A stretch of 64,000 nt of DNA from Diprion similis (Eukaryota > Arthropoda > Insecta > Hymenoptera > Diprionidae). The notes beneath the pieces are model-generated. The model had not been told where the DNA came from, did not search any database, and saw only the letters and a program-made list of their open reading frames with translations. Shown one piece after another: positions 1-64,000 of the stretch. Within the stretch, counting starts at the first letter, position 1; each line of letters begins with the position of its first letter. Where the stretch lies: the NCBI RefSeq assembly GCF_021155765.1, contig NC_060117.1:3362001-3426000 (forward strand), written 5' to 3'. The position numbers and the translations under genes were made by a program.

Positions 1-1336
1 TATTTTGATAGTCCTCGATTCCAGTTACATGGCATTTGTATCCATTTTTCAAATCTTATATTGGAAATGTTATGAAAACTTCTAAATTTTCTTCTAGGTT
101 TGAGAGAAATTGTAAAAACTCAACTCTCGCTCCAAACTTGTCAAAGATTGTTGTAATTTCATTGATTTTCTTAAACTTCCAGAAAATTGTGGAAAAACTT
201 ATTCATTAAAAAAGTGTTTCAACGAATTACGACTTCCTCATTTTCTCACCAATTCCTTGTAATCATCTCGTATTCGAAACTACGCAGGTTCTCAATCCAG
301 ATTTGAAGTTCTTCGCTTCGTGTCAATCGGCAAATACTGTACGTTTGCATGACAACATAAGGAAAATCCACAACTCGTAATCGTTGGCTGTACAACGGTA
401 GCTGCGATTCAAAGATTACAAGAGATTATCTCATCCTTCCGCAGGACAATTCACACAAGCAGCCGCCGTTTGCAAAAACTGGGTTTGTCAATTCTTTTGA
501 ATTTTGTATCGCTACGTCATATACCTACGCAGTTTCATTACATAAATGTGATCAACGCTCGATATTTATAATAAAACAAGCTTCGTTCATATTTTATGCT
601 ACAATTTACTAAAAACTTGCATACGAATTCACATAAACGTCTGCGGTAAAAATTGAAAAGCGTTCAAATTTCTGCGCTCTTCTCAAGTTTAAACTGATGA
701 TTTAAATTCGAATTTCTTTTCCGTTTAAGAAATTATTTCAGAAAAAAATGGAAAATTTTTTATCGGAACGAAACAAAAAATTGATTATTCAAAAACTTTC
801 TCAAGTTACAGGCCCTGTTTTACAGTGGTAAAGATTCCACCTTCTCGGCAAAATTTTCACAAACGTCTACCGATAAGTCGATCATTTTCCTCACTGAGTG
901 CCTCTGACATTGAGGTGCAAGTTGAATACGCGTCATGGATGGCACGTTGGTGGGAGAGTCGAAATCACACTCGACGCTCGAGTGGGGATGGGTTTTTCCT
1001 TCTAAGAGGAATATAGCTCATTAAATTACTGATTTATTGATAAACTCGCCACAAGTTCTATCCACGTGTAGCCTCGTTGATTTTTCAATCTACTTTATAT
1101 TAGAATTGGTTCAGTCTTTAAACGTTACAGACCGACTGTCTTCTTTCGATTTATTAATATTTACAAGTTTTAATTTTTTTCTAATTCAATCTCGATACTT
1201 CGCCACTCAAATTACCGGAAAAATGAAACTGCACTAAGGTTCGAGTGATTTTCTACTTTTAATTTTTTCCTACCGATTCCCGTCATTCTTCAGGTTCTCA
1301 CGTTGATATTAAATCGATTTACCGAGGAACACGAGG
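1..1336. other. 5' flank of transporter gene T1
   Basis: AT-rich sequence without a supportable coding exon. The short reading frames at 825-1016 and 1037-1237 have no recognisable domain and no splice context that I trust. A plausible 3' splice site (a CAG at about 1292-1294 after a pyrimidine stretch) lies shortly before the T1 start codon, so part of this region may be 5' UTR or a UTR intron. Confidence 0.4.
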
Positions 1337-4300
1337 ATGTTTTCGTCTTGGAAAATCTGTTGTAAGTAAAAAGAAATTAAACAATATTTCTATGAGGGAT
1401 ATTTAGGAGAAGACGCAGTTTTTTTTCAATCCTTCATAACTGTGCAAATCGTTTCAGTTCGCGGACCTATTGTTGTTGACGTGTAAACAAATGTTAATTT
1501 TTCGTTTATTTTCGTACTTAAATTTTGCACACAGAAATAAAAAACTTGTTCTGATTTAAGAAAATGTTTTTTAAACATCTTATTGTTCACTTAACGCTGG
1601 AATCAAACCTTCGTTCCAAGTATATAACGAATAATATTAGGGACAAATTAGAATCTAACGATTTGTAATCACATTTAATTCCGTCAAGTTATTTAATAAT
1701 TTTTATGTTTGTTAACTAAAGTCATTGCAAAAGTTGATTAAGCCATCATGAATTGAAAAACTTGTCGAAAAAACCAATCTCTGAACCGTAACGAGCACTA
1801 CAAGGCTGGAGAGACAAAGAACGAAGAAATGGGATAGCAAGTTTTCCAGAGTATGGTTTTTCAAATGGTATTTCATTTTATTCTTCCACCGATCATGTGA
1901 TTGATTACATGGCAATTTTTTTGCGATGAGATAATCGTCAGCGGGCCAAGACGCAGGATATGAAATTCAGGAATAATGATTATGACGATAAGATTGAAAT
2001 CGCGGTGTTGAGTATCATTATCGCCGGTATCTGTCGCCACCGATTATATGTATAGTGTATTAATTATGCTTCTCAGGGCATTATTGTAGAATTGTACACA
2101 AGGTTGTTGAATATTTTTATAGAAATGTATTTGTGGCTCTTGCATTGGTGTACCGCGTCGATGAGCTACCGTTCAATCACTATCTGAATAATTAAAAAAC
2201 GATCCACTTGAGAATATGCCGCTTATCTATACATATGCCTTGATTATCGATCAATACGAAGGCAGATTTATCACGTTTTAGAGAGCCAACTGCGAAGCAG
2301 GGTGGAGTCAGAATATATTATTAATTCATTTGTCTTCTTATCCACTTTCAAGTGCTTTCCGAATTTCTTCCCATCCTGTCCTGTTTCCTGACTTACTTCG
2401 AAAAACGAAGGCGATAAAAAAAGGAATGCACTTTCATATGCTCATCACGCTATGTCACGTACGAAACCCATGTTCACTTTTAACACCTCAACAAGGAATC
2501 CTCATCCCGGTTGCTCTTAAACGCAAAAGTGAAGTCGAACCCAGTCGCACGGGTAGTAATTGTGCACTGTGTTATTTTGTATCCATTAATTTTTTTTTCA
2601 ATCATATCGCAGGTGGGAGAGTGCGGCAACGATGGGTATTTGCGGTGATGGGATGTTTGGCGATAACAGTGTCATACGCGACGCGAATTTGCTTATCACT
2701 TGCCATTACGCAGATGGTGACAACCGCCGAATCGTCTTCAAACAGCACTACAGACGGAGAAACTTGTTCGGGGACTCTTTCAGCTTCGTCGAGTAGCGCT
2801 GGCAGCGAAACGTACGACTGGGATGAATACACTCAGGTAAAATAACGTCCGATGCTTGGGCTATTTTTTTTTTTCAAAATTCTGTCCACCATGTATCGGA
2901 TACGCCAGAATGAGTTCTTTAAATTAGACACCGCATTGAAGTTCAGTAGTACGAAAAACCTTGAAAGACCTTGAATTTTCGGAAGAATCCATTCACTTTT
3001 GCGAACTCTGTTCTACCACGTCGAATCCGCAATTTTTAATCCGGGAATTCCAATATCGCATCGTGATCTGTCAGGATCTCAAATAACACCATGCTCATAG
3101 CAATACGCACGTTGTGCGTTAAGGACAAATCGCGCAGTTCTTGTTCACTCACATACAAGCTTCAACGATACCTTTCATGAGACTTGATTAACCTATTGAA
3201 CGAATCTGTCAATTGCAACCATCCATTCTCCATCATCATCAACCATCCATGAGAATCGTCTTCTGATATCACGTCAAATATCGAACTGCCCAAAAATAAG
3301 TTTGGATGAAATTATTAGGACGTGTTGTGTCAGAGAAGCAGCATTGCCATAGTTGATCAAGTATCAAGCGAACCGTCATTATGACACCTGTAAATCACGT
3401 TCCAGGGAATCATTCTATCGAGTTTCTACTGGGGTTACATAGTATCCCAAGTACCAGGAGGCGTTATGGCGGATAAATTCGGAGGAAAGTACACCCTGAG
3501 TGCATCAATCCTGTCATCGACGACATTTACCCTGCTGACACCATTGGTAGTGAATAAATTCGACTCGACGGGATTAATAGTGCTCAGAATCTTGATGGGA
3601 CTTGGTGAAGGAACGACATTCCCAGCGTTGAACGTGCTCATAGCGGAATGGGCGCCGCCGCATGAAAGGTCGAAGATCGGGACGATGGTGATGACGGGAA
3701 CACAGGTCGGATCGGTCGTGGGAAACGCTTTGTCCGGAATCTTGCTCGAATACTCGCCGATCGGGTGGCCGCTGGTCTTCTACTTCTTCGGTAGTCTCAG
3801 TGCCTTGTGGCTGGTGACCTGGATTCTCTTCTTCCACAGCAACCCGGACATCCATCCGTACATCAGTGAGACCGAGAAGAAGTACATCCAGGACAAGATA
3901 AGCGAGAACACGAGGAAGCACACTCAGCCAATCCCCTGGCGCCACATGGCGACCTCTTTCCCGCTCTGGGGTCTTCTCATCGGCAAGTTCGGACACGACT
4001 GGGGCTACTACACTATGGCAAACGATCTCCCAAAGTACATGAACAACGTCCTCAAGTTCTCCATAACCTCGAACGGCCTCCTCACCGCTCTACCCTACCT
4101 GGCGATGTGGATCCTGAGCAACATATCCTCAGTCCCTGCCGACTGGCTGATAAAAAGCGGTAAGATGACGACCACCCACGTCCGCAAGGTCTTCACTACC
4201 TTTGGCTCTGTCGGACCAGCGATCTTCCTCGTAGCAGCGTCCTACGGCGGATGCAACCGCGTCCTCGTCGTTATTCTCTTCATTATTGGCGTCGGTTCGA

Positions 4301-4647
4301 TGGGACCGTACTACCCTGGATTAATGGTTAACGGTGTCGACCTCAGTCCCAACTACTCGGGCACGTTGATGGCTTTCATGATCTCCACTGGCTCCCTCGC
4401 TGGAATAGTGACGCCCTACGTGGTCGGAGTGCTAACTCCTAATCAGACCGTGACTGAGTGGAGATTAGTGTTCTGGATCACCTTCGCTGTGTTCATGGTG
4501 ACGAATGTTGGCGTTTTGTTTTGGCAAAAGGGCGAGATTCAGTACTGGAACGACCTGGAAAGCCGGAAGAACGAACCCAAGGATGTTGAGAGCGAAGGAA
4601 CGGCCGTCAAGAACGTGGAAAACTTTAGTACTAAGGCTGTCACGTAG
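1337..4647 (+). CDS. SLC17-family MFS transporter T1 (3 coding exons)
   Basis: Predicted 12-TM solute carrier of 496 residues, related to sialin, VGLUT and insect 'putative inorganic phosphate cotransporters'. Exons: 1337-1361, 2613-2836, 3406-4647, joined in phases 1 and 0 with GT-AG borders. Exon 1 gives MFSSWKIC. Exon 2 gives TM1 (MGCLAITVSYATRICLSLAI, with the conserved Arg) and a Ser-rich loop ending in YDWDEYTQ. Exon 3 opens with GIILSSFYWGYIVSQVPGG (TM2) and carries LRILMGLGEG in TM4, WAPPHERSK after TM4, LPKYMNNVLKF in the second half, and WRLVFWITF near the end. Both TM4 residues homologous to VGLUT2 Arg184 and Glu191 are present, so transport competence is expected. The start was chosen because the same 25-nt exon precedes every array member. 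The substrate cannot be told from sequence; organic anions or phosphate are the family precedents. Confidence 0.9.
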
Positions 4648-6082
4648 AAACAGTTGTAACCAAGAAGAACTTGCTCTTCCATACTTGTCTCGTCGTCATT
4701 ACAGTCAATGAGCGTCATAATCGTGCATCACTGTAAAGAATTTCGTGGCAAGCGATCGAAGTGCTCGGGATGCAGGCTGACGACGAGCCCTCACGGCTGC
4801 TACCATCTCAAACTAAATTGTTGTTATTTAGTAATCGTAAGAAATGTCTTTCATGAAACAATTTCTCAACTCCAAGAAACCGCTGCAGATGCGCACATTG
4901 GATGTATTGCAACAAATTTTATCAAGCTCCAGGAACCTACTGCGACAAAATCTTATCTTCAACGGTTTGGCGTGAAATTATTTCCAAACATTTTCGTATA
5001 CGTTTAATCAAATTGCGATGATAGAATTTGATAAATTATCGCTTTTGCCAGACGTGTTACTGTGGAATCAAAAAACAGTCCTCTTTACTTGGAGATCTTT
5101 TAATCAGCTTCTCGTGTTCAAATTTCAGTTTTTTCTTATCATTTTCTCGACGAACGATCTCCCTAACGATAGTATAATCATCTATTAAACAGGGCCGCAC
5201 GAGTGGCGTAAATAAGTCTAAACTGACGGTCATTATCAGTTACCGAAGCTGTAATCACGTCCCCGATGTTTACAGTTAAATTTCAATGTTTTCAATTATA
5301 TCTTTCCAGTCGCAATATAAAATGAAAAAATGTGTAACAAAATTTCATTAAAACTAATTTACGAAAAAAAAAACAAGAAAATTATTTTCCGACGTTTAAG
5401 ATATTCTGCGTATTATCGTTATTTGATTTCTCTTCTAATTTCATATTTCAAACAATTATTCTTCCGTGAATTTAATTTTCATTCAACCTTGCTTAGTTCC
5501 CTAAGTCTTGTTCTGTTTTCATAATCCGGTTCTATTGTTCATAAAAAACAAGTATTTTTTTATTATTTGCTGATTTCTCTTTGTTGTTTGAATTTACAAA
5601 CATCTCGAACTACTTTTTAATTTTTACTTACTTTCAAATTGGATCATTGAATCATAATGCGAAGCTGCCATGATTCCTACACTTGTTTGAACTTACAGGA
5701 TATTTTTTTTTTTTTGTTTGCAAAATAATTTACTAACTTTTGCAGACATATTTACAAAAAAAAAAAAAAAAAAAAAAAAATTGGTTGACGACGACACCCG
5801 TATAAAATTTAAAATTCATTCTCTTTCTATGAACAGTGTAACTATCGTGGAGACATTTTCGAAAAATTGGAGGATTGGACTGAAAGAACAGAGGTAAATG
5901 CAAAAAAAACAAAAAAAAAAGGCAAAAATTGCAATAAAAATCAGTGATAATAGGATATCGAAATTATTTGCTGTAAATCTCATGATTGTTCCGATTATAG
6001 ATAATTGATATTTTTTCTCCGGATTTTCAATACCGTACGTAGCAAAAAGTTGTCAATCATTTGTCTGCAGTTGTGATTTTGG
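4648..6082. other. T1-T2 intergenic spacer, AT-rich
   Basis: No gene seen. It holds the T1 3' UTR, a 25-nt poly-A run at 5756-5780, and several shorter A or T runs. No single convincing polyadenylation hexamer stands out close to the T1 stop. Confidence 0.5.
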
Positions 6083-6566
6083 TGAATTTTTTTTTTTTTT
6101 TTGGCAAAAAAGGAATTTATATAGTTTATCGAAACCTTGAGAACATTTTATACATACATTCAAATAAGCATCGAAATTTGTTTAAGTATTTCCTCTGAAA
6201 TTTTTTACAGTTTTTATCTGAAATCAATAGGGCTTCAAATTTACTTCAAGGACATGTCTTGTTTGGAAAAAAAAAATGGAAATTTGTATTTCTCAGAGGT
6301 TTTCTAAACAAAACAGCACGAATTTTGACCATTATTTAAAAAACAAATTTCCATAAAAAAACACACACTTTAAAAAATAATATTACTCCAAATTGTTCTT
6401 AAAACAAATTTGAAAGTAAATCGGTTTCAGATGAACGCTGTGGTCTCCAGAATGTACATGAAGGAAATACTACAAAAAAATCACAATATTTATTTAAATA
6501 CATGTATAAAATGTTCTCAAACTTTAAATAAATTACAAACATTCCTTTCTTGCCGAAAAAAATTCA
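6083..6566. repeat. Foldback / MITE-like inverted repeat
   Basis: The left arm (about 6083-6180) and the right arm (about 6485-6566) are imperfect reverse complements. Outer ends read TGAATTTTTTT on both strands, followed by a GGCAA-AAAGGAAT block. An inner block, GAGAACATTTTATACAT, is matched on the opposite strand near 6505. There is no coding capacity, so it is probably a non-autonomous DNA element. No target-site duplication could be fixed because the ends are T-rich. Confidence 0.6.
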
Positions 6567-7381
6567 TGAAAATCCCTAAAACGAAACGGTAGTCCTGAAC
6601 CTATTTCCCCCCTTAACTTTTGACTGCCACATCTGGGGTCCTTGTGTAAGTATTCAAATGATGTCCTTGAAATATTTATTAAGTGTGAGTTTGGCTTAGT
6701 TCAAGCAACATTTTTACCTAGAATATTATGGTGATCAATTTTTTTTTACTAGTTCTCGAGTCCTACGTGCAAAAATTTTTATTCAACTTTCAAAAATGAT
6801 CCATACTAATGACGTCCGTGATCGATAATCCATCGAACATTTCACAAGATTGGAAAACACGTTATTAAACACAAAGGATTGTAAAAATTGAATAATCCCG
6901 CACGTATAAACGACATTTTGATTCCCTGTAATTACCGATAAGCGATCTATTACCGGTTATCGTTACCACACGTTAAGACTAAATTTCTATTAAAATCAGT
7001 GAAAACTAAATTAGTTTCGATGAAAACTCGACGTACATATGGATCAACATCAGCGGAGTCCACGATCGTCCTGCCTCTACAAGTGCGTCGAAAGCTCGTT
7101 TCTGACGGTGGAATTGCCTCGGTATTCGCAGATCGTCGTCGGACACGGCGAGTTACAGTGCATTTATTTCTTTTGATTTTTGGTGTTTGTTTTAGCTTCA
7201 AAGCGCTCGTTCTGGCTCGTTTTTTTTTTTTTTTTCAAATATTGGTTCTGGAAAGAATTTGACAAAGTAGTGCCAACTGCAAGTTTTGAACTTCATTATT
7301 GTTATGGTTTATTAGTTTATCAGGTTTTACCAACGTATGTCTCAATTTTTTCCATTAATTTTATTCATCTAAATCCACGAA
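6567..7381. other. 5' flank and leader of T2
   Basis: Non-coding. Contains GATA-type motifs (GATAAG near 6938) and a leader whose decayed copy is found at about 12120-12360. The reading frames here (such as 6999-7262) lack domain or splice support. Confidence 0.4.
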
Positions 7382-9733
7382 ATGTTCTCATCGTGGAAAC
7401 TTTGTTGTAAGTTTTTATTTATCTTTCTAATGTGGCGAAATTCGAAACGACTGTAATTTTTTTTAGTTAGTTATTAATATACTAGTAAAGAGAAATTTTC
7501 CGGATCGGATTCTATCGAGTTTAGCGTGAGAACCACGTGCATTATAACTGACTTCCACGTGTATGTCTGGATCATCTTTAGAAAAATTGGTAATTCTTAC
7601 AACCGTAGCTTCAGGACCTTGACGTTCTTCAAGGAGAATAGAATACATCTTCATTTGATATTCAAATTTTATATTGATCATTGTTCCGTAGTCAGCAGCG
7701 ATGAAATTCCACAGCAGGTGGATAGTTGACTCGGTTCTCATCCTAAAGTCGGATTTGATTCTTTGGAAAGATTATACTTATGGAAAACTGGACCTTCGTG
7801 AATAAGCGAATAATAATGAAAATTCTTGCCTAACTTTTCAAAATCCGCAAAATTGGTCTGAAAAGGTTGTTCTTTAGACATGAAACAGAGAGTTCATTGA
7901 TTTGGTTGAGTTTCATGGAAAAACTTAGTTTATGTTGGCCAGCTTTTACCACCAAAAACTCCACAAGTTGTCGACCTTGAATATATAAATTTGAATCTAT
8001 AAAACACAAAGTATTGCTTCGCTTTCAGACAAATAACTATAGAAGTTGAAAGATACTATTTCCGAAAGTTATTCTAATTTGAATTTCAAGGTTCACGAGT
8101 ACCGCAGCGATGGGTGTTCGCGATCATGGGATGTCTGGCACTTGCGAACTCGTTCTGTATGCGCATTAGCCTGAGCATAGGAATCACTGAGATGGCAAAA
8201 CCGGCCGCAAAGTCCAACATTACAAGCCGAGACGAAACGTGCCCGGCACTAAGCTCAAGTTCCTCGACTTCTAGTCTAAGCAGTAACACCTACGACTGGG
8301 ATGAATACACGCAGGTGAGGAACTCTTGATGCGGTTGACGATTAACGAGAGGTCGCGATTGAGGAGAGCTCATGATGATCAGAATCATACCACAACCTCA
8401 CCTCACGTGATTCCTGTGCACGATGTCAAAAGTATAAAATGTACGTTTGGAATTCGAACCAAAGTTTAAAAATTGAATATCATTTCAGGGTATCATCCTT
8501 TCAAGTTTCTTCTGGGGTAGCACCCTCACTCCAATACCGGGAGGTATACTGGCCGATAAGTTTGGCGGAAAGTACGTCTTGGGTATCGGCATTTTGTCCC
8601 AGGCGATATTCACAATGCTTACACCATTGGTGGTCGAAGCGTTCGACGCAACGGGGCTGATAGTTCTCCGAATTCTGATAGGTTTTGGCGCAGGAACGAC
8701 ATTCCCAGCACTGTTCGCACTCACAGCCCAATGGGCGCCGCCGGAAGAGAGGTCCAAGATCAGCACGGTTGTGACGTCAGGAATGCAGGCTGGAACGTTG
8801 CTGGGAACATCGATCTCCGGAGTCCTGATTCAAAATTCCTCCATGGGGTGGCCAGTGATCTTCTACTTCTTCGGCACCCTCGGTGTGGTTTGGTTCCTGG
8901 CCTGGATTCTGCTCTGCTCCAACCACCCTGACTCGCATCCGTTCATATCCGACCAGGAGAAGAAGTACCTGCACGACGCTATGGTCGAGCACACACAGAA
9001 AGAAACTGGGCCGACGCCGTGGCGGCAGATCCTGACCTCAGTACCAATGTGGGCTTTAATTGTAGTCAACATCAGCGAGGGTTTCGGGTTCAACATGATA
9101 TCAACGGACCTTCCGAAGTACATGAGCAGCGTCCTCAAGTTCTCGATACAGGCGAACGGCGTTCTGTCGGCTCTTCCCATGCTCGCGATGTGGCTCAGCG
9201 CCCTCGTCGCGTCCTGGTTTGCCGACTGGCTGATAGCTGCGGGCAAGATGTCAAGGACGAGGTTGGGCAAAGTATTTACAACCGTTGGTATAGTCGGACC
9301 AGCGGTTTTCCTCGTCACCGCGTCCTACGCCGGGTGCGATCGCACCCTCGTCGTCACCCTGTTCACCGCCTCAGTAGGTATGATGGGAATCGCGTTCCCC
9401 GGTGCGGGGGTGAACACCTTGGATCTGAGTCCCAACTACTCTGGTTCTCTGACAGCTATAACGAAGTTCGCTTCGGCTCTCGCCGGCATTGCAGCACCCT
9501 ACGTGGTCGGCGTAATCACCCCGAATCAGACGCTTGAAGAGTGGAGAATTGTATTTTGGATCACGTGTATCCTACTTTTGGTGTCAAATTCAATATACGT
9601 TATCTGGATGGACGGTGAAGTCCAGTATTGGAATGACCCTAACTTCGGAAACCGTAAAATAATGAATTTTGAGAATGAGAAACAAGTCGCTAAAGACCAA
9701 CCGTCGTCCAAGCAACGGTTCCGATATTTATAA
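7382..9733 (+). CDS. SLC17-family MFS transporter T2 (3 coding exons)
   Basis: Predicted 497-residue 12-TM carrier. Exons: 7382-7406 (MFSSWKLC), 8091-8314, 8489-9733; introns are 684 and 174 bp. Exon 2 encodes CSRVPQRWVFAIMGCLAL, the TM1 Arg in FCMRISL, and a Ser-rich luminal loop with an N-glycosylation motif (SNIT). Exon 3 starts GIILSSFFWGSTLTPIPGG, so the usual GYVVTQ of TM2 is altered. TM4 reads LRILIGFGAG: the Arg is kept, but the Glu normally found in GEG is Ala. WAPPEERSK and LPKYMSSVLKF are normal. The C-terminus has the usual YWNDPNF motif followed by a short polar tail. The gene body is the closest relative of pseudogene T3, whose second intron is almost identical. The missing Glu suggests altered coupling or substrate, which is an inference. 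Confidence 0.9.
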
Positions 9734-10777
9734 TCAAGCACTTGTTGACCGATTTTTTTCATCTTGCCAAGTTGCCGCATGAATAACGTTCACGATTTTC
9801 TACCTTCGTAGGACTTACGAACACTGTTCCAACTCGACGTATGAAAATCCGACTTCAAAGAACGTATTCGAGGTCACGTAAAATACTTTTGAAATTGAAA
9901 ATTGAACTTAAATTGAAAATGTTGTCCAAGAAGAATCCACTGGACCAGCAGATTTCAGTGTTAGTACAAAGAAGGCAAGAATTTCAGCTGTCCAAGTGAG
10001 ATTTTTCACTGCAGTAGCAAAAATTTCACTGGTATACTCTTTCTGAATGAACACTAAAATTTACTGGTTCAGCGAAATTTTTGTTCCGTGAAATTTTGTA
10101 ATTGGGCAATGTTTTTAGCTTGAATTGATGTATCATGCAAAATAAATAACTTAAGTTTGTCGTACATGTAACGTATGTCCGAGATCACGATTAATATTCG
10201 CCCAACATGAGCCTAAAATTTGTATGACCATCATTGTTTTCGTAAGGAATTTTCGAGCTCCTCTCCTATTCACTCATTGTCAGCCCTTCATCGCCCAAGA
10301 TTCACCGTCACTATAGATTCTACAATTTTCATTCCCGTGCACCGAGCGCTGGCTTGGAAATGCTGCGCATTTCCTCAGAACCAAATAGTTTCAAGTCGAC
10401 GCTCAAAAGGCGAAGTGAAATTTGAAAACTTGATTATACATAACAAAATTTCCCGAAGAGTCAAAGGCTCAGCACAGTAAGAGTACTTTACTTATTAACA
10501 TACCGTTTGCAAAATTGACGCAGAAAATGTACAACCCATCCATTCACATCATCAATCGTCGCACAACCGCGATGTCTTCGATTCTCTATCACGCGGCCAA
10601 TTTCCACGATTAAACTACGCCAACTGCATCAAATAAGTTTGAATATCTGAGAATTGCCGCAATATTCTGTGCAAGCTGATTCCTATTTGCATCTTTTCAA
10701 ATTTCGCAACATCAACATCGATTATTGTATCGGTAGCTCGACACAATTCGTTCTCGGGAATGCCGAATAAGCGATTG
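9734..10777. other. T2 3' region and spacer
   Basis: Contains the likely T2 3' UTR, which resembles the T3 3' flank: both have a block centred on tacgaacactg about 90-100 bp past the stop. No supportable gene. The frame at 10220-10480 is low-complexity and has no recognisable domain. Confidence 0.45.
10141..10146 (+). terminator. Candidate polyadenylation signal of T2
   Basis: AATAAA about 410 bp after the T2 stop codon, the first canonical hexamer downstream. Use is inferred from position only. Confidence 0.4.
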
Positions 10778-12750
10778 TTACATGTCGCGGCTCATTCTAC
10801 TTTCAGCAAAGTGGAAAATTTCCAACTTTGAGTAAACAACGGTGAAGACGATACATTGTAAAAATAATGATTCAGGTGCAAGTCGGGCAACGTTGCGATT
10901 GTAAATCAGCCCATCCATGCAGCTAAGAAGTCGAAGATCATCTAGATTGTCAAAAATTTTTCACGAAAATACCCGTAACCTAAATACGTGCAAACTTACC
11001 AACGTTGCCGGGTAATGGAGAAGTTACTCGGATGTCTGGGTTTGGATCTGGAATGAACAAAGAAGAAAATTTTAATTAATTCAGCCAAGTGGATGTTCGG
11101 TTCTCAAATTAGGTATTGATGTTGTCTACTTCTATATTTATTTACTGCGTGTTAAGAAGGACTGAAAATCGGTTTTAAAAGTGGATTATCTTGGATTATT
11201 AGACAATCATGTAAATAAAAGTACTCTCACCTCCTCTGGGCTGCTCCACACTCCATATGCAGTAGTTCTCGTAGCATCTCAGGTTGGATGGTCAAGCGAT
11301 GCATTTTGACACTGCAATAAAAATATAAAAAATTATCCCTGACATAATGTATGTACACTGAGCAGATTTCATGTCACTGCAAATTGTAGCGTGTCAAAAT
11401 AAATATTATTCTTATTAATTGAACCGCTGTAAACTACGTTCAATTTCATTTTCGCTTATCGAATTCCCGTTTTGATTATTATCCAGCATGATATACGGTA
11501 ATCTGGTGGTAAAAATTGATACTGAATTCTCAAAATAAAACAAATTGTCCAGGTCGTCGCCGTGTTATTTCTCATATTTTACAGGATAGATTGACAAGTA
11601 ATGACTTAGTTTAGAATATTTGTTGAAAAGACACGAATTGAAGCATAGAACAGCTATCAATTTTTTTTCTACTTTCCCTCTTCTATAGATATTATTTATA
11701 CCGCTGTAAAGATTTAGAATAATGAAAAACGTTTTTATATCGTTAAGTTGAATAAAAAATTTAGCTGCAATAAAATGAGAGTTGTTTCAACGTTATTTAC
11801 TCATCAAACATTGTTTTTAGATGAGTTTAAATTAATATCAAGAAGTAAAGAGAGAAAGTATAAATCCAGGAAGAAATGGGTAGCCAGATTGTATTTTATC
11901 GCAGTGCCGGGTTAACGCAATCTATATTGTCACTAAATGCGCTTTATCAAATCTGGAGATAAGGAAAGTGTTGAATATTCTTGTAGTTCGATAATGATAT
12001 ATCCGCCTAATTAATCATATCCATGTAATTATTAACAGAAAAGGCGAAAAGATAAGAGAGGCAGAAGATATAACCAGCTAAAAATTGACAAACGATTTGA
12101 TAGCCGATTAATTCAGCTAACCGTTTAGGATAATGTCCTTAAACCGTTTATCAAGTGTAAGTTTGACTCATTTCAATTTATTGAGATTGTCATTTGTTGA
12201 ATTCACAAATATCTTTTCTAAGAAGAATTTAACAAGGTTACATCAAACGCGAGTTTTAAACTTTATCATTATTGAATTTAATCATTTTCTGAATTTTTTC
12301 CGTTGATTTCATTCATCAAATGCCAGGGAATATTTCCACACAGAAATTTTGCTATCATTTTCTTAATTTTCAATCCGAGCAATTCGATGATATGCAGTCA
12401 AAAATCAGTCTGAGAACTCCCAAGCCCCGAATCAAAAAACATCGCAAGAATAACGACTGGAAACGAAGCATCTTGCCCAGCGAAAGAAATGCAATAAGCC
12501 GTCTCATCTCGATAAAAATAAGGTAAATAATTCCAGGAGAGCTTCGTAACGAGACAGAAAAATTAGAACGCAGTATGCTCGTACAGAAAAATCTATGAGA
12601 AGTACGCATTTGAACCATAAACATCACTCGACTCACCTCTGTGTTGTTTGCAGCAGATGAAATTGACGGTATCAGCTCGATCCGCCAGGCATCGATCGCA
12701 TCCGATTTTCACTCGCCCATATTCACCACTTGACACTACGCAACCACGCA
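10778..12750 (-). other. Candidate spliced minus-strand transcript (small protein or ncRNA)
   Basis: Four exon-like blocks have good splice borders on the minus strand. They are a 5' exon ending at 12637 (donor gtgagt), 11231-11311 (81 nt), 11000-11047 (48 nt) and 10778-10922. From an ATG at 11304 a single frame stays open through the last three blocks and ends at 10778, giving a possible 88-residue protein. From the ATG in the first exon the frame hits a stop soon after the first junction. I recognise no domain. The 5' end lies beside a CpG-rich patch that could be its promoter. It may equally be a long non-coding RNA. Confidence 0.3.
12120..12360 (+). pseudogene. Fossil 5' end of an SLC17 array gene
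   Basis: About 12130-12325 aligns by eye with the leader of T2, in two blocks near 6657-6709 and 7250-7375. At the place where T2 has its 25-nt first exon, this copy shows a decayed version near 12330-12358: the start codon reads ATA and the donor GT is lost. No matching second or third exon was found before T3, so only the 5' end survives. Confidence 0.5.
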
Positions 12751-12779
12751 TTCTGTTATCAGAAAACACCAAACACACA

Positions 12780-12960
12780 CACACGCACACCGTATATCAC
12801 CTGCTAAGCGCCGCGACGCCCTCAGACCGCGTGGCGCCCCGCGCGAGCGCCGTACGCAAATTGAGCTTCGTTTAGTTTCGACCGAAGCTGACCGATCGTT
12901 CATGTAAACACGGAACCGTGCTGGTTGGGTTTCCGTTGTTCGCTGCGTCAGGCGTTGACC
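12780..12960. promoter_or_regulatory. CpG-rich promoter-like patch
   Basis: About 180 bp rich in CG dinucleotides (12805-12960) inside an otherwise AT-rich spacer. It lies immediately upstream of the first exon of the candidate minus-strand transcript. Promoter activity is inferred from composition and position. Confidence 0.35.
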
Positions 12961-14777
12961 TCGGTTGAAGGATTCAAAATATAAACATGAAAGAATCTGG
13001 ATTTTAACTTCTGAATTACTGATTGCAGACTTCCAATGTAGAATATCGAAGCTACGTACCTACGTTAATTTGTATTTGCTGCAGAATAACGACGAGCATC
13101 AGAACAAGGAAGCAACCGCGGGTAACTGAGAAATATCGGTTGCCGGAAATGAGGCTATAAGTTGATTGGTAGTAATCAACGAATTGCATTGAAACGCGTT
13201 TTTTCAGGATTTCAAATTTGACCTATAAAATTATCTTATTTCGAGAATTATTAATTCTTTGTCAAACATCACACACGATTATAATATACTATCTTTTAAA
13301 CAAAATTTACAAAGCATTACATGAGGATGCAAAGTCCCCGGACTTTGGGGAAAAAATGTGCAACGATTCATTCGGAGAATTCTTACTCAGTAAAAAATTA
13401 TAGCAATGGAAAAAGTCGTGTCCGGAAAAAAATTATTTATTTTAAAATGACCTATCTGAAGAATCGATTGTCAGTATACAATCACTGGTCTAAACGATGA
13501 TACATTACAACTGTACAACGAAATTCCAAAACTTATCAGCACTATTTTTGCGATTCCGATTACAAGCATCAACAGCCTGCCTCGGTCTGATCAACATAGA
13601 CAACGAATTGAACGGCACAGAAAACGAACCTTTTTTTTCAATTCAACTTCAATAGTTACGATGTTGTCGAATAATAGCATCGGAAGAATGTCACAAAAAC
13701 AATTTCTACTGATTTCTGTGTTTTACAAAGGGACGTTTCACTTGATTCTGAGGTAATCAAAATATCAATCAGATTTCATACGTGGATAAAAAGTTCACGA
13801 ATTTTGAATACGATACCTAATTCTTCTTTCAACTATACTCTTACAATTTTTCACTCTATGCTTAGAACTGACTAAATTTTCTCGCAAATGTATGACAAAT
13901 ACTTGTACAGTTTTTAAGGGACATAAACCTGGAGGAAAATTGAACGAAATCTTCATCATGCTCGTCAATCTTTCAGGTTTTGATATTTCTATTTTCAGCT
14001 CTGCAATACTTCAATAGTGTTTGGTATTTTTTCGTCTTAGAAAATTGTAAAAGAAATATGCAAACATCTTTCTAGGCCTCTAGGAGCTTTATTATTTTGC
14101 ATTTCAGTACCTACAACCGCTTCGATAAACAATTGAATTGAATTGAAGATGCTAATCAACTTTCAATCCATTCAATACGGATCGATCTACGTAAAACGAA
14201 ATTAATCTATAAATGTATTCAATCAATCGTTTCTCATTCCCTATTCCCTTAGTGAAGTCTCTAAGTCACGCTCTACGAGATAAAAATTCTATCCTACTTT
14301 GTTTCCATTTCTACCTTGACTTCCGCGTCATCAGTAGTTTTTTAATCTTCATCATCGTTTCGATGGGTATAATTCAAGCGATAACGCTTTTATCAAGATT
14401 GCGAAATTTTTTTTTCTATTATTTGTTACACCGTACAGGAATTACTGACATGAAATTCAGCGAGACAATGGAGTCATTAAATTGCGATGAATACTTGCGA
14501 AACCGTATTCACAAGTATCACGGACGATATCCAAGAGATCTGATCACAATCTTATCGTCTTATAGCAGAATCATACTGAGGCTTTTGACACAGACTGTCT
14601 CTAGACGCCATGAGACGCGCTCGACGGTCGTCAATGTCTCGTCGATCGTTTTGATTGTCAGTTTGAAAAATCATTTGACGAATATTGTTGGTAAAAAGTT
14701 TCGAGTTTTATTTCCGTTTTTATGACTTGTTAGGCTCAATTTTTTTTTTTTTTTTTGGATTCAACGCGGCATTGAGG
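12961..14777. other. 5' flank of T3
   Basis: Non-coding. From about 13500 onward it is a direct duplicate of the region upstream of T4. The frame at 14213-14725 is a chance frame within this flank: the T4 counterpart does not keep it open. Confidence 0.5.
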
Positions 14778-15250
14778 ATGTTCTCTTCGTGGAAAATCTG
14801 CTGTAAGTCAATTGTATCTTCTGTATGCATGATTTATAATTTTATCATGAGAAAAATTAATTACGTAGATAATGACGAAGTATTCAAATAATAATTTTTG
14901 CATTAATATCTTCGTGAGTGAATAAGAAACTGATCTCTTGATTTTTATTTGCAACCATTCATCTTTGTTTATCAGTATTAGCGTGTTCATAAAGAAATTC
15001 GTTCATTAACATCCCACTCATTGAGGTAATCAAATCGTAAATCAATAGAAATCAGAACACCACCGCGTACTTCAAATTTTATATCTAGCAATCAACTATT
15101 CGAAAATATTTGTCGTTGTAAAATGTACTACTCCACTCGATAATAAATCATCTTTCCGAGACCGAATTCGAGTGTCTCAAAGTCAAATAACCTTATTGTT
15201 TAATCACTGATGTTACATCCTCAATAATCTTTGCAAGCCCCTTTCGCTGA
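13500..15250 (+). repeat. Segmental duplication, T3 copy (pair with 17340-18760)
   Basis: This block covers the upstream flank, exon 1 and the first part of intron 1 of T3. It matches the same block of T4 in direct orientation about 3.6 kb downstream. The best stretch runs from about 14690 to 15060, where the two copies differ only by scattered substitutions across exon 1 and the intron start. Confidence 0.7.
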
Positions 15251-16710
15251 TAGTAGAAATAGGGCTTATAATATCTAGGCGTTAAAATCTTCTTTACATA
15301 CGAATTGAATATGAAAACTAACAATAAAGAAAAACAAACATTTTCTTTGGCGGAAATTTAGTAAAAACACAATCCGTACCAGAACAGAAAATCGTTTCAA
15401 AGCTTTAGTGCCGACTGGCGGTCACATGATTGAAATTACCTAACAAGCATTTAGGCAGATTAAAAACTATATGACGTGACAGAAACGTTGATGTGAAAAA
15501 GGGCTTTCACTGAACAAGTGTGAGCATATAGCCAACTTATTTTAATTTGAATTTCAAGGTTCACGAGTACCCCAGCGATGGGTGTTCGCGGTCATGGGAT
15601 GTCTGGGACTTACGAACGCGTTCTGTATGCGCATTATCCTTAACATAGGAATCACTGAGATGGCAAAACCAGTCGACACATCCAATATTACGAGTCGAGA
15701 CGACACGTGCCCGGCAGTGAGCTCAAGTTCCTCGACTTCTAGTCCAAGCAGTGGCACCTACGACTGGGACGAATACAAGCAGGTGAGGAACTCTTGATGG
15801 GGGTGACGATTAACGAGGGGTCGCGATTGAGGAGAGCTCATGATGATCAGAATCATACCACAACCTCACCTCACGTGATTCCTGTGCACGATGTACAAAG
15901 TATTAAATGTACGTTTGTATTTTAAACAGGAGTTTAAAAATTGAATATCATTTCAGGGTATCATCCTTTCAAGTTTCTTCTGGGGTTACGTCCTCAGCCA
16001 AATACCGGGAGCTATACTGGCTAACAAGTTCGGCGGAAAGTACGTCTTGGGTATTGGCATCTTGTCCACGGCGATATTCACCATGCTCACACCATTGGTG
16101 GTCGAAACGTTCGGCGCGACGGGTCTAATAGTCGGCTCTTCCCATGCTTGCGATGTGGCTCAGCGCCCTCGCCGCATCCTGGCTTGCCGACTGGATGATA
16201 GTCGCGGGCAAGATGTCAAGGACGAGGTTACGCAAGGTATTCGAGACCATTGGTACGGTTGGAGCGGCGGTTCTCTTCGTCACCGCATCCTACGCCGGGT
16301 GCGACCGCATCCTCGTCGTCACCTTCTTCACTGTCGGAATGGGCCTGACGGGCATCTCGTCTCCCGGCTCGGGGGTAAACGCTCTTGATCTGAGTCCCAA
16401 CTTCTGTGGGTCTCTGACAGCCATTGCTAAGCTAGCCGGGTCTCTCGCCGGCGTCGTGGCGCCCTACGTGGTCGGCGTAATCACCCCAAATCAAACGCTT
16501 CCAGAATGGAGAATCGTATTCTGGATCATGTTTGTCGTTCTATTCGTGTCAAATATGATATTTGTACTGTGGATGGATGGAGAAGTCCAATACTGGAATG
16601 ACCCGAACTTCAGGAACCGTAAACTGACGGATGTTAACAGTGAAAAACGTATCGATGGAGACCAATCATCCATCAGGCGATCGGAATCATTACCTGGAGC
16701 ATATTTATGA
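14778..16710 (+). pseudogene. SLC17-family transporter pseudogene T3
   Basis: Exons 1 (14778-14802, MFSSWKIC) and 2 (15559-15782) look normal, with correct splice borders and phases. Exon 3 begins at 15957 with GIILSSFFWGYVLSQIPG and stays in frame to TGLIV near 16133. There it jumps directly to the sequence of TM8. Compared with T2, about 503 bp are missing (equivalent to 8665-9167), which is not a multiple of three. The normal downstream frame (16144-16710) is still open to the usual stop, but the ribosome would enter another frame and stop at 16388. Other odd changes are PGAILANKFGG for PGGILADKFGG and DEYKQ for DEYTQ. The lost part covers TM4-TM7, so even a frame-corrected product could not be a full carrier. 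Confidence 0.88.
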
Positions 16711-17339
16711 TCATCACATATTTGTTACCTGTTTTTTTCAATCTCACTAATTAGCCTGACTAATGCCTCCAGGATATTAGGTTCTTATTTTCTTCGGACC
16801 TACGAACACTGATTCGACTCAAGGTGTGAAAATCCCACTTCAAAGTCGAGAAATCATCTAGAATCTTACGAAACAACTATAGGCACAAATTCATTCATTT
16901 CAATCATGAATTTATACTATTGACCTCAACTTGCGTTCAACATCTCAAAAAAAAAATTTTTACTCAACTTTAGTGTTAATATTAAAACAGCTAGAATGTC
17001 AGCTGTCAAAGCACGACTTTTCTCTGCAGTAGTAAAAGTTTTGCAAGTACAACCAAGATTGAGATTGATCATCAACATGAGCAAACGGAGTTGAGAATTT
17101 TTTTATACAATTCGTGATAACGTTTAGTTTTAACTTTTTTGTAGTTAGGGTAGAATGATTCACGAATTGAAATGAGTTCTCTACGAGTAATTTATGGATG
17201 AAATTAAACCGTTTCGCAAGCTTTTTTATGATTAAAATTTGAAAAATCATTGCAGTAAAATATTTTTGTATTAACAACCTCACAAATTATACCGTAACGT
17301 GTTAATCTTACAAATCTACATATAATGAACGACGCGATG
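16711..17339. other. T3 3' flank
   Basis: Non-coding; resembles the 3' flank of T2 in scattered blocks (for example near 16800-16840 and 16980-17040). No gene seen. Confidence 0.5.
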
Positions 17340-18760
17340 ATTCGGTGACAATTGTACAACAGAATTCCAAGAAATTTTCAGCTCAATTTTTACGATTTAG
17401 ATTACGAGTATCGACAACCTGCCTTGATCAGAGTAATAGAAATAACGGATTAGACAGCTCAAAAAATTGAACTACATTCTACTTTCAAAACTCCGTTACC
17501 GTCGCGAAATTGCATTAGAAAAATGTTATAAGAGAAAAATTTCATTGATTTCGTTTTTTTAACTGGTACGTTTCACTTTATTCTGAGATACTCAAAATGT
17601 AAATCAGCTTTCAGATATGAACAAGAAGTTCTCGATTACTGAAAACGATGTCTAATTTTTCTTTCAACTCTACTTTTACAATTTTTACCTTCACACTCTA
17701 GAACTGAATAATTTTTCTTGTTTTTTTTTCAAATGTGTAAAAAATACTTTATTTTACTTGTCATTATTTTGGGCATTTGCTTTTCAGTACTCAGCCTTGC
17801 ATTATTTCTCTGGTGTTTCAGTTTAATCCATCTGTCGTTCTAGACATTTAGGAATTTTCATCTATTTGTCAAAATGTTACATTTTATTCTTTGACTCTGC
17901 AGCGCTTGCAACCTGTTTAATAAACTCTTACGCAATTAGACTTGCTAATTAAACGTTTTCATCACGTTTGTAAATACTTGTTTCATATATTACGTACGGG
18001 AGTTAATGAAATGAAATTGAAAAAATGAAAACAATTGGACCACCAAATTGCGACAAGTACTTGTGAAACCGCTTTGACAAGTATCAAGAGCGACATTAAA
18101 GCCATCTAATCACAATATCAACGTCTGATAGCAGAATCATACTGAGTTGTTCGATGCAGACCATCTCGAGGCGCGGCAAGTCGCATTGGACGGTTGTCTA
18201 GTCTCGTCGACCGTTTAATTGTCAGTTTGAAAAATCATTCGATAGATATTGTTGGTAAAAAATTTCGTGTTTCATTTCCGTTTTTATGATTTCTTTCGTT
18301 CAAATTTCTTTCGATTTAAGGCAGCATTGAGGATGTTCTCTTCGTGGAAAATCTGCTGTAAGTCAATTGTATCTTCTGTATGCGTGAATTATAATTTTAT
18401 CATGAGAAAAATCAATTACGTAGATAATAACGAAGTATTCAAATAATAACTTTTGCATTAATATCTTCGTGAGTGAATAAAAAACTGATCTCTTGATTTT
18501 CATTTGCAACAATTCATCTTTGTTTGCCAGTCTTAGTGTGCTTATGAAGAAATTTGTCCATTTATATCGCACTCTTTGAGGTAATCAATTAAGGCATCAA
18601 TGGAAATCTGAAAACAATCATATACTTCAAATCTTATCTTCAGGAATCGAGTATTGAGAATTATTTTTCTGTGTTACAATTGATACTACAATTTATAATC
18701 AATAATTATTATATTCAGCAGTACTAACCTCGAGTGTCTCAAAACCAAATAATCTTGAAA
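17340..18760 (+). repeat. Segmental duplication, T4 copy (pair with 13500-15250)
   Basis: Direct repeat of the T3 upstream flank, exon 1 and early intron 1. Similarity fades at about 18760 within T4 intron 1. Confidence 0.7.
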
Positions 18761-21700
18761 CTTATCAATCCTCTATACTTCCGTGAATGAATACAGCTAA
18801 AGACTGGATTTGTATTTTCTTCAAAGTCCATTTTCTTGTTCACAGTGTTGTGATTTCACCACAATTCACCTGATCTTCTAGCTTGTGTGAAAAACTAATT
18901 GGTGACCTAGTAACGGATTTTTCTGCCCCTTAAACCTAACGCCGAATAATATAAAATATGTGTCGTCACGACTTTCCCCCTCTCCGTTGTCCGTTCCGTA
19001 TTTACAGCTAAGCGACGACGAAATGTCGTCACTTATCGAAGATTTAGGCGAACCGGCCACAGTGCCGGACAAGTATCATTTAAGGTGCTTATAAAGAAGC
19101 ATTGTACACCTCGAAAACGCGGGGAAGCAAAACTCCTATACCGCTTAAGCGATCAGAGTGAAACTTCGGCAATTGATGCCTTATTTTGGCAAGAAGTGGA
19201 GCGTCTTTTTACTTTTTCAATATTTGGAAAAAATTTTTATAGATTGGTAACCACCCACAGAAATTGGCCAAATTTTCACAGTCACACGGAATGAATCGAA
19301 CCATCCGGTATGATGCCACTCGGCGGTGATGAAACACACATTTTAGGCCCAGTCCCATGAGATTTGATGGTGAAATGACGAAATGGCAGCTGATCTAGTT
19401 TTCGATTACGAAGTACACCGAAATTTCATTTTGACGACATTTGTTAGCAACCTTTCATGCATGTCGGTAATTTTTTACCGACCTTACACGCATACATTAC
19501 CGGCATGCGCGTAATGTCGGTAACAAATCCCGCCAAAATGAGATTTCGGCACTGGGGCAGCCTTACGAAAAAATTATAAAAATCGAGAAACACTTATCAT
19601 GATATAAAATAACAGTTTGCAATCGTCTCCCCAACCCCGACAACAAATCAGTATTCTGGAAATTAGTTTTACTGATTTTTACGCTGGACAGTTTATACCA
19701 ACATCAAAGTAGTGAAAATCATTGAGTGATGAGATTTCTCCGGATTCTTTCCAGGTACTCGAATACCGCAGAGATGGATACTTGCAGTGATGGGATGTCT
19801 CGCTGTTTCCAACGCCTACTCGATGCGAATCTGTCTGAACATAGCCATCACGGAAATGGTGCTAACGGCTGAGGCATCGAATAGCACAAGTTCCGACGGT
19901 ACGTGTCCAGTATCTGAGTCCACATCCTCGAGTTCGAGTAGCAAAGGCACTTACGATTGGGATGAATATACGCAGGTGAGTTTGACCCCGTTTTGTCATT
20001 GATGAGGTTCAGGTTTGACGATCGCTGCTGATGGAAGAGCGATCATCGTTATCGGACCACGCGTCAAGTACTACTGGCGTCTACTTCAAACCCAACACAG
20101 GCGCTTAAAGTAGGTTCTATTTCAATTCAATTTCTGACCTTACCCTTTGAAGCTGAAAACGTCCGAAATTTTGCGATTTACTAAGTTTAGACTGAAAATA
20201 GGGTCCGTTTAGAACCTATTTTAACCCTCCGGAGGTAGGGTTAAACCTGCTTATTTGAAACTATCTTCTGACGCTAAAAATTCTATCCTGTTGATAAAGT
20301 TCCATCGATTCGGGTTGATTATAATTGGAATACAAAAAATAAGATAAAATCGTATGGAATTGGTTGACACATGCGTTTAATCGTATTTTCTGTATATTCA
20401 ATCAGTTAAAGGGTTTTTGTACTCGCAGGAACGTTGATTAAATACAGTTGAAATGCGATACTTATTTTTCAAATCTTCTTGAAACTTATCAAGATTATGT
20501 CGAAGTAGCACTTGGATCATTCATTCCGAACACTTGAATGTAGCTGTAATAATATATCTACAGAAAAGGAGTTACAGGTACAATGCAGATTGAATAGCAT
20601 CAAAATAAGTTCAATCGTCTACTGAGAGCGTCAAAGGAGGGTTTGGTACTTTAATTTTTAGGACTCGGGCAGTTTCAGCGTTTTAATACTTACTGAATAC
20701 TAAAAACACTGACAACCCATGACTACTTTTCAACGAAGCTTGTACATGCAATTTATCAGAGCTTTGAAGACATGTTTTTAACTAGAATTATACGACCTGT
20801 CGACTCCTGGAATCACTTTTCAGGGTATCATCCTGTCGAGTTTCTACTGGGGCTACGTAGTGACCCAAATACCTGGAGGAATACTGGCGGACAAATTTGG
20901 AGGGAAGTACACCCTCGGTATCGGCATTCTATCCACGGCGATATTCACAATGCTTACACCATTAGTGGTCGAAGCGTTCGACGCAACGGGGTTGATAGTT
21001 CTCCGAATTCTGATGGGTTTCTGTGAAGGATCGACTTTCCCTGCTGTGAACGTGCTCGTAGCCCAATGGGCACCACCAGAAGAGAGGTCGAAAATCGGGA
21101 CGGTGGTGATGGCAGGAATACAGGTTGGTACGGTGCTGGGAACATCCTTGTCCGGAGTCCTGATCCACAATTCCTCGATGGGCTGGCCGGTGGTCTTCTA
21201 CGTCTTCGGAGCCTTCGGCGTGGTCTGGTTCCTGGCCTGGATTCTACTCTGCTCCAGCTACCCGGACTCGCACCCGTTCATATCCGATCAGGAGAAGAAG
21301 TACCTTCACGACACGATGGTCGAGCACACGCAGAAAGAGACGGGACGGACGCCATGGTGGCAGATCCTGACCTCGGCGCCGATGTGGGCTTTGATGATCG
21401 GTAAGATCGGCGAGAATTTCGGCTTGCAAACGATGGTAACTGACCTTCCGAAGTACATGAGCAGCGTCCTCAAGTTCTCGATACAGACGAACGGCTTCCT
21501 GTCGGCTCTTCCTCTTCTCGCGATGTGGCTCAGCGGCATCGCCTCGTCCTGGTTAGCTGACTGGTTGATAGTGACGGACAGGATCTCGAGGACGAACCTG
21601 CGCAAGGTCTTCGCGACCATCGCCTCCGTTGGACCAGCGGTTTTCCTTGTCGCCGCGTCCTACGCCGGCTGCGATCGCATCCTCGTTGTGACCCTTTTCA

Positions 21701-22074
21701 CCATCGGCATGGGCCTGATGGGCCTTATCTTCCCAAGCACCATGGTTAACGCTCTCGACCTTAGTCCCAATTACTCGGGGGCGCTGATGGCCATGACGAC
21801 GACGATTGTGGGCTTTGCTGGTATCGTCGCGCCCTACCTTGTCGGCGTTTTAACGCCTAATCAGACTCTTCAGGAGTGGAGGATCGTCTTCTGGATCACC
21901 TTCGCGGTCTACTTGGTCACGATCATGGTCTACGCCATCTGGGCGGACGGTGAAGTTCAGTACTGGAATGACCCCGACTTCCGGTCTCAAAGGCTGCAGG
22001 AATCCGATAATGAGAAACAAGGACGTGGGTATCCGTCGACACCCAAGCACCCAGATCAATTGCCATCCGTTTGA
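18333..22074 (+). CDS. SLC17-family MFS transporter T4 (3 coding exons)
   Basis: Predicted 498-residue 12-TM carrier. Exons: 18333-18357 (MFSSWKIC), 19755-19975, 20824-22074; introns are 1397 and 848 bp. TM1 has Arg33 in SMRICLNIAI. The TM1-TM2 loop is Ser-rich with a SNST glycosylation motif and ends YDWDEYTQ. Exon 3 starts GIILSSFYWGYVVTQIPGG. TM4 keeps both key residues (Arg143 and Glu150 in LRILMGFCEG). WAPPEERSK, LPKYMSSVLKF, NALDLSPNYSG and WRIVFWITF follow, and the tail contains YWNDPDF. The CG-rich third positions of exon 3 contrast with the AT-rich introns, typical of a constrained gene. The first intron contains an interspersed repeat (19083-19560). A candidate AATAAA lies about 220 bp past the stop. 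Confidence 0.92.
19083..19560 (+). repeat. Interspersed repeat with palindromic core, copy 1
   Basis: Starts at aaggtgcttataaag. It is closely similar to 48664-49152 over about 330 bp, then enters a palindromic part (about 19398-19550) bounded by inverted arms containing ATTACGAAG/CATTTTG and CAAAATGAGAT. The core between the arms is in the opposite orientation relative to copy 2. It lies within T4 intron 1 and has no coding potential, so it is probably a MITE or composite of MITEs. Confidence 0.7.
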
Positions 22075-22291
22075 TTGTAGTTTGCAATCGTCTTATCTAT
22101 GTATTCATTAGTCTTAAGCCGTCAAGGTCATATCGTGTTACGAACCTTCACGTACGTACGTTACCTGTATAGTCAGTTCGCAGATCAAAGCCACTTTTTT
22201 TTGTCACCGTTTGACATTTTCATTCCGTCTTTTCTCACACTTTCCTTGGTAACAATGACTTATATCAACAGTTGTAAATTAGACATATTGT

Positions 22292-22297
22292 AATAAA
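22292..22297 (+). terminator. Candidate polyadenylation signal of T4
   Basis: AATAAA 218 bp after the T4 stop codon. Confidence 0.5.
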
Positions 22298-22539
22298 AGG
22301 ACAGTCAACGAATTGCGTCTAAGAGAATGAATGAGTTGTCCGTATGTATTAAGCGAACGTCGAGTCAAAGAAGTTGCAGAGCGAAGAATAATGGAATAAT
22401 CGAGTCGAGCCGGGTGTCGGGCATGTGGTCTCGACATTTCTATTCTAGGGTCTCGACGTCTTCCGATCGAGGAGAAGGAGACGGTCAAGAGACCATACAT
22501 GCACACCAAGGGATGAGCCAAGCGTCGGGCACTTTAGTT

Positions 22540-22700
22540 TGACGTCTTCACGAGCGGAGCGCTGCGGCACCATGTTCGTGCCTAAGACTAGCCAGTCGCG
22601 AGCATCCGCGCTGCGCATGCGCAGCGGCGAGTGAGCGCGCGGCGCGAGGCTAGTTGGACGGGCGAGAAGCGAGCGGCGAGTCAGTCTACGACTAAGTTCG
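22540..22700. promoter_or_regulatory. CpG-rich patch with perfect NRF1/Ewg-type palindrome
   Basis: Strongly CG-rich island in AT-rich surroundings. It contains CTGCGCATGCGCAG at 22611-22624, which matches the binding palindrome of the NRF1 / Erect-wing family. An arthropod initiator-like TCAGTC occurs near 22682. No coding gene starts clearly on either side, so it may drive a non-coding or unannotated transcript, or be part of a mobile element's promoter. Confidence 0.4.
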
Positions 22701-22759
22701 GAGAGAGTAGAATGGAAAAACGAGTGTGACAAAGACAAGGGTCGCTTTCCTCTACATAC

Positions 22760-23225
22760 GTCACACTGCCTCTATTAATATCGTCACGAGATTGCACGTA
22801 CAATGACATTGATATGTTTTTTATTTATCTAACGCTTGCTTGTGGTCGAAATTACATATATGGGTCCTGATAAGTTTGTTAATTTAATTAACGTTTATTT
22901 TATTGAAAATCCGAATACGCAGTGCGCGCGCCAAAATTTGTGCTGGCCCAGAGCGTTAGGAGCCCTAAATCATATTGCTACGCTCCTGAATAGAAAGACA
23001 CGAAGATTGACCTCCACCGATCGCCATCTCTTTCTACCATCCGGCTATATTCTAACGGCCTGAGCGTAATCTATACTATACGTAGATGAAGCGGATGTAC
23101 ATATATGGACACAAAGTACTCCAGTTAAAGTATGGAGGCTGACTGTTATTGGAGCAATATTCGATGGTCAACAGCCACAAATACTTCATCGCGTGCTTGA
23201 ATTATTCAAACAATGACAAAGAACA
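22760..23225. other. Spacer without supportable gene
   Basis: The short frame at 22836-23063 shows no recognisable domain. The sequence composition resembles a decayed mobile element but no ends could be set. Confidence 0.3.
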
Positions 23226-23640
23226 TGTAGTTCGGTGTCTCTCTCTGATTTGGTTGAGACCCATGTATGTTGTAGAACATTGAAAACTAAGAGACACGTA
23301 TTTTTTTTATCTGCGGAAAATCGGTTTTAAGGGGTGCTAATGACCGCCAAAAATGGGCACTCAAGGGGGTGATTTCTTGACGCGCTTCATGTATTTGAAT
23401 GAAACTAACACTGAAACGTTTTTTAACGAATAGAAAAACTTCAGTGTTAGTTTCATTCAAATCCATCACGCGCATCAAGAAATGACCTCGTTGGGTGCCC
23501 ACCTTTGGGGGCCATTTTCAACCCTCTAAACCGTTTTTCCACAGATAAAAAAAAAGTACATATCTCTTAGTTTTCAATGTTCTACAAAATACATGAGTCT
23601 CAATGCAATCAGAGGGGGACACCAAACTGATGTAGTTCGC
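23226..23640. repeat. Long hairpin (foldback) element
   Basis: Two arms of about 190-200 nt are reverse complements of each other, separated by a loop of about 24 nt near 23417-23440. The inner arm is nearly perfect (GAATGAAACTAACACTGAA against its complement). The outer arms share blocks such as AGAACATTGAAAACTAAGAGA and GTGTCYCYCTCTGATT. Non-coding. An RNA copy would fold into a near-complete hairpin. Confidence 0.8.
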
Positions 23641-23909
23641 CAATTCACCTTATCCGCTGAATTATCATAGTGGTTTTAGTTACGTTGACTAACAACTTAC
23701 TTACATTACCCAACTTTTGATTGTAGCTAATATGTCATGTTTGAAAATGAGATAATTCTTAAAAACTAGATACCACGAAATGATTGCAATTAACTCTTAG
23801 TATACAGCAGTTATCCTCGAGTATAATCCTTGCCTTACTAAAGTGTCCAACTGACCAAGTCTTCGGCAACGACTTAATCCATTGGAACATTAGTATTTGT
23901 ATTTAGATA

Positions 23910-26275
23910 TTACGAATAGTACAATTCTGTGCTCGAATTTTTATCAACGTCGACTTTTGCCCATTGAATACCTCCGGCGGTTTTCAGGTGTTTGTAGATC
24001 TTCTCAGATTCTTCTTCCGGGACCTTGTTTTTCTTGCACCTGGAGAAAGATTTCAGATATCACTAACACTTATCAGACAAAATATGAAGCGTGTGTCTCA
24101 TTATCAGAAGTTGAGATAGAAGTCGGAGTAACCAACCACAAAATGACGACTCGGGGATCTACGTAGTATCTCTTGGTGTTCTTTGAGTCCCACTTCATTT
24201 TCGTCTGTGATCCATCGCGATTACGCCTGGAAATCAACCATCAGCTCGCTCTTTCTTTTTTTCAGAGGGTAATTAACCTGGGAGGAAATACTCACTTCGG
24301 CGGAGTCTTGTCGTTATTATTTGGCATAGCGGTCATAATTTCCACCCCATCACCCACCTCTTTTTTCTTGTGGCTTCCATCAGCTTTTTGATGGTTTAAA
24401 TATTTAGTTACTTCACACAACGCTTTTTTATACAGTACTAATGCGTTTCCCTTGTTTAAATTCTTGGTTGCCTTCTCGAGCTCTTCCTGCATCTTTAGCG
24501 ACGCGTTGTACGTTCTGAAGACCTTTATAGTGAGATCCGGGAATATTTCTTTCAAACGATCGTTCACTTTCTTCGAAGTCATCCTAGGAAAGAGATCTTC
24601 CGATTCACCGTTTTCTTTCAATTCTTGCAAAATCTGGAACACCTTTTCTTCCACTGGATGTTCTTTATTGTATGTAATGCCGGACTTACCTATGAATCAA
24701 AAATTAATTAACCATAACGATTGAAGAACTGAACAGTGGTGATACTAGTCACGTAATATATGCCATTGCCAGCAACATATCTTACCTATAAAATCAAAAA
24801 ACACGAAAAACTTTCCCTCTCTGTTGCTGAGAGTAATGTGGCTTTTTTTTAACGTGCAAACACCTGTTGAGTCTTCCTGATTGCTGGATTCCTCAGTACC
24901 AGCCCTAAATGAAAATTTGTCAAGTATGTACAAAATGACACCTCTCTGTTGTTCATCTAAAACACTGCTATCCAAATCGCTCCGATACTGTTGCCGAACT
25001 TTCTCGATATTCTTCGAAAGTTCTACTGCGCAGCCAAATTTTTTTCGACCTTCGACAGACGGATGCAACCTTATGTAATTCCCATCAAATTTCCCGGTTA
25101 CATTATTTCTCCACTTCGCCAGGTATCTCGTCGTCGGCTGATTAATGATCTTGAACCCTTTCTCGTTGAAATTATTCGCCTGATCGCATTCGGATGAACA
25201 ATTTATGGTGACGTCCTCGGGCTTCACCTGCAACGTCAGAAGAAAATAGAGCAGATTGGACCAAACTGTTACCTTTCGCGAAGATAGAATTCTACAGCTC
25301 TCACCCGCTTCATTATCTTTCCAATGTTTTCATTGTTTTTCGATCGAATTCGGAGGCAACATTGAGGTTCCTTGATTTTCCAGTTCCAAAGCTGCTGTCT
25401 CTCTCCGTCGATGGTGCAGTACCCGAACTTCGCCTCATCTTCCTTAGATATTGACTTCTTCTCGTCTACTTTTTCTCGCAAGTGATAACGTATTGGTCCA
25501 AAACAACACTTGGACAAATCAGTTATTCTTTCCTTCTCCGATTCTGTCATCGTATTTTGCCAGTCCTTGAGGAAATTTTTGTCAAAAATTTCCCGCGTTT
25601 CCCTATTTATAACCTTTAACTTATCCAACCTTTTTGCATACAATGTGGCCATCTCTTCAGTCTCCGGTGCCAACTTCATCCTCTCATTGTCGTAATAGAA
25701 ATGAACTCCATCGGGTAAGAGCTCATAATCTGGCGGGAAGTATGGGCCATAATATTCTACGGAAGTCTTCCACAATGGCTCACCTTTCCCTGCTTTCTTT
25801 TGCCTAAAAAACAATAATCTCGATATTAATAGTGCTAATCGTGATGACTTGCAGATTTTCTATTTCAAGATACCATTTTCAATATCACAGCAAGTAAGTG
25901 ATTTATTAGAAAGTAAGTGACTTATTGGAAGACGTCCAAACTGAAATTCTAGCTTACCCTTTACCCACTTCCGGCTTCTTTTCTGTATCATCGTCATTAT
26001 ACGTGGTGTCTGAATCTTCTTCCCTATCATAATCGCTCGTGTCGGATGAATCTTCTTCGCTATCGTCATCACTCGCGATCTCTCGATCTTCTCCAACTGC
26101 GTTGCTTGGTTCTTCAACCCCTTCATCAATATTCTCAAAACGTCAAGTTTCGACTTTAGAATACAGTTTTAACCAGAGGTGTTGGCAGTTTTTCAAAAAT
26201 TATATTCTATAAAATGTTGACAGTCGATGACAGAGATGTTTTAAAAGTTTGGAAATTTCGTACGTTTCTCTTAAA

Positions 26276-26313
<38 letters not shown>

Positions 26314-26769
26314 CTGGCGTTATTTGCAATACATTATTCATTTCATTTACATGAAAGTGGCCGATCCATTCAATCAACGTGACTCTGTATCGTACGGTGC
26401 CAGAACAATATAGCCAAACTCTTTGGCCAGACTCCAATGGCCACGTTCACCACATACTCCAGCTATGACTCAAACACGATACATGAATCAACTGTCATGC
26501 GTGTGCATACAAATGCGTACAAAACCCAATGATGACAATTGCAACATATGAAGATAATCTCTGATAATTCAGGAGCCATTCAATCGATTTCACTCAAATT
26601 TTCTCAAAACGGTCCCACTGACTAAAACTTTCGGTAGTGAAGATTTCATTCAGAAATATCGAATCGTCTTTAACGTGTGAGAGAAGAACGTGTTTTACGT
26701 AGCAAAGAAAAATAAAATATGCAAAACAAAATCTACCTGATTTGATGCGGATGGGCGGGTGTCGCTCAT
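23910..26769 (-). CDS. Divergent type IB DNA topoisomerase (topoisomerase I-like), 7 exons
   Basis: Minus-strand gene with 587 codons before the stop. Exons in coding order: 26769-26737, 26133-25958, 25803-25305, 25227-24786, 24689-24296, 24226-24137, 24039-23910; every junction is GT-AG and all phases agree. Residues 1-69 are short and acidic (runs of Asp, Glu and Ser). From residue 71 the core matches eukaryotic Top1: YYGPYFPPDYELLPDGVHFY, KNFLKDWQ, LSKC, then DVTINCS. All five catalytic residues are present: Arg344 (FSFRAG), Lys385 (FIGKSGITY), Arg442 (KVFRTYNAS), His483 (LNHQK) and Tyr536 (YYVDPR). They correspond to human Arg488, Lys532, Arg590, His632 and Tyr723. The His-to-Tyr spacing is 53 residues against 91 in human, so the coiled-coil linker is cut short. 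It nicks and relaxes DNA through a 3'-phosphotyrosine if active. The divergence suggests a paralogue rather than the housekeeping gene. Exon 1 is the least certain part. Confidence 0.85.
26277..26310. repeat. (CA)17 microsatellite
   Basis: Uninterrupted CA dinucleotide run in the first intron of the topoisomerase-like gene. Confidence 0.95.
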
Positions 26770-28226
26770 GGTTGCTGACGTTGCTGGTATGCAGCTGAGT
26801 GTTACAGGAATGAAATTTCCGTAATGACTGATAACACTTGTGTGAGTTTAACGTGGCTCGCGGCATGCGTCATTAGCGGTCAGGCCGCTAACAACTCTAG
26901 ATAATTGTTTCCCATAAAATATTTCATGCGAGCATTTCTTTCAGCGAGCAAAAAATTCTTACGGATTAATGTGTCGTGTGAGAAATTATGATTCGGTACA
27001 GACTTGAATCGAAAGTGGCGCAAAACATTCAGAAAGCTTATTATTTGAGATTCGAAAATTACCACGATTTATCGAATCGTTTTCCGATTAATCGATTAAT
27101 TGAACTTTTCGATTATTCATTTTTCCAATATCCCATAAATCGTTTAACGACTGTTTTGATTCATAAATGTATTGTGTAGAATCTGCTGACTTTACATTAT
27201 CTAATTGATCGAACTTCCGTTTTTATAATTACATTCCTTCAAATCCATTGTTGATAGCAGAAATATCTCGAGATGCAGTAAAACAAACTGCGAAAAAATA
27301 TTATCCGTACAAATCAATAATAATAATAATAATTTTTTGCAGATAGACTATCAGGTCGTTCAATGAATATAAACATGAGTATAAATATCATCGTTGCATC
27401 ATGCTTCCTAGCGAGTAAATTTTACTCGGCTATCACTCACTGCTCCGTTACCGACCAATGAATTAGCCATTATCATTATTTACAGTTGCAGATTATGACC
27501 AGTCGAGATTATGCCATTTAGATGAAAAACCATGTGTTGGACAAATTGTATTCGAGCACATAAATTGTAATTCTTTTCTCGCACATTATTTGCACATGTG
27601 ATGTACAAAAAGTATATATTTGCATACACGTGACTATTAAATATACCGAAAACAAAAATTTGCATACAATTTCAATGCGCGGCGATATGTAAAATTTATT
27701 TAAATCATGTATGAGGCATGCATACAGGATGTTTCCAAGTAAACGCCAGAGTATTTTGGCTTGCCTATCACTCAGGGCAAAAGTATCGGTATTACAGACC
27801 TACCGAGTTATCGATCGTTAGTGCTTTTAAAGTGCTCACGAGTGAGCTGGAACCGCCTGCATTGCCAAGTTTTATGTCGAGTATCGTATAATTTGCTGAT
27901 ATGAAGATATGATATAATCGTAGAGTTTAACGCGTCCCATGGAGCGATAAGATTCTATAGGAGTAGCAGCTTATTTATCGTCTTTTGCAAATCTCACAGC
28001 ATAGTTATCAGTTGTCAACTAGCCCTATTTTATCTTGGAATACGTTCCGCAACATTTTACCATGTGAGATTTGTGTTCCCGCTAAAACAGCTTTCTACTT
28101 CTCTCCGCCAGATCTGTTACCATCAGATTATATTTCCTCATCTTTTGCTTTTACCAGAGTGTTAGTTGCGCAAAACATAACTTAGAAAGGTGCATGGAAC
28201 CACTGGCACATCAAATAAAAATAGCC
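26770..28226. other. 5' flank of the topoisomerase-like gene and spacer
   Basis: The region just upstream of the minus-strand ATG (26770-26880) may be 5' UTR or promoter; no clear TATA box. The rest is AT-rich with no supportable gene. Confidence 0.4.
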
Positions 28227-28876
28227 CACTATTTTTGATTCGCTTCACAGTTTTTTTTCATACGATTCTTCAGTCTCAAAAAAACAGTCTTCAATTTTTT
28301 CAGATTTTTATCTCAAGTCGTAAATTTTCTACGATTATTTAAACCCATTTAAAAATTAGCATTTTTTTAAATCTCAAAAATCCTACTTTCCATTCCGTTC
28401 ATTTTGACACCTATCCTGCGAAGAGGCGATTTTTTCTTCTAATTTTTTCCAGCACTTCAAACATTTCAAACAAGCAAAACACCATGTTTCAATGTTCCAC
28501 ACATTTTTTGAAAGTTACACAAAATTTTGTTCGACAGAATACAACTGTAAAAATTCTGTACACAATTTTTTATAATGTTTTGAAAACCAACGAAACAGTG
28601 AAACCGGGAGTTTTGTTTGTTCACAATGTTTCAAGTGCCAGAAAAAATTAGAAGAAAAAAACGCCTCATCGCAGGATGGGTATCAAAATAAAACGGAATA
28701 AAAAGCAAGTTTTTTGAGAACTTTTTACTATTCCAAAAAAATGTCTCAATTTCTAGATGGGTTTGAATAATCATAAAAAATTCACGATCCGAGATAAAAA
28801 TCTGACAATTTTTACGAGTGCTTCTTTGAGACGGATGAACGGTATAAAAAAACTGTGAAGCGAATCAAATATAGTG
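28227..28876. repeat. 650-bp foldback / MITE with terminal inverted repeats
   Basis: The ends read CACTATTTTTGATTCGCTTC on the left and, on the opposite strand, CACTATATTTGATTCGCTTC on the right. The arms continue inward imperfectly for about 250-300 bp (for example CCTGCGAAGAGGCGATTTTT against its complement near 28655-28680). There is no open frame. A target-site duplication is not evident. Confidence 0.75.
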
Positions 28877-31800
28877 AGAAATAATCATTGGTTGAGTTGA
28901 CATGGAATGCCCAATATGTATCGAATGCTTTGGAACTTCATCGTTTCGATGGTAATCCTCTGAAAGAAGCTTTGACTGACAGAGAGAAATAACAACAGAA
29001 TAAAAAAGATACAACGAAGCTGTCTATCGTTAATTTCATGATTTTTCTTCATGATGCGAGAACGTAAACTTGACCTCGACGATTAGCTCGATGACTGCGC
29101 TATTCTGGATCGTAAAGAATCGTGCAATTCTACGTCACCACAACATCGTATCGTTCCATCGATCTCAGGAAAATTTATACATTTAACAACAAAGTGGCAG
29201 GACTGTGGTTAGAGACGATTTGCAATTACCAATTGTCAAGTGCTTGGCTGACCATAAACAACTTTTTCCACTTACAACTGAAGCGGTATTCCACGTCTCT
29301 CGTTGATATGGCAAGTGATTAGAGCTAATTCGATACGGACGTGGTAATAATGAGAAAAACTGATAATTCAAAGTATAAGCGCATGGGATAACAGCATCAT
29401 TGTGGTCATGATTTCAATTGAACTGAACACCGCAAGAATAATGATGAAATTAAGGTAAGGAAGCAAAGTAAGATTTACTTAGATCTTAAATCTTTAACTT
29501 TTCTTCAATATTCTAATAACATGTAATTAGATGTTACATTCTCATACACGAAATCTGAAAAAATGTTTATTGATTCTTTGTTTTTTGTTTCACCTTCTCA
29601 GATACTTTTAATAATACAAACGTGATTTGTTTTTTCATTTTTCTTTCAGAGTTTCTCTTCTCTTTTATTTTACAAAACTGGATTACGGATTTTTTTTTTT
29701 TTTTTTTTTTTTTCTTTATCTTGCTATGCTGAGACAAGTCAAAGTTTACGGTTTTCTTTTGACTTATTTTCGCAATATTCTTTGCATTAGATTTTACTGT
29801 TCTACTTTTCTGCACAACGACCGTGTTCCTGGAGAGATTGAATTTCTTCGTAGACTCTTTGAAATCCACGTGGTCATGGGATTTCCACTCTTGTATTTTT
29901 AGCGCGATTATACCACATCCTGAGCAAGTGATTAGATTATAAACTTAACGACTGACACGCTACGTGGGTAATTCACGCCGGCATTTATTCTTAGCCCAAA
30001 AATCAGCAGTGAGATGATATTTCGCTTGTCATTGCCATCGTATTGAAAGAATAAAAAATTACGGTGAAACAAAATACCACGATGCTTATAACGAAAATAA
30101 TAAAAACGAAAACTAATCGTAATTGATGAATGAACCGGAAGTCCGCAAGTATTTATTCGAAGGTAATCGACAACGATTAAGATTAACTGACAGACATGCT
30201 ATGGTGATTAGAAGATTTTGATTAATCGCTCATCATGTTTACACTCATTCAATTAATTTTGTTCTTTTTTTAGCGTTATTTTGCAACCATACAATTCTCT
30301 CTAATAAATCGAATGAACAAGCAAAGTTCAACACTTCACTTAATATTCAACAAGTGAATTCGACACAAGTAAAATAAATAATGAATTAAACATATTTCGA
30401 ACAATGGACGATTGAATAAACAATTCAATTTCTTAGACAGGAGGAAAGTTTTCAAGATTGGGTCAAAGCGTCGAGGTAAGGAAAAAATGTCAAGCTTAAA
30501 AATGAATGTTGAAAAATCAGAGGCTGTTAAAGGATTAAAATTGAGCTTCTCACACAATGTCCGGGTGGCAAGGTGAAGGCACGACTCTAATTATCTCTAA
30601 AGACGAAAAACAAACCGTGAGACAGAGGAACGTAAAGCGATATCGAGTGGGGTGTAACAACAGTACGCAAATGTCAAACTGCGTACATATTTGAACAGTA
30701 GTTTTGCGTTTCATGTTGAACCTTGAGACGAATTTGTCTTACCAGACACGTATTTCATCTTTTTTGCTCGTTACTTGCACTGAGAAACTTCACGGCGTTG
30801 CAGTTTCGTCGCTGAGCGTTATCTCGTCGTGAGACAACAGGTCGAATTCCACTTTCTTAAAGTCTCTGATCTGCTATTGCTGCTTGACTATTTTGGTTTT
30901 ATTTTTTTGTCTATGCATTCGTGTATGTCTACCGAAAAATGTGTTGTTTTCGAATACGTCAAGTTCTTTTCCATAACCCGATTACATGTCCGGGTAACTC
31001 GCGGAAAAATAACTCAAAAGACAAATATCACGGTTAACAAAAATATTCATGTTTTAGTTATTTTGTTGGGATTATTTTTGTTTAGTTATTTTGTGCTGAG
31101 TTCACCGGATATGTAGCGCAAGTTTGAATATAATCATGGTGTCAATATTATTTGAGATGATTCCGCAATACCTGAAATCAGTAATATCGAGAGAAAATTT
31201 CGCAACAGTAATTGGTGGTAGTCGTCAGAAATCCTTTAGGAGTAGCGAAATCTATTTGTAATATTAAGAAATTGCGAGAAATCGTGAAATTTGAAAAATC
31301 GTGAGAAATCACCTTCTATCGACATGATATTCTGCATTATCAATCGTTTTTACTCATGAAAAATCATTGAGGAATAGAAAAATATCTTTCTGATATTACA
31401 AATCATGAGAAATTATATGAAATCTTGGAAATCGTGAGATTAAAAAGTATTCGACATAATAAAATTAAAAATCTTCACAATATGCACTTAAAAATACATT
31501 TGAATTCCTTTTCAATGCATTTTATTTGAATCGTGCAGTCTTAACATAATTTTTTCTCTATAAATTCGTGAGATAAAAACGAAAAACTTCACGAAAAATA
31601 TGATGTTTTATGTTTTTGAGCTATTATTTCGTGATAGAATATAAAAAAAATTTGTGAAAGTCATCGTATACCATTTGAGGTTGATTTTCAACCTTAAGTA
31701 ACTTTTAAACGATTCGACTTGGCGAAAAATCATATCAGATCTTTTTTGAAGATCGTTCAATTTCCTACAAAAAAATATATTCATTTCCACAACACGCTAA

Positions 31801-32195
31801 TTCGTTAGAACGCAAAAAAATTCCAAATATAAAAAACGAAAAACAAAAATCCCGTTTTACGTAAATGGGAAATCAAAAAGCACGAAGAGGCACCCCTTAA
31901 TATTAATATTAAGAGCTCAAACTTGACATAATTTTTTTTTCATCATCTTGCAGGATACTTTCACAGTAACTAAAGAAAACAAAATAGTTTTTCTTTTTTC
32001 GCCCATCCTAATACATACTATTTTGTAGAAAATAATACGAAATGTTTCAATTTCCGTACAAATACGCTGTCGGAGAAATTTTTACCACGGTATTGTGGCT
32101 TTCGACGTATGTCTCCCGTCGTACAGAGCCACGCACATGGACATACAATTGAGTTACAACTCAGGTACCACTTGAACAACGTGGTACGCTGTACA
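28877..32195. other. AT-rich spacer, no gene recognised
   Basis: About 3.3 kb without a supportable exon. It contains a 24-nt T run at 29690-29713 and a cryptically simple stretch at about 31200-31470 built from variants of a short gagaaatcgtgaaa-like unit. The frames at 29567-29869 and 30829-31116 show no family features and have low-complexity or hydrophobic composition expected by chance in AT-rich DNA. Confidence 0.4.
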
Positions 32196-32206
32196 TATAT
32201 ATATAT
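32196..32206 (+). promoter_or_regulatory. TATA-like element, possible T5 promoter
   Basis: TATATATATAT located about 385 bp upstream of the T5 start codon, followed by a less AT-rich stretch suited to a 5' UTR. Position and sequence only. Confidence 0.3.
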
Positions 32207-32590
32207 GAACGCATAGACGAGACTCGGTTTTAAAGCTGCCACAGTCTGTTTGACATCGCATTCGGAATTGCAACAGCGTTCGGGTGACGAGTTAACCCCA
32301 GTTATTATTTATTTATTTTGTTATTAACTACATGAAACATGTTTATTATTTCATGAGTGAGACTTTATATATTGAAAAATGTGTTTTGTCATAGAATTTT
32401 CATATTAATTTTTATTATCTCTTTTGCGAGTGTGATTGTTTTGTTTTTTTTTTAATTTAATTCTTGGCTTTTAAATTAACTGATATTTAACTTTTATTTC
32501 TATTTTCGAAGTGAAATTTAAATTATGCACTGTTGGATTTTTTAAACTGTCTAAGACACATTATTCGACAGTCACGTGAATATCCCGAAG

Positions 32591-35255
32591 ATGTTGCTCA
32601 CGTTGAAAAACTATTGTAAGTAAAGTATTTCCTACACTATTATTTGAATGTTCATTTATTTTGAAGCCTGTAACTGTTTTTGGCTTCATTTTTTCGTTTC
32701 TTTGCAGTAACTGTACCTTAGTTGTAGTTGAACTGCGTTTTATACGGTACTTTAAACTGTTTTGAATTTTTTGCAATTATCTTTTCGTTTGCACGATTCA
32801 CAATTTCTCTCTTTTTTAATATATGAATAAATAAACAAATTTACAAGTACGTGAGGCCTGATAAACTCTGTTGATTTTATCTTGAATTTATTTCATTTTA
32901 ATAGTAATAAGAAGAAAAAGAAGATAAATTTATTACACAATTCGGTTCACGTAACGATTCTTTCGTTTCGTTCATTCCTTTGACCACGATTTTATTAAAT
33001 AGTATTTTCTGTTTTCTCTCTGCAATCCAAAGAGTTATTTTGCATTTTTCTTCGCCAATTTCAGTGCAATTTTTTATATTCTTACTTTAATGTTTACGTA
33101 GGTACTGATTTTTCTTTTCTAATTTGTAAAATTCATCAACGTCACAGCAATCAGCCAATATTTCAACATTTCTTTCATTTCGTTCGTGTAACGCCGATTT
33201 TTTATCGTCAACTGTTGAAATATTACTCACGCGTTAGCTTCCAAACAAATTTTTCTACCTTCCAGGTGATGAATGCAGTAGACGAAACGTCGTAATTGAG
33301 ATTACATAACGCTGCCAGTCGACAATTACGACGTAACAGATGATTGTTTTGTCAGGAAGTCGCGTCATCCTTTTTTCTAGTCTCCTTAGACAAAAGTTTC
33401 GTACGAATCACTGAGTTTTCAAATATTTTCAAAACAATTTAACGATGCAGTTGAAACTTGAGTTGTACTTAGAAATTAAAGATTTAAAAATCGTTAAAAG
33501 TCTATCGAAGCTTGATTGAAAAAATTTACCGAATTGAAGTCAATTAAAAAGTAATTGAAAAATAATCAATTCACCATAAATTTACATATAAACGATATAA
33601 ATTTATATTAGACTCGCGTTCACCAAACGTTCAAATCAGTTTCTAAAAACGCTAACAGGATTCTATTCATAACGATCATTTCTGCTACTCATACCGTTAC
33701 AAACGTACGCATTTAAAATTCGCGATTAAAACTTACGTTTAACTAATCTTGTAAGCATTCTCAGAACTGATTTAAATACGTGGCGAGAACGCAAGTCTCG
33801 TCGTATTACGCACTGTAAAGCCGTTCAATGCAGAACGAGAATAAAGGCCATAACATATGTTCGTAATTAGAATTGAATTTCAACCTCAATAAGCGATGAA
33901 TCATTAACGCGAATGAATGTTTCGTGTGTTTTCAAACCAATGAGATAAAATATTCTATTTTTGCCCAAGAAGTTCCGATTCACACAGATTCTCGAATTTG
34001 ACTCGATCTTTTCCATAATTTCACTCATAATTTAACGAACTTAGTTTATTTTATTTTTTATCGTTTCATGAATTTCAAACATACATTCTGTCAATGAAAA
34101 TAGGATCTAAAATTCTTTAAAAAACATTGAACGTTATTTGAAATATTTAAAGAATTGAAAAAAAAAATCTTTGAGACATTTTTGAAAACTTGGCAATATT
34201 TCAATTAAAATAATTATCACCTATATTTTAATAGATCGATAAAAAAAATCTATCAAAATCGTCAATTACGCTCTCTCGTTCAGTTTTGTTGCATAGAAAA
34301 TGTGAAAATTTACTTATTGTTACTCAATGTTTTGGTTGATTGTTATTTTAATTATTTATTAATTTTTTTTTCTTTGTGCTATTTCCATCACGTTTCTACT
34401 TATCCTTTGTACAATTTGTCAAATGAATTATCAGTCTGACCACTTATTTCCACGAATGTATTTCTGATTCAGAATCGCAATGGCATTGTTCAGATAACTC
34501 TACTAATATCGCCTTGTGGTTAATACCATTAACCTCGTCTGTTTTTCACACGGACATTCCAGACAGATAAGCAATTACTCATGTTGTATATCCCAAGTCG
34601 TACATCCCGGCTGAAAGTAATTTCCTCCATCGATACAAGGGCATTGTCAACTCCGTATGATAAGTCATTGGCCTTTGGGTTTAATAATCCTTTATTCTAT
34701 TGCCTACAATTGAATATATCAGTCGTGGTAGAGTATAGATGAATTTTCTTTTCTTCTAAAACGTTGATAACATTGAATAGAAAAGAAAAAATGGAAAAAA
34801 AAAAACATAAAACAAAAAACAAACAACAACAACAACCGCCTTGCAGATATTCAGTCAACACCGATATATGCCGAAAAGATAAAAGGACAGGCCTCGACTT
34901 TGTCCCTGACCCACTATCTCCTTGGGAAGAAAAAATCCGCATAAATCCAGAAATAAATTAATGTTGACAGTAAAGCAGGATGCTTGATGCCTAAGTATCG
35001 GATGCCGTGACTGATATGTAGACTGAAATGGTCACGTGAGCACTGATTGTAAATTTGATTTAAATTGTACACATATTTACGTTTCGATGTCTCATGCGGG
35101 ATGAGTGCGTTTAAGGATGACGATCCTTCGTCACAAATCATCATCATCATCATCATCATTCCCATCAAGAAAAAAATTTCAACTCACCAGTCGGTCATTC
35201 CCACTTCACGAGAGTTGACGAAGGTTAATCAAGTTTGCGTGTGAATTACAACAGT

Positions 35256-35288
<33 letters not shown>

Positions 35289-38200
35289 TCTTTTCAAATC
35301 GCTGATTTAATTTTTTACATAAAAATCTCATGGGATCGAATTCGGTTTATTCTTCTTTTTTTTTTTTTATTTCCTTCCAATTTCCATACAATATGACGAA
35401 GCTCTTATGTACGTATAATGTTAATCACAACCTTTCTCTATTTTGTAATCATATACTTTGATTGATGAGGTAATTTCGCAACGAAACTCTTTTGACGAAT
35501 GGTTAAACGAAGAGAAAACGACGAACCGTTATGTCTTTTTTTTTTTTTTTTTTTTTTTTTTCTACTCGGTCGTGTGGTCCAAGACCAGACATGGCATTGG
35601 TCTTCAAGTTAGGTAATATTATGATAAGGCAGTGGAGTGGCAGTTGACTGCTGCCAGATACTTATGCCAACGGCATTGGCAGGTGTCCCTTGCCGGGGCA
35701 AATATCCGAATTCAAGAACCTTGCGATTTATTTTTTTCGTTCTTGGAACAAGGCTTCGAAATTAAAATTATAGAGGAATTGGTTAACATAGTGTTAAGTA
35801 ACCGGTTACATCTGTGATCACACTGATTCTGTGTCGTATAATACGATACTTAGATATATAGTTAGTCAAATTGGTTAGTCACATTTCAGTTCTTTTTTGC
35901 TCTGCAAAGTTCAAGGCAAACACGTATAACGATTATGCAACGAAGTATACATTGTTTCAGGTTTAACCAGCTCAATGGAATGAGATAAAAAAAAAAACAG
36001 TCGCAAAAGAAGGTAGATGCTTTTTTTTTTTTTTTTTTTTATTGTAAGCCTTTCTAATCTCGCATAGATTAATTTCAACTTCAGGTAGATACTGTTATTG
36101 GGATCAATGAATTTATACAACTGATTTGATTTGTTTAAATTTGTTCAATATTTATACAGGGAATTTCACACCAACTGTACCAACGTTAGATCATCATCAT
36201 TTCTGATTTCATTGAAAAATTTTAATGGCGTTCTTCCAGTTTCTAAAGGGTATCTTGAATTTTTTCAAATTTTATTTAGTATATCTGTACTACTTATGAC
36301 CTTTTTAAACTGACATGTCTTGTGCAGTGTTTTAAAAATCTGAAAAAATTCTCAAAAAGTTTCAAGCTTAGACACAAAGTGGACCGGGAGTTGTTTCTAT
36401 TGTTTTTTGAGCTTATTGGAGAGAGAAAATTTTTTTTTTGAAAATTGAAGAGAAACCGGATCTTTGAGGTTTTTTTCAAATTTTTTGAAAACTATTAATT
36501 GCTTACATTTTTTTTTGTCTCTAAGAGTAAAAATGTCTTCAGAAAAATCTAAAAACGTTCTCAAAAATCCGGTTTATATACGAAAATAATTGAACAGCAG
36601 CCCATTGTAAACTGACTCTTCCTTCTATTTTTAGAAAATATTTTTTCTTTAAAAAACACAAAAACATGCAAAAGTGATCACCAGGCTAGTCTAAGCCTAG
36701 GCTTAAAATTTTTTATATCTGACATAAAATTAAGTAATACAAATTTACTCAAAACAATCTGAACAAATTCAGGGTACTGTTTCGGAGTTGGAGCGATCGC
36801 ATAAAATTTTTTTTAACAAAATCCAATACGGTGAAATCCAACGTCGGTAGAGTTGGCGTGGAATGCCCCATATATACATATATGATCTATATCATAAGAA
36901 TTGGAATGAACTGAAAATTGCTTACTCATCTGAATGATTTCGCTTCGTGTCTACAGATGAAGACTAATGGATATGACCTGCATACTTTTTTGAAAAGGAT
37001 CACTACGTCTTTTTTGTATTCCTTTTACATCCAGCAGGTCGGAGAAATTCGTTCAAAAACATGCGTCCGACATGTTTTACATCATCATCTTACCCAATGC
37101 TGGAGATTAATCGATGTTCCGTTTCTGTTATCAGGTGCCCACGTGCCGCAGCGATGGGTGTTCGCGGTCATGGGATGCCTGGCTGTATCCAACGCATTTT
37201 CAATGCGAATTTGCCTGAATCTGGCCATCACCAGGATGGTCTCCGTGGTGAAGACACCGTCGAATCACACCAGTTTAGACGACACGTGTCCAGCACCCGA
37301 GGGAAAGGTGCACTCGTTCTCAAATGGCGATGGCAGTTATGATTGGGACGAATACACGCAGGTACGATTTACGATTACAGTCTTGGTTCCATATTTCTAT
37401 TAACTTTTCTCACCACAACTCATAGACGTAATTAAAACTGAATCGAAATTGTGGAAGTTGGACTGCAGTGTACAAGTTCGTAAGACTTATCTTGGTTTCT
37501 GATAAAGATGCTACTAGCATGATATTTTTATGGTTGATTCCAATGACTGGCTTAAGCTCCTGATAAAAAATGTAAATTCGAATGTTAATTAGGTGACTTG
37601 AAAAATTACCGACGGAGCCAGGATTCAAACCTGGTATCTAGAGATGCTTTGCCGGAGATTTTAATGTCATTAAAATCTCTCATCAATCTATGTATTCGAA
37701 TTTGTTTTCGTGTGCCGATATTTTTTGTATTTATTTGTGAATTTCGTCGCAGGAGCACGTTTTTGACTGTGTCTGTGAAGATGTTTAGACTGTGGTGTGT
37801 GGTTATTAGAGAGTGTAACTCGTCAGTATTATTACTTTAGCCTATTAGACGGCCTCGGTCGTCCAAAGAGGATGTGAAGAAGTCATATAAACACGTTGCA
37901 AAATGGTCGTTTTTTGAAAAAAAAAATGTAAATTCGAACGCTAATTAGGTGACTTGATCAATTAACGACTCTCTAAAAGCCACACGCCACAGTCTATAAC
38001 ATCTTCACAGACACAGTCAAAAATGTGCTACTGCGACGAACCTCTCGAATATAATCTAATCCTCACTACAAACCATCGAATCCGGACTTATCAGTCCACT
38101 GAAAACATATGCAGGCATAGCGTGTCTAATGGCGTAAGGTCTCAACCACGAAAAATGCGATTCTAGTGAAAAAAGGCGTATATCTTTGTCGGAGAGACGG

Positions 38201-39534
38201 ATGATCGTGGTTACGACCTTGTGCCAATGAACTAGCGATGTGTGGACGAACTATATTGCAAATAAATTACGTTTCAGGGTATCATCCTGTCGAGTTTCTT
38301 CTGGGGCTACATAATCACCCAAATACCTGGTGGAATACTGGCAGACAAGTTTGGAGGGAAGTACACTCTGGGTATCGGGATCCTATCGACGGCAATTTTC
38401 ACCATGTTGACACCGGTGGTGGTTGAAGCCTTCGACGCGACTGGGCTGATAGTCCTTCGAGTATTAATGGGTTTGGGAGAAGGAACGACCTTTCCAGCAG
38501 CGAACTCTCTCGTAGCCCAATGGGCACCGCCGGAAGAAAGGTCGAAGATCAGCACGGTAGTGATGTCAGGTATGCAGGTTGGAACGGTACTAGGAACATC
38601 GCTCTCCGGAGTCCTGATTCACAACTCCTCCATGGGCTGGCCTGTGGTCTTCTACTTCTTCGGGGCTTTTGGCGTCCTGTGGTTCCTGGTCTGGGTTGTA
38701 CTCTGCTACAGCTACCCGGACACTCACCCGTTCATAAGTGACCGCGAGAAGAAGTTCCTCCGTGAAAGGATGAGCCAGCACACCCACAAAGAAACGGCAC
38801 CAACGCCGTGGCGCCGGATCCTGACCTCGGCACCCTTATGGGCGTTGATGATCGGCAAGGTCGGGGAGAATTTTGGCTTCCAAACAATGGTAACCGACCT
38901 TCCAAAGTACATGAGTAGCGTCCTCAAGTTCTCGATACAGACGAACGGCTTCCTGTCCGCTCTTCCTCTGGTCGCAATGTGGGTCGGTGGAATCGTCTCG
39001 TCCTGGCTCGCCGACTGGATGATAAAGGAGGACAAGATTTCAAGGACAAACCTACGCAAGGTCTGTGCGACCATCGCCGCCGTTGGACCGGCGGCTTTCC
39101 TCGTCGGCGCGTCCTACGCCGGGTGTGATCGCACCCTCGTCGTCACCCTGTTCACCCTTGGGATGGGGCTGATGGGATTCATCTACCCGAGCACCATGGT
39201 CAATGGTCTTGACCTCAGTCCCAACTACTCGGGTTCCCTGACCGCCATGACGACAACGATTGTCGCCATTGCCGGTATTGCCGCACCCTACGCTGTCGGC
39301 GTTCTCACTCCAAATCAGACGCTGAGCGAGTGGAGAATCGTATTCTGGATCACGTTCGCCATTTATTTGATATCCGTTCTGATCTACGATTTCTGGGCTG
39401 ATGGGGAGGTTCAGGACTGGAACGACCCGGGACTCAAGCTGAAGGGCGATAAAAAGGAGAACACTGAAAAGCCGAAACAGGACTCTGGCACACAGCATTC
39501 AGAACAAAACGTCCGTAAGGTACATCCGGTTTAG
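32591..39534 (+). CDS. SLC17-family MFS transporter T5 (3 coding exons)
   Basis: Predicted 502-residue 12-TM carrier. Exons: 37135-37361 and 38278-39534, plus a 25-nt first exon best placed at 32591-32615 (MLLTLKNY, donor gtaagt, phase 1), which leaves a 4519-bp first intron. That exon is assigned by its likeness to the other members and is less certain than the rest. Exon 2 gives CAHVPQRWVFAVMGC, the TM1 Arg in SMRICLNLAI, and a loop ending YDWDEYTQ. Exon 3 begins GIILSSFFWGYIITQIPGG. TM4 has both key residues (LRVLMGLGEG). WAPPEERSK, LPKYMSSVLKF, NGLDLSPNYSG and WRIVFWITF follow, then a long Lys/Glu/Gln-rich tail. Closest in sequence to T4. An AATAAA lies 70 bp after the stop. Confidence 0.88.
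35137..35159. repeat. (ATC)n microsatellite
   Basis: Short trinucleotide run in T5 intron 1. Confidence 0.9.
35258..35286. repeat. Poly-A run of 29 nt
   Basis: Homopolymer in T5 intron 1; similar T runs are at 35536-35561 and near 36020-36040. It could mark retrotransposon insertion, but no adjoining element was recognised. Confidence 0.8.
37564..38045. repeat. Compound direct and inverted repeat in T5 intron 2
   Basis: A block of about 37 nt (taaattcgaa, ttaattaggtgacttga) appears twice in direct orientation at 37564-37601 and 37921-37957. Between and beyond them, 37735-37830 is reverse-complementary to 37965-38045 (tgactgtgtctgtgaagatg against its complement). A perfect 25-nt palindrome sits at 37655-37679. 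It is probably a decayed, partly duplicated mobile element. Confidence 0.65.
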
Positions 39535-39604
39535 CTGCAGGTCTTCAAGCTGTGCCTTTTACGGCTCACTGAAACACATTTTTTGATTTTAAATGACGAG
39601 GCGT

Positions 39605-39610
39605 AATAAA
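39605..39610 (+). terminator. Candidate polyadenylation signal of T5
   Basis: AATAAA 71 bp after the T5 stop codon. Confidence 0.55.
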
Positions 39611-41060
39611 AACGCCCATTAGCGATCTATATCGTCGTTGTGTTTCCTGCAGGGAAAAAAAAAGCTGATGGAAAAATGAAAATGAACCAGTAAAAGTTAA
39701 AAGGATCTTAGACAGCGTGTAATGGTCCTTTTTCAGTTAATTTTTCTATCGGCATTTAAACATTTCTTTATGTTGGTGCCTTGGTCACAAATACATCATG
39801 TATTCAATTATTTTAAATACTATGTTTCATGAGTTACCGCCATTTAGTGATTATAATTTTCTAGTTACATGGCCAATTTTACAACAAAGAATATAGTCGA
39901 AATGATGAAAGAAAATGAAGAAAGATAGTTTTAATGCTTTCGAATTTCTACGGTAAAAAAAAATCACTTTTCATCGACACCATTTCCTCCGGTGTGACTT
40001 ATAAAAGATTGAAATTCATTAAAGTTAATACTGTGATATCCAAGTCACACGTGTGCTCATCGTATTCGTCGGATAAATCAAGTGTGAATCAAATCTCTGG
40101 AGAATTGCGTTTATTCTGCACGTAAATAATCTACAATCAATGTGATTTTGATGAAAAAATTTGTACATTATGGCGAAAAATCGTAGTTATATCACAAAGA
40201 AACTCACCATGAATTTCCGAGACCTCTTGATTAATTACCCAATTCTGATCTCAATTCAAAAAAAGAATTTTTTTTTATCCCCCGGAAAACTTCATAGCTT
40301 TCTCAAAGAGAAACGGAGAAATATTTCTGTACAGTTTGTCACAGAGCAGATTTTGCAATTCTATCGCAATATTTTTTCTACGTTTCGAATCCAACCCGCG
40401 CAGTTTTTACTGATCACAGAACAGTATTAAAATTTTATTCTATATTTTTTATATAAACCATGTATATTACTAGGTATACGATATGATTGTTAATCAGCAT
40501 GTACATTATACATATAATTTTATATATACGTACGATTTTTTTATTGATTCAGAATTTCCACCAAATTATATTTCCCTCTCGACCAGTCCAAAAATAATTA
40601 TGCGAACTAATAGCTAACTAAATTATCTTTTTTTTTTCAAACACGGATCAAAATTTCGGTGTTGCATCTCAAATAGGATTACTAAGCCAAATATGAGTTC
40701 TTGCTATTGATACTTAGCGGTGCTTATTTTATTTTTTCGATTCTCAATTTAAATTTTTTAATTTTATATACATTAATTTTACATGATTATTATTATTATA
40801 TTTGTAAATTCTACGTTCCGAAGTATAAAAATTCACGGAAAAAAATCAGTGCAAATCACAGAAAAAACAAATCAAAACACTCGTGCAAATTCGCACCAAT
40901 AATAAGAAATGACGCCACAATATGCCTTTTAAGAACATAAAGTTACGCACTGTTTACAAGTAACGCACATTAAAGAGTTCACATCAAGCGTGCTGTTGTA
41001 ATAAGACGAGTAACCTAGTCAAGACATTTTGTCCTCGATGAGATAAATTCACAAGAGGAC
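39611..41060. other. T5-T6 spacer
   Basis: AT-rich, no supportable gene. Frames at 39934-40125, 40161-40430 and 40701-40940 are low-complexity and have no recognisable domain. Confidence 0.45.
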
Positions 41061-41184
41061 TTATCAAGATGCGCGATTAGCCTACAATTGGACGCGTTCT
41101 TCGCATTGTAACAGTTCATATCACGATTACGAACATATCGCTGATGATATATATGTTAGTTTTATAGTTCTCAGATAGTAAGAC
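41061..41184 (+). promoter_or_regulatory. Conserved upstream block of T6
   Basis: Three short motifs recur in the same order upstream of T6, T7 and T8 at about equal distance from the start codon: TTATCAAGAT (41061-41070), CGATTACGAACA (from 41124) and AGATAGTAAGAC (41173-41184). TTATC/GATAA resembles GATA-factor sites. An initiator-like TCAGTA occurs at about 41210. A shared proximal promoter is inferred. Confidence 0.5.
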
Positions 41185-41360
41185 CACCAGATGTTGGTAT
41201 TATACAGAGTCAGTAAATAGTGGAGTATTAACGCGGAGTGTTAAGTCGTCGTGGCTGTTGACACACATAAAGAAATTGTAATAAATTTTTATCATCAAGG
41301 ATTCAAACTTGAGTGAATTCTCAATCACACGTTCTTTCATTCGACGGGTGAACCGTGAAG

Positions 41361-43208
41361 ATGTTGTCTAGCTGGAAAGTTTGCTGTGAGTTGAAACACC
41401 TTGGAGAATGCTTCGATTTCAATTAAATAAGTAATTGGTCAACCATGCGTGAGTGATTTTTAGGCGGAAGGATACCACAACGATGGGTTCTGGCTGTTAT
41501 GGGATGTTTTGGGATCGCCAACTCTTACATAATGAGGACTTGCTTGTCAGTTGCCATCACAGAGATGGTTGCCACGACTGGAACGTCGAACGACACAAGC
41601 TTGGACGAAACATGTTCAGCATCCGAATCAACATCGTCGAGCTCAAGTACCAGTGGCACTTACGAATGGAGTGAATATACACAGGTACTTAAAGAATTCA
41701 CCGATCACGTGTTATTTGGAAAGAAGATCCGTCGAACTCAAATCGAATTCACGTTTCAGGGGATCATTCTGTCCAGTTTCTTTTGGGGATATGCTGTGGC
41801 TCAACTACCAGGTGGAATAATAGTGGCTAGATTTGGAGGGAAGCACCCTGTAGGCATTGGTCTCTTCGTTACTGGAGTCCTGACTCTGCTGACCCCAATA
41901 GTAGTCGAGAAATTCGACGCCGAGGGCCTCATAGTACTTCGTGTCCTCATGGGACTCAGCGGCGGAGTGATTTACACGTCAATCAGTTTCCTCATCGGGA
42001 AATGGGCTCCACCGAACGAGCGGTCAAAGATCGGTAACTTGATAATGTCTGGAGCGATCTTGGGTACGATAGTCGGAAATGCACTGTCCGGGGTGCTCAT
42101 AGAAGCCTCCACGATTGGTTGGCCAATCGTTTTCTACTTCTTCGGGGCCTTGTCAGTGCTTTGGTTTTGCACCTGGACCCTCCTCTGCTACAACCAACCC
42201 GAAACCCACCCGTTTATAACCGACAAGGAAAGGGAATACCTCGAGGGAACCATGAAAGACCTCAACACGGGTAAAATATTTCTTGTGACATGTATGAGCA
42301 TTAATGAAAGTGGCTTTATGAATTCGAAAAACTTACAATCGATACACGTGATCGGAAGTCTGTACTTCAGGTACTCTTCACTTCACTCTAGAATGGTCAA
42401 CGCTCCGGGATAATCCCTCGATGAACATTACTGGAGTTGATCAACAAAGTAACAGTTCATATGTCTCGATCTTTTTGTGACAGGAAACCACAGAGAAAAA
42501 GAAAGGATTCCATGGCGTCACATACTGACTTCTCTACCGTTCTGGGCGGTGACAGCAGGCAATGTAAGCCACGACTGGGGTTACTATGTGATGATGACGA
42601 ATTTGCCGAAGTACATGAGTAGCGTCCTGAAGTTTTCGATCCAGTCAAATGGGCTACTCTCGGCACTGCCGTACGTAGCCATGTGGATAACGAGCAATAT
42701 CTCGTCCTGGATTGCAGACTGGTTGATAAAGGCGGGTAAGATCTCCAGGACCAACGTCCGCAAGGTCCTTGCCTCCATCGGTGGTCCTGGAACAGGACTT
42801 TTCCTGATCGGTGCCTCGTATGCTGGGTGTAACCGGATCGTAGTCGTCACTCTCCTCGTCTTAGGCATGGGAGTGATGGGCAACTTGTACCCTGGAGTCC
42901 TGGTGAACCATGTCGACTTGAGTCCGAACCACGCGGGAACTCTGATGGGCACTCTGAATACCATATCGGCGCTCACTGGCATCGCTGCTCCCTATGCGGT
43001 AGGCGTTCTTACACCAAATCAGTTTCTATCTGAGTGGAGGATCGTGTTTTGGATCACATTTGCTGTGTTCTTTGTGGTGGCCTTGGTATTTGACATCTGG
43101 GGTGATGGTGAGGTTCAGCCATGGAATGATCTGGACTTTGTCAAGCGGAAGCGAAAGGAAGTTGAAGTGGACCAACCGGAGCGCGGAGAAAAGACATCTT
43201 CAAGTTGA
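41361..43208 (+). CDS. SLC17-family MFS transporter T6 (4 coding exons)
   Basis: Predicted 493-residue 12-TM carrier. Exons: 41361-41385 (MLSSWKVC), 41464-41684, 41760-42270, 42484-43208; introns are only 78, 75 and 213 bp. The third intron (phase 1) splits the central cytoplasmic loop, which is uninterrupted in T1-T5. The second intron is in frame and open, so simple frame reading joins exons 2 and 3 wrongly. TM1 has MRTCLSVAITEMV, and the loop ends YEWSEYTQ instead of YDWDEYTQ. TM2 is GIILSSFFWGYAVAQLPGG. TM4 reads LRVLMGLSGG: Arg kept, Glu replaced by Gly. WAPPNERSK, LPKYMSSVLKF, WRIVFWITF and an EVQPWNDLDF tail follow. This is the first member of the second subclade. Confidence 0.9.
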
Positions 43209-43579
43209 TGACTGCAATTAGTTTTTCGAAACCCTTGTCCCGTAATCCTTTCACGAACCATTCATCAAATCTTTCTTTCATCAAGGATTTTCTTTCATTC
43301 ATTGCATCATCAAAAATGCAGAAATTGATGAATTGCAATACAATGAGTTGCTGGGAACCAAAATGATGTCAATTCTAGTTAAACACCTGAATTCTGATGT
43401 CATTTCATATCAAGTCGAACAATTTCGGGTTAAATATCAAACGATATTGTTGAATAACCTGAAACAATATATTTACATACCTGAAATGACATATTGACAC
43501 TGGAATATTCTCATAAATTGACGAAGAACTTGGACAAAAATGTTTATTCAACAACTTGATGAAAAAAAAATTGAATAAT

Positions 43580-43900
43580 TGAATGCTGGTAAGGCTCCCA
43601 ACTTTTTCAAATGTGTGTTGAAATAGTTTTTATATTCATCACACCGTTGATAAGTACTGATATGAAACTGAAAATCATCAACCGACGCTTTATCAGTAGT
43701 GTGTTCTGTTTGACGCAAGTGACTGTAATGAAAATTGACATTTATACGAAATTTCTAAAAGTACAAATCAACTTGAAAAACTGCGCGTGGTCATTCCTTT
43801 GTTATGCCATATGTCACAATATTTTTATAATACAAACTCGAACGTAAACAGAACGGCACGTTTCTTTACTTGCATTTTCGATTCAAATAAACGTACTTTT
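43580..43900 (+). repeat. Local direct duplication, copy 1 (pair with 44120-44400)
   Basis: Direct repeat in the T6-T7 spacer; shared landmarks include ctttttcaaatgtg, aagtactgatatg and ggcacgtttctttacttgc. Confidence 0.6.
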
Positions 43901-44119
43901 GTGCGTGGAAAAAAACAACATTTTTGTTTGGATTACCGCATGGGCATCTGGCTGTTAATGTAAGGGTGAAAAAAGCAGGAGATTGTTGCCATTTCCAATT
44001 CTATTGTGAGAACATAGACTGTATCCACAATCTGAGCATAAGTTTTAATTTTTAGGACCATGATCTGAACCAATTCACAAAACTGTCGGCTTTCAACAGA
44101 GTTCATCACTATCAATTGA

Positions 44120-44400
44120 ATTCTGGTAACGCTCGTAGCTTTTTCAAATGTGACATGAAGTAGTTTTCATATTCATCGCACCGTTTATAAGTACTGATAT
44201 GGAACATAGCTTAGCAAATAAAATACGCCAATTGACGGTTTACAACTGGTGTATTCGGTTTTCGGTGCGTCATTATTCCTTCGTTATATATGCCATATGT
44301 TACAATATTTGTATAATACAAGCCGGTTCATGAATGTGCTGGCACGTTTCTTTACTTGCGTGATTCGCGTCGAATAAACGTACTTTAGCATGCGGAAAAG
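44120..44400 (+). repeat. Local direct duplication, copy 2 (pair with 43580-43900)
   Basis: Second copy about 520 bp downstream, same orientation, moderately diverged. No coding potential. Confidence 0.6.
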
Positions 44401-44907
44401 GGAAAAAATAATTACCTTTGCTCATTCCATGATAAGGACATAGACATTGACCAGAATCTACTTTCTGGCATAACGAAAGATAAAGAAGTACATTTAAAAA
44501 AAAACTGTCATGGACAACAAATTGAAACATTCAAAACATGCGGAAGATGAAGATTTTCAATTTCACACCAATGTGGAAAAAAAGTTTGTTCTTTGGTAAC
44601 GATTTACTTTCATTCCCGACGTTCAGTGTGGACAAGTTCGGACTTGGACGTAAATTTGAAAAAAACTTGCTGTCGAATTCTGCACATTAGATTCAGAAAT
44701 TTCAGGCATACGTATTTCATTTGGAAACGCTATTCATCAACGGTGAAAATCGCATCACTTCGTGAATATGTAAATCGTGCGATTGATACCGTGTGTAAAA
44801 GCAGCTGGATACTTGCATAATTTTATAACAATACAAAAAACAATATTTTGTTTTTGGGTATTCGTCTGCTCTCTTTCTTCCACGATGTGTGTTGAGTATA
44901 TGTATAC

Positions 44908-45046
44908 TCAGTTGCGAAGTGCCTTGTGGTCGAGAGCTATCAAAAAGTGCGGTTGAAGCACGAGTGAGTGATCGGAACGGACATGATGAGAATCGTATAG
45001 AAGACAAGAATGGATGAACACAAGTGTCGAATTGTCAGGCGGGAAG
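44908..45046 (+). other. Candidate upstream first exon (1a) of T7
   Basis: An initiator-like TCAGTT at 44908-44913, next to the palindrome GAGTATATGTATACTC, is followed by a conserved stretch ending in a good donor (AAG|gtaagc) after 45046. It could be a 5' UTR exon spliced to an acceptor near 45522 before the usual first coding exon. If spliced straight to exon 2, an ATG at 45010 (MDEHKCRIVRRE) is in the correct phase 1. T8 has the same structure. Confidence 0.45.
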
Positions 45047-45279
45047 GTAAGCATTTCCGTTGCCGAAGAATTAAATATTTTCTGTAGTCAAGTGAATTTG
45101 GTCAAGATCTGTCACTGCGATAGCTAATATCAGAATGACTGGCTTGCAAAAAGGAGAAAAACCCACGTTGAAGAATCCCGCACACAAATTCATAGCAAAG
45201 TGCATTCATCAAACCTGATATTGTGAAGATATGACCAAAACAGCTGTGGGTTCGAAATAAGATAAATCTACAAAACGGG

Positions 45280-45403
45280 TTATCAAGATCTGTGAATATT
45301 CAACGATCGGGCAGGTTCTTCATGTTTTATTTGGCGATATAACGATTACGAACACGTGACTGATAATATGTCAGTAAGATATGCAATTCAAAGATAGTAA
45401 GAC
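45280..45403 (+). promoter_or_regulatory. Conserved upstream block of T7
   Basis: Same three-motif block as upstream of T6 and T8: TTATCAAGAT at 45280, CGATTACGAACA from 45343, AGATAGTAAGAC at 45392-45403. It lies 290 bp upstream of the start codon. Confidence 0.5.
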
Positions 45404-45569
45404 TCTCTTGCGTTCATATGAAGCTTGCAATGATTAGAAATCTTTCATCCAGGGCGTGTGCATTCGGGTTCATCCACAAAGAAATTTCAAATGATTTTAA
45501 TTTCAAAGATTTTAATTCCCAGTGAGTTCAAATTCGTTCATTTTCTTCTTTGGGGAACAAACTGTGAAC

Positions 45570-48158
45570 ATGTTACTGGATTGTAAAATTTTCTGTACGT
45601 TCGATTAACAAGTTCCAAACTCTGATTTTGTACGCATTCGGTGAATCATATATGAATTATCGTTAGGTGGGCAGATATCGCAACGATGGATATTGGCAGT
45701 TATGGGATGTCTGGCAGCCGCGAATGCCTTTATGATGAGAACTTGCTTGGCGGTTGCCATCATTGAGATGGTTGCCACTACCGGAACGTCAAACGGGACA
45801 AGCTTGGACGATACCTGCCCAGCATCCGAATCAACATCATCGTCGACGTCAAGTACCAGCGGAACTTATGAATGGAGTGAATACACGCAGGTACGAAACG
45901 AATGACGTGTTCCGGTTTTGAATTTGAAAAAATCACGCAATGTCCAAGCACGCCAATTCTTGATCGGCATTATTTCACATGACTCCCACAATGACGTTTC
46001 CCGATTATTACCCGGTTGAGTTCGAGTCGAATATTGAAGGGACGTTTACAAATATAGAACTATAAGTTTGATGAAATTTCTCAATGCTGAATGATGTCAG
46101 AGGGAAATTATTTTATGTACACTCGCACTAAGGATCACGAGTCATCAGCGGTTCGTGAATTTTACCGAGTTTAGTTTGAGACAATGAGATGAATATAGAA
46201 TTTCACGAGATTTAGAAGTCTTCATAAAACTTTGCATCATCTCATAGAACTTGCGATTTTATAAAGCTTTGTAAAATTGCTGGGATACTAACTTCAAAGA
46301 ACATTGTCACAACACTTTAAAAATTCATTGACTTCCACGATGTTTCACGAAATTGACAAACTCATTTGATGAAATAATTCATACATCATGAAATTTTATA
46401 GGACTTAGAAAATTTATCCCAAGAACCACGTTTTAGGGAATCATCCTATCCAGTGTGGCATGGGGAAACCTAGTATCTCTAATGCCAAGTGCAATGATGG
46501 TGACTAAGTTTGGAGGCAAGTGGCCTTTTGGTATCGGTATCTTGACAATGGGAGTTCTGACGCTACTGACCCCGACGGTGATCCAGGCTTTCGAGGCCAA
46601 GGGTCTGATAGTTCTCCAGGTCCTGACCGGAGTGGGTGGCGCGGTGGTTTTCCCTTCACTTAGCTTCTTCACAGCACATTGGGCTCCGCCGAATGAGCGA
46701 TCAAAAATTGGCAACATGATGAATTCCGGGGCACTTTTGGGCGTAATAGTCTCGAACGCGCTGTCTGGAGTGCTTCTAGAAAACTCCTCGATCGGTTGGC
46801 CGATCGTGTTCTACTCCTTCGGAGGCTTCTCTGTGATTTGGTTCATTGTCTGGACTGGCCTCTGCTATAGCCGACCCGAAGACCACCCCTTCATAACAGA
46901 TGAGGAGAAGAAACTCCTCCTGGAAACCACGATGCAGCACAATACTGGTTAAAATATATATTTTTTTTTTTTTTTTTGTTCCATTATGAGCGTGGGAGTG
47001 CAAAAGGCTTCACGAACTGATGTGCACTGAACTTGCTTCACGTTGGTTAAACCTGAAGACTTCATTTATACCAAATTTACGTCTCCGCAAGTTCACAAGA
47101 TTTAAAGTCAATTCAGACACATTTAAACTGAGAGGCTACCTTATTTGAGAAGATACGAAGTGACTTGCAATCAATTCAAGTTACTTTTTCACAATCTTAA
47201 GTCTAACTTTGGATACCGTCAACCCATTGAAGTCGTGTAAATGGACGTGGAGATGTCAGAAATTTTTGCAATTCAGCGAGTCCACTAATTCCATGAAGCC
47301 TTAGATTGAACCGTACAACTGTGCTTCTGAATTATGACCTCCGCGTTTGTTCCATTCATTTTTGAAAAATGAATCCAACCTATCCACATCCTGAAGTTTT
47401 TTATACTAACTCTTGATACTTTGACCACAGGAAAGAAGCCCGGAAAGAATCTAGGGATTCCGTGGCGACAAATACTGTCCTCCCGACCATTCTGGGCACT
47501 GATTGCGACCAATATTAGTCACGAATGGAGCGCCAGCGTGATGATGACGAACCTGCCAAAGTACATGAGCAGTGTCCTGAAATATTCAATCCAGTCTAAT
47601 GGTCTGCTCTCGGCGCTCCCATACGTAGCCAAATGGCTAGCGAGCAACACCTCGTCTTGGTTTATGGACTGGCTGATAAAAGAGGGCAAGCTATCAAGGA
47701 CAAAAGTGCGAAAAATCTTCGTCACAGTTGGCGGATCCGGAATGGCGTGTTTTCTGATTGGTGCGTCGTACGCCGGGTGCGACCGGACGGTAGTCGTCAC
47801 GCTCTTCGTCTTCGGAATGGGAATGATGGGCAGCTTCATCAGTGTGATCCCAATTAATAGCGTTGACTTGAGCCCGAACAACGCGCAAACGTTGATGGGT
47901 ACTATGTTCACCATTACGGGCTTCACGAGTATCTTGGCTCCCTATGTTGTCGGCATTCTAACGCCGAATCAGACGCTTTCGGAGTGGAGAATCGTCTTCT
48001 GGATCACAGTCATTTTATTCATTGCGGCAACGCTGATCTTCATTATCTGGGGCGATGGCGAAGTTCAGCCTTGGAACCATTCGGACTTCGTCGATCGAAA
48101 ACGGACGGTGGGTGGAAACGAAGAAGGAGCGAATGCAGTTAGGTTATCCTTGAGTTAA
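45570..48158 (+). CDS. SLC17-family MFS transporter T7 (4 coding exons)
   Basis: Predicted 495-residue 12-TM carrier. Exons: 45570-45594 (MLLDCKIF), 45667-45890, 46437-46947, 47431-48158; phases 1, 0, 1. The third-exon donor is the weak G|gttaaa; if unspliced, a stop follows at once. TM1 has MRTCLAVAIIEMV. TM2 is unusual (GIILSSVAWGNLVSLMPSAM in place of SFFWGYxxxQxPGG). TM4 reads LQVLTGVGGA, so both the Arg and the Glu needed in characterised SLC17 carriers are gone. WAPPNERSK, LPKYMSSVLKYSIQSNG, VDLSPNNAQ and WRIVFWIT remain, with an EVQPWNH tail. The frame is fully open, so it is under coding constraint, but its transport chemistry is probably changed. Nearly a twin of T8. Confidence 0.88.
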
Positions 48159-48445
48159 TGTCAGACAGCTAACGCAAGTTCTTTCATCATCTTGGATCTT
48201 GTGTAATATAGTCTTTCACTTGCTTCTGTGACCCAAAGTCAAGATGAAGCGATAAGATAGTTGGTGGTTCAATGGGCATAGAATGTATGAACGAAAATAT
48301 TGTAGAAACACGCCGTCAGAATTACACGCATTATGAGCTATTCATGAATAGCTCCATTCTTTAGCAATGACTGATCAAATGCAACACTCACAAAACCACA
48401 GCGTTCCTCATCTGCTTGAAATTATTTCCACGCCTTCCATTGACA

Positions 48446-48451
48446 AATAAA
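48446..48451 (+). terminator. Candidate polyadenylation signal of T7
   Basis: AATAAA 288 bp after the T7 stop codon. Confidence 0.4.
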
Positions 48452-48663
48452 TCAGATACACGTTCAACTAGAACTACTCAGGATGGAAAGTTTCGAATCT
48501 AATATACAGCTTTCAAAACAATCTATCGTCAAGTTTTAACGTCAAAGCTTTCTGATGTCTCGGCCCCCCCTTTCGAGGTAATCTTGTGCTCAGAATGCCA
48601 TTAGAATGCATTCTTGAGTGTCGAATACGTGATGAGTGAGGACATACTTTTGATGAAGAGTTC

Positions 48664-49152
48664 TTAAGGTGCTTATAAAGACACGTTGTACACCTCGAAA
48701 ACGTGGGGATGCAGAACTCCTATACCGCTCAAGCGATCAGAGTGAAACTTGGGCAGTTAATGCCTTATTTTGGCAAGAAGTGGAGCGTCTTTTTACTTTT
48801 TCAAAATTTTGGAAAAAAATTTACAGATTGGTTACCACCCACAGAAATTGGCCAAATTTTCACAGTTGCACTGAATGGATCGAACTATCCGGTATGATGC
48901 CACTCGGCGGTGATGAAACACACATTTTGAGCCCAGTCCCATATGATTTAATGGTGAAATGACGAAATGGCAGCTGATCTGGTTTTCGATTACGAAGAAC
49001 AGCGAAATCTCATTTTGGCGACATTTCTTACCGACATTACGCGCATGCCGATCATGTATGCGTGTAATGTCGGTAAAAAATTACCGGCATGCATGAAAGG
49101 TCGGTAACAAATGTCGCCATAATGAGATTTTGGTGAACTTCGTAATCGAAAA
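48664..49152 (+). repeat. Interspersed repeat with palindromic core, copy 2
   Basis: Second copy of the repeat at 19083-19560. The 5' part is in the same orientation and closely similar. The palindromic part has inverted arms at about 48980-49040 and 49090-49152. The segment between the arms is reversed relative to copy 1. Confidence 0.7.
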
Positions 49153-49679
49153 CTTACAAAGAAACTTTTCGATGAAATTATTACAGATGGGAGAAACAGA
49201 GTTGAGTTAGGGCGTGGGTAAGTGCTTCGAAAGATACTAAGGATCACGTGGAAGGAAAGAGTAGATGAAGATGGGTTCAAGTTAGTTTCGAATAGATGTA
49301 AGATTATTTATTCTGGTAGTTCGATAAAAATTGAGAAACGTGGAAAAATACGTCTAGATTCGTTTTCAGAATTCTTATAAATAAACGTTTAGCCGGAGAG
49401 TTTTGTACACATTACAAATTCATGAACAAATTTGATCAAAAATTTTGTGCAGAATACTGCTCATTAGATTCGGAAATTTGAGACCAACGTACTCAAGTTG
49501 GAGAATTATTCGTCCATGGTGAAAATCGCATCAATTCGTGAGTATAAAAAACGTTCGTTTGATGTCGAGTAAAACAGCAAGTGGATACTTGCGTAATTGT
49601 ATGCCAATACAAAAAACAATGATTTATTTTTGGGTATTCGTTTGCTCTCTTTCTTCGACGATGTGTGTTGAGTATATAC

Positions 49680-49819
49680 TCAGTTGCGAAGTGCCTTGTG
49701 GGACAAAAGATGTGAGAAAGTGCCGTCGAAGCACGAGTGAGTGATCACAACGGAGATGATAAGAATCGTATAGAAGACAAGAACGGATGAACACAAGTGC
49801 CGAATTTTCATGTGGGAAG
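49680..49819 (+). other. Candidate upstream first exon (1a) of T8
   Basis: Counterpart of the T7 upstream exon: TCAGTT at 49680-49685 and donor G|gtaagc after 49819. The T7-type ATG is ACG here, but another in-frame ATG at 49810 (MWE) keeps phase 1 with exon 2. A conserved AG just before tgagttcaaattcg near 50315 could instead accept it as a 5' UTR exon. Confidence 0.4.
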
Positions 49820-50070
49820 GTAAGCATTTTCGTTACGAAGAATTAAATGATTTTTGATATTCAAGTGAACTAGGTCATGATCTGTCACTGCGATGGCTAG
49901 TATGAAGATAGCTGGCCTGTAAAAGGGATACCGATTCACTTCATACTTTAGGCAGATAACAAGAGAGATGAAAAGATATGTAAATATATGTTAAACTCGT
50001 CAAACCTGATATTCCAAGGACAGCACCAGAACAGCTGTGGGCTTGAAATAAGACAACTCTACGTAACGGG

Positions 50071-50194
50071 TTATCAAGATATGTAAGTATTGAACGATTG
50101 GGTAAATTGTTCATATTTCACTTGGTGATATAACGATTGCGAACATGTAACTGATACTATGTCAGTTAGATATGTAATTCCAAGATAGTAAGAC
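50071..50194 (+). promoter_or_regulatory. Conserved upstream block of T8
   Basis: TTATCAAGAT at 50071, CGATTGCGAACA from 50134, AGATAGTAAGAC at 50183-50194; same order and spacing as for T6 and T7, 292 bp before the start codon. Confidence 0.5.
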
Positions 50195-50362
50195 TCTCCT
50201 GCGTTCTTATAAATCAAGCGAATAACTGAGCAGTGACGCGAAATCTTTGATCCAGGGCGTGTTTGTCCACAAATAAATTTTTTTAAATTATCATTTTAAA
50301 TATTTTAAACTTTAGTGAGTTCAAATTCGTTCATTTTCTTCTTGGGGGAACAGACTGTAAAC

Positions 50363-52970
50363 ATGTTACTGGATTGTAAAATTGGCTGTACGTTTGATTA
50401 ACAAGATCCAAGCTCTGATTTTTTACGCATTCAGTGAATCATATATGAATTATCGTTAGGCGGGCGGATATCGCAACGATGGATATTGGCAGTTATGGGA
50501 TGTCTGGCATCTGCAAATGCCCTCATGATGAGAACCTGCTTATCGGTTGCCATCACGGCGATGGTTGCCAAGACCGGAACTTCGAACGGTACAAGCTTGG
50601 ACGATACTTGCTCAGCATCCGAATCAACATCATCGTTGACGTCAAGCCCCAGTGGAACTTACGAATGGAGTGAATACACGCAAGTACGAAACAAATGACT
50701 TTTTCCGATTTTAAAATCAGAAATATTATGAAAGAGTGCGGAATTCTTGATCGGCATTTCATACGACTCAAACAATGAAATTTTCCTGTTATTGCCCTGT
50801 CGGGTCCAATTGGAATGTATACTTCTATAAGTTCAATGAAATTTTTCAATACTGAGTGATTCTTGGCAGAATTTGTTTTACATACAGTGATCCTGAAAAG
50901 TAGAATTCATCACCGGTTCGTAAATTTTGCGGAATTCAATTCGACAGAGTGAAATGTATATAGAATTTCGCGAGATTTGGTATGATATAATGGCGAAGTT
51001 GAACGTTCTCATAAAACTTTGCATCGTCTCATAGAACTTACGACTTTGTGAAACTTGATAAAATTGCGGGGATATTGACTTCGAAGAACATTGTAACAAC
51101 ACTTTGAAAATTCATTTGACATCCACTAAGTTTCACGAAACTCACGAGCTAATATGATGGAACACTTCTTGATTCATGAGATTTTATAAGACTGACTAAT
51201 CTGATTTCAAGAACCACATTTTAGGGAATCATTCTATCCAGTTATGCATGGGGCTACACAGTAGCTCAAATACCAGGTGCAATGATGGTTGCCAAGTTTG
51301 GAGGCAAATGGCCTCTTGGTGTCGGTCTCTTGATGGCTGGTGTGCTGACGCTACTGACCTCAACGGTGGTCGAGGCTTACGAGGCCAAGGGTCTGATAGT
51401 CCTCCAGGTCCTGATCGGGATAAGCGGTGGGGTGCTTTCACCTTCGTCCTGCTTCCTCACAGCGCACTGGGCTTCACCAAACGAGCGATCAAAAATTGGC
51501 AACACGATAAATTCCGGGGTGATCTTAGGAATAGTAATAGCAAACGCACTAACCGGAGTGCTTATAGAAAACTTCTCGATCGGTTGGCCGATCGTGTTCT
51601 ATTTCTTCGGAAGTTTCTCTGTGATTTGGTTTCTGGTCTGGACAGTCCTCTGCTACAGCCGACCCGAGGACCACCCCTTCATTACAGATGAGGAGAAGAA
51701 ACACCTCGCGGAAGCCACAATGCAACACAACCCTGGTTAAAATATTTCTTAATTGACATTGTAAGCGGGGGAGTGCAAAAGGCTTCGTGAACTCGAGCGA
51801 AGCCGACTAACTTGAAATCGCTCAGACCTGAATACGTCATTTGTCGTCAATTTACGTTTTCGTGTCAGTTCACAATATTCGAAGTAAATTCAGGCATATT
51901 CGAACTAAGAGACTCTACTTTATTTTGGAAGATACGAAGCGACTTGAGATCAATTAGAGGTACTTTTTTAGATATGTAAGCCTAACTTTGGGTACTTTGA
52001 ACCCCTTGAAGCCGTGGGAATCGTAACGGAAATGTCAGTTAAAATCAATGAAATAATTTTAATTCACTCACTATTTTTGCGAATGGCGAGTCACCTAATT
52101 TCATGAATCCTTAGCTTCGGACGTACAACCGTGTTTTTGGAGAAGAAACTCCTCGTTTTTCCCATTCGGTTTTGAGCAATGACCTTAATCCGACCACATC
52201 CTGAGGTTCTCTACAAATATTTTGATACTTTGACTACAGGGAAAAATCAGGGAGAGACTCCAGCGATTCCGTGGCGACAAATACTGTCCTCCCCACCGTT
52301 CTGGGCACTGACGATGGCCAATGTATGTCACGACTGGGGTGGCTACATGATGTTGACGAACCTGCCAAAGTACATGAGCAGCGTCCTGAAATATTCAATC
52401 CAGTCGAATGGTCTGCTCTCGGCGCTGCCATTCGTACTCACATGGTTAGTAATCTACGCCTCATCCTGGATGTCGGATTGGCTGATAAAGGAGGGCAAGC
52501 TATCGAGGACAAAAGTGCGAAAAATCTTCGTCACAGTTGGCGGATCCGGAATGGCGTGTTTTCTGATTGGTGCGTCGTACGCCGGGTGCGACCGGACGTT
52601 AGTCGTCACGCTCTTCTGCTTGGGATTGGGAATGATGGGCAACTTGTTCTCTGTGGTCGTAGTTAACAACGTTGACCTGAGCCCAAATCACGCGGGAACC
52701 TTAATGGGCACTATAAACACAGTTGCTGCCCTCATGGGAATCGCAGCTCCCTATGCTGTCGGCGTTCTAACGCCGAATCAGACGCTTTCGGAATGGAGAA
52801 TCGTCTTCTGGATCACAGTCATTTTATTGTTCGCGGGAGCGCTGATATTCGTTATCTGGGGCGATGGTGAAGTTCAATCTTGGAACCATTTGGACTCGGT
52901 CGATCGAAAACGGATGAAGGATGAAACTAAAGAACGAGCCAATGTAAGAAGGTTATCATTGAATTTGTAA
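50363..52970 (+). CDS. SLC17-family MFS transporter T8 (4 coding exons)
   Basis: Predicted 496-residue 12-TM carrier. Exons: 50363-50387 (MLLDCKIG), 50460-50683, 51225-51735, 52240-52970. The second exon ends in CAA rather than CAG, and the third-exon donor is the weak G|gttaaa as in T7. TM1 has MRTCLSVAITAMV (the Glu seen in other copies is Ala). TM2 is GIILSSYAWGYTVAQIPGAM. TM4 reads LQVLIGISGG, lacking both the Arg and the Glu. HWASPNERSK shows Pro-to-Ser in the usual WAPP. LPKYMSSVLKYSIQSNG, VDLSPNHAG and WRIVFWIT are normal; the tail starts EVQSWNHLD. The frame is open throughout. It is the last array member before the repeat-rich end of the window. Confidence 0.88.
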
Positions 52971-53204
52971 GTCGGAGAACCCAAACAATTCTGGCATCTT
53001 CGTAGACCATTTGATCAATAGTTTTCCACTCTCTTTACGATGTAAAATCATCATGAAACGATGAGAAAGCAGGTAGTTGATTGGCGTGAAATGTATGCAT
53101 GGAAATATTGTAGAAGCCCGTCTTCAAAATTACAAGTTATATAAGCGGTTCACGGATAACTGTATTCCTAAGCAACAACTGATTGAGTGCATGTGTATAT
53201 AAAT

Positions 53205-54640
53205 CACGCCCTTCGATGTTAAGGCATTTGATGTTAGATTTAGTTTTTGAAATTCTGTTCTTTAGACTTTGTGTTGTTTATACTATGTATTGTTTTCCAC
53301 AGTCCAAGCAGTTGATGTTATATACTGCATTAGATTTATCTAATATCGGTGTAATTGTTTTCAGAGGTGTGTATTATTATTGGGAGTTGTTAGAAATTTT
53401 GTACGTTAGGTTAATGCCAATGTCTGTGAGGCACTCTTGAATTTTTGTAGAAGGGTTTCAATGTTGTCTTTGTGTACACATGTATTATGTTATCTACATA
53501 CCTGTAATAAAAGTGTAGTTTATACGGCAAGTTATCAATTATTTTGTTTTCTTACCATATAAGCTATAACCGGGTTAATGGAAGAACCCATCGCTACACC
53601 GAATATTTGTTTGTATATTATATGCTTGTAAGTGACAAAACAGGAATTCGGACATAGGGTTATTGCATCTATGAATTCTTTCTTAATTATGCTGGTGTGG
53701 TTTTATTATAGACCAGTTTTTGTTCGCTATGGCAATATCTAATTATGTTGGTATGTTTGTGGAAAGTGAGGTTACGTCCGGTGAAAGTGATACCATGTCA
53801 TTGGATATGTTTTGTACAGTAGTTTCTTTAGCGAAAGTCCAACTGCCTTTTACGTGGTGTTCTGTTTGTTCTGTGATCTTTGTTAGTATGCCTGATAGAA
53901 ACTTAAAAAGTTTGTATGTAGGTGCCTTGAAATTGGAGACGATGGGTCTAAGTGGTATCCAAATTTTATGAACCCTTGGTGAAGAATAAATTTTCGGAGG
54001 TGATGAATTATGAGTTTTCAGGTTCTTGGTTGTGGTATCAGTTATGTGTTTCTTTTATAGCCACATAGTGACTTGGTCATTGGCTTGATTTTCCATTATT
54101 TTAATTCGATCTTTAGTTAACAGATTACGTGTGTGACAGTCTGACAGATGAATTAGACATTTATTGTCGTACTCATCGGTATTTCATACAACCGTTACGT
54201 TACCTTTGTCTGCCTCCGTTACTGTAAAATTATGCTGCTGTTTCAAATATTCCTTTGCCTCGTTGAATCGCGTTAATTCTGTGTTGGTTTGCTTGTCGGT
54301 GTCAGCTGCTTTATGATTATCAATTAGTCTCGCATCGTTGACTCTAACTTTATCTGTGTCTGTGATATTGTTATCTATCAAAAAAGTCTTAATACTGATG
54401 ATAATTTCATCGCCAGGTAAGTTGTTGTTATCATATAGTCGTCTGAGCTTAAGGCCTGAAGATGAGCAGTATGCCACATGTTGAGGAATCTTGATGTGAG
54501 AAAAGCTTACGACCGAATTCTTGTCGAAGCCTCTTTCTTTGTTAAGTTGTATTTGTTGGCCACTTCTTGAGCAATTCAGTTTCTTATTATTGAAGTTTTG
54601 AGTGTTATAACACAAATTCTCAAACTGATGTATATCGATG
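53205..54640 (-). mobile_element. Decayed Penelope-like retroelement (RT + GIY-YIG remnants)
   Basis: Read on the minus strand from high to low coordinates, the fragments appear in Penelope order. First comes the open frame 54615-54184 with an RT N-terminal region (IKIPQHVAYCSSSGLKLRRL, YDNNNLPGDEIIISIK, TEADKGNVTVV). Next are VHKIWIPLRPIVSNFKAPTY near 53960, DVTSLSTNIPT near 53760, then FGVAMGSSINPVIAYM near 53575. RYVDNI near 53500 is the RT catalytic motif, with the second Asp replaced by Asn. A GIY-YIG-type remnant, VYNINCLDCGKQYIV, lies near 53300. Stops and frameshifts separate the blocks, and the part between the RT active site and the nuclease is too short. The element is dead. Its 5' side abuts the satellite array at about 54830. 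Confidence 0.8.
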
Positions 54641-54829
54641 TTATATTATTGGAATTCTTACTCTTCATGATTGTATTAGAAAAAATTTGTGATCTAGTGA
54701 TCTACAGTTTGTGTCAGGTGGGTGACGTGTTTGTGGCTGTTTTTTATCTTCGACGATGATGATGTTTTTTGTAATCTACGTAAGGCTTGTTCTAGACAGG
54801 ACACTGATTTACGTGATGTGTGTGAGTTG

Positions 54830-57800
54830 GGGATTTTTTCAGGAAGGAAAATTATTCGTCTCAGAATCAATTTGTATGACAACCTCTAGAGTAATTCGAC
54901 CCCCAGAAACTCAGAAAACACATCAAGAAGAGCGTCGGACCAGCAGCAGAGGGATGACGATGAGACTCATGAGTTTTTCGGCGGTAACTTTTTAGCTATC
55001 GCTAGCGGCGTATTGGGACTGCGCATAATCGATTCCCCTCCCAAAGTCACGTCGGAATAGTACCCTGAAGAATTAATTGCAGCACTTTTCGAAGTCGTCG
55101 AAATTTTTGCCAGAAATGCAAAATGGTTAGCCTTGCATTTTTTTTGGCCGAAAAATCTTTTGTCTGGAAATTGATCCGTATGACGCTTTTTAGACTAATT
55201 CGACGCCCAGGAACTCAGAAAACACATGAAAAATAGCCTAGGACCAGCAGCGGAGAAATAACGATGAAAATCTGCAGTTTTTCGGCTGTAACTTTGCAGG
55301 TGTTGCTCGCAGCGTATCGGGACTGCGATTAATCGATTCCTCTCGCAAAATCACGTCGGAATAGTACCCTAAAGAATTAATTGCAGCACTTTTCAAAGTC
55401 GGCGAAATTTTCGCCAAAAATGCAAAGGGGTTAGCCTTGGATTTTTTTTGGCCGAAAAATCTTTTGTCTGGGAATCGATCCGTATGACGCTTTTTAGACT
55501 AATTCGACGCCCAGGAACTCAGAAAACACATGAAAAATAGCCTAGGACCAGCAGCGGAGAAATGACGATGAAAATCTGCAGTTTTTCGGCTGTAACTTTG
55601 CAGGTGTTGCTCGCAGCGTATCGGGACTGCGATTAATCGATTCCTCTCGCAAAATCACGTCGCAATAGTACCCTAAAGAATTAATTGCAGCACTTTTCAA
55701 AGTCGTCGAAATTTTCGCCAAAAATGCAAAGGGGTTAGCCTTGGATTTTTTTTGGCCGAAAAATCTTTTGTCTGGGAATCGATCCGTATGACGCTTTTTA
55801 GACTAATTCGACGCCCAGGAACTCAGAAAACACATGAAAAATAGCCTAGGACCAGCAGCGGAGAAATGACGATGAAAATCTGCAGTTTTTCGGCTGTAAC
55901 TTTGCAGGTGTTGCTCGCAGCGTATCGGGACTGCGATTAATCGATTCCTCTCGCAAAATCACGTCGGAATAGTACCCTAAAGAATTAATTGCAGCACTTT
56001 TCAAAGTCGTCGAAATTTTCGCCAAAAATGCAAAGGGGTTAGCCTTGGATTTTTTTTGGCCGAAAAATCTTTTGTCTGGGAATCGATCCGTATGACGCTT
56101 TTTGGACTAATTCGACGCCCAGGAACTCAGAAAACACATGAAAAATAGCCTAGGACCAGCAGCGGAGGAATGACGACGAAAATCTGCAGTTTTTCGGCTG
56201 TAACTTTGCAGGTGTTGCTCGCAGCGTATCGGGACTGCGATTAATCGATTCCTCTCGCAAAATCACGTCGGAATAGTACCCTAAAGAATTAATTGCAGCA
56301 CTTTTCAAAGTCGTCGAAATTTTCGCCAAAAATGCAAAGGGGTTAGCCTTGGATTTTTTTTGGCCGAAAAATCTTTTGTCTGGGAATCGATCCGTATGAC
56401 GCTTTTTAGACTAATTCGACGCCCAGGAACTCAGAAAACACATGAAAAATAGCCTAGGACCAGCAGCGGAGAAATGACGATGAAAATCTGCAGTTTTTCG
56501 GCTGTAACTTTGCAGGTGTTGCTCGCAGCGTATCGGGACTGCGATTAATCGATTCCTCTCGCAAAATCACGTCGGAATAGTACCCTAAAGAATTAATCGC
56601 AGCACTTTTCAAAAGTCGTCGAAATTTTCGCCAAAAATGCAAAGGGGTTAGCCTTGGATTTTTTTTGGCCGAAAAATCTTTTGTCTGGGAATCGATCCGT
56701 ATGACGCTTTTTAGACAAATTCGACGCCCAGGAACTCAGAAAACACATGAAAAATAGCCTTGGACCAGCAGCGGAGAAATGACGATGAAAATCTGCAGTT
56801 TTTCGGCTGTAACTTTGCAGGTGTTGCTCGCAGCGTATCGATACTGCGATTAATCGATTCCTCTCGCAAAATCACGTCGAAATAGTACCCTAAAGAATCA
56901 ATTGCAGCACTTTTCAAAGTCGTCGAAATTTTCGCCAAAAATGCAACGGGGTTAGCCTTGGATTTTTTTTGGCCGAAAAATCTTTTGTCTGGGAATCGAT
57001 CCGTATGGCGCTTTTTAGACTAATTCGACGCCCAGGAACTCAGAAAACACATGAAAAATAGCCTAGGACCAGCAGCGGAGAAATGACGATGAAAATCTGC
57101 AGTTTTTCGGCTGTAACTTTGCAGGTGTTGCTCGCAGCGTATCGGGACTGCGATTCATCGATTCCTCTCGCAAAATCACGTCGGAATAGTACCCTAAAGA
57201 ATTATTCGCAGCACTTTTCAAAGTCGTCGAAATTTTCGCCAAAAATGCAAAGGGGTTGGCCTTGGATTTTTTTTGGCCGAAAAATCTTTTGTCTGGGAAT
57301 CGATCCGTATGACGCTTTTTAGACTAATTCGACGCCCAGGAACTCAGAAAACACATGGAAAATAGCCTAGGACCAGCAGCGGAGAAATGACGATGAAAAT
57401 CTGCAGTTTTTCGGCTGTAACTTTGCAGGTGTTGCTCGCAGCGTATCGGGGCTGCGATTAATCGATTCCTCTCGCAAAATCACGTCGGAATAGTACCCTA
57501 AAGAATTAATTGCAGCACTTTTCAAAGTCGTCGAAATTTTCGCCAAAAATGCAAAGGGGTTAGCCTTGGATTTTTTTTGGCCGAAAAATCTTTTGTCTGG
57601 GAATCGATCCGTATGACGCTTTTTAGACTAATTCGACGCCCAGGAACTCAGAAAACACATGGAAAATAGCCTAGGACCAGCAGCAGAGAAATGACGATGA
57701 AAATCTGCAGTTTTTCGGCTGTAACTTTGCAGGTGTTGCTCGCAGCGTATCGGGACTGCGATTAATCGATTCCTCTCGCAAAATCACGTCGGAATAGTAC

Positions 57801-60800
57801 CCTAAAGGATTAATTGCAGCACTTTTCAAAGTCGTCGAAATTTTCGCCGAAAATGCAAAGGGGTTAGCCTTGGATTTTTTTTGGCCGAAAAATCTTTCGT
57901 CTGGGAATCGATCCGTATGACGCTTTTTAGACTAATTCGACGCCCAGGAACTCAGAAAACACATGAAAAATGGCCTAGGACCAGCAGCGGAGAAATGACG
58001 ATGAAAATCTGCAGTTTTTCGGCTGTAACTTTGCAGGTGTTGCTCGCAGCGTATCGGGACTGCGATTAATCGATTCCTCTCGCAAAATCACGTCGGAATA
58101 GTACCCTGAAGAATCAATTGCAGAACTTTTCAAAGTCGTCGAAATTTTCGCCAAAAATGCAAAGGGGTTAGCCTTAGATTTTTTTTGGCCGAAAAATCTT
58201 TTGTCTGGGAATCGATCCGTATGACGCTTTTTAGACTAATTCGACGCCCAGGAACTCAGAAAACACATGAAAAATAGCCTAGGACCAGCAGCGGAGAAAT
58301 GACGATGAAAATCTGCAGTTTTTCGGCTGTAACTTTGCAGGTGTTGCTCGCAGCGTATCGGGACTGCGATTAATCGATTCCTCTCGCAAAATCACGTCGG
58401 AATAGTACCCTCAAGAATTAATTGCAGCACTTCTCAAAGTCGTCGAAATTTTCGCCAAAAATGCAAAGGGGTTAGCCTTGGATTTTTTTTGGCCTAAAAA
58501 TCTTTTGTCTGGGAATCGATCCGTATGACGCTTTTTAGACTAATTCGACGCCCAGGAACTCAGAAAACACATGAAAAATAGCCTAGGACCAGCAGCGGAG
58601 AAATGACGATGAAAATCTGCAGTTTTTCGGCTGTAACTTTGCAGGTGTTGCTCGCAGCGTATCGGGACTGCGATTAATCGATTCCTCTCGCAAAATCACG
58701 TCGGAATAGTACCCTAAAGAATTAATTGCAGCACTTTTCAAAGTCGTCGAAATTTTCGCCAAAAATGCAAAGGGGTTAGCCTTGGATTTTTTTTGGCCGA
58801 AAAATCTTTTGTCTGGGAATCGATCCGTATGACGCTTTTTAGACTAATTCGACGCCCAGGAACTCAGAAAACACATGAAAAATAGCCTAGGACCAGCAGC
58901 GGAGAAATGACGATGAAAATCTGCAGTTTTTCGGCTGTAACTTTGCAGGTGTTGCTCGCAGCGTATCGGGACTGCGATTAATCGATTCCTCTCGCAAAAT
59001 CACGTCGGAATAGTACCCTAAAGAATAAATTGCAGCACTTTTCAAAGTCGTCGAAATTTTCGCCAAAAATGCACAGGGGTTAGCCTTGGATTTTTTTTGG
59101 CCGAAAAATCTTTTGTCTGGGAATCGATCCGTATGACGCTTTTTAGACTAATTCGACGCCCAGGAACTCAGAAAACACATGAAAAATAGCCTAGGACCAG
59201 CAGCGGAGAAATGACGATGAAAATCTGCAGTTTTTCGGCTGTAACTTTGCAGGTGTTGCTCGCAGCGTATCGGGACTGCGATTAATCGATTCCTCTCGCA
59301 AAATCACGTCGGAATAGTACCCTAAAGAATTAATTGCAGCACTTTTCAGAGTCGTCGAAATTTTCGCCAAAAATGCAAAGGGGTTAGCCTTGGATTTTTT
59401 TTGGCCGAAAAATCTTTTGTCTGGGAATCGATCCGTATGACGCTTTTCAGACTAATTCGACGCCCAGGAACTCAGAAAACACATGAAAAATAGCCTAGGA
59501 CCAGCAGCGGAGAAATGACGATGAAAATCTGCAGTTTTTCGGCTGTAACTTTGCAGGTGTTGCTCGCAGCGTATCGGGACTGCGATTAATCGATTCCTCT
59601 CGCAAAATCACGTCGGAATAGTACCCTAAAGAATAAATTGCAGCACTTTTCAAAGTCGTCGAAATTTTCGCCAAAAATGCACAGGGGTTAGCCTTGGATT
59701 TTTTTTGGCCGAAAAATCTTTTGTCTGGGAATCGATCCGTATGACGCTTTTTAGACTAATTCGACGCCCAGGAACTCAGAAAACACATGAAAAATAGCCT
59801 AGGACCAGCAGCGGAGAAATGACGATGAAAATCTGCAGTTTTTCGGCTGTAACTTTGCAGGTGTTGCTCGCAGCGTATCGGGACTGCGATTAATCGATTC
59901 CTCTCGCAAAATCACGTCGGAATAGTACCCTAAAGAATTAATTGCAGCACTTTTCAAAGTCGTCGAAATTATCGCCAAAAATGCAAAGGGGTTAGCCTTG
60001 GATTTTTTTTGGCAGAAAAATCTTTTGTCTGGGAATCGATTCGTATGACGCTGTTTAGACTAATTCGACGCCCAGGAACTCAGAAAACACATGAAAAATA
60101 GCCTAGGACCAGCAGCGGAGAAATGACGATGAAAATCTGCAGTTTTTTGGCTGTAACTTTGCAGGTGTTGCTCGCAGCGTATCGGGACTGCGATTAATCG
60201 ATTTCTCTCGCAAAATCACGTCGGAATAGTACCCTAAAGAATTAATTGCAGCACTTTTCAAAGTCGTCGAAATTTTCGCCAAAAATGCAAAGGGGTTAGC
60301 CTTGGATTTTTTTTGGCCGAAAAATCTTTTGTCTGGGAATCGATCCGTATGACGCTTTTTAGACTAATTCGACGCCCAGGAACTCAGAAAACACATGAAA
60401 AATAGCCTAGGACCGGCAGCGGAGAAATGACGACGAAAATCAGCAGTTTTTCGGCTGTAACTTTGCAGGTGTTGCTCGCAGCGTATCGGTACTGTGATTA
60501 ATCGATTCCTCTCGCAAAATCACGTCGGAATAGTACCCTAAAGAATCAATTGCAGCACTTTTCAAAGTCGTCGAAATTTTCGCCAAAAATGCAAAGGGGT
60601 TAGCCTTGGATTTTTTTTGGCCGAAAAATCTTTTGTCTGGGAATCGATCCGTATGACGCTTTTTAGACTAATTCGACGCCCAGGAACTCAGAAAACACAT
60701 GAAAAATAGCCTAGGACCAGCAGCGGAGAAATGACGATGAAAATCTGCAGTTTTTCGGCTGTAACTTTGCAGGTGTTGCTCGCAGCGTATCGGGACTGCG

Positions 60801-63800
60801 ATCAATCGATTCCTCTCGCAAAATCACGTCGGAATAGTACCCTAAAGAATTAATTGCAGCACTTTTCAAAGTCGTCGAAATTCTCGCCAAAAATGCAAAG
60901 GGGTTAGCCTTGGATTTTTTTTGGCCGAAAAATCTTTTGTCTGGGAATCGATCCGTATGACGCTTTTTAGACTAATTCGACTACCAGGAACTCAGAAAAC
61001 ACATGAAAAATAGCCTAGGACCAGCAGCGGAGAAATGACGATAAAAATCTGCAGTTTTTCGGCTGTAACTTTGCAGGTGTTGCTCGCAGCGTATCGGGAC
61101 TGCGATTAATCGATTCCTCTCGCAAAATCACGTCGGAATAGTACCCTAAAGAATTAATTGCAGCACTTTTCAAAGTCGTCGAAATTTTCGCCAAAAATGC
61201 AAAGGGGTTAGCCTTGGATTTTTTTTGGCCGAAAAATCTTTTGTCTGGGAATCGATCCGTATGACGCTTTTTAGACTAATTCGACGCCCAGGAACTCAGA
61301 AAACACATGAAAAATAGCCTAGGACCAGCAGCGGAGAAATGACGACGAAAATCAGCAGTTTTTCGGCTGTAACTTTGCAGGTGTTGCTCGCAGCGTATCG
61401 GGACTGCGATTAATCGATTCCTCTCGCAAAATCACGTCGGTATAGTACCCTAAAGAATCAATTGCAGCACTTTTCAAAGTCGTCGAAATTTTCGCCAAAA
61501 ATGCAAAGGGGTTAGCCTTGGATTTTTTTTGGCCGAAAAATCTTTTGTCTGGGAATCGATCCGTAAGACGCTTTTTAGACTAATTTGACGCCCAGGAACT
61601 CAGAAAACACATGAAAAATAGCCTAGGACCAGCAGCGGAGAAATGACGATGAAAATCTGCAGTTTTTCGGCTGTAACTTTGCAGGTGTTGCTCGCAGCGT
61701 ATCGGGACTGCGATTAATCGATTCCTCTCGCAAAATCACGTCGGAATAGTACCCTAAAGAATCAATTGCAGCACTTTTCAAAGTCGTCGAAATTTTCGCC
61801 AAAAATGCAAAGGGGTTAGCCTTGGATTTTTTTTGGCCGAAAAATCTTTTGTCTGGGAATCGATCCGTATGACGCTTTTTAGACTAATTCGACGCCCAGG
61901 AACTCAGAAAACACATGAAAAATAGCCTAGGACCAGCAGCGGAGAAATGACGATGAAAATCTGCAGTTTTTCGGCTGCAACTTTGCAGGTGTTGCTCGCA
62001 GCGTATCGGGACTGCGATTAATCGATTTCTCTCGCAAAATCACGTCGGAATAGTACCCTAAAGAATTAATTGCAGCACTTCTCAAAGTCGTCGAAATTTT
62101 CGCCAAAAATGCAAAGGGGTTAGCCTTGGATTTTTTTTGGCCGAAAAATCTTTTGTCTGGGAATCGATCCGTATGACGCTTTTTAGACCAATTCGACGCC
62201 CAGGAACTCAGAAAACACATGAAAAATAGCCTAGGACCGGCAGCGGAGAAATGACGACGAAAATCAGCAGTTTTTCGGCTGTAACTTTGCAGGTGTTGCT
62301 CGCAGCGTATCGGGACTGCGATTAATCGATTCCTCTCGCAAAATCACGTCGGAATAGTACCCTAAAGAATCAATTGCAGCACTTTTCAAAGTCGTCGAAA
62401 TTTTCGCTAAAAATGCAAAGGGGTTAGCCTTGGATTTTTTTTGGCCGAAAAATCTTTTGTCTGGGAATCGATCCGTATGACGCTTTTTAGACTGATTCGA
62501 CGCCCAGGAACTCAGAAAACACATGAAAAATAGCCTAGGACCAGCAGCGGAGAAATGACGATGAAAATCTGCAGTTTTTCGGCTGTAACTTTGCAGGTGT
62601 TGCTCGCAGCGTATCGGGACTGCGATTAATCGATTCCTCTCGCAAAATCACGTCGGAATAGTACCCTAAAGAATTAATTGCAGCACTTTTCAAAGTCGTC
62701 GAAATTTTCGCCAAAAATGCAAAGGGGTTAGCCTTGGATTTTTTTTGGCCGAAAAATCTTTTGTCTGGGAATCGATCCGTATGACGCTTTTTAGACTAAT
62801 TCGACGCCCAGGAACTCAGAAAACACATGAAAAATAGCCTAGGACCAGCAGCGGAGAAATGACGATGAAAATCTGCAGTTTTTCGGCTGTAACTTTGCAG
62901 GTGTTGCTCGCAGCGTATCGGGACTGCGATTAATCGATTCCTCTCGCAAAATCACGTCGGAATAGTACCCTAAAGAATTAATTGCAGCACTTTTCAAAGT
63001 CGTCGAAATTTTCGCCAAAAATGCAAAGGGGTTAGCCTTGGATTTTTTTTGGCCGAAAAATCTTTTGTCTGGGAATCGATCCGTATGACGCTTTTTAGAC
63101 TAATTCGACGCCCAGGAACTCAGAAAACACATGAAAAATAGCCTAGGACCAGCAGCGGAGAAATGACGATGAAAATCTGCAGTTTTTCGGCTGTAACTTT
63201 GCAGGTGTTGCTCGCAGCGTATCGGGACTGCGATCAATCGATTCCTCTCGCAAAATCACGTCGGAATAGTACCCTAAAGAATGAATTGCAGCACTTTTCA
63301 AAGTCGTCGAAATTTTCGCCAAAAATGCAAAGGGGTTGGCCTTGGATTTTTTTTGGCCGAAAAATCTTTTGTCTGGGAATCGATCCGTATGACGCTTTTT
63401 AGACTAATTCGACGCCCAGGAACTCAGAAAACACATGAAAAATAGCCTAGGACCAGCAGCGGAGAAATGACGATGAAAATCTGCAGTTTTTTGGCTGCAA
63501 CTTTGCAGGTGTTGCTCGCAGCGTATCGGGACTGCGATTAATCGATTTCTCTCGCAAAATCACGTCGGAATAGTACCCTAAAGAATTAATTGCAGCACTT
63601 TTCAAAGTCGTCGAAATCTTCGCCAAAAATGCAAAGGGGTTAGCCTTGGATTTTTTTTGGCCGAAAAATCTTTTGTCTGGGAATCAATCCGTATGACGCT
63701 TTTTAGACTAATTCGACGCCCAGGAACTCAGAAAACACATGAAAAATAGCCTAGGACCGGCAGCGGAGAAATGACGACGAAAATCAGCAGTTTTTCGGCT

Positions 63801-64000
63801 GTAACTTTGCAGGTGTTGCTCGCAGCGTATCGGGACTGTGATTAATCGATTCCTCTCGCAAAATCACGTCGGAATAGTACCCTAGAGAATCAATTGCAGC
63901 ACTTTTCAAAGTCGTCGAAATTTTCGCCAAAAATGCAAAGGGGTTAGCCTTGGATTTTTTTTGGCCGAAAAATCTTTTGTCTGGGAATCGATCCGTATGA
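54830..64000. repeat. 304-bp satellite DNA array (about 30 monomers, runs off the window)
   Basis: Head-to-tail monomers of 304 bp; for example the cggagaaat landmark recurs at 55251, 55555, 55859, 56163 and 56467. Rare one-base indels occur (an extra A near 56613 gives 305). Interior monomers differ by only a few substitutions, while the first one (about 54830-55130) is strongly diverged, as expected at a satellite edge. Variant markers recur at multiples of the monomer: cgacgaaaatcagcag at 60431, 61343, 62255 and 63775 (912, 912 and 1520 bp apart), and aaataaattgcag/gcacagggg at about 59025/59632 (608 bp apart). Short reading frames inside are by-products, since 304 is not a multiple of three. 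Confidence 0.97.

Follow-up and report, generated by a model that had tools for sequence, protein, structure and literature searches.

Vertebrates have been described as exceptional among eukaryotes because they possess both a nuclear and a mitochondrial type IB topoisomerase, and the mitochondrial enzyme, TOP1MT, originated by a duplication within vertebrates (PMC10081982). For insects, a study of Spodoptera Top1 drew on a single Top1 record for each of nine insects (PMC3579855), and TOP1 of aphelinid wasps is reported to be under positive selection (PMC13116730), so that in some insects Top1 does evolve unusually. No insect Top1 paralogue appeared among the matches listed in a search of titles and abstract beginnings in the open-licence literature, and the part of PMC2680839 covered here holds nothing on Top1 copies in Daphnia; the gene described below may have been noted elsewhere or may be present as an unremarked annotation. 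Human Top1 from which the linker has been removed changes from processive to distributive relaxation, religates faster and resists camptothecin; a swapped, more flexible linker also brings faster religation and camptothecin resistance, and full function is reported to require a minimum linker length (PMC3699648).

Here we analyse a divergent Top1 copy in the sawfly Diprion similis, within a 64,000-nucleotide stretch of genomic DNA (the window). The copy shares with the canonical nuclear Top1 of its host and of human the cap, the catalytic core, the catalytic pentad, the C-terminal tyrosine and the WCKK motif, and with the host's gene also the positions and phases of the core introns. By descent and core domains we class it as a member of the TOP1 family with a predicted variant architecture, in that it lacks the long charged N-terminal domain of the canonical four-domain TOP1 and, as judged from sequence, its long coiled-coil linker. 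Like vertebrate TOP1MT, it is an additional Top1 paralogue that evolves faster and whose N-terminus is short, but this N-terminus does not resemble a targeting sequence. It also resembles the linker-deleted and linker-swapped human constructs, in which the linker is removed or altered and the pentad is intact; those constructs are engineered, whereas the copy is a natural gene whose linker appears to have been replaced in addition to many changes in the core.

Gene structure and domain content

The Top1 copy occupies positions 23910-26769 on the minus strand (Table 1). A preliminary description of this DNA had joined seven exons with matching phases into 587 codons, and independent re-splicing of this predicted gene model reproduced the 587 amino acids followed by TAA, in a single frame with no internal stop and with GT-AG boundaries at 6/6 introns. 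The least certain exon is exon 1, which has no clear similarity to the first exon of the canonical gene; it was the sole candidate in a scan of 26134-28500 for an ATG with a phase-0 donor matching at least 7/9 consensus bases. Two repeats were observed within the gene. The tandem duplication of 36 nt in the acidic region of exon 2 spans 26002-26073, with 78% identity between its units, and a (CA)n microsatellite at about 26278-26310 in intron 1 could serve as a population marker.

Table 1. Exons of the predicted Top1 copy, with positions numbered along the window
Feature	Position	Strand	Content
Exon 1	26737..26769	-	MSDTRPSASNQ; start codon context CAACCATGA; phase 0 at end
Exon 2	25958..26133	-	Acidic N-terminal region, containing a 36-nt tandem duplication
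Exon 3	25305..25803	-	Cap module (Topoisom_I_N, PF02919); start coincides with the start of canonical exon 9 in alignment column and phase
Exon 4	24786..25227	-	Remainder of the cap, then the beginning of the catalytic core; Arg344 (human R488); introns on both sides match the canonical gene
Exon 5	24296..24689	-	Catalytic core; Lys385, Arg442, His483 (human K532, R590, H632); first part of linker
Exon 6	24137..24226	-	Second part of linker and Tyr536 (human Y723)
Exon 7	23910..24039	-	C-terminal domain, 9-residue insertion near the C-terminus, stop codon; WCKK motif split with exon 6

The spliced protein matches Pfam families far beyond chance. The catalytic core family PF01028 (Topoisom_I) was matched at 9.1e-55 (185.9 bits; cut-off 23.7) and the cap or DNA-binding family PF02919 at 8.2e-39 (133.8 bits; cut-off 25). 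The C-terminal family PF14370 (Topo_C_assoc) scored 24.0 bits (3.5e-5), below its cut-off of 25.1; the tyrosine, the DPR and the WCKK of this domain align with human. All of the 15 distinct PDB sequences that match the protein are named DNA topoisomerase I or similar, and the best of them are presumably human proteins. An AlphaFold prediction for the exon 5 product alone was uninformative, with a mean pLDDT of 45.5.

The canonical Top1 of the genome and the origin of the copy

Searching the genome (269 Mb, 60 contigs) for the core and cap domains located two Top1 loci, namely the copy and one on another contig (C4), and an exon-wise search with PF14370 matched the C4 locus only. A protein search with the copy itself gave no additional locus, its eight matches comprising five at the copy and three on C4; the genome search ran exon by exon with the best candidates scored, so that a still more divergent copy could escape it. 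The second, conserved Top1 that the preliminary description had suggested looking for in the host genome is therefore present, and since it exists, the copy cannot be read as the species' only, fast-evolving Top1. In our hand-built predicted model the canonical gene has 13 exons and encodes 1007 amino acids. Identity to human is 72% for its core and 36% for the copy; over 447 aligned core columns, identity is 75% between canonical and human, 43% between the copy and canonical, and 40% between the copy and human. The copy appears to evolve much faster than the canonical gene.

The introns connect the two genes. Those after exons 2, 3, 4 and 6 of the copy coincide with canonical introns 8, 9, 10 and 12 in both alignment column and phase (2, 0, 1 and 2) in two alignments, the match after exon 2 being exact to about a residue because conservation is low there and HMMER inserts a gap of one residue relative to human. 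Canonical intron 11 is matched in order and phase (2) by the linker intron, which lies four columns away from it within an unalignable region, and the first intron is in phase 0 in both genes. Because the introns coincide with those of the canonical gene, duplication at the DNA level is indicated, rather than a retrocopy or a transfer, and the copy is very probably a paralogue of the host's nuclear Top1 that arose by duplication of a segment carrying its introns. A horizontal or viral origin was considered and rejected, since the introns match those of the host's own Top1. A scan of collections of genome and viral contigs with a three-sequence Top1 alignment found no relatives.

The duplication is old. 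At fourfold sites in codons sharing their first two bases, the copy and the canonical gene agree at 17/65, which is about the random level, and synonymous change is therefore saturated. At the 110 sites where human and canonical differ, the copy has the canonical state at 27, the human state at 14 and neither at 69 (p = 0.06). The comparison was extended with a presumed Drosophila Top1 sequence. At 50 sites where canonical and the presumed Drosophila sequence agree against human, the copy follows the insects at 18, human at 3 and neither at 29; it has private states of the canonical gene no more often (4/33) than those of the presumed Drosophila sequence (5/51). As a lead that depends on this presumed sequence, the duplication may postdate the separation of insects from vertebrates and have occurred near or before the point at which this order and flies diverged.

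Selection versus decay

The preliminary description had taken the intact frame as a sign of selection and not of decay, and neutral simulations bear this out. The canonical core was evolved to the observed protein identity over 447 aligned codons in 1000 runs with substitutions only and no indels; these runs acquired a mean of 17.1 stops and at least 6, against 0 in the copy. A simulation of the whole core (200 runs, distance 0.4) gave a mean of 22.0 stops and a minimum of 11. The copy keeps 163/337 residues at sites where human and canonical agree and has the canonical residue at 27/110 sites where they differ, a contrast reached in 0/1000 neutral runs; when either state is counted at the differing sites (41/110), the contrast is weaker (p = 0.047). 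Substitutions in the copy are also mild, with a mean BLOSUM62 score of -0.21 against a simulated mean of -0.68 and maximum of -0.35 (0/1000 runs as mild). Identity to the canonical gene is 68% at second, 58% at first and 39% at third codon positions, and pairwise dN/dS is 0.23 (LWL85) or 0.31 (ML), values that average over both lineages at a dS near 2.

A decaying duplicate whose frame has stayed open by luck would account for the strong divergence, with identity to human at half the canonical value. We consider such a pseudogene extremely improbable in view of 587 codons free of stops, splice sites intact at all six introns, a frame that remains intact across 16 length differences relative to the canonical core, and signals of selection that were reached in none of the 1000 neutral runs. 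Long-term neutrality is rejected, and long-term constraint on the copy by purifying selection is almost certain.

Linker and N-terminal region

The linker had been described as about 38 residues shorter than in human Top1, and the distances agree: His and Tyr are 53 positions apart in the copy, 91 in human (38 more) and 90 in the canonical protein of the same genome. Both arms are shortened to a similar extent, by 17 and 20 residues, as the canonical protein has 48 residues before and 42 after the linker intron, counted from His to Tyr, and the copy 31 and 22. Composition differs as well. The helix breakers proline, glycine and asparagine make up 12/52 of the residues between His and Tyr in the copy versus 6/89 in the canonical protein, and hydrophobic residues 10/52 versus 31/89. 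With this composition an antiparallel coiled coil is unlikely in the copy, and by its sequence the linker appears to have exchanged the coiled coil for a Gly/Pro/Asn-rich stretch, a change beyond mere shortening.

The N-terminal region proved as short and acidic as first described. It comprises 69 residues with 26 acidic and 6 basic ones (net charge -20), compared with 448 residues and a net charge of -1 in the canonical protein.

Active site and camptothecin-related positions

The pentad is complete, as had been claimed: R344, K385, R442, H483 and Y536 align with human R488, K532, R590, H632 and Y723 (5/5). Near the active site the copy also keeps R362, R364, N352, E356, K587, N574 and G503 (human numbering). 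The block around R590 reads IKVFRTYNAS and differs by one residue from human and canonical; of the 15 residues that lie no more than 7 positions from R590, 11 are unchanged. Other positions have changed: D533, beside the catalytic lysine, is Ser and S534 is Gly; T718N, L721R and N722Y lie beside the tyrosine; and K425, K436 and K493, which we take to be DNA contacts in human Top1, are Asn, Glu and Glu. Conservation is lowest in the C-terminal part, where exons 6 and 7 are 36% and 32% identical to the canonical protein over 14 and 34 aligned residues. The differing residue in the R590 block is Ile in place of Ala586 of AKVFRT, an alanine that was invariant in a chordate study (PMC10081982). Positions 715-728 were almost 100% conserved among the animals of the same study (PMC10081982), and in human Top1 Asp or Lys at 722 reduces activity about 300-fold, Tyr not being among the changes shown (PMC9481636).

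The altered residues beside the tyrosine and the catalytic lysine, the loss of three lysines and the weak match to the C-terminal domain would suit a Top1-derived DNA-binding or scaffold protein, maintained by selection, in which strand cleavage has been lost or nearly lost. We regard this as unlikely but deserving of weight: at a background retention of 163/337, keeping all five catalytic residues has a probability of 0.026, the pentad survived in 1.1% of the 1000 neutral runs, and the R590 block is almost unchanged. That the copy is active as a type IB topoisomerase appears quite probable, and activity is the main doubt, because residues beside the tyrosine that are almost fully conserved in animals have changed.

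Fourteen positions at which human TOP1 camptothecin-resistance mutants have been assayed were compared; relaxation activity was close to wild type in 10/14 of those mutants, and 12/14 were resistant to camptothecin in vitro (PMC9481636). The copy differs from human at 12/14 of these positions and the canonical protein at 2/14; two of the differences in the copy are gaps, and one falls within the linker, where alignment fails. Where human and canonical agree, 10/12 of these positions are changed in the copy, against 233/400 sites overall (P = 0.063), and the changes may therefore be plain divergence; adaptation to camptothecin was considered and is not concluded. The Top1 of camptothecin-producing plants offers a parallel (PMC3579855), in that positions 530 and 722 are changed there and in the copy, with L530I shared and 722 being Tyr in the copy; position 530 varies among ordinary insect Top1s too (PMC3579855). 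In those plants resistance resides in the plant's Top1, whereas in the insect the second copy alone is changed, with no sign of drug exposure.

Location and expression

A mitochondrial role had been among the early suggestions, and it fits poorly with the N-terminus, whose strongly acidic composition is unlike a targeting signal. An insect mitochondrial Top1 would parallel TOP1MT, another paralogue that evolves faster and has a shortened N-terminus (PMC10081982). Given the 26 acidic and 6 basic residues among the first 69 and a scan of 26134-28500 that offered no alternative first exon, we consider it highly improbable, and we infer that the copy is nuclear.

Expression was approached through CpG content. 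In insects, a low CpG ratio usually marks broadly expressed, methylated genes. The observed/expected ratio over whole loci was 1.05 and 1.15 for the copy and 0.69-0.87 for the canonical gene (3 loci), compared with 0.73-1.15 at 21 housekeeping loci (TOP2, TOP3, DNA polymerase B and RNA polymerase families) and 1.03-1.36 at 12 odorant-receptor loci; several loci come from one gene or overlap, and control loci L021 and L034 and some Top1 loci were excluded. The copy is nearer to the odorant-receptor mean than to the housekeeping mean, with overlapping ranges, and CpG richness is a property of the window as a whole (1.24). Restricted expression, for instance in the germline, is a guess that these ratios suggest and go no further than suggesting. 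The odorant-receptor family 7tm_6 has 103 exon-level matches in the genome, as befits an insect.

Genomic neighbourhood

The copy sits between two members of a tandem transporter array and in the opposite orientation to them. The array runs on the plus strand (3394-4647, 8477-9733, 20782-22074 and 38266-39534, with further ORFs to 52970), and the four array ORFs checked by Pfam all match MFS_1. A further transporter copy at 15945-16710 is split over two overlapping frames, and the central stretch of its neighbours is absent by eye; it looks like a truncated, decaying array member. Just downstream of the Top1 copy, a foldback element of about 400 bases (23229-23628) has inverted arms of 115 and 80 nt that are 83% and 86% complementary, and is probably MITE-like. 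On the minus strand, 54184-54645 holds an open frame of 153 amino acids with no Pfam match; its C-terminal TEADKGNVTVV is, we presume, reminiscent of Penelope-like retroelements.

Proposed mechanism and significance

The best explanation of these data, which we put at somewhat better than an even chance, is an old, selected Top1 paralogue that is likely a working type IB enzyme with an altered linker and altered kinetics; we are clearly less certain of catalysis than of paralogy and constraint. Such an enzyme would clamp duplex DNA, and Tyr536 would attack one strand, aided by the Arg-Lys-Arg-His group; the free strand would then rotate before the nick is resealed. The long, charged tail found at the N-terminus of the canonical enzyme is absent from it. 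The short Gly/Pro/Asn-rich linker, together with the changed residues that hold camptothecin, would make its action distributive, its resealing quick and its trapping by camptothecin poor. Such distributive, fast-religating and camptothecin-insensitive behaviour may be expected because human Top1 without its linker behaves in this way and the pentad is intact here.

A bolder version of this explanation is tentative, and we would call it possible while expecting it to be wrong in some part. On this view the copy is an ancient paralogue of the insect lineage that arose no later than the divergence of this order from flies and that the usual model insects have either lost or not been noticed to carry. 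It would have become specialised, perhaps for chromatin of the germline or of meiosis, as an enzyme that naturally has no linker, reseals fast and is insensitive to camptothecin, next to a normal Top1.

If true, a second, old and selected insect Top1 would show that Top1 has specialised independently in another lineage. A natural experiment on the linker would then also be at hand, namely a cellular Top1 without the arm that in the human enzyme controls processivity, religation and camptothecin trapping, in a genome that has retained a normal copy.
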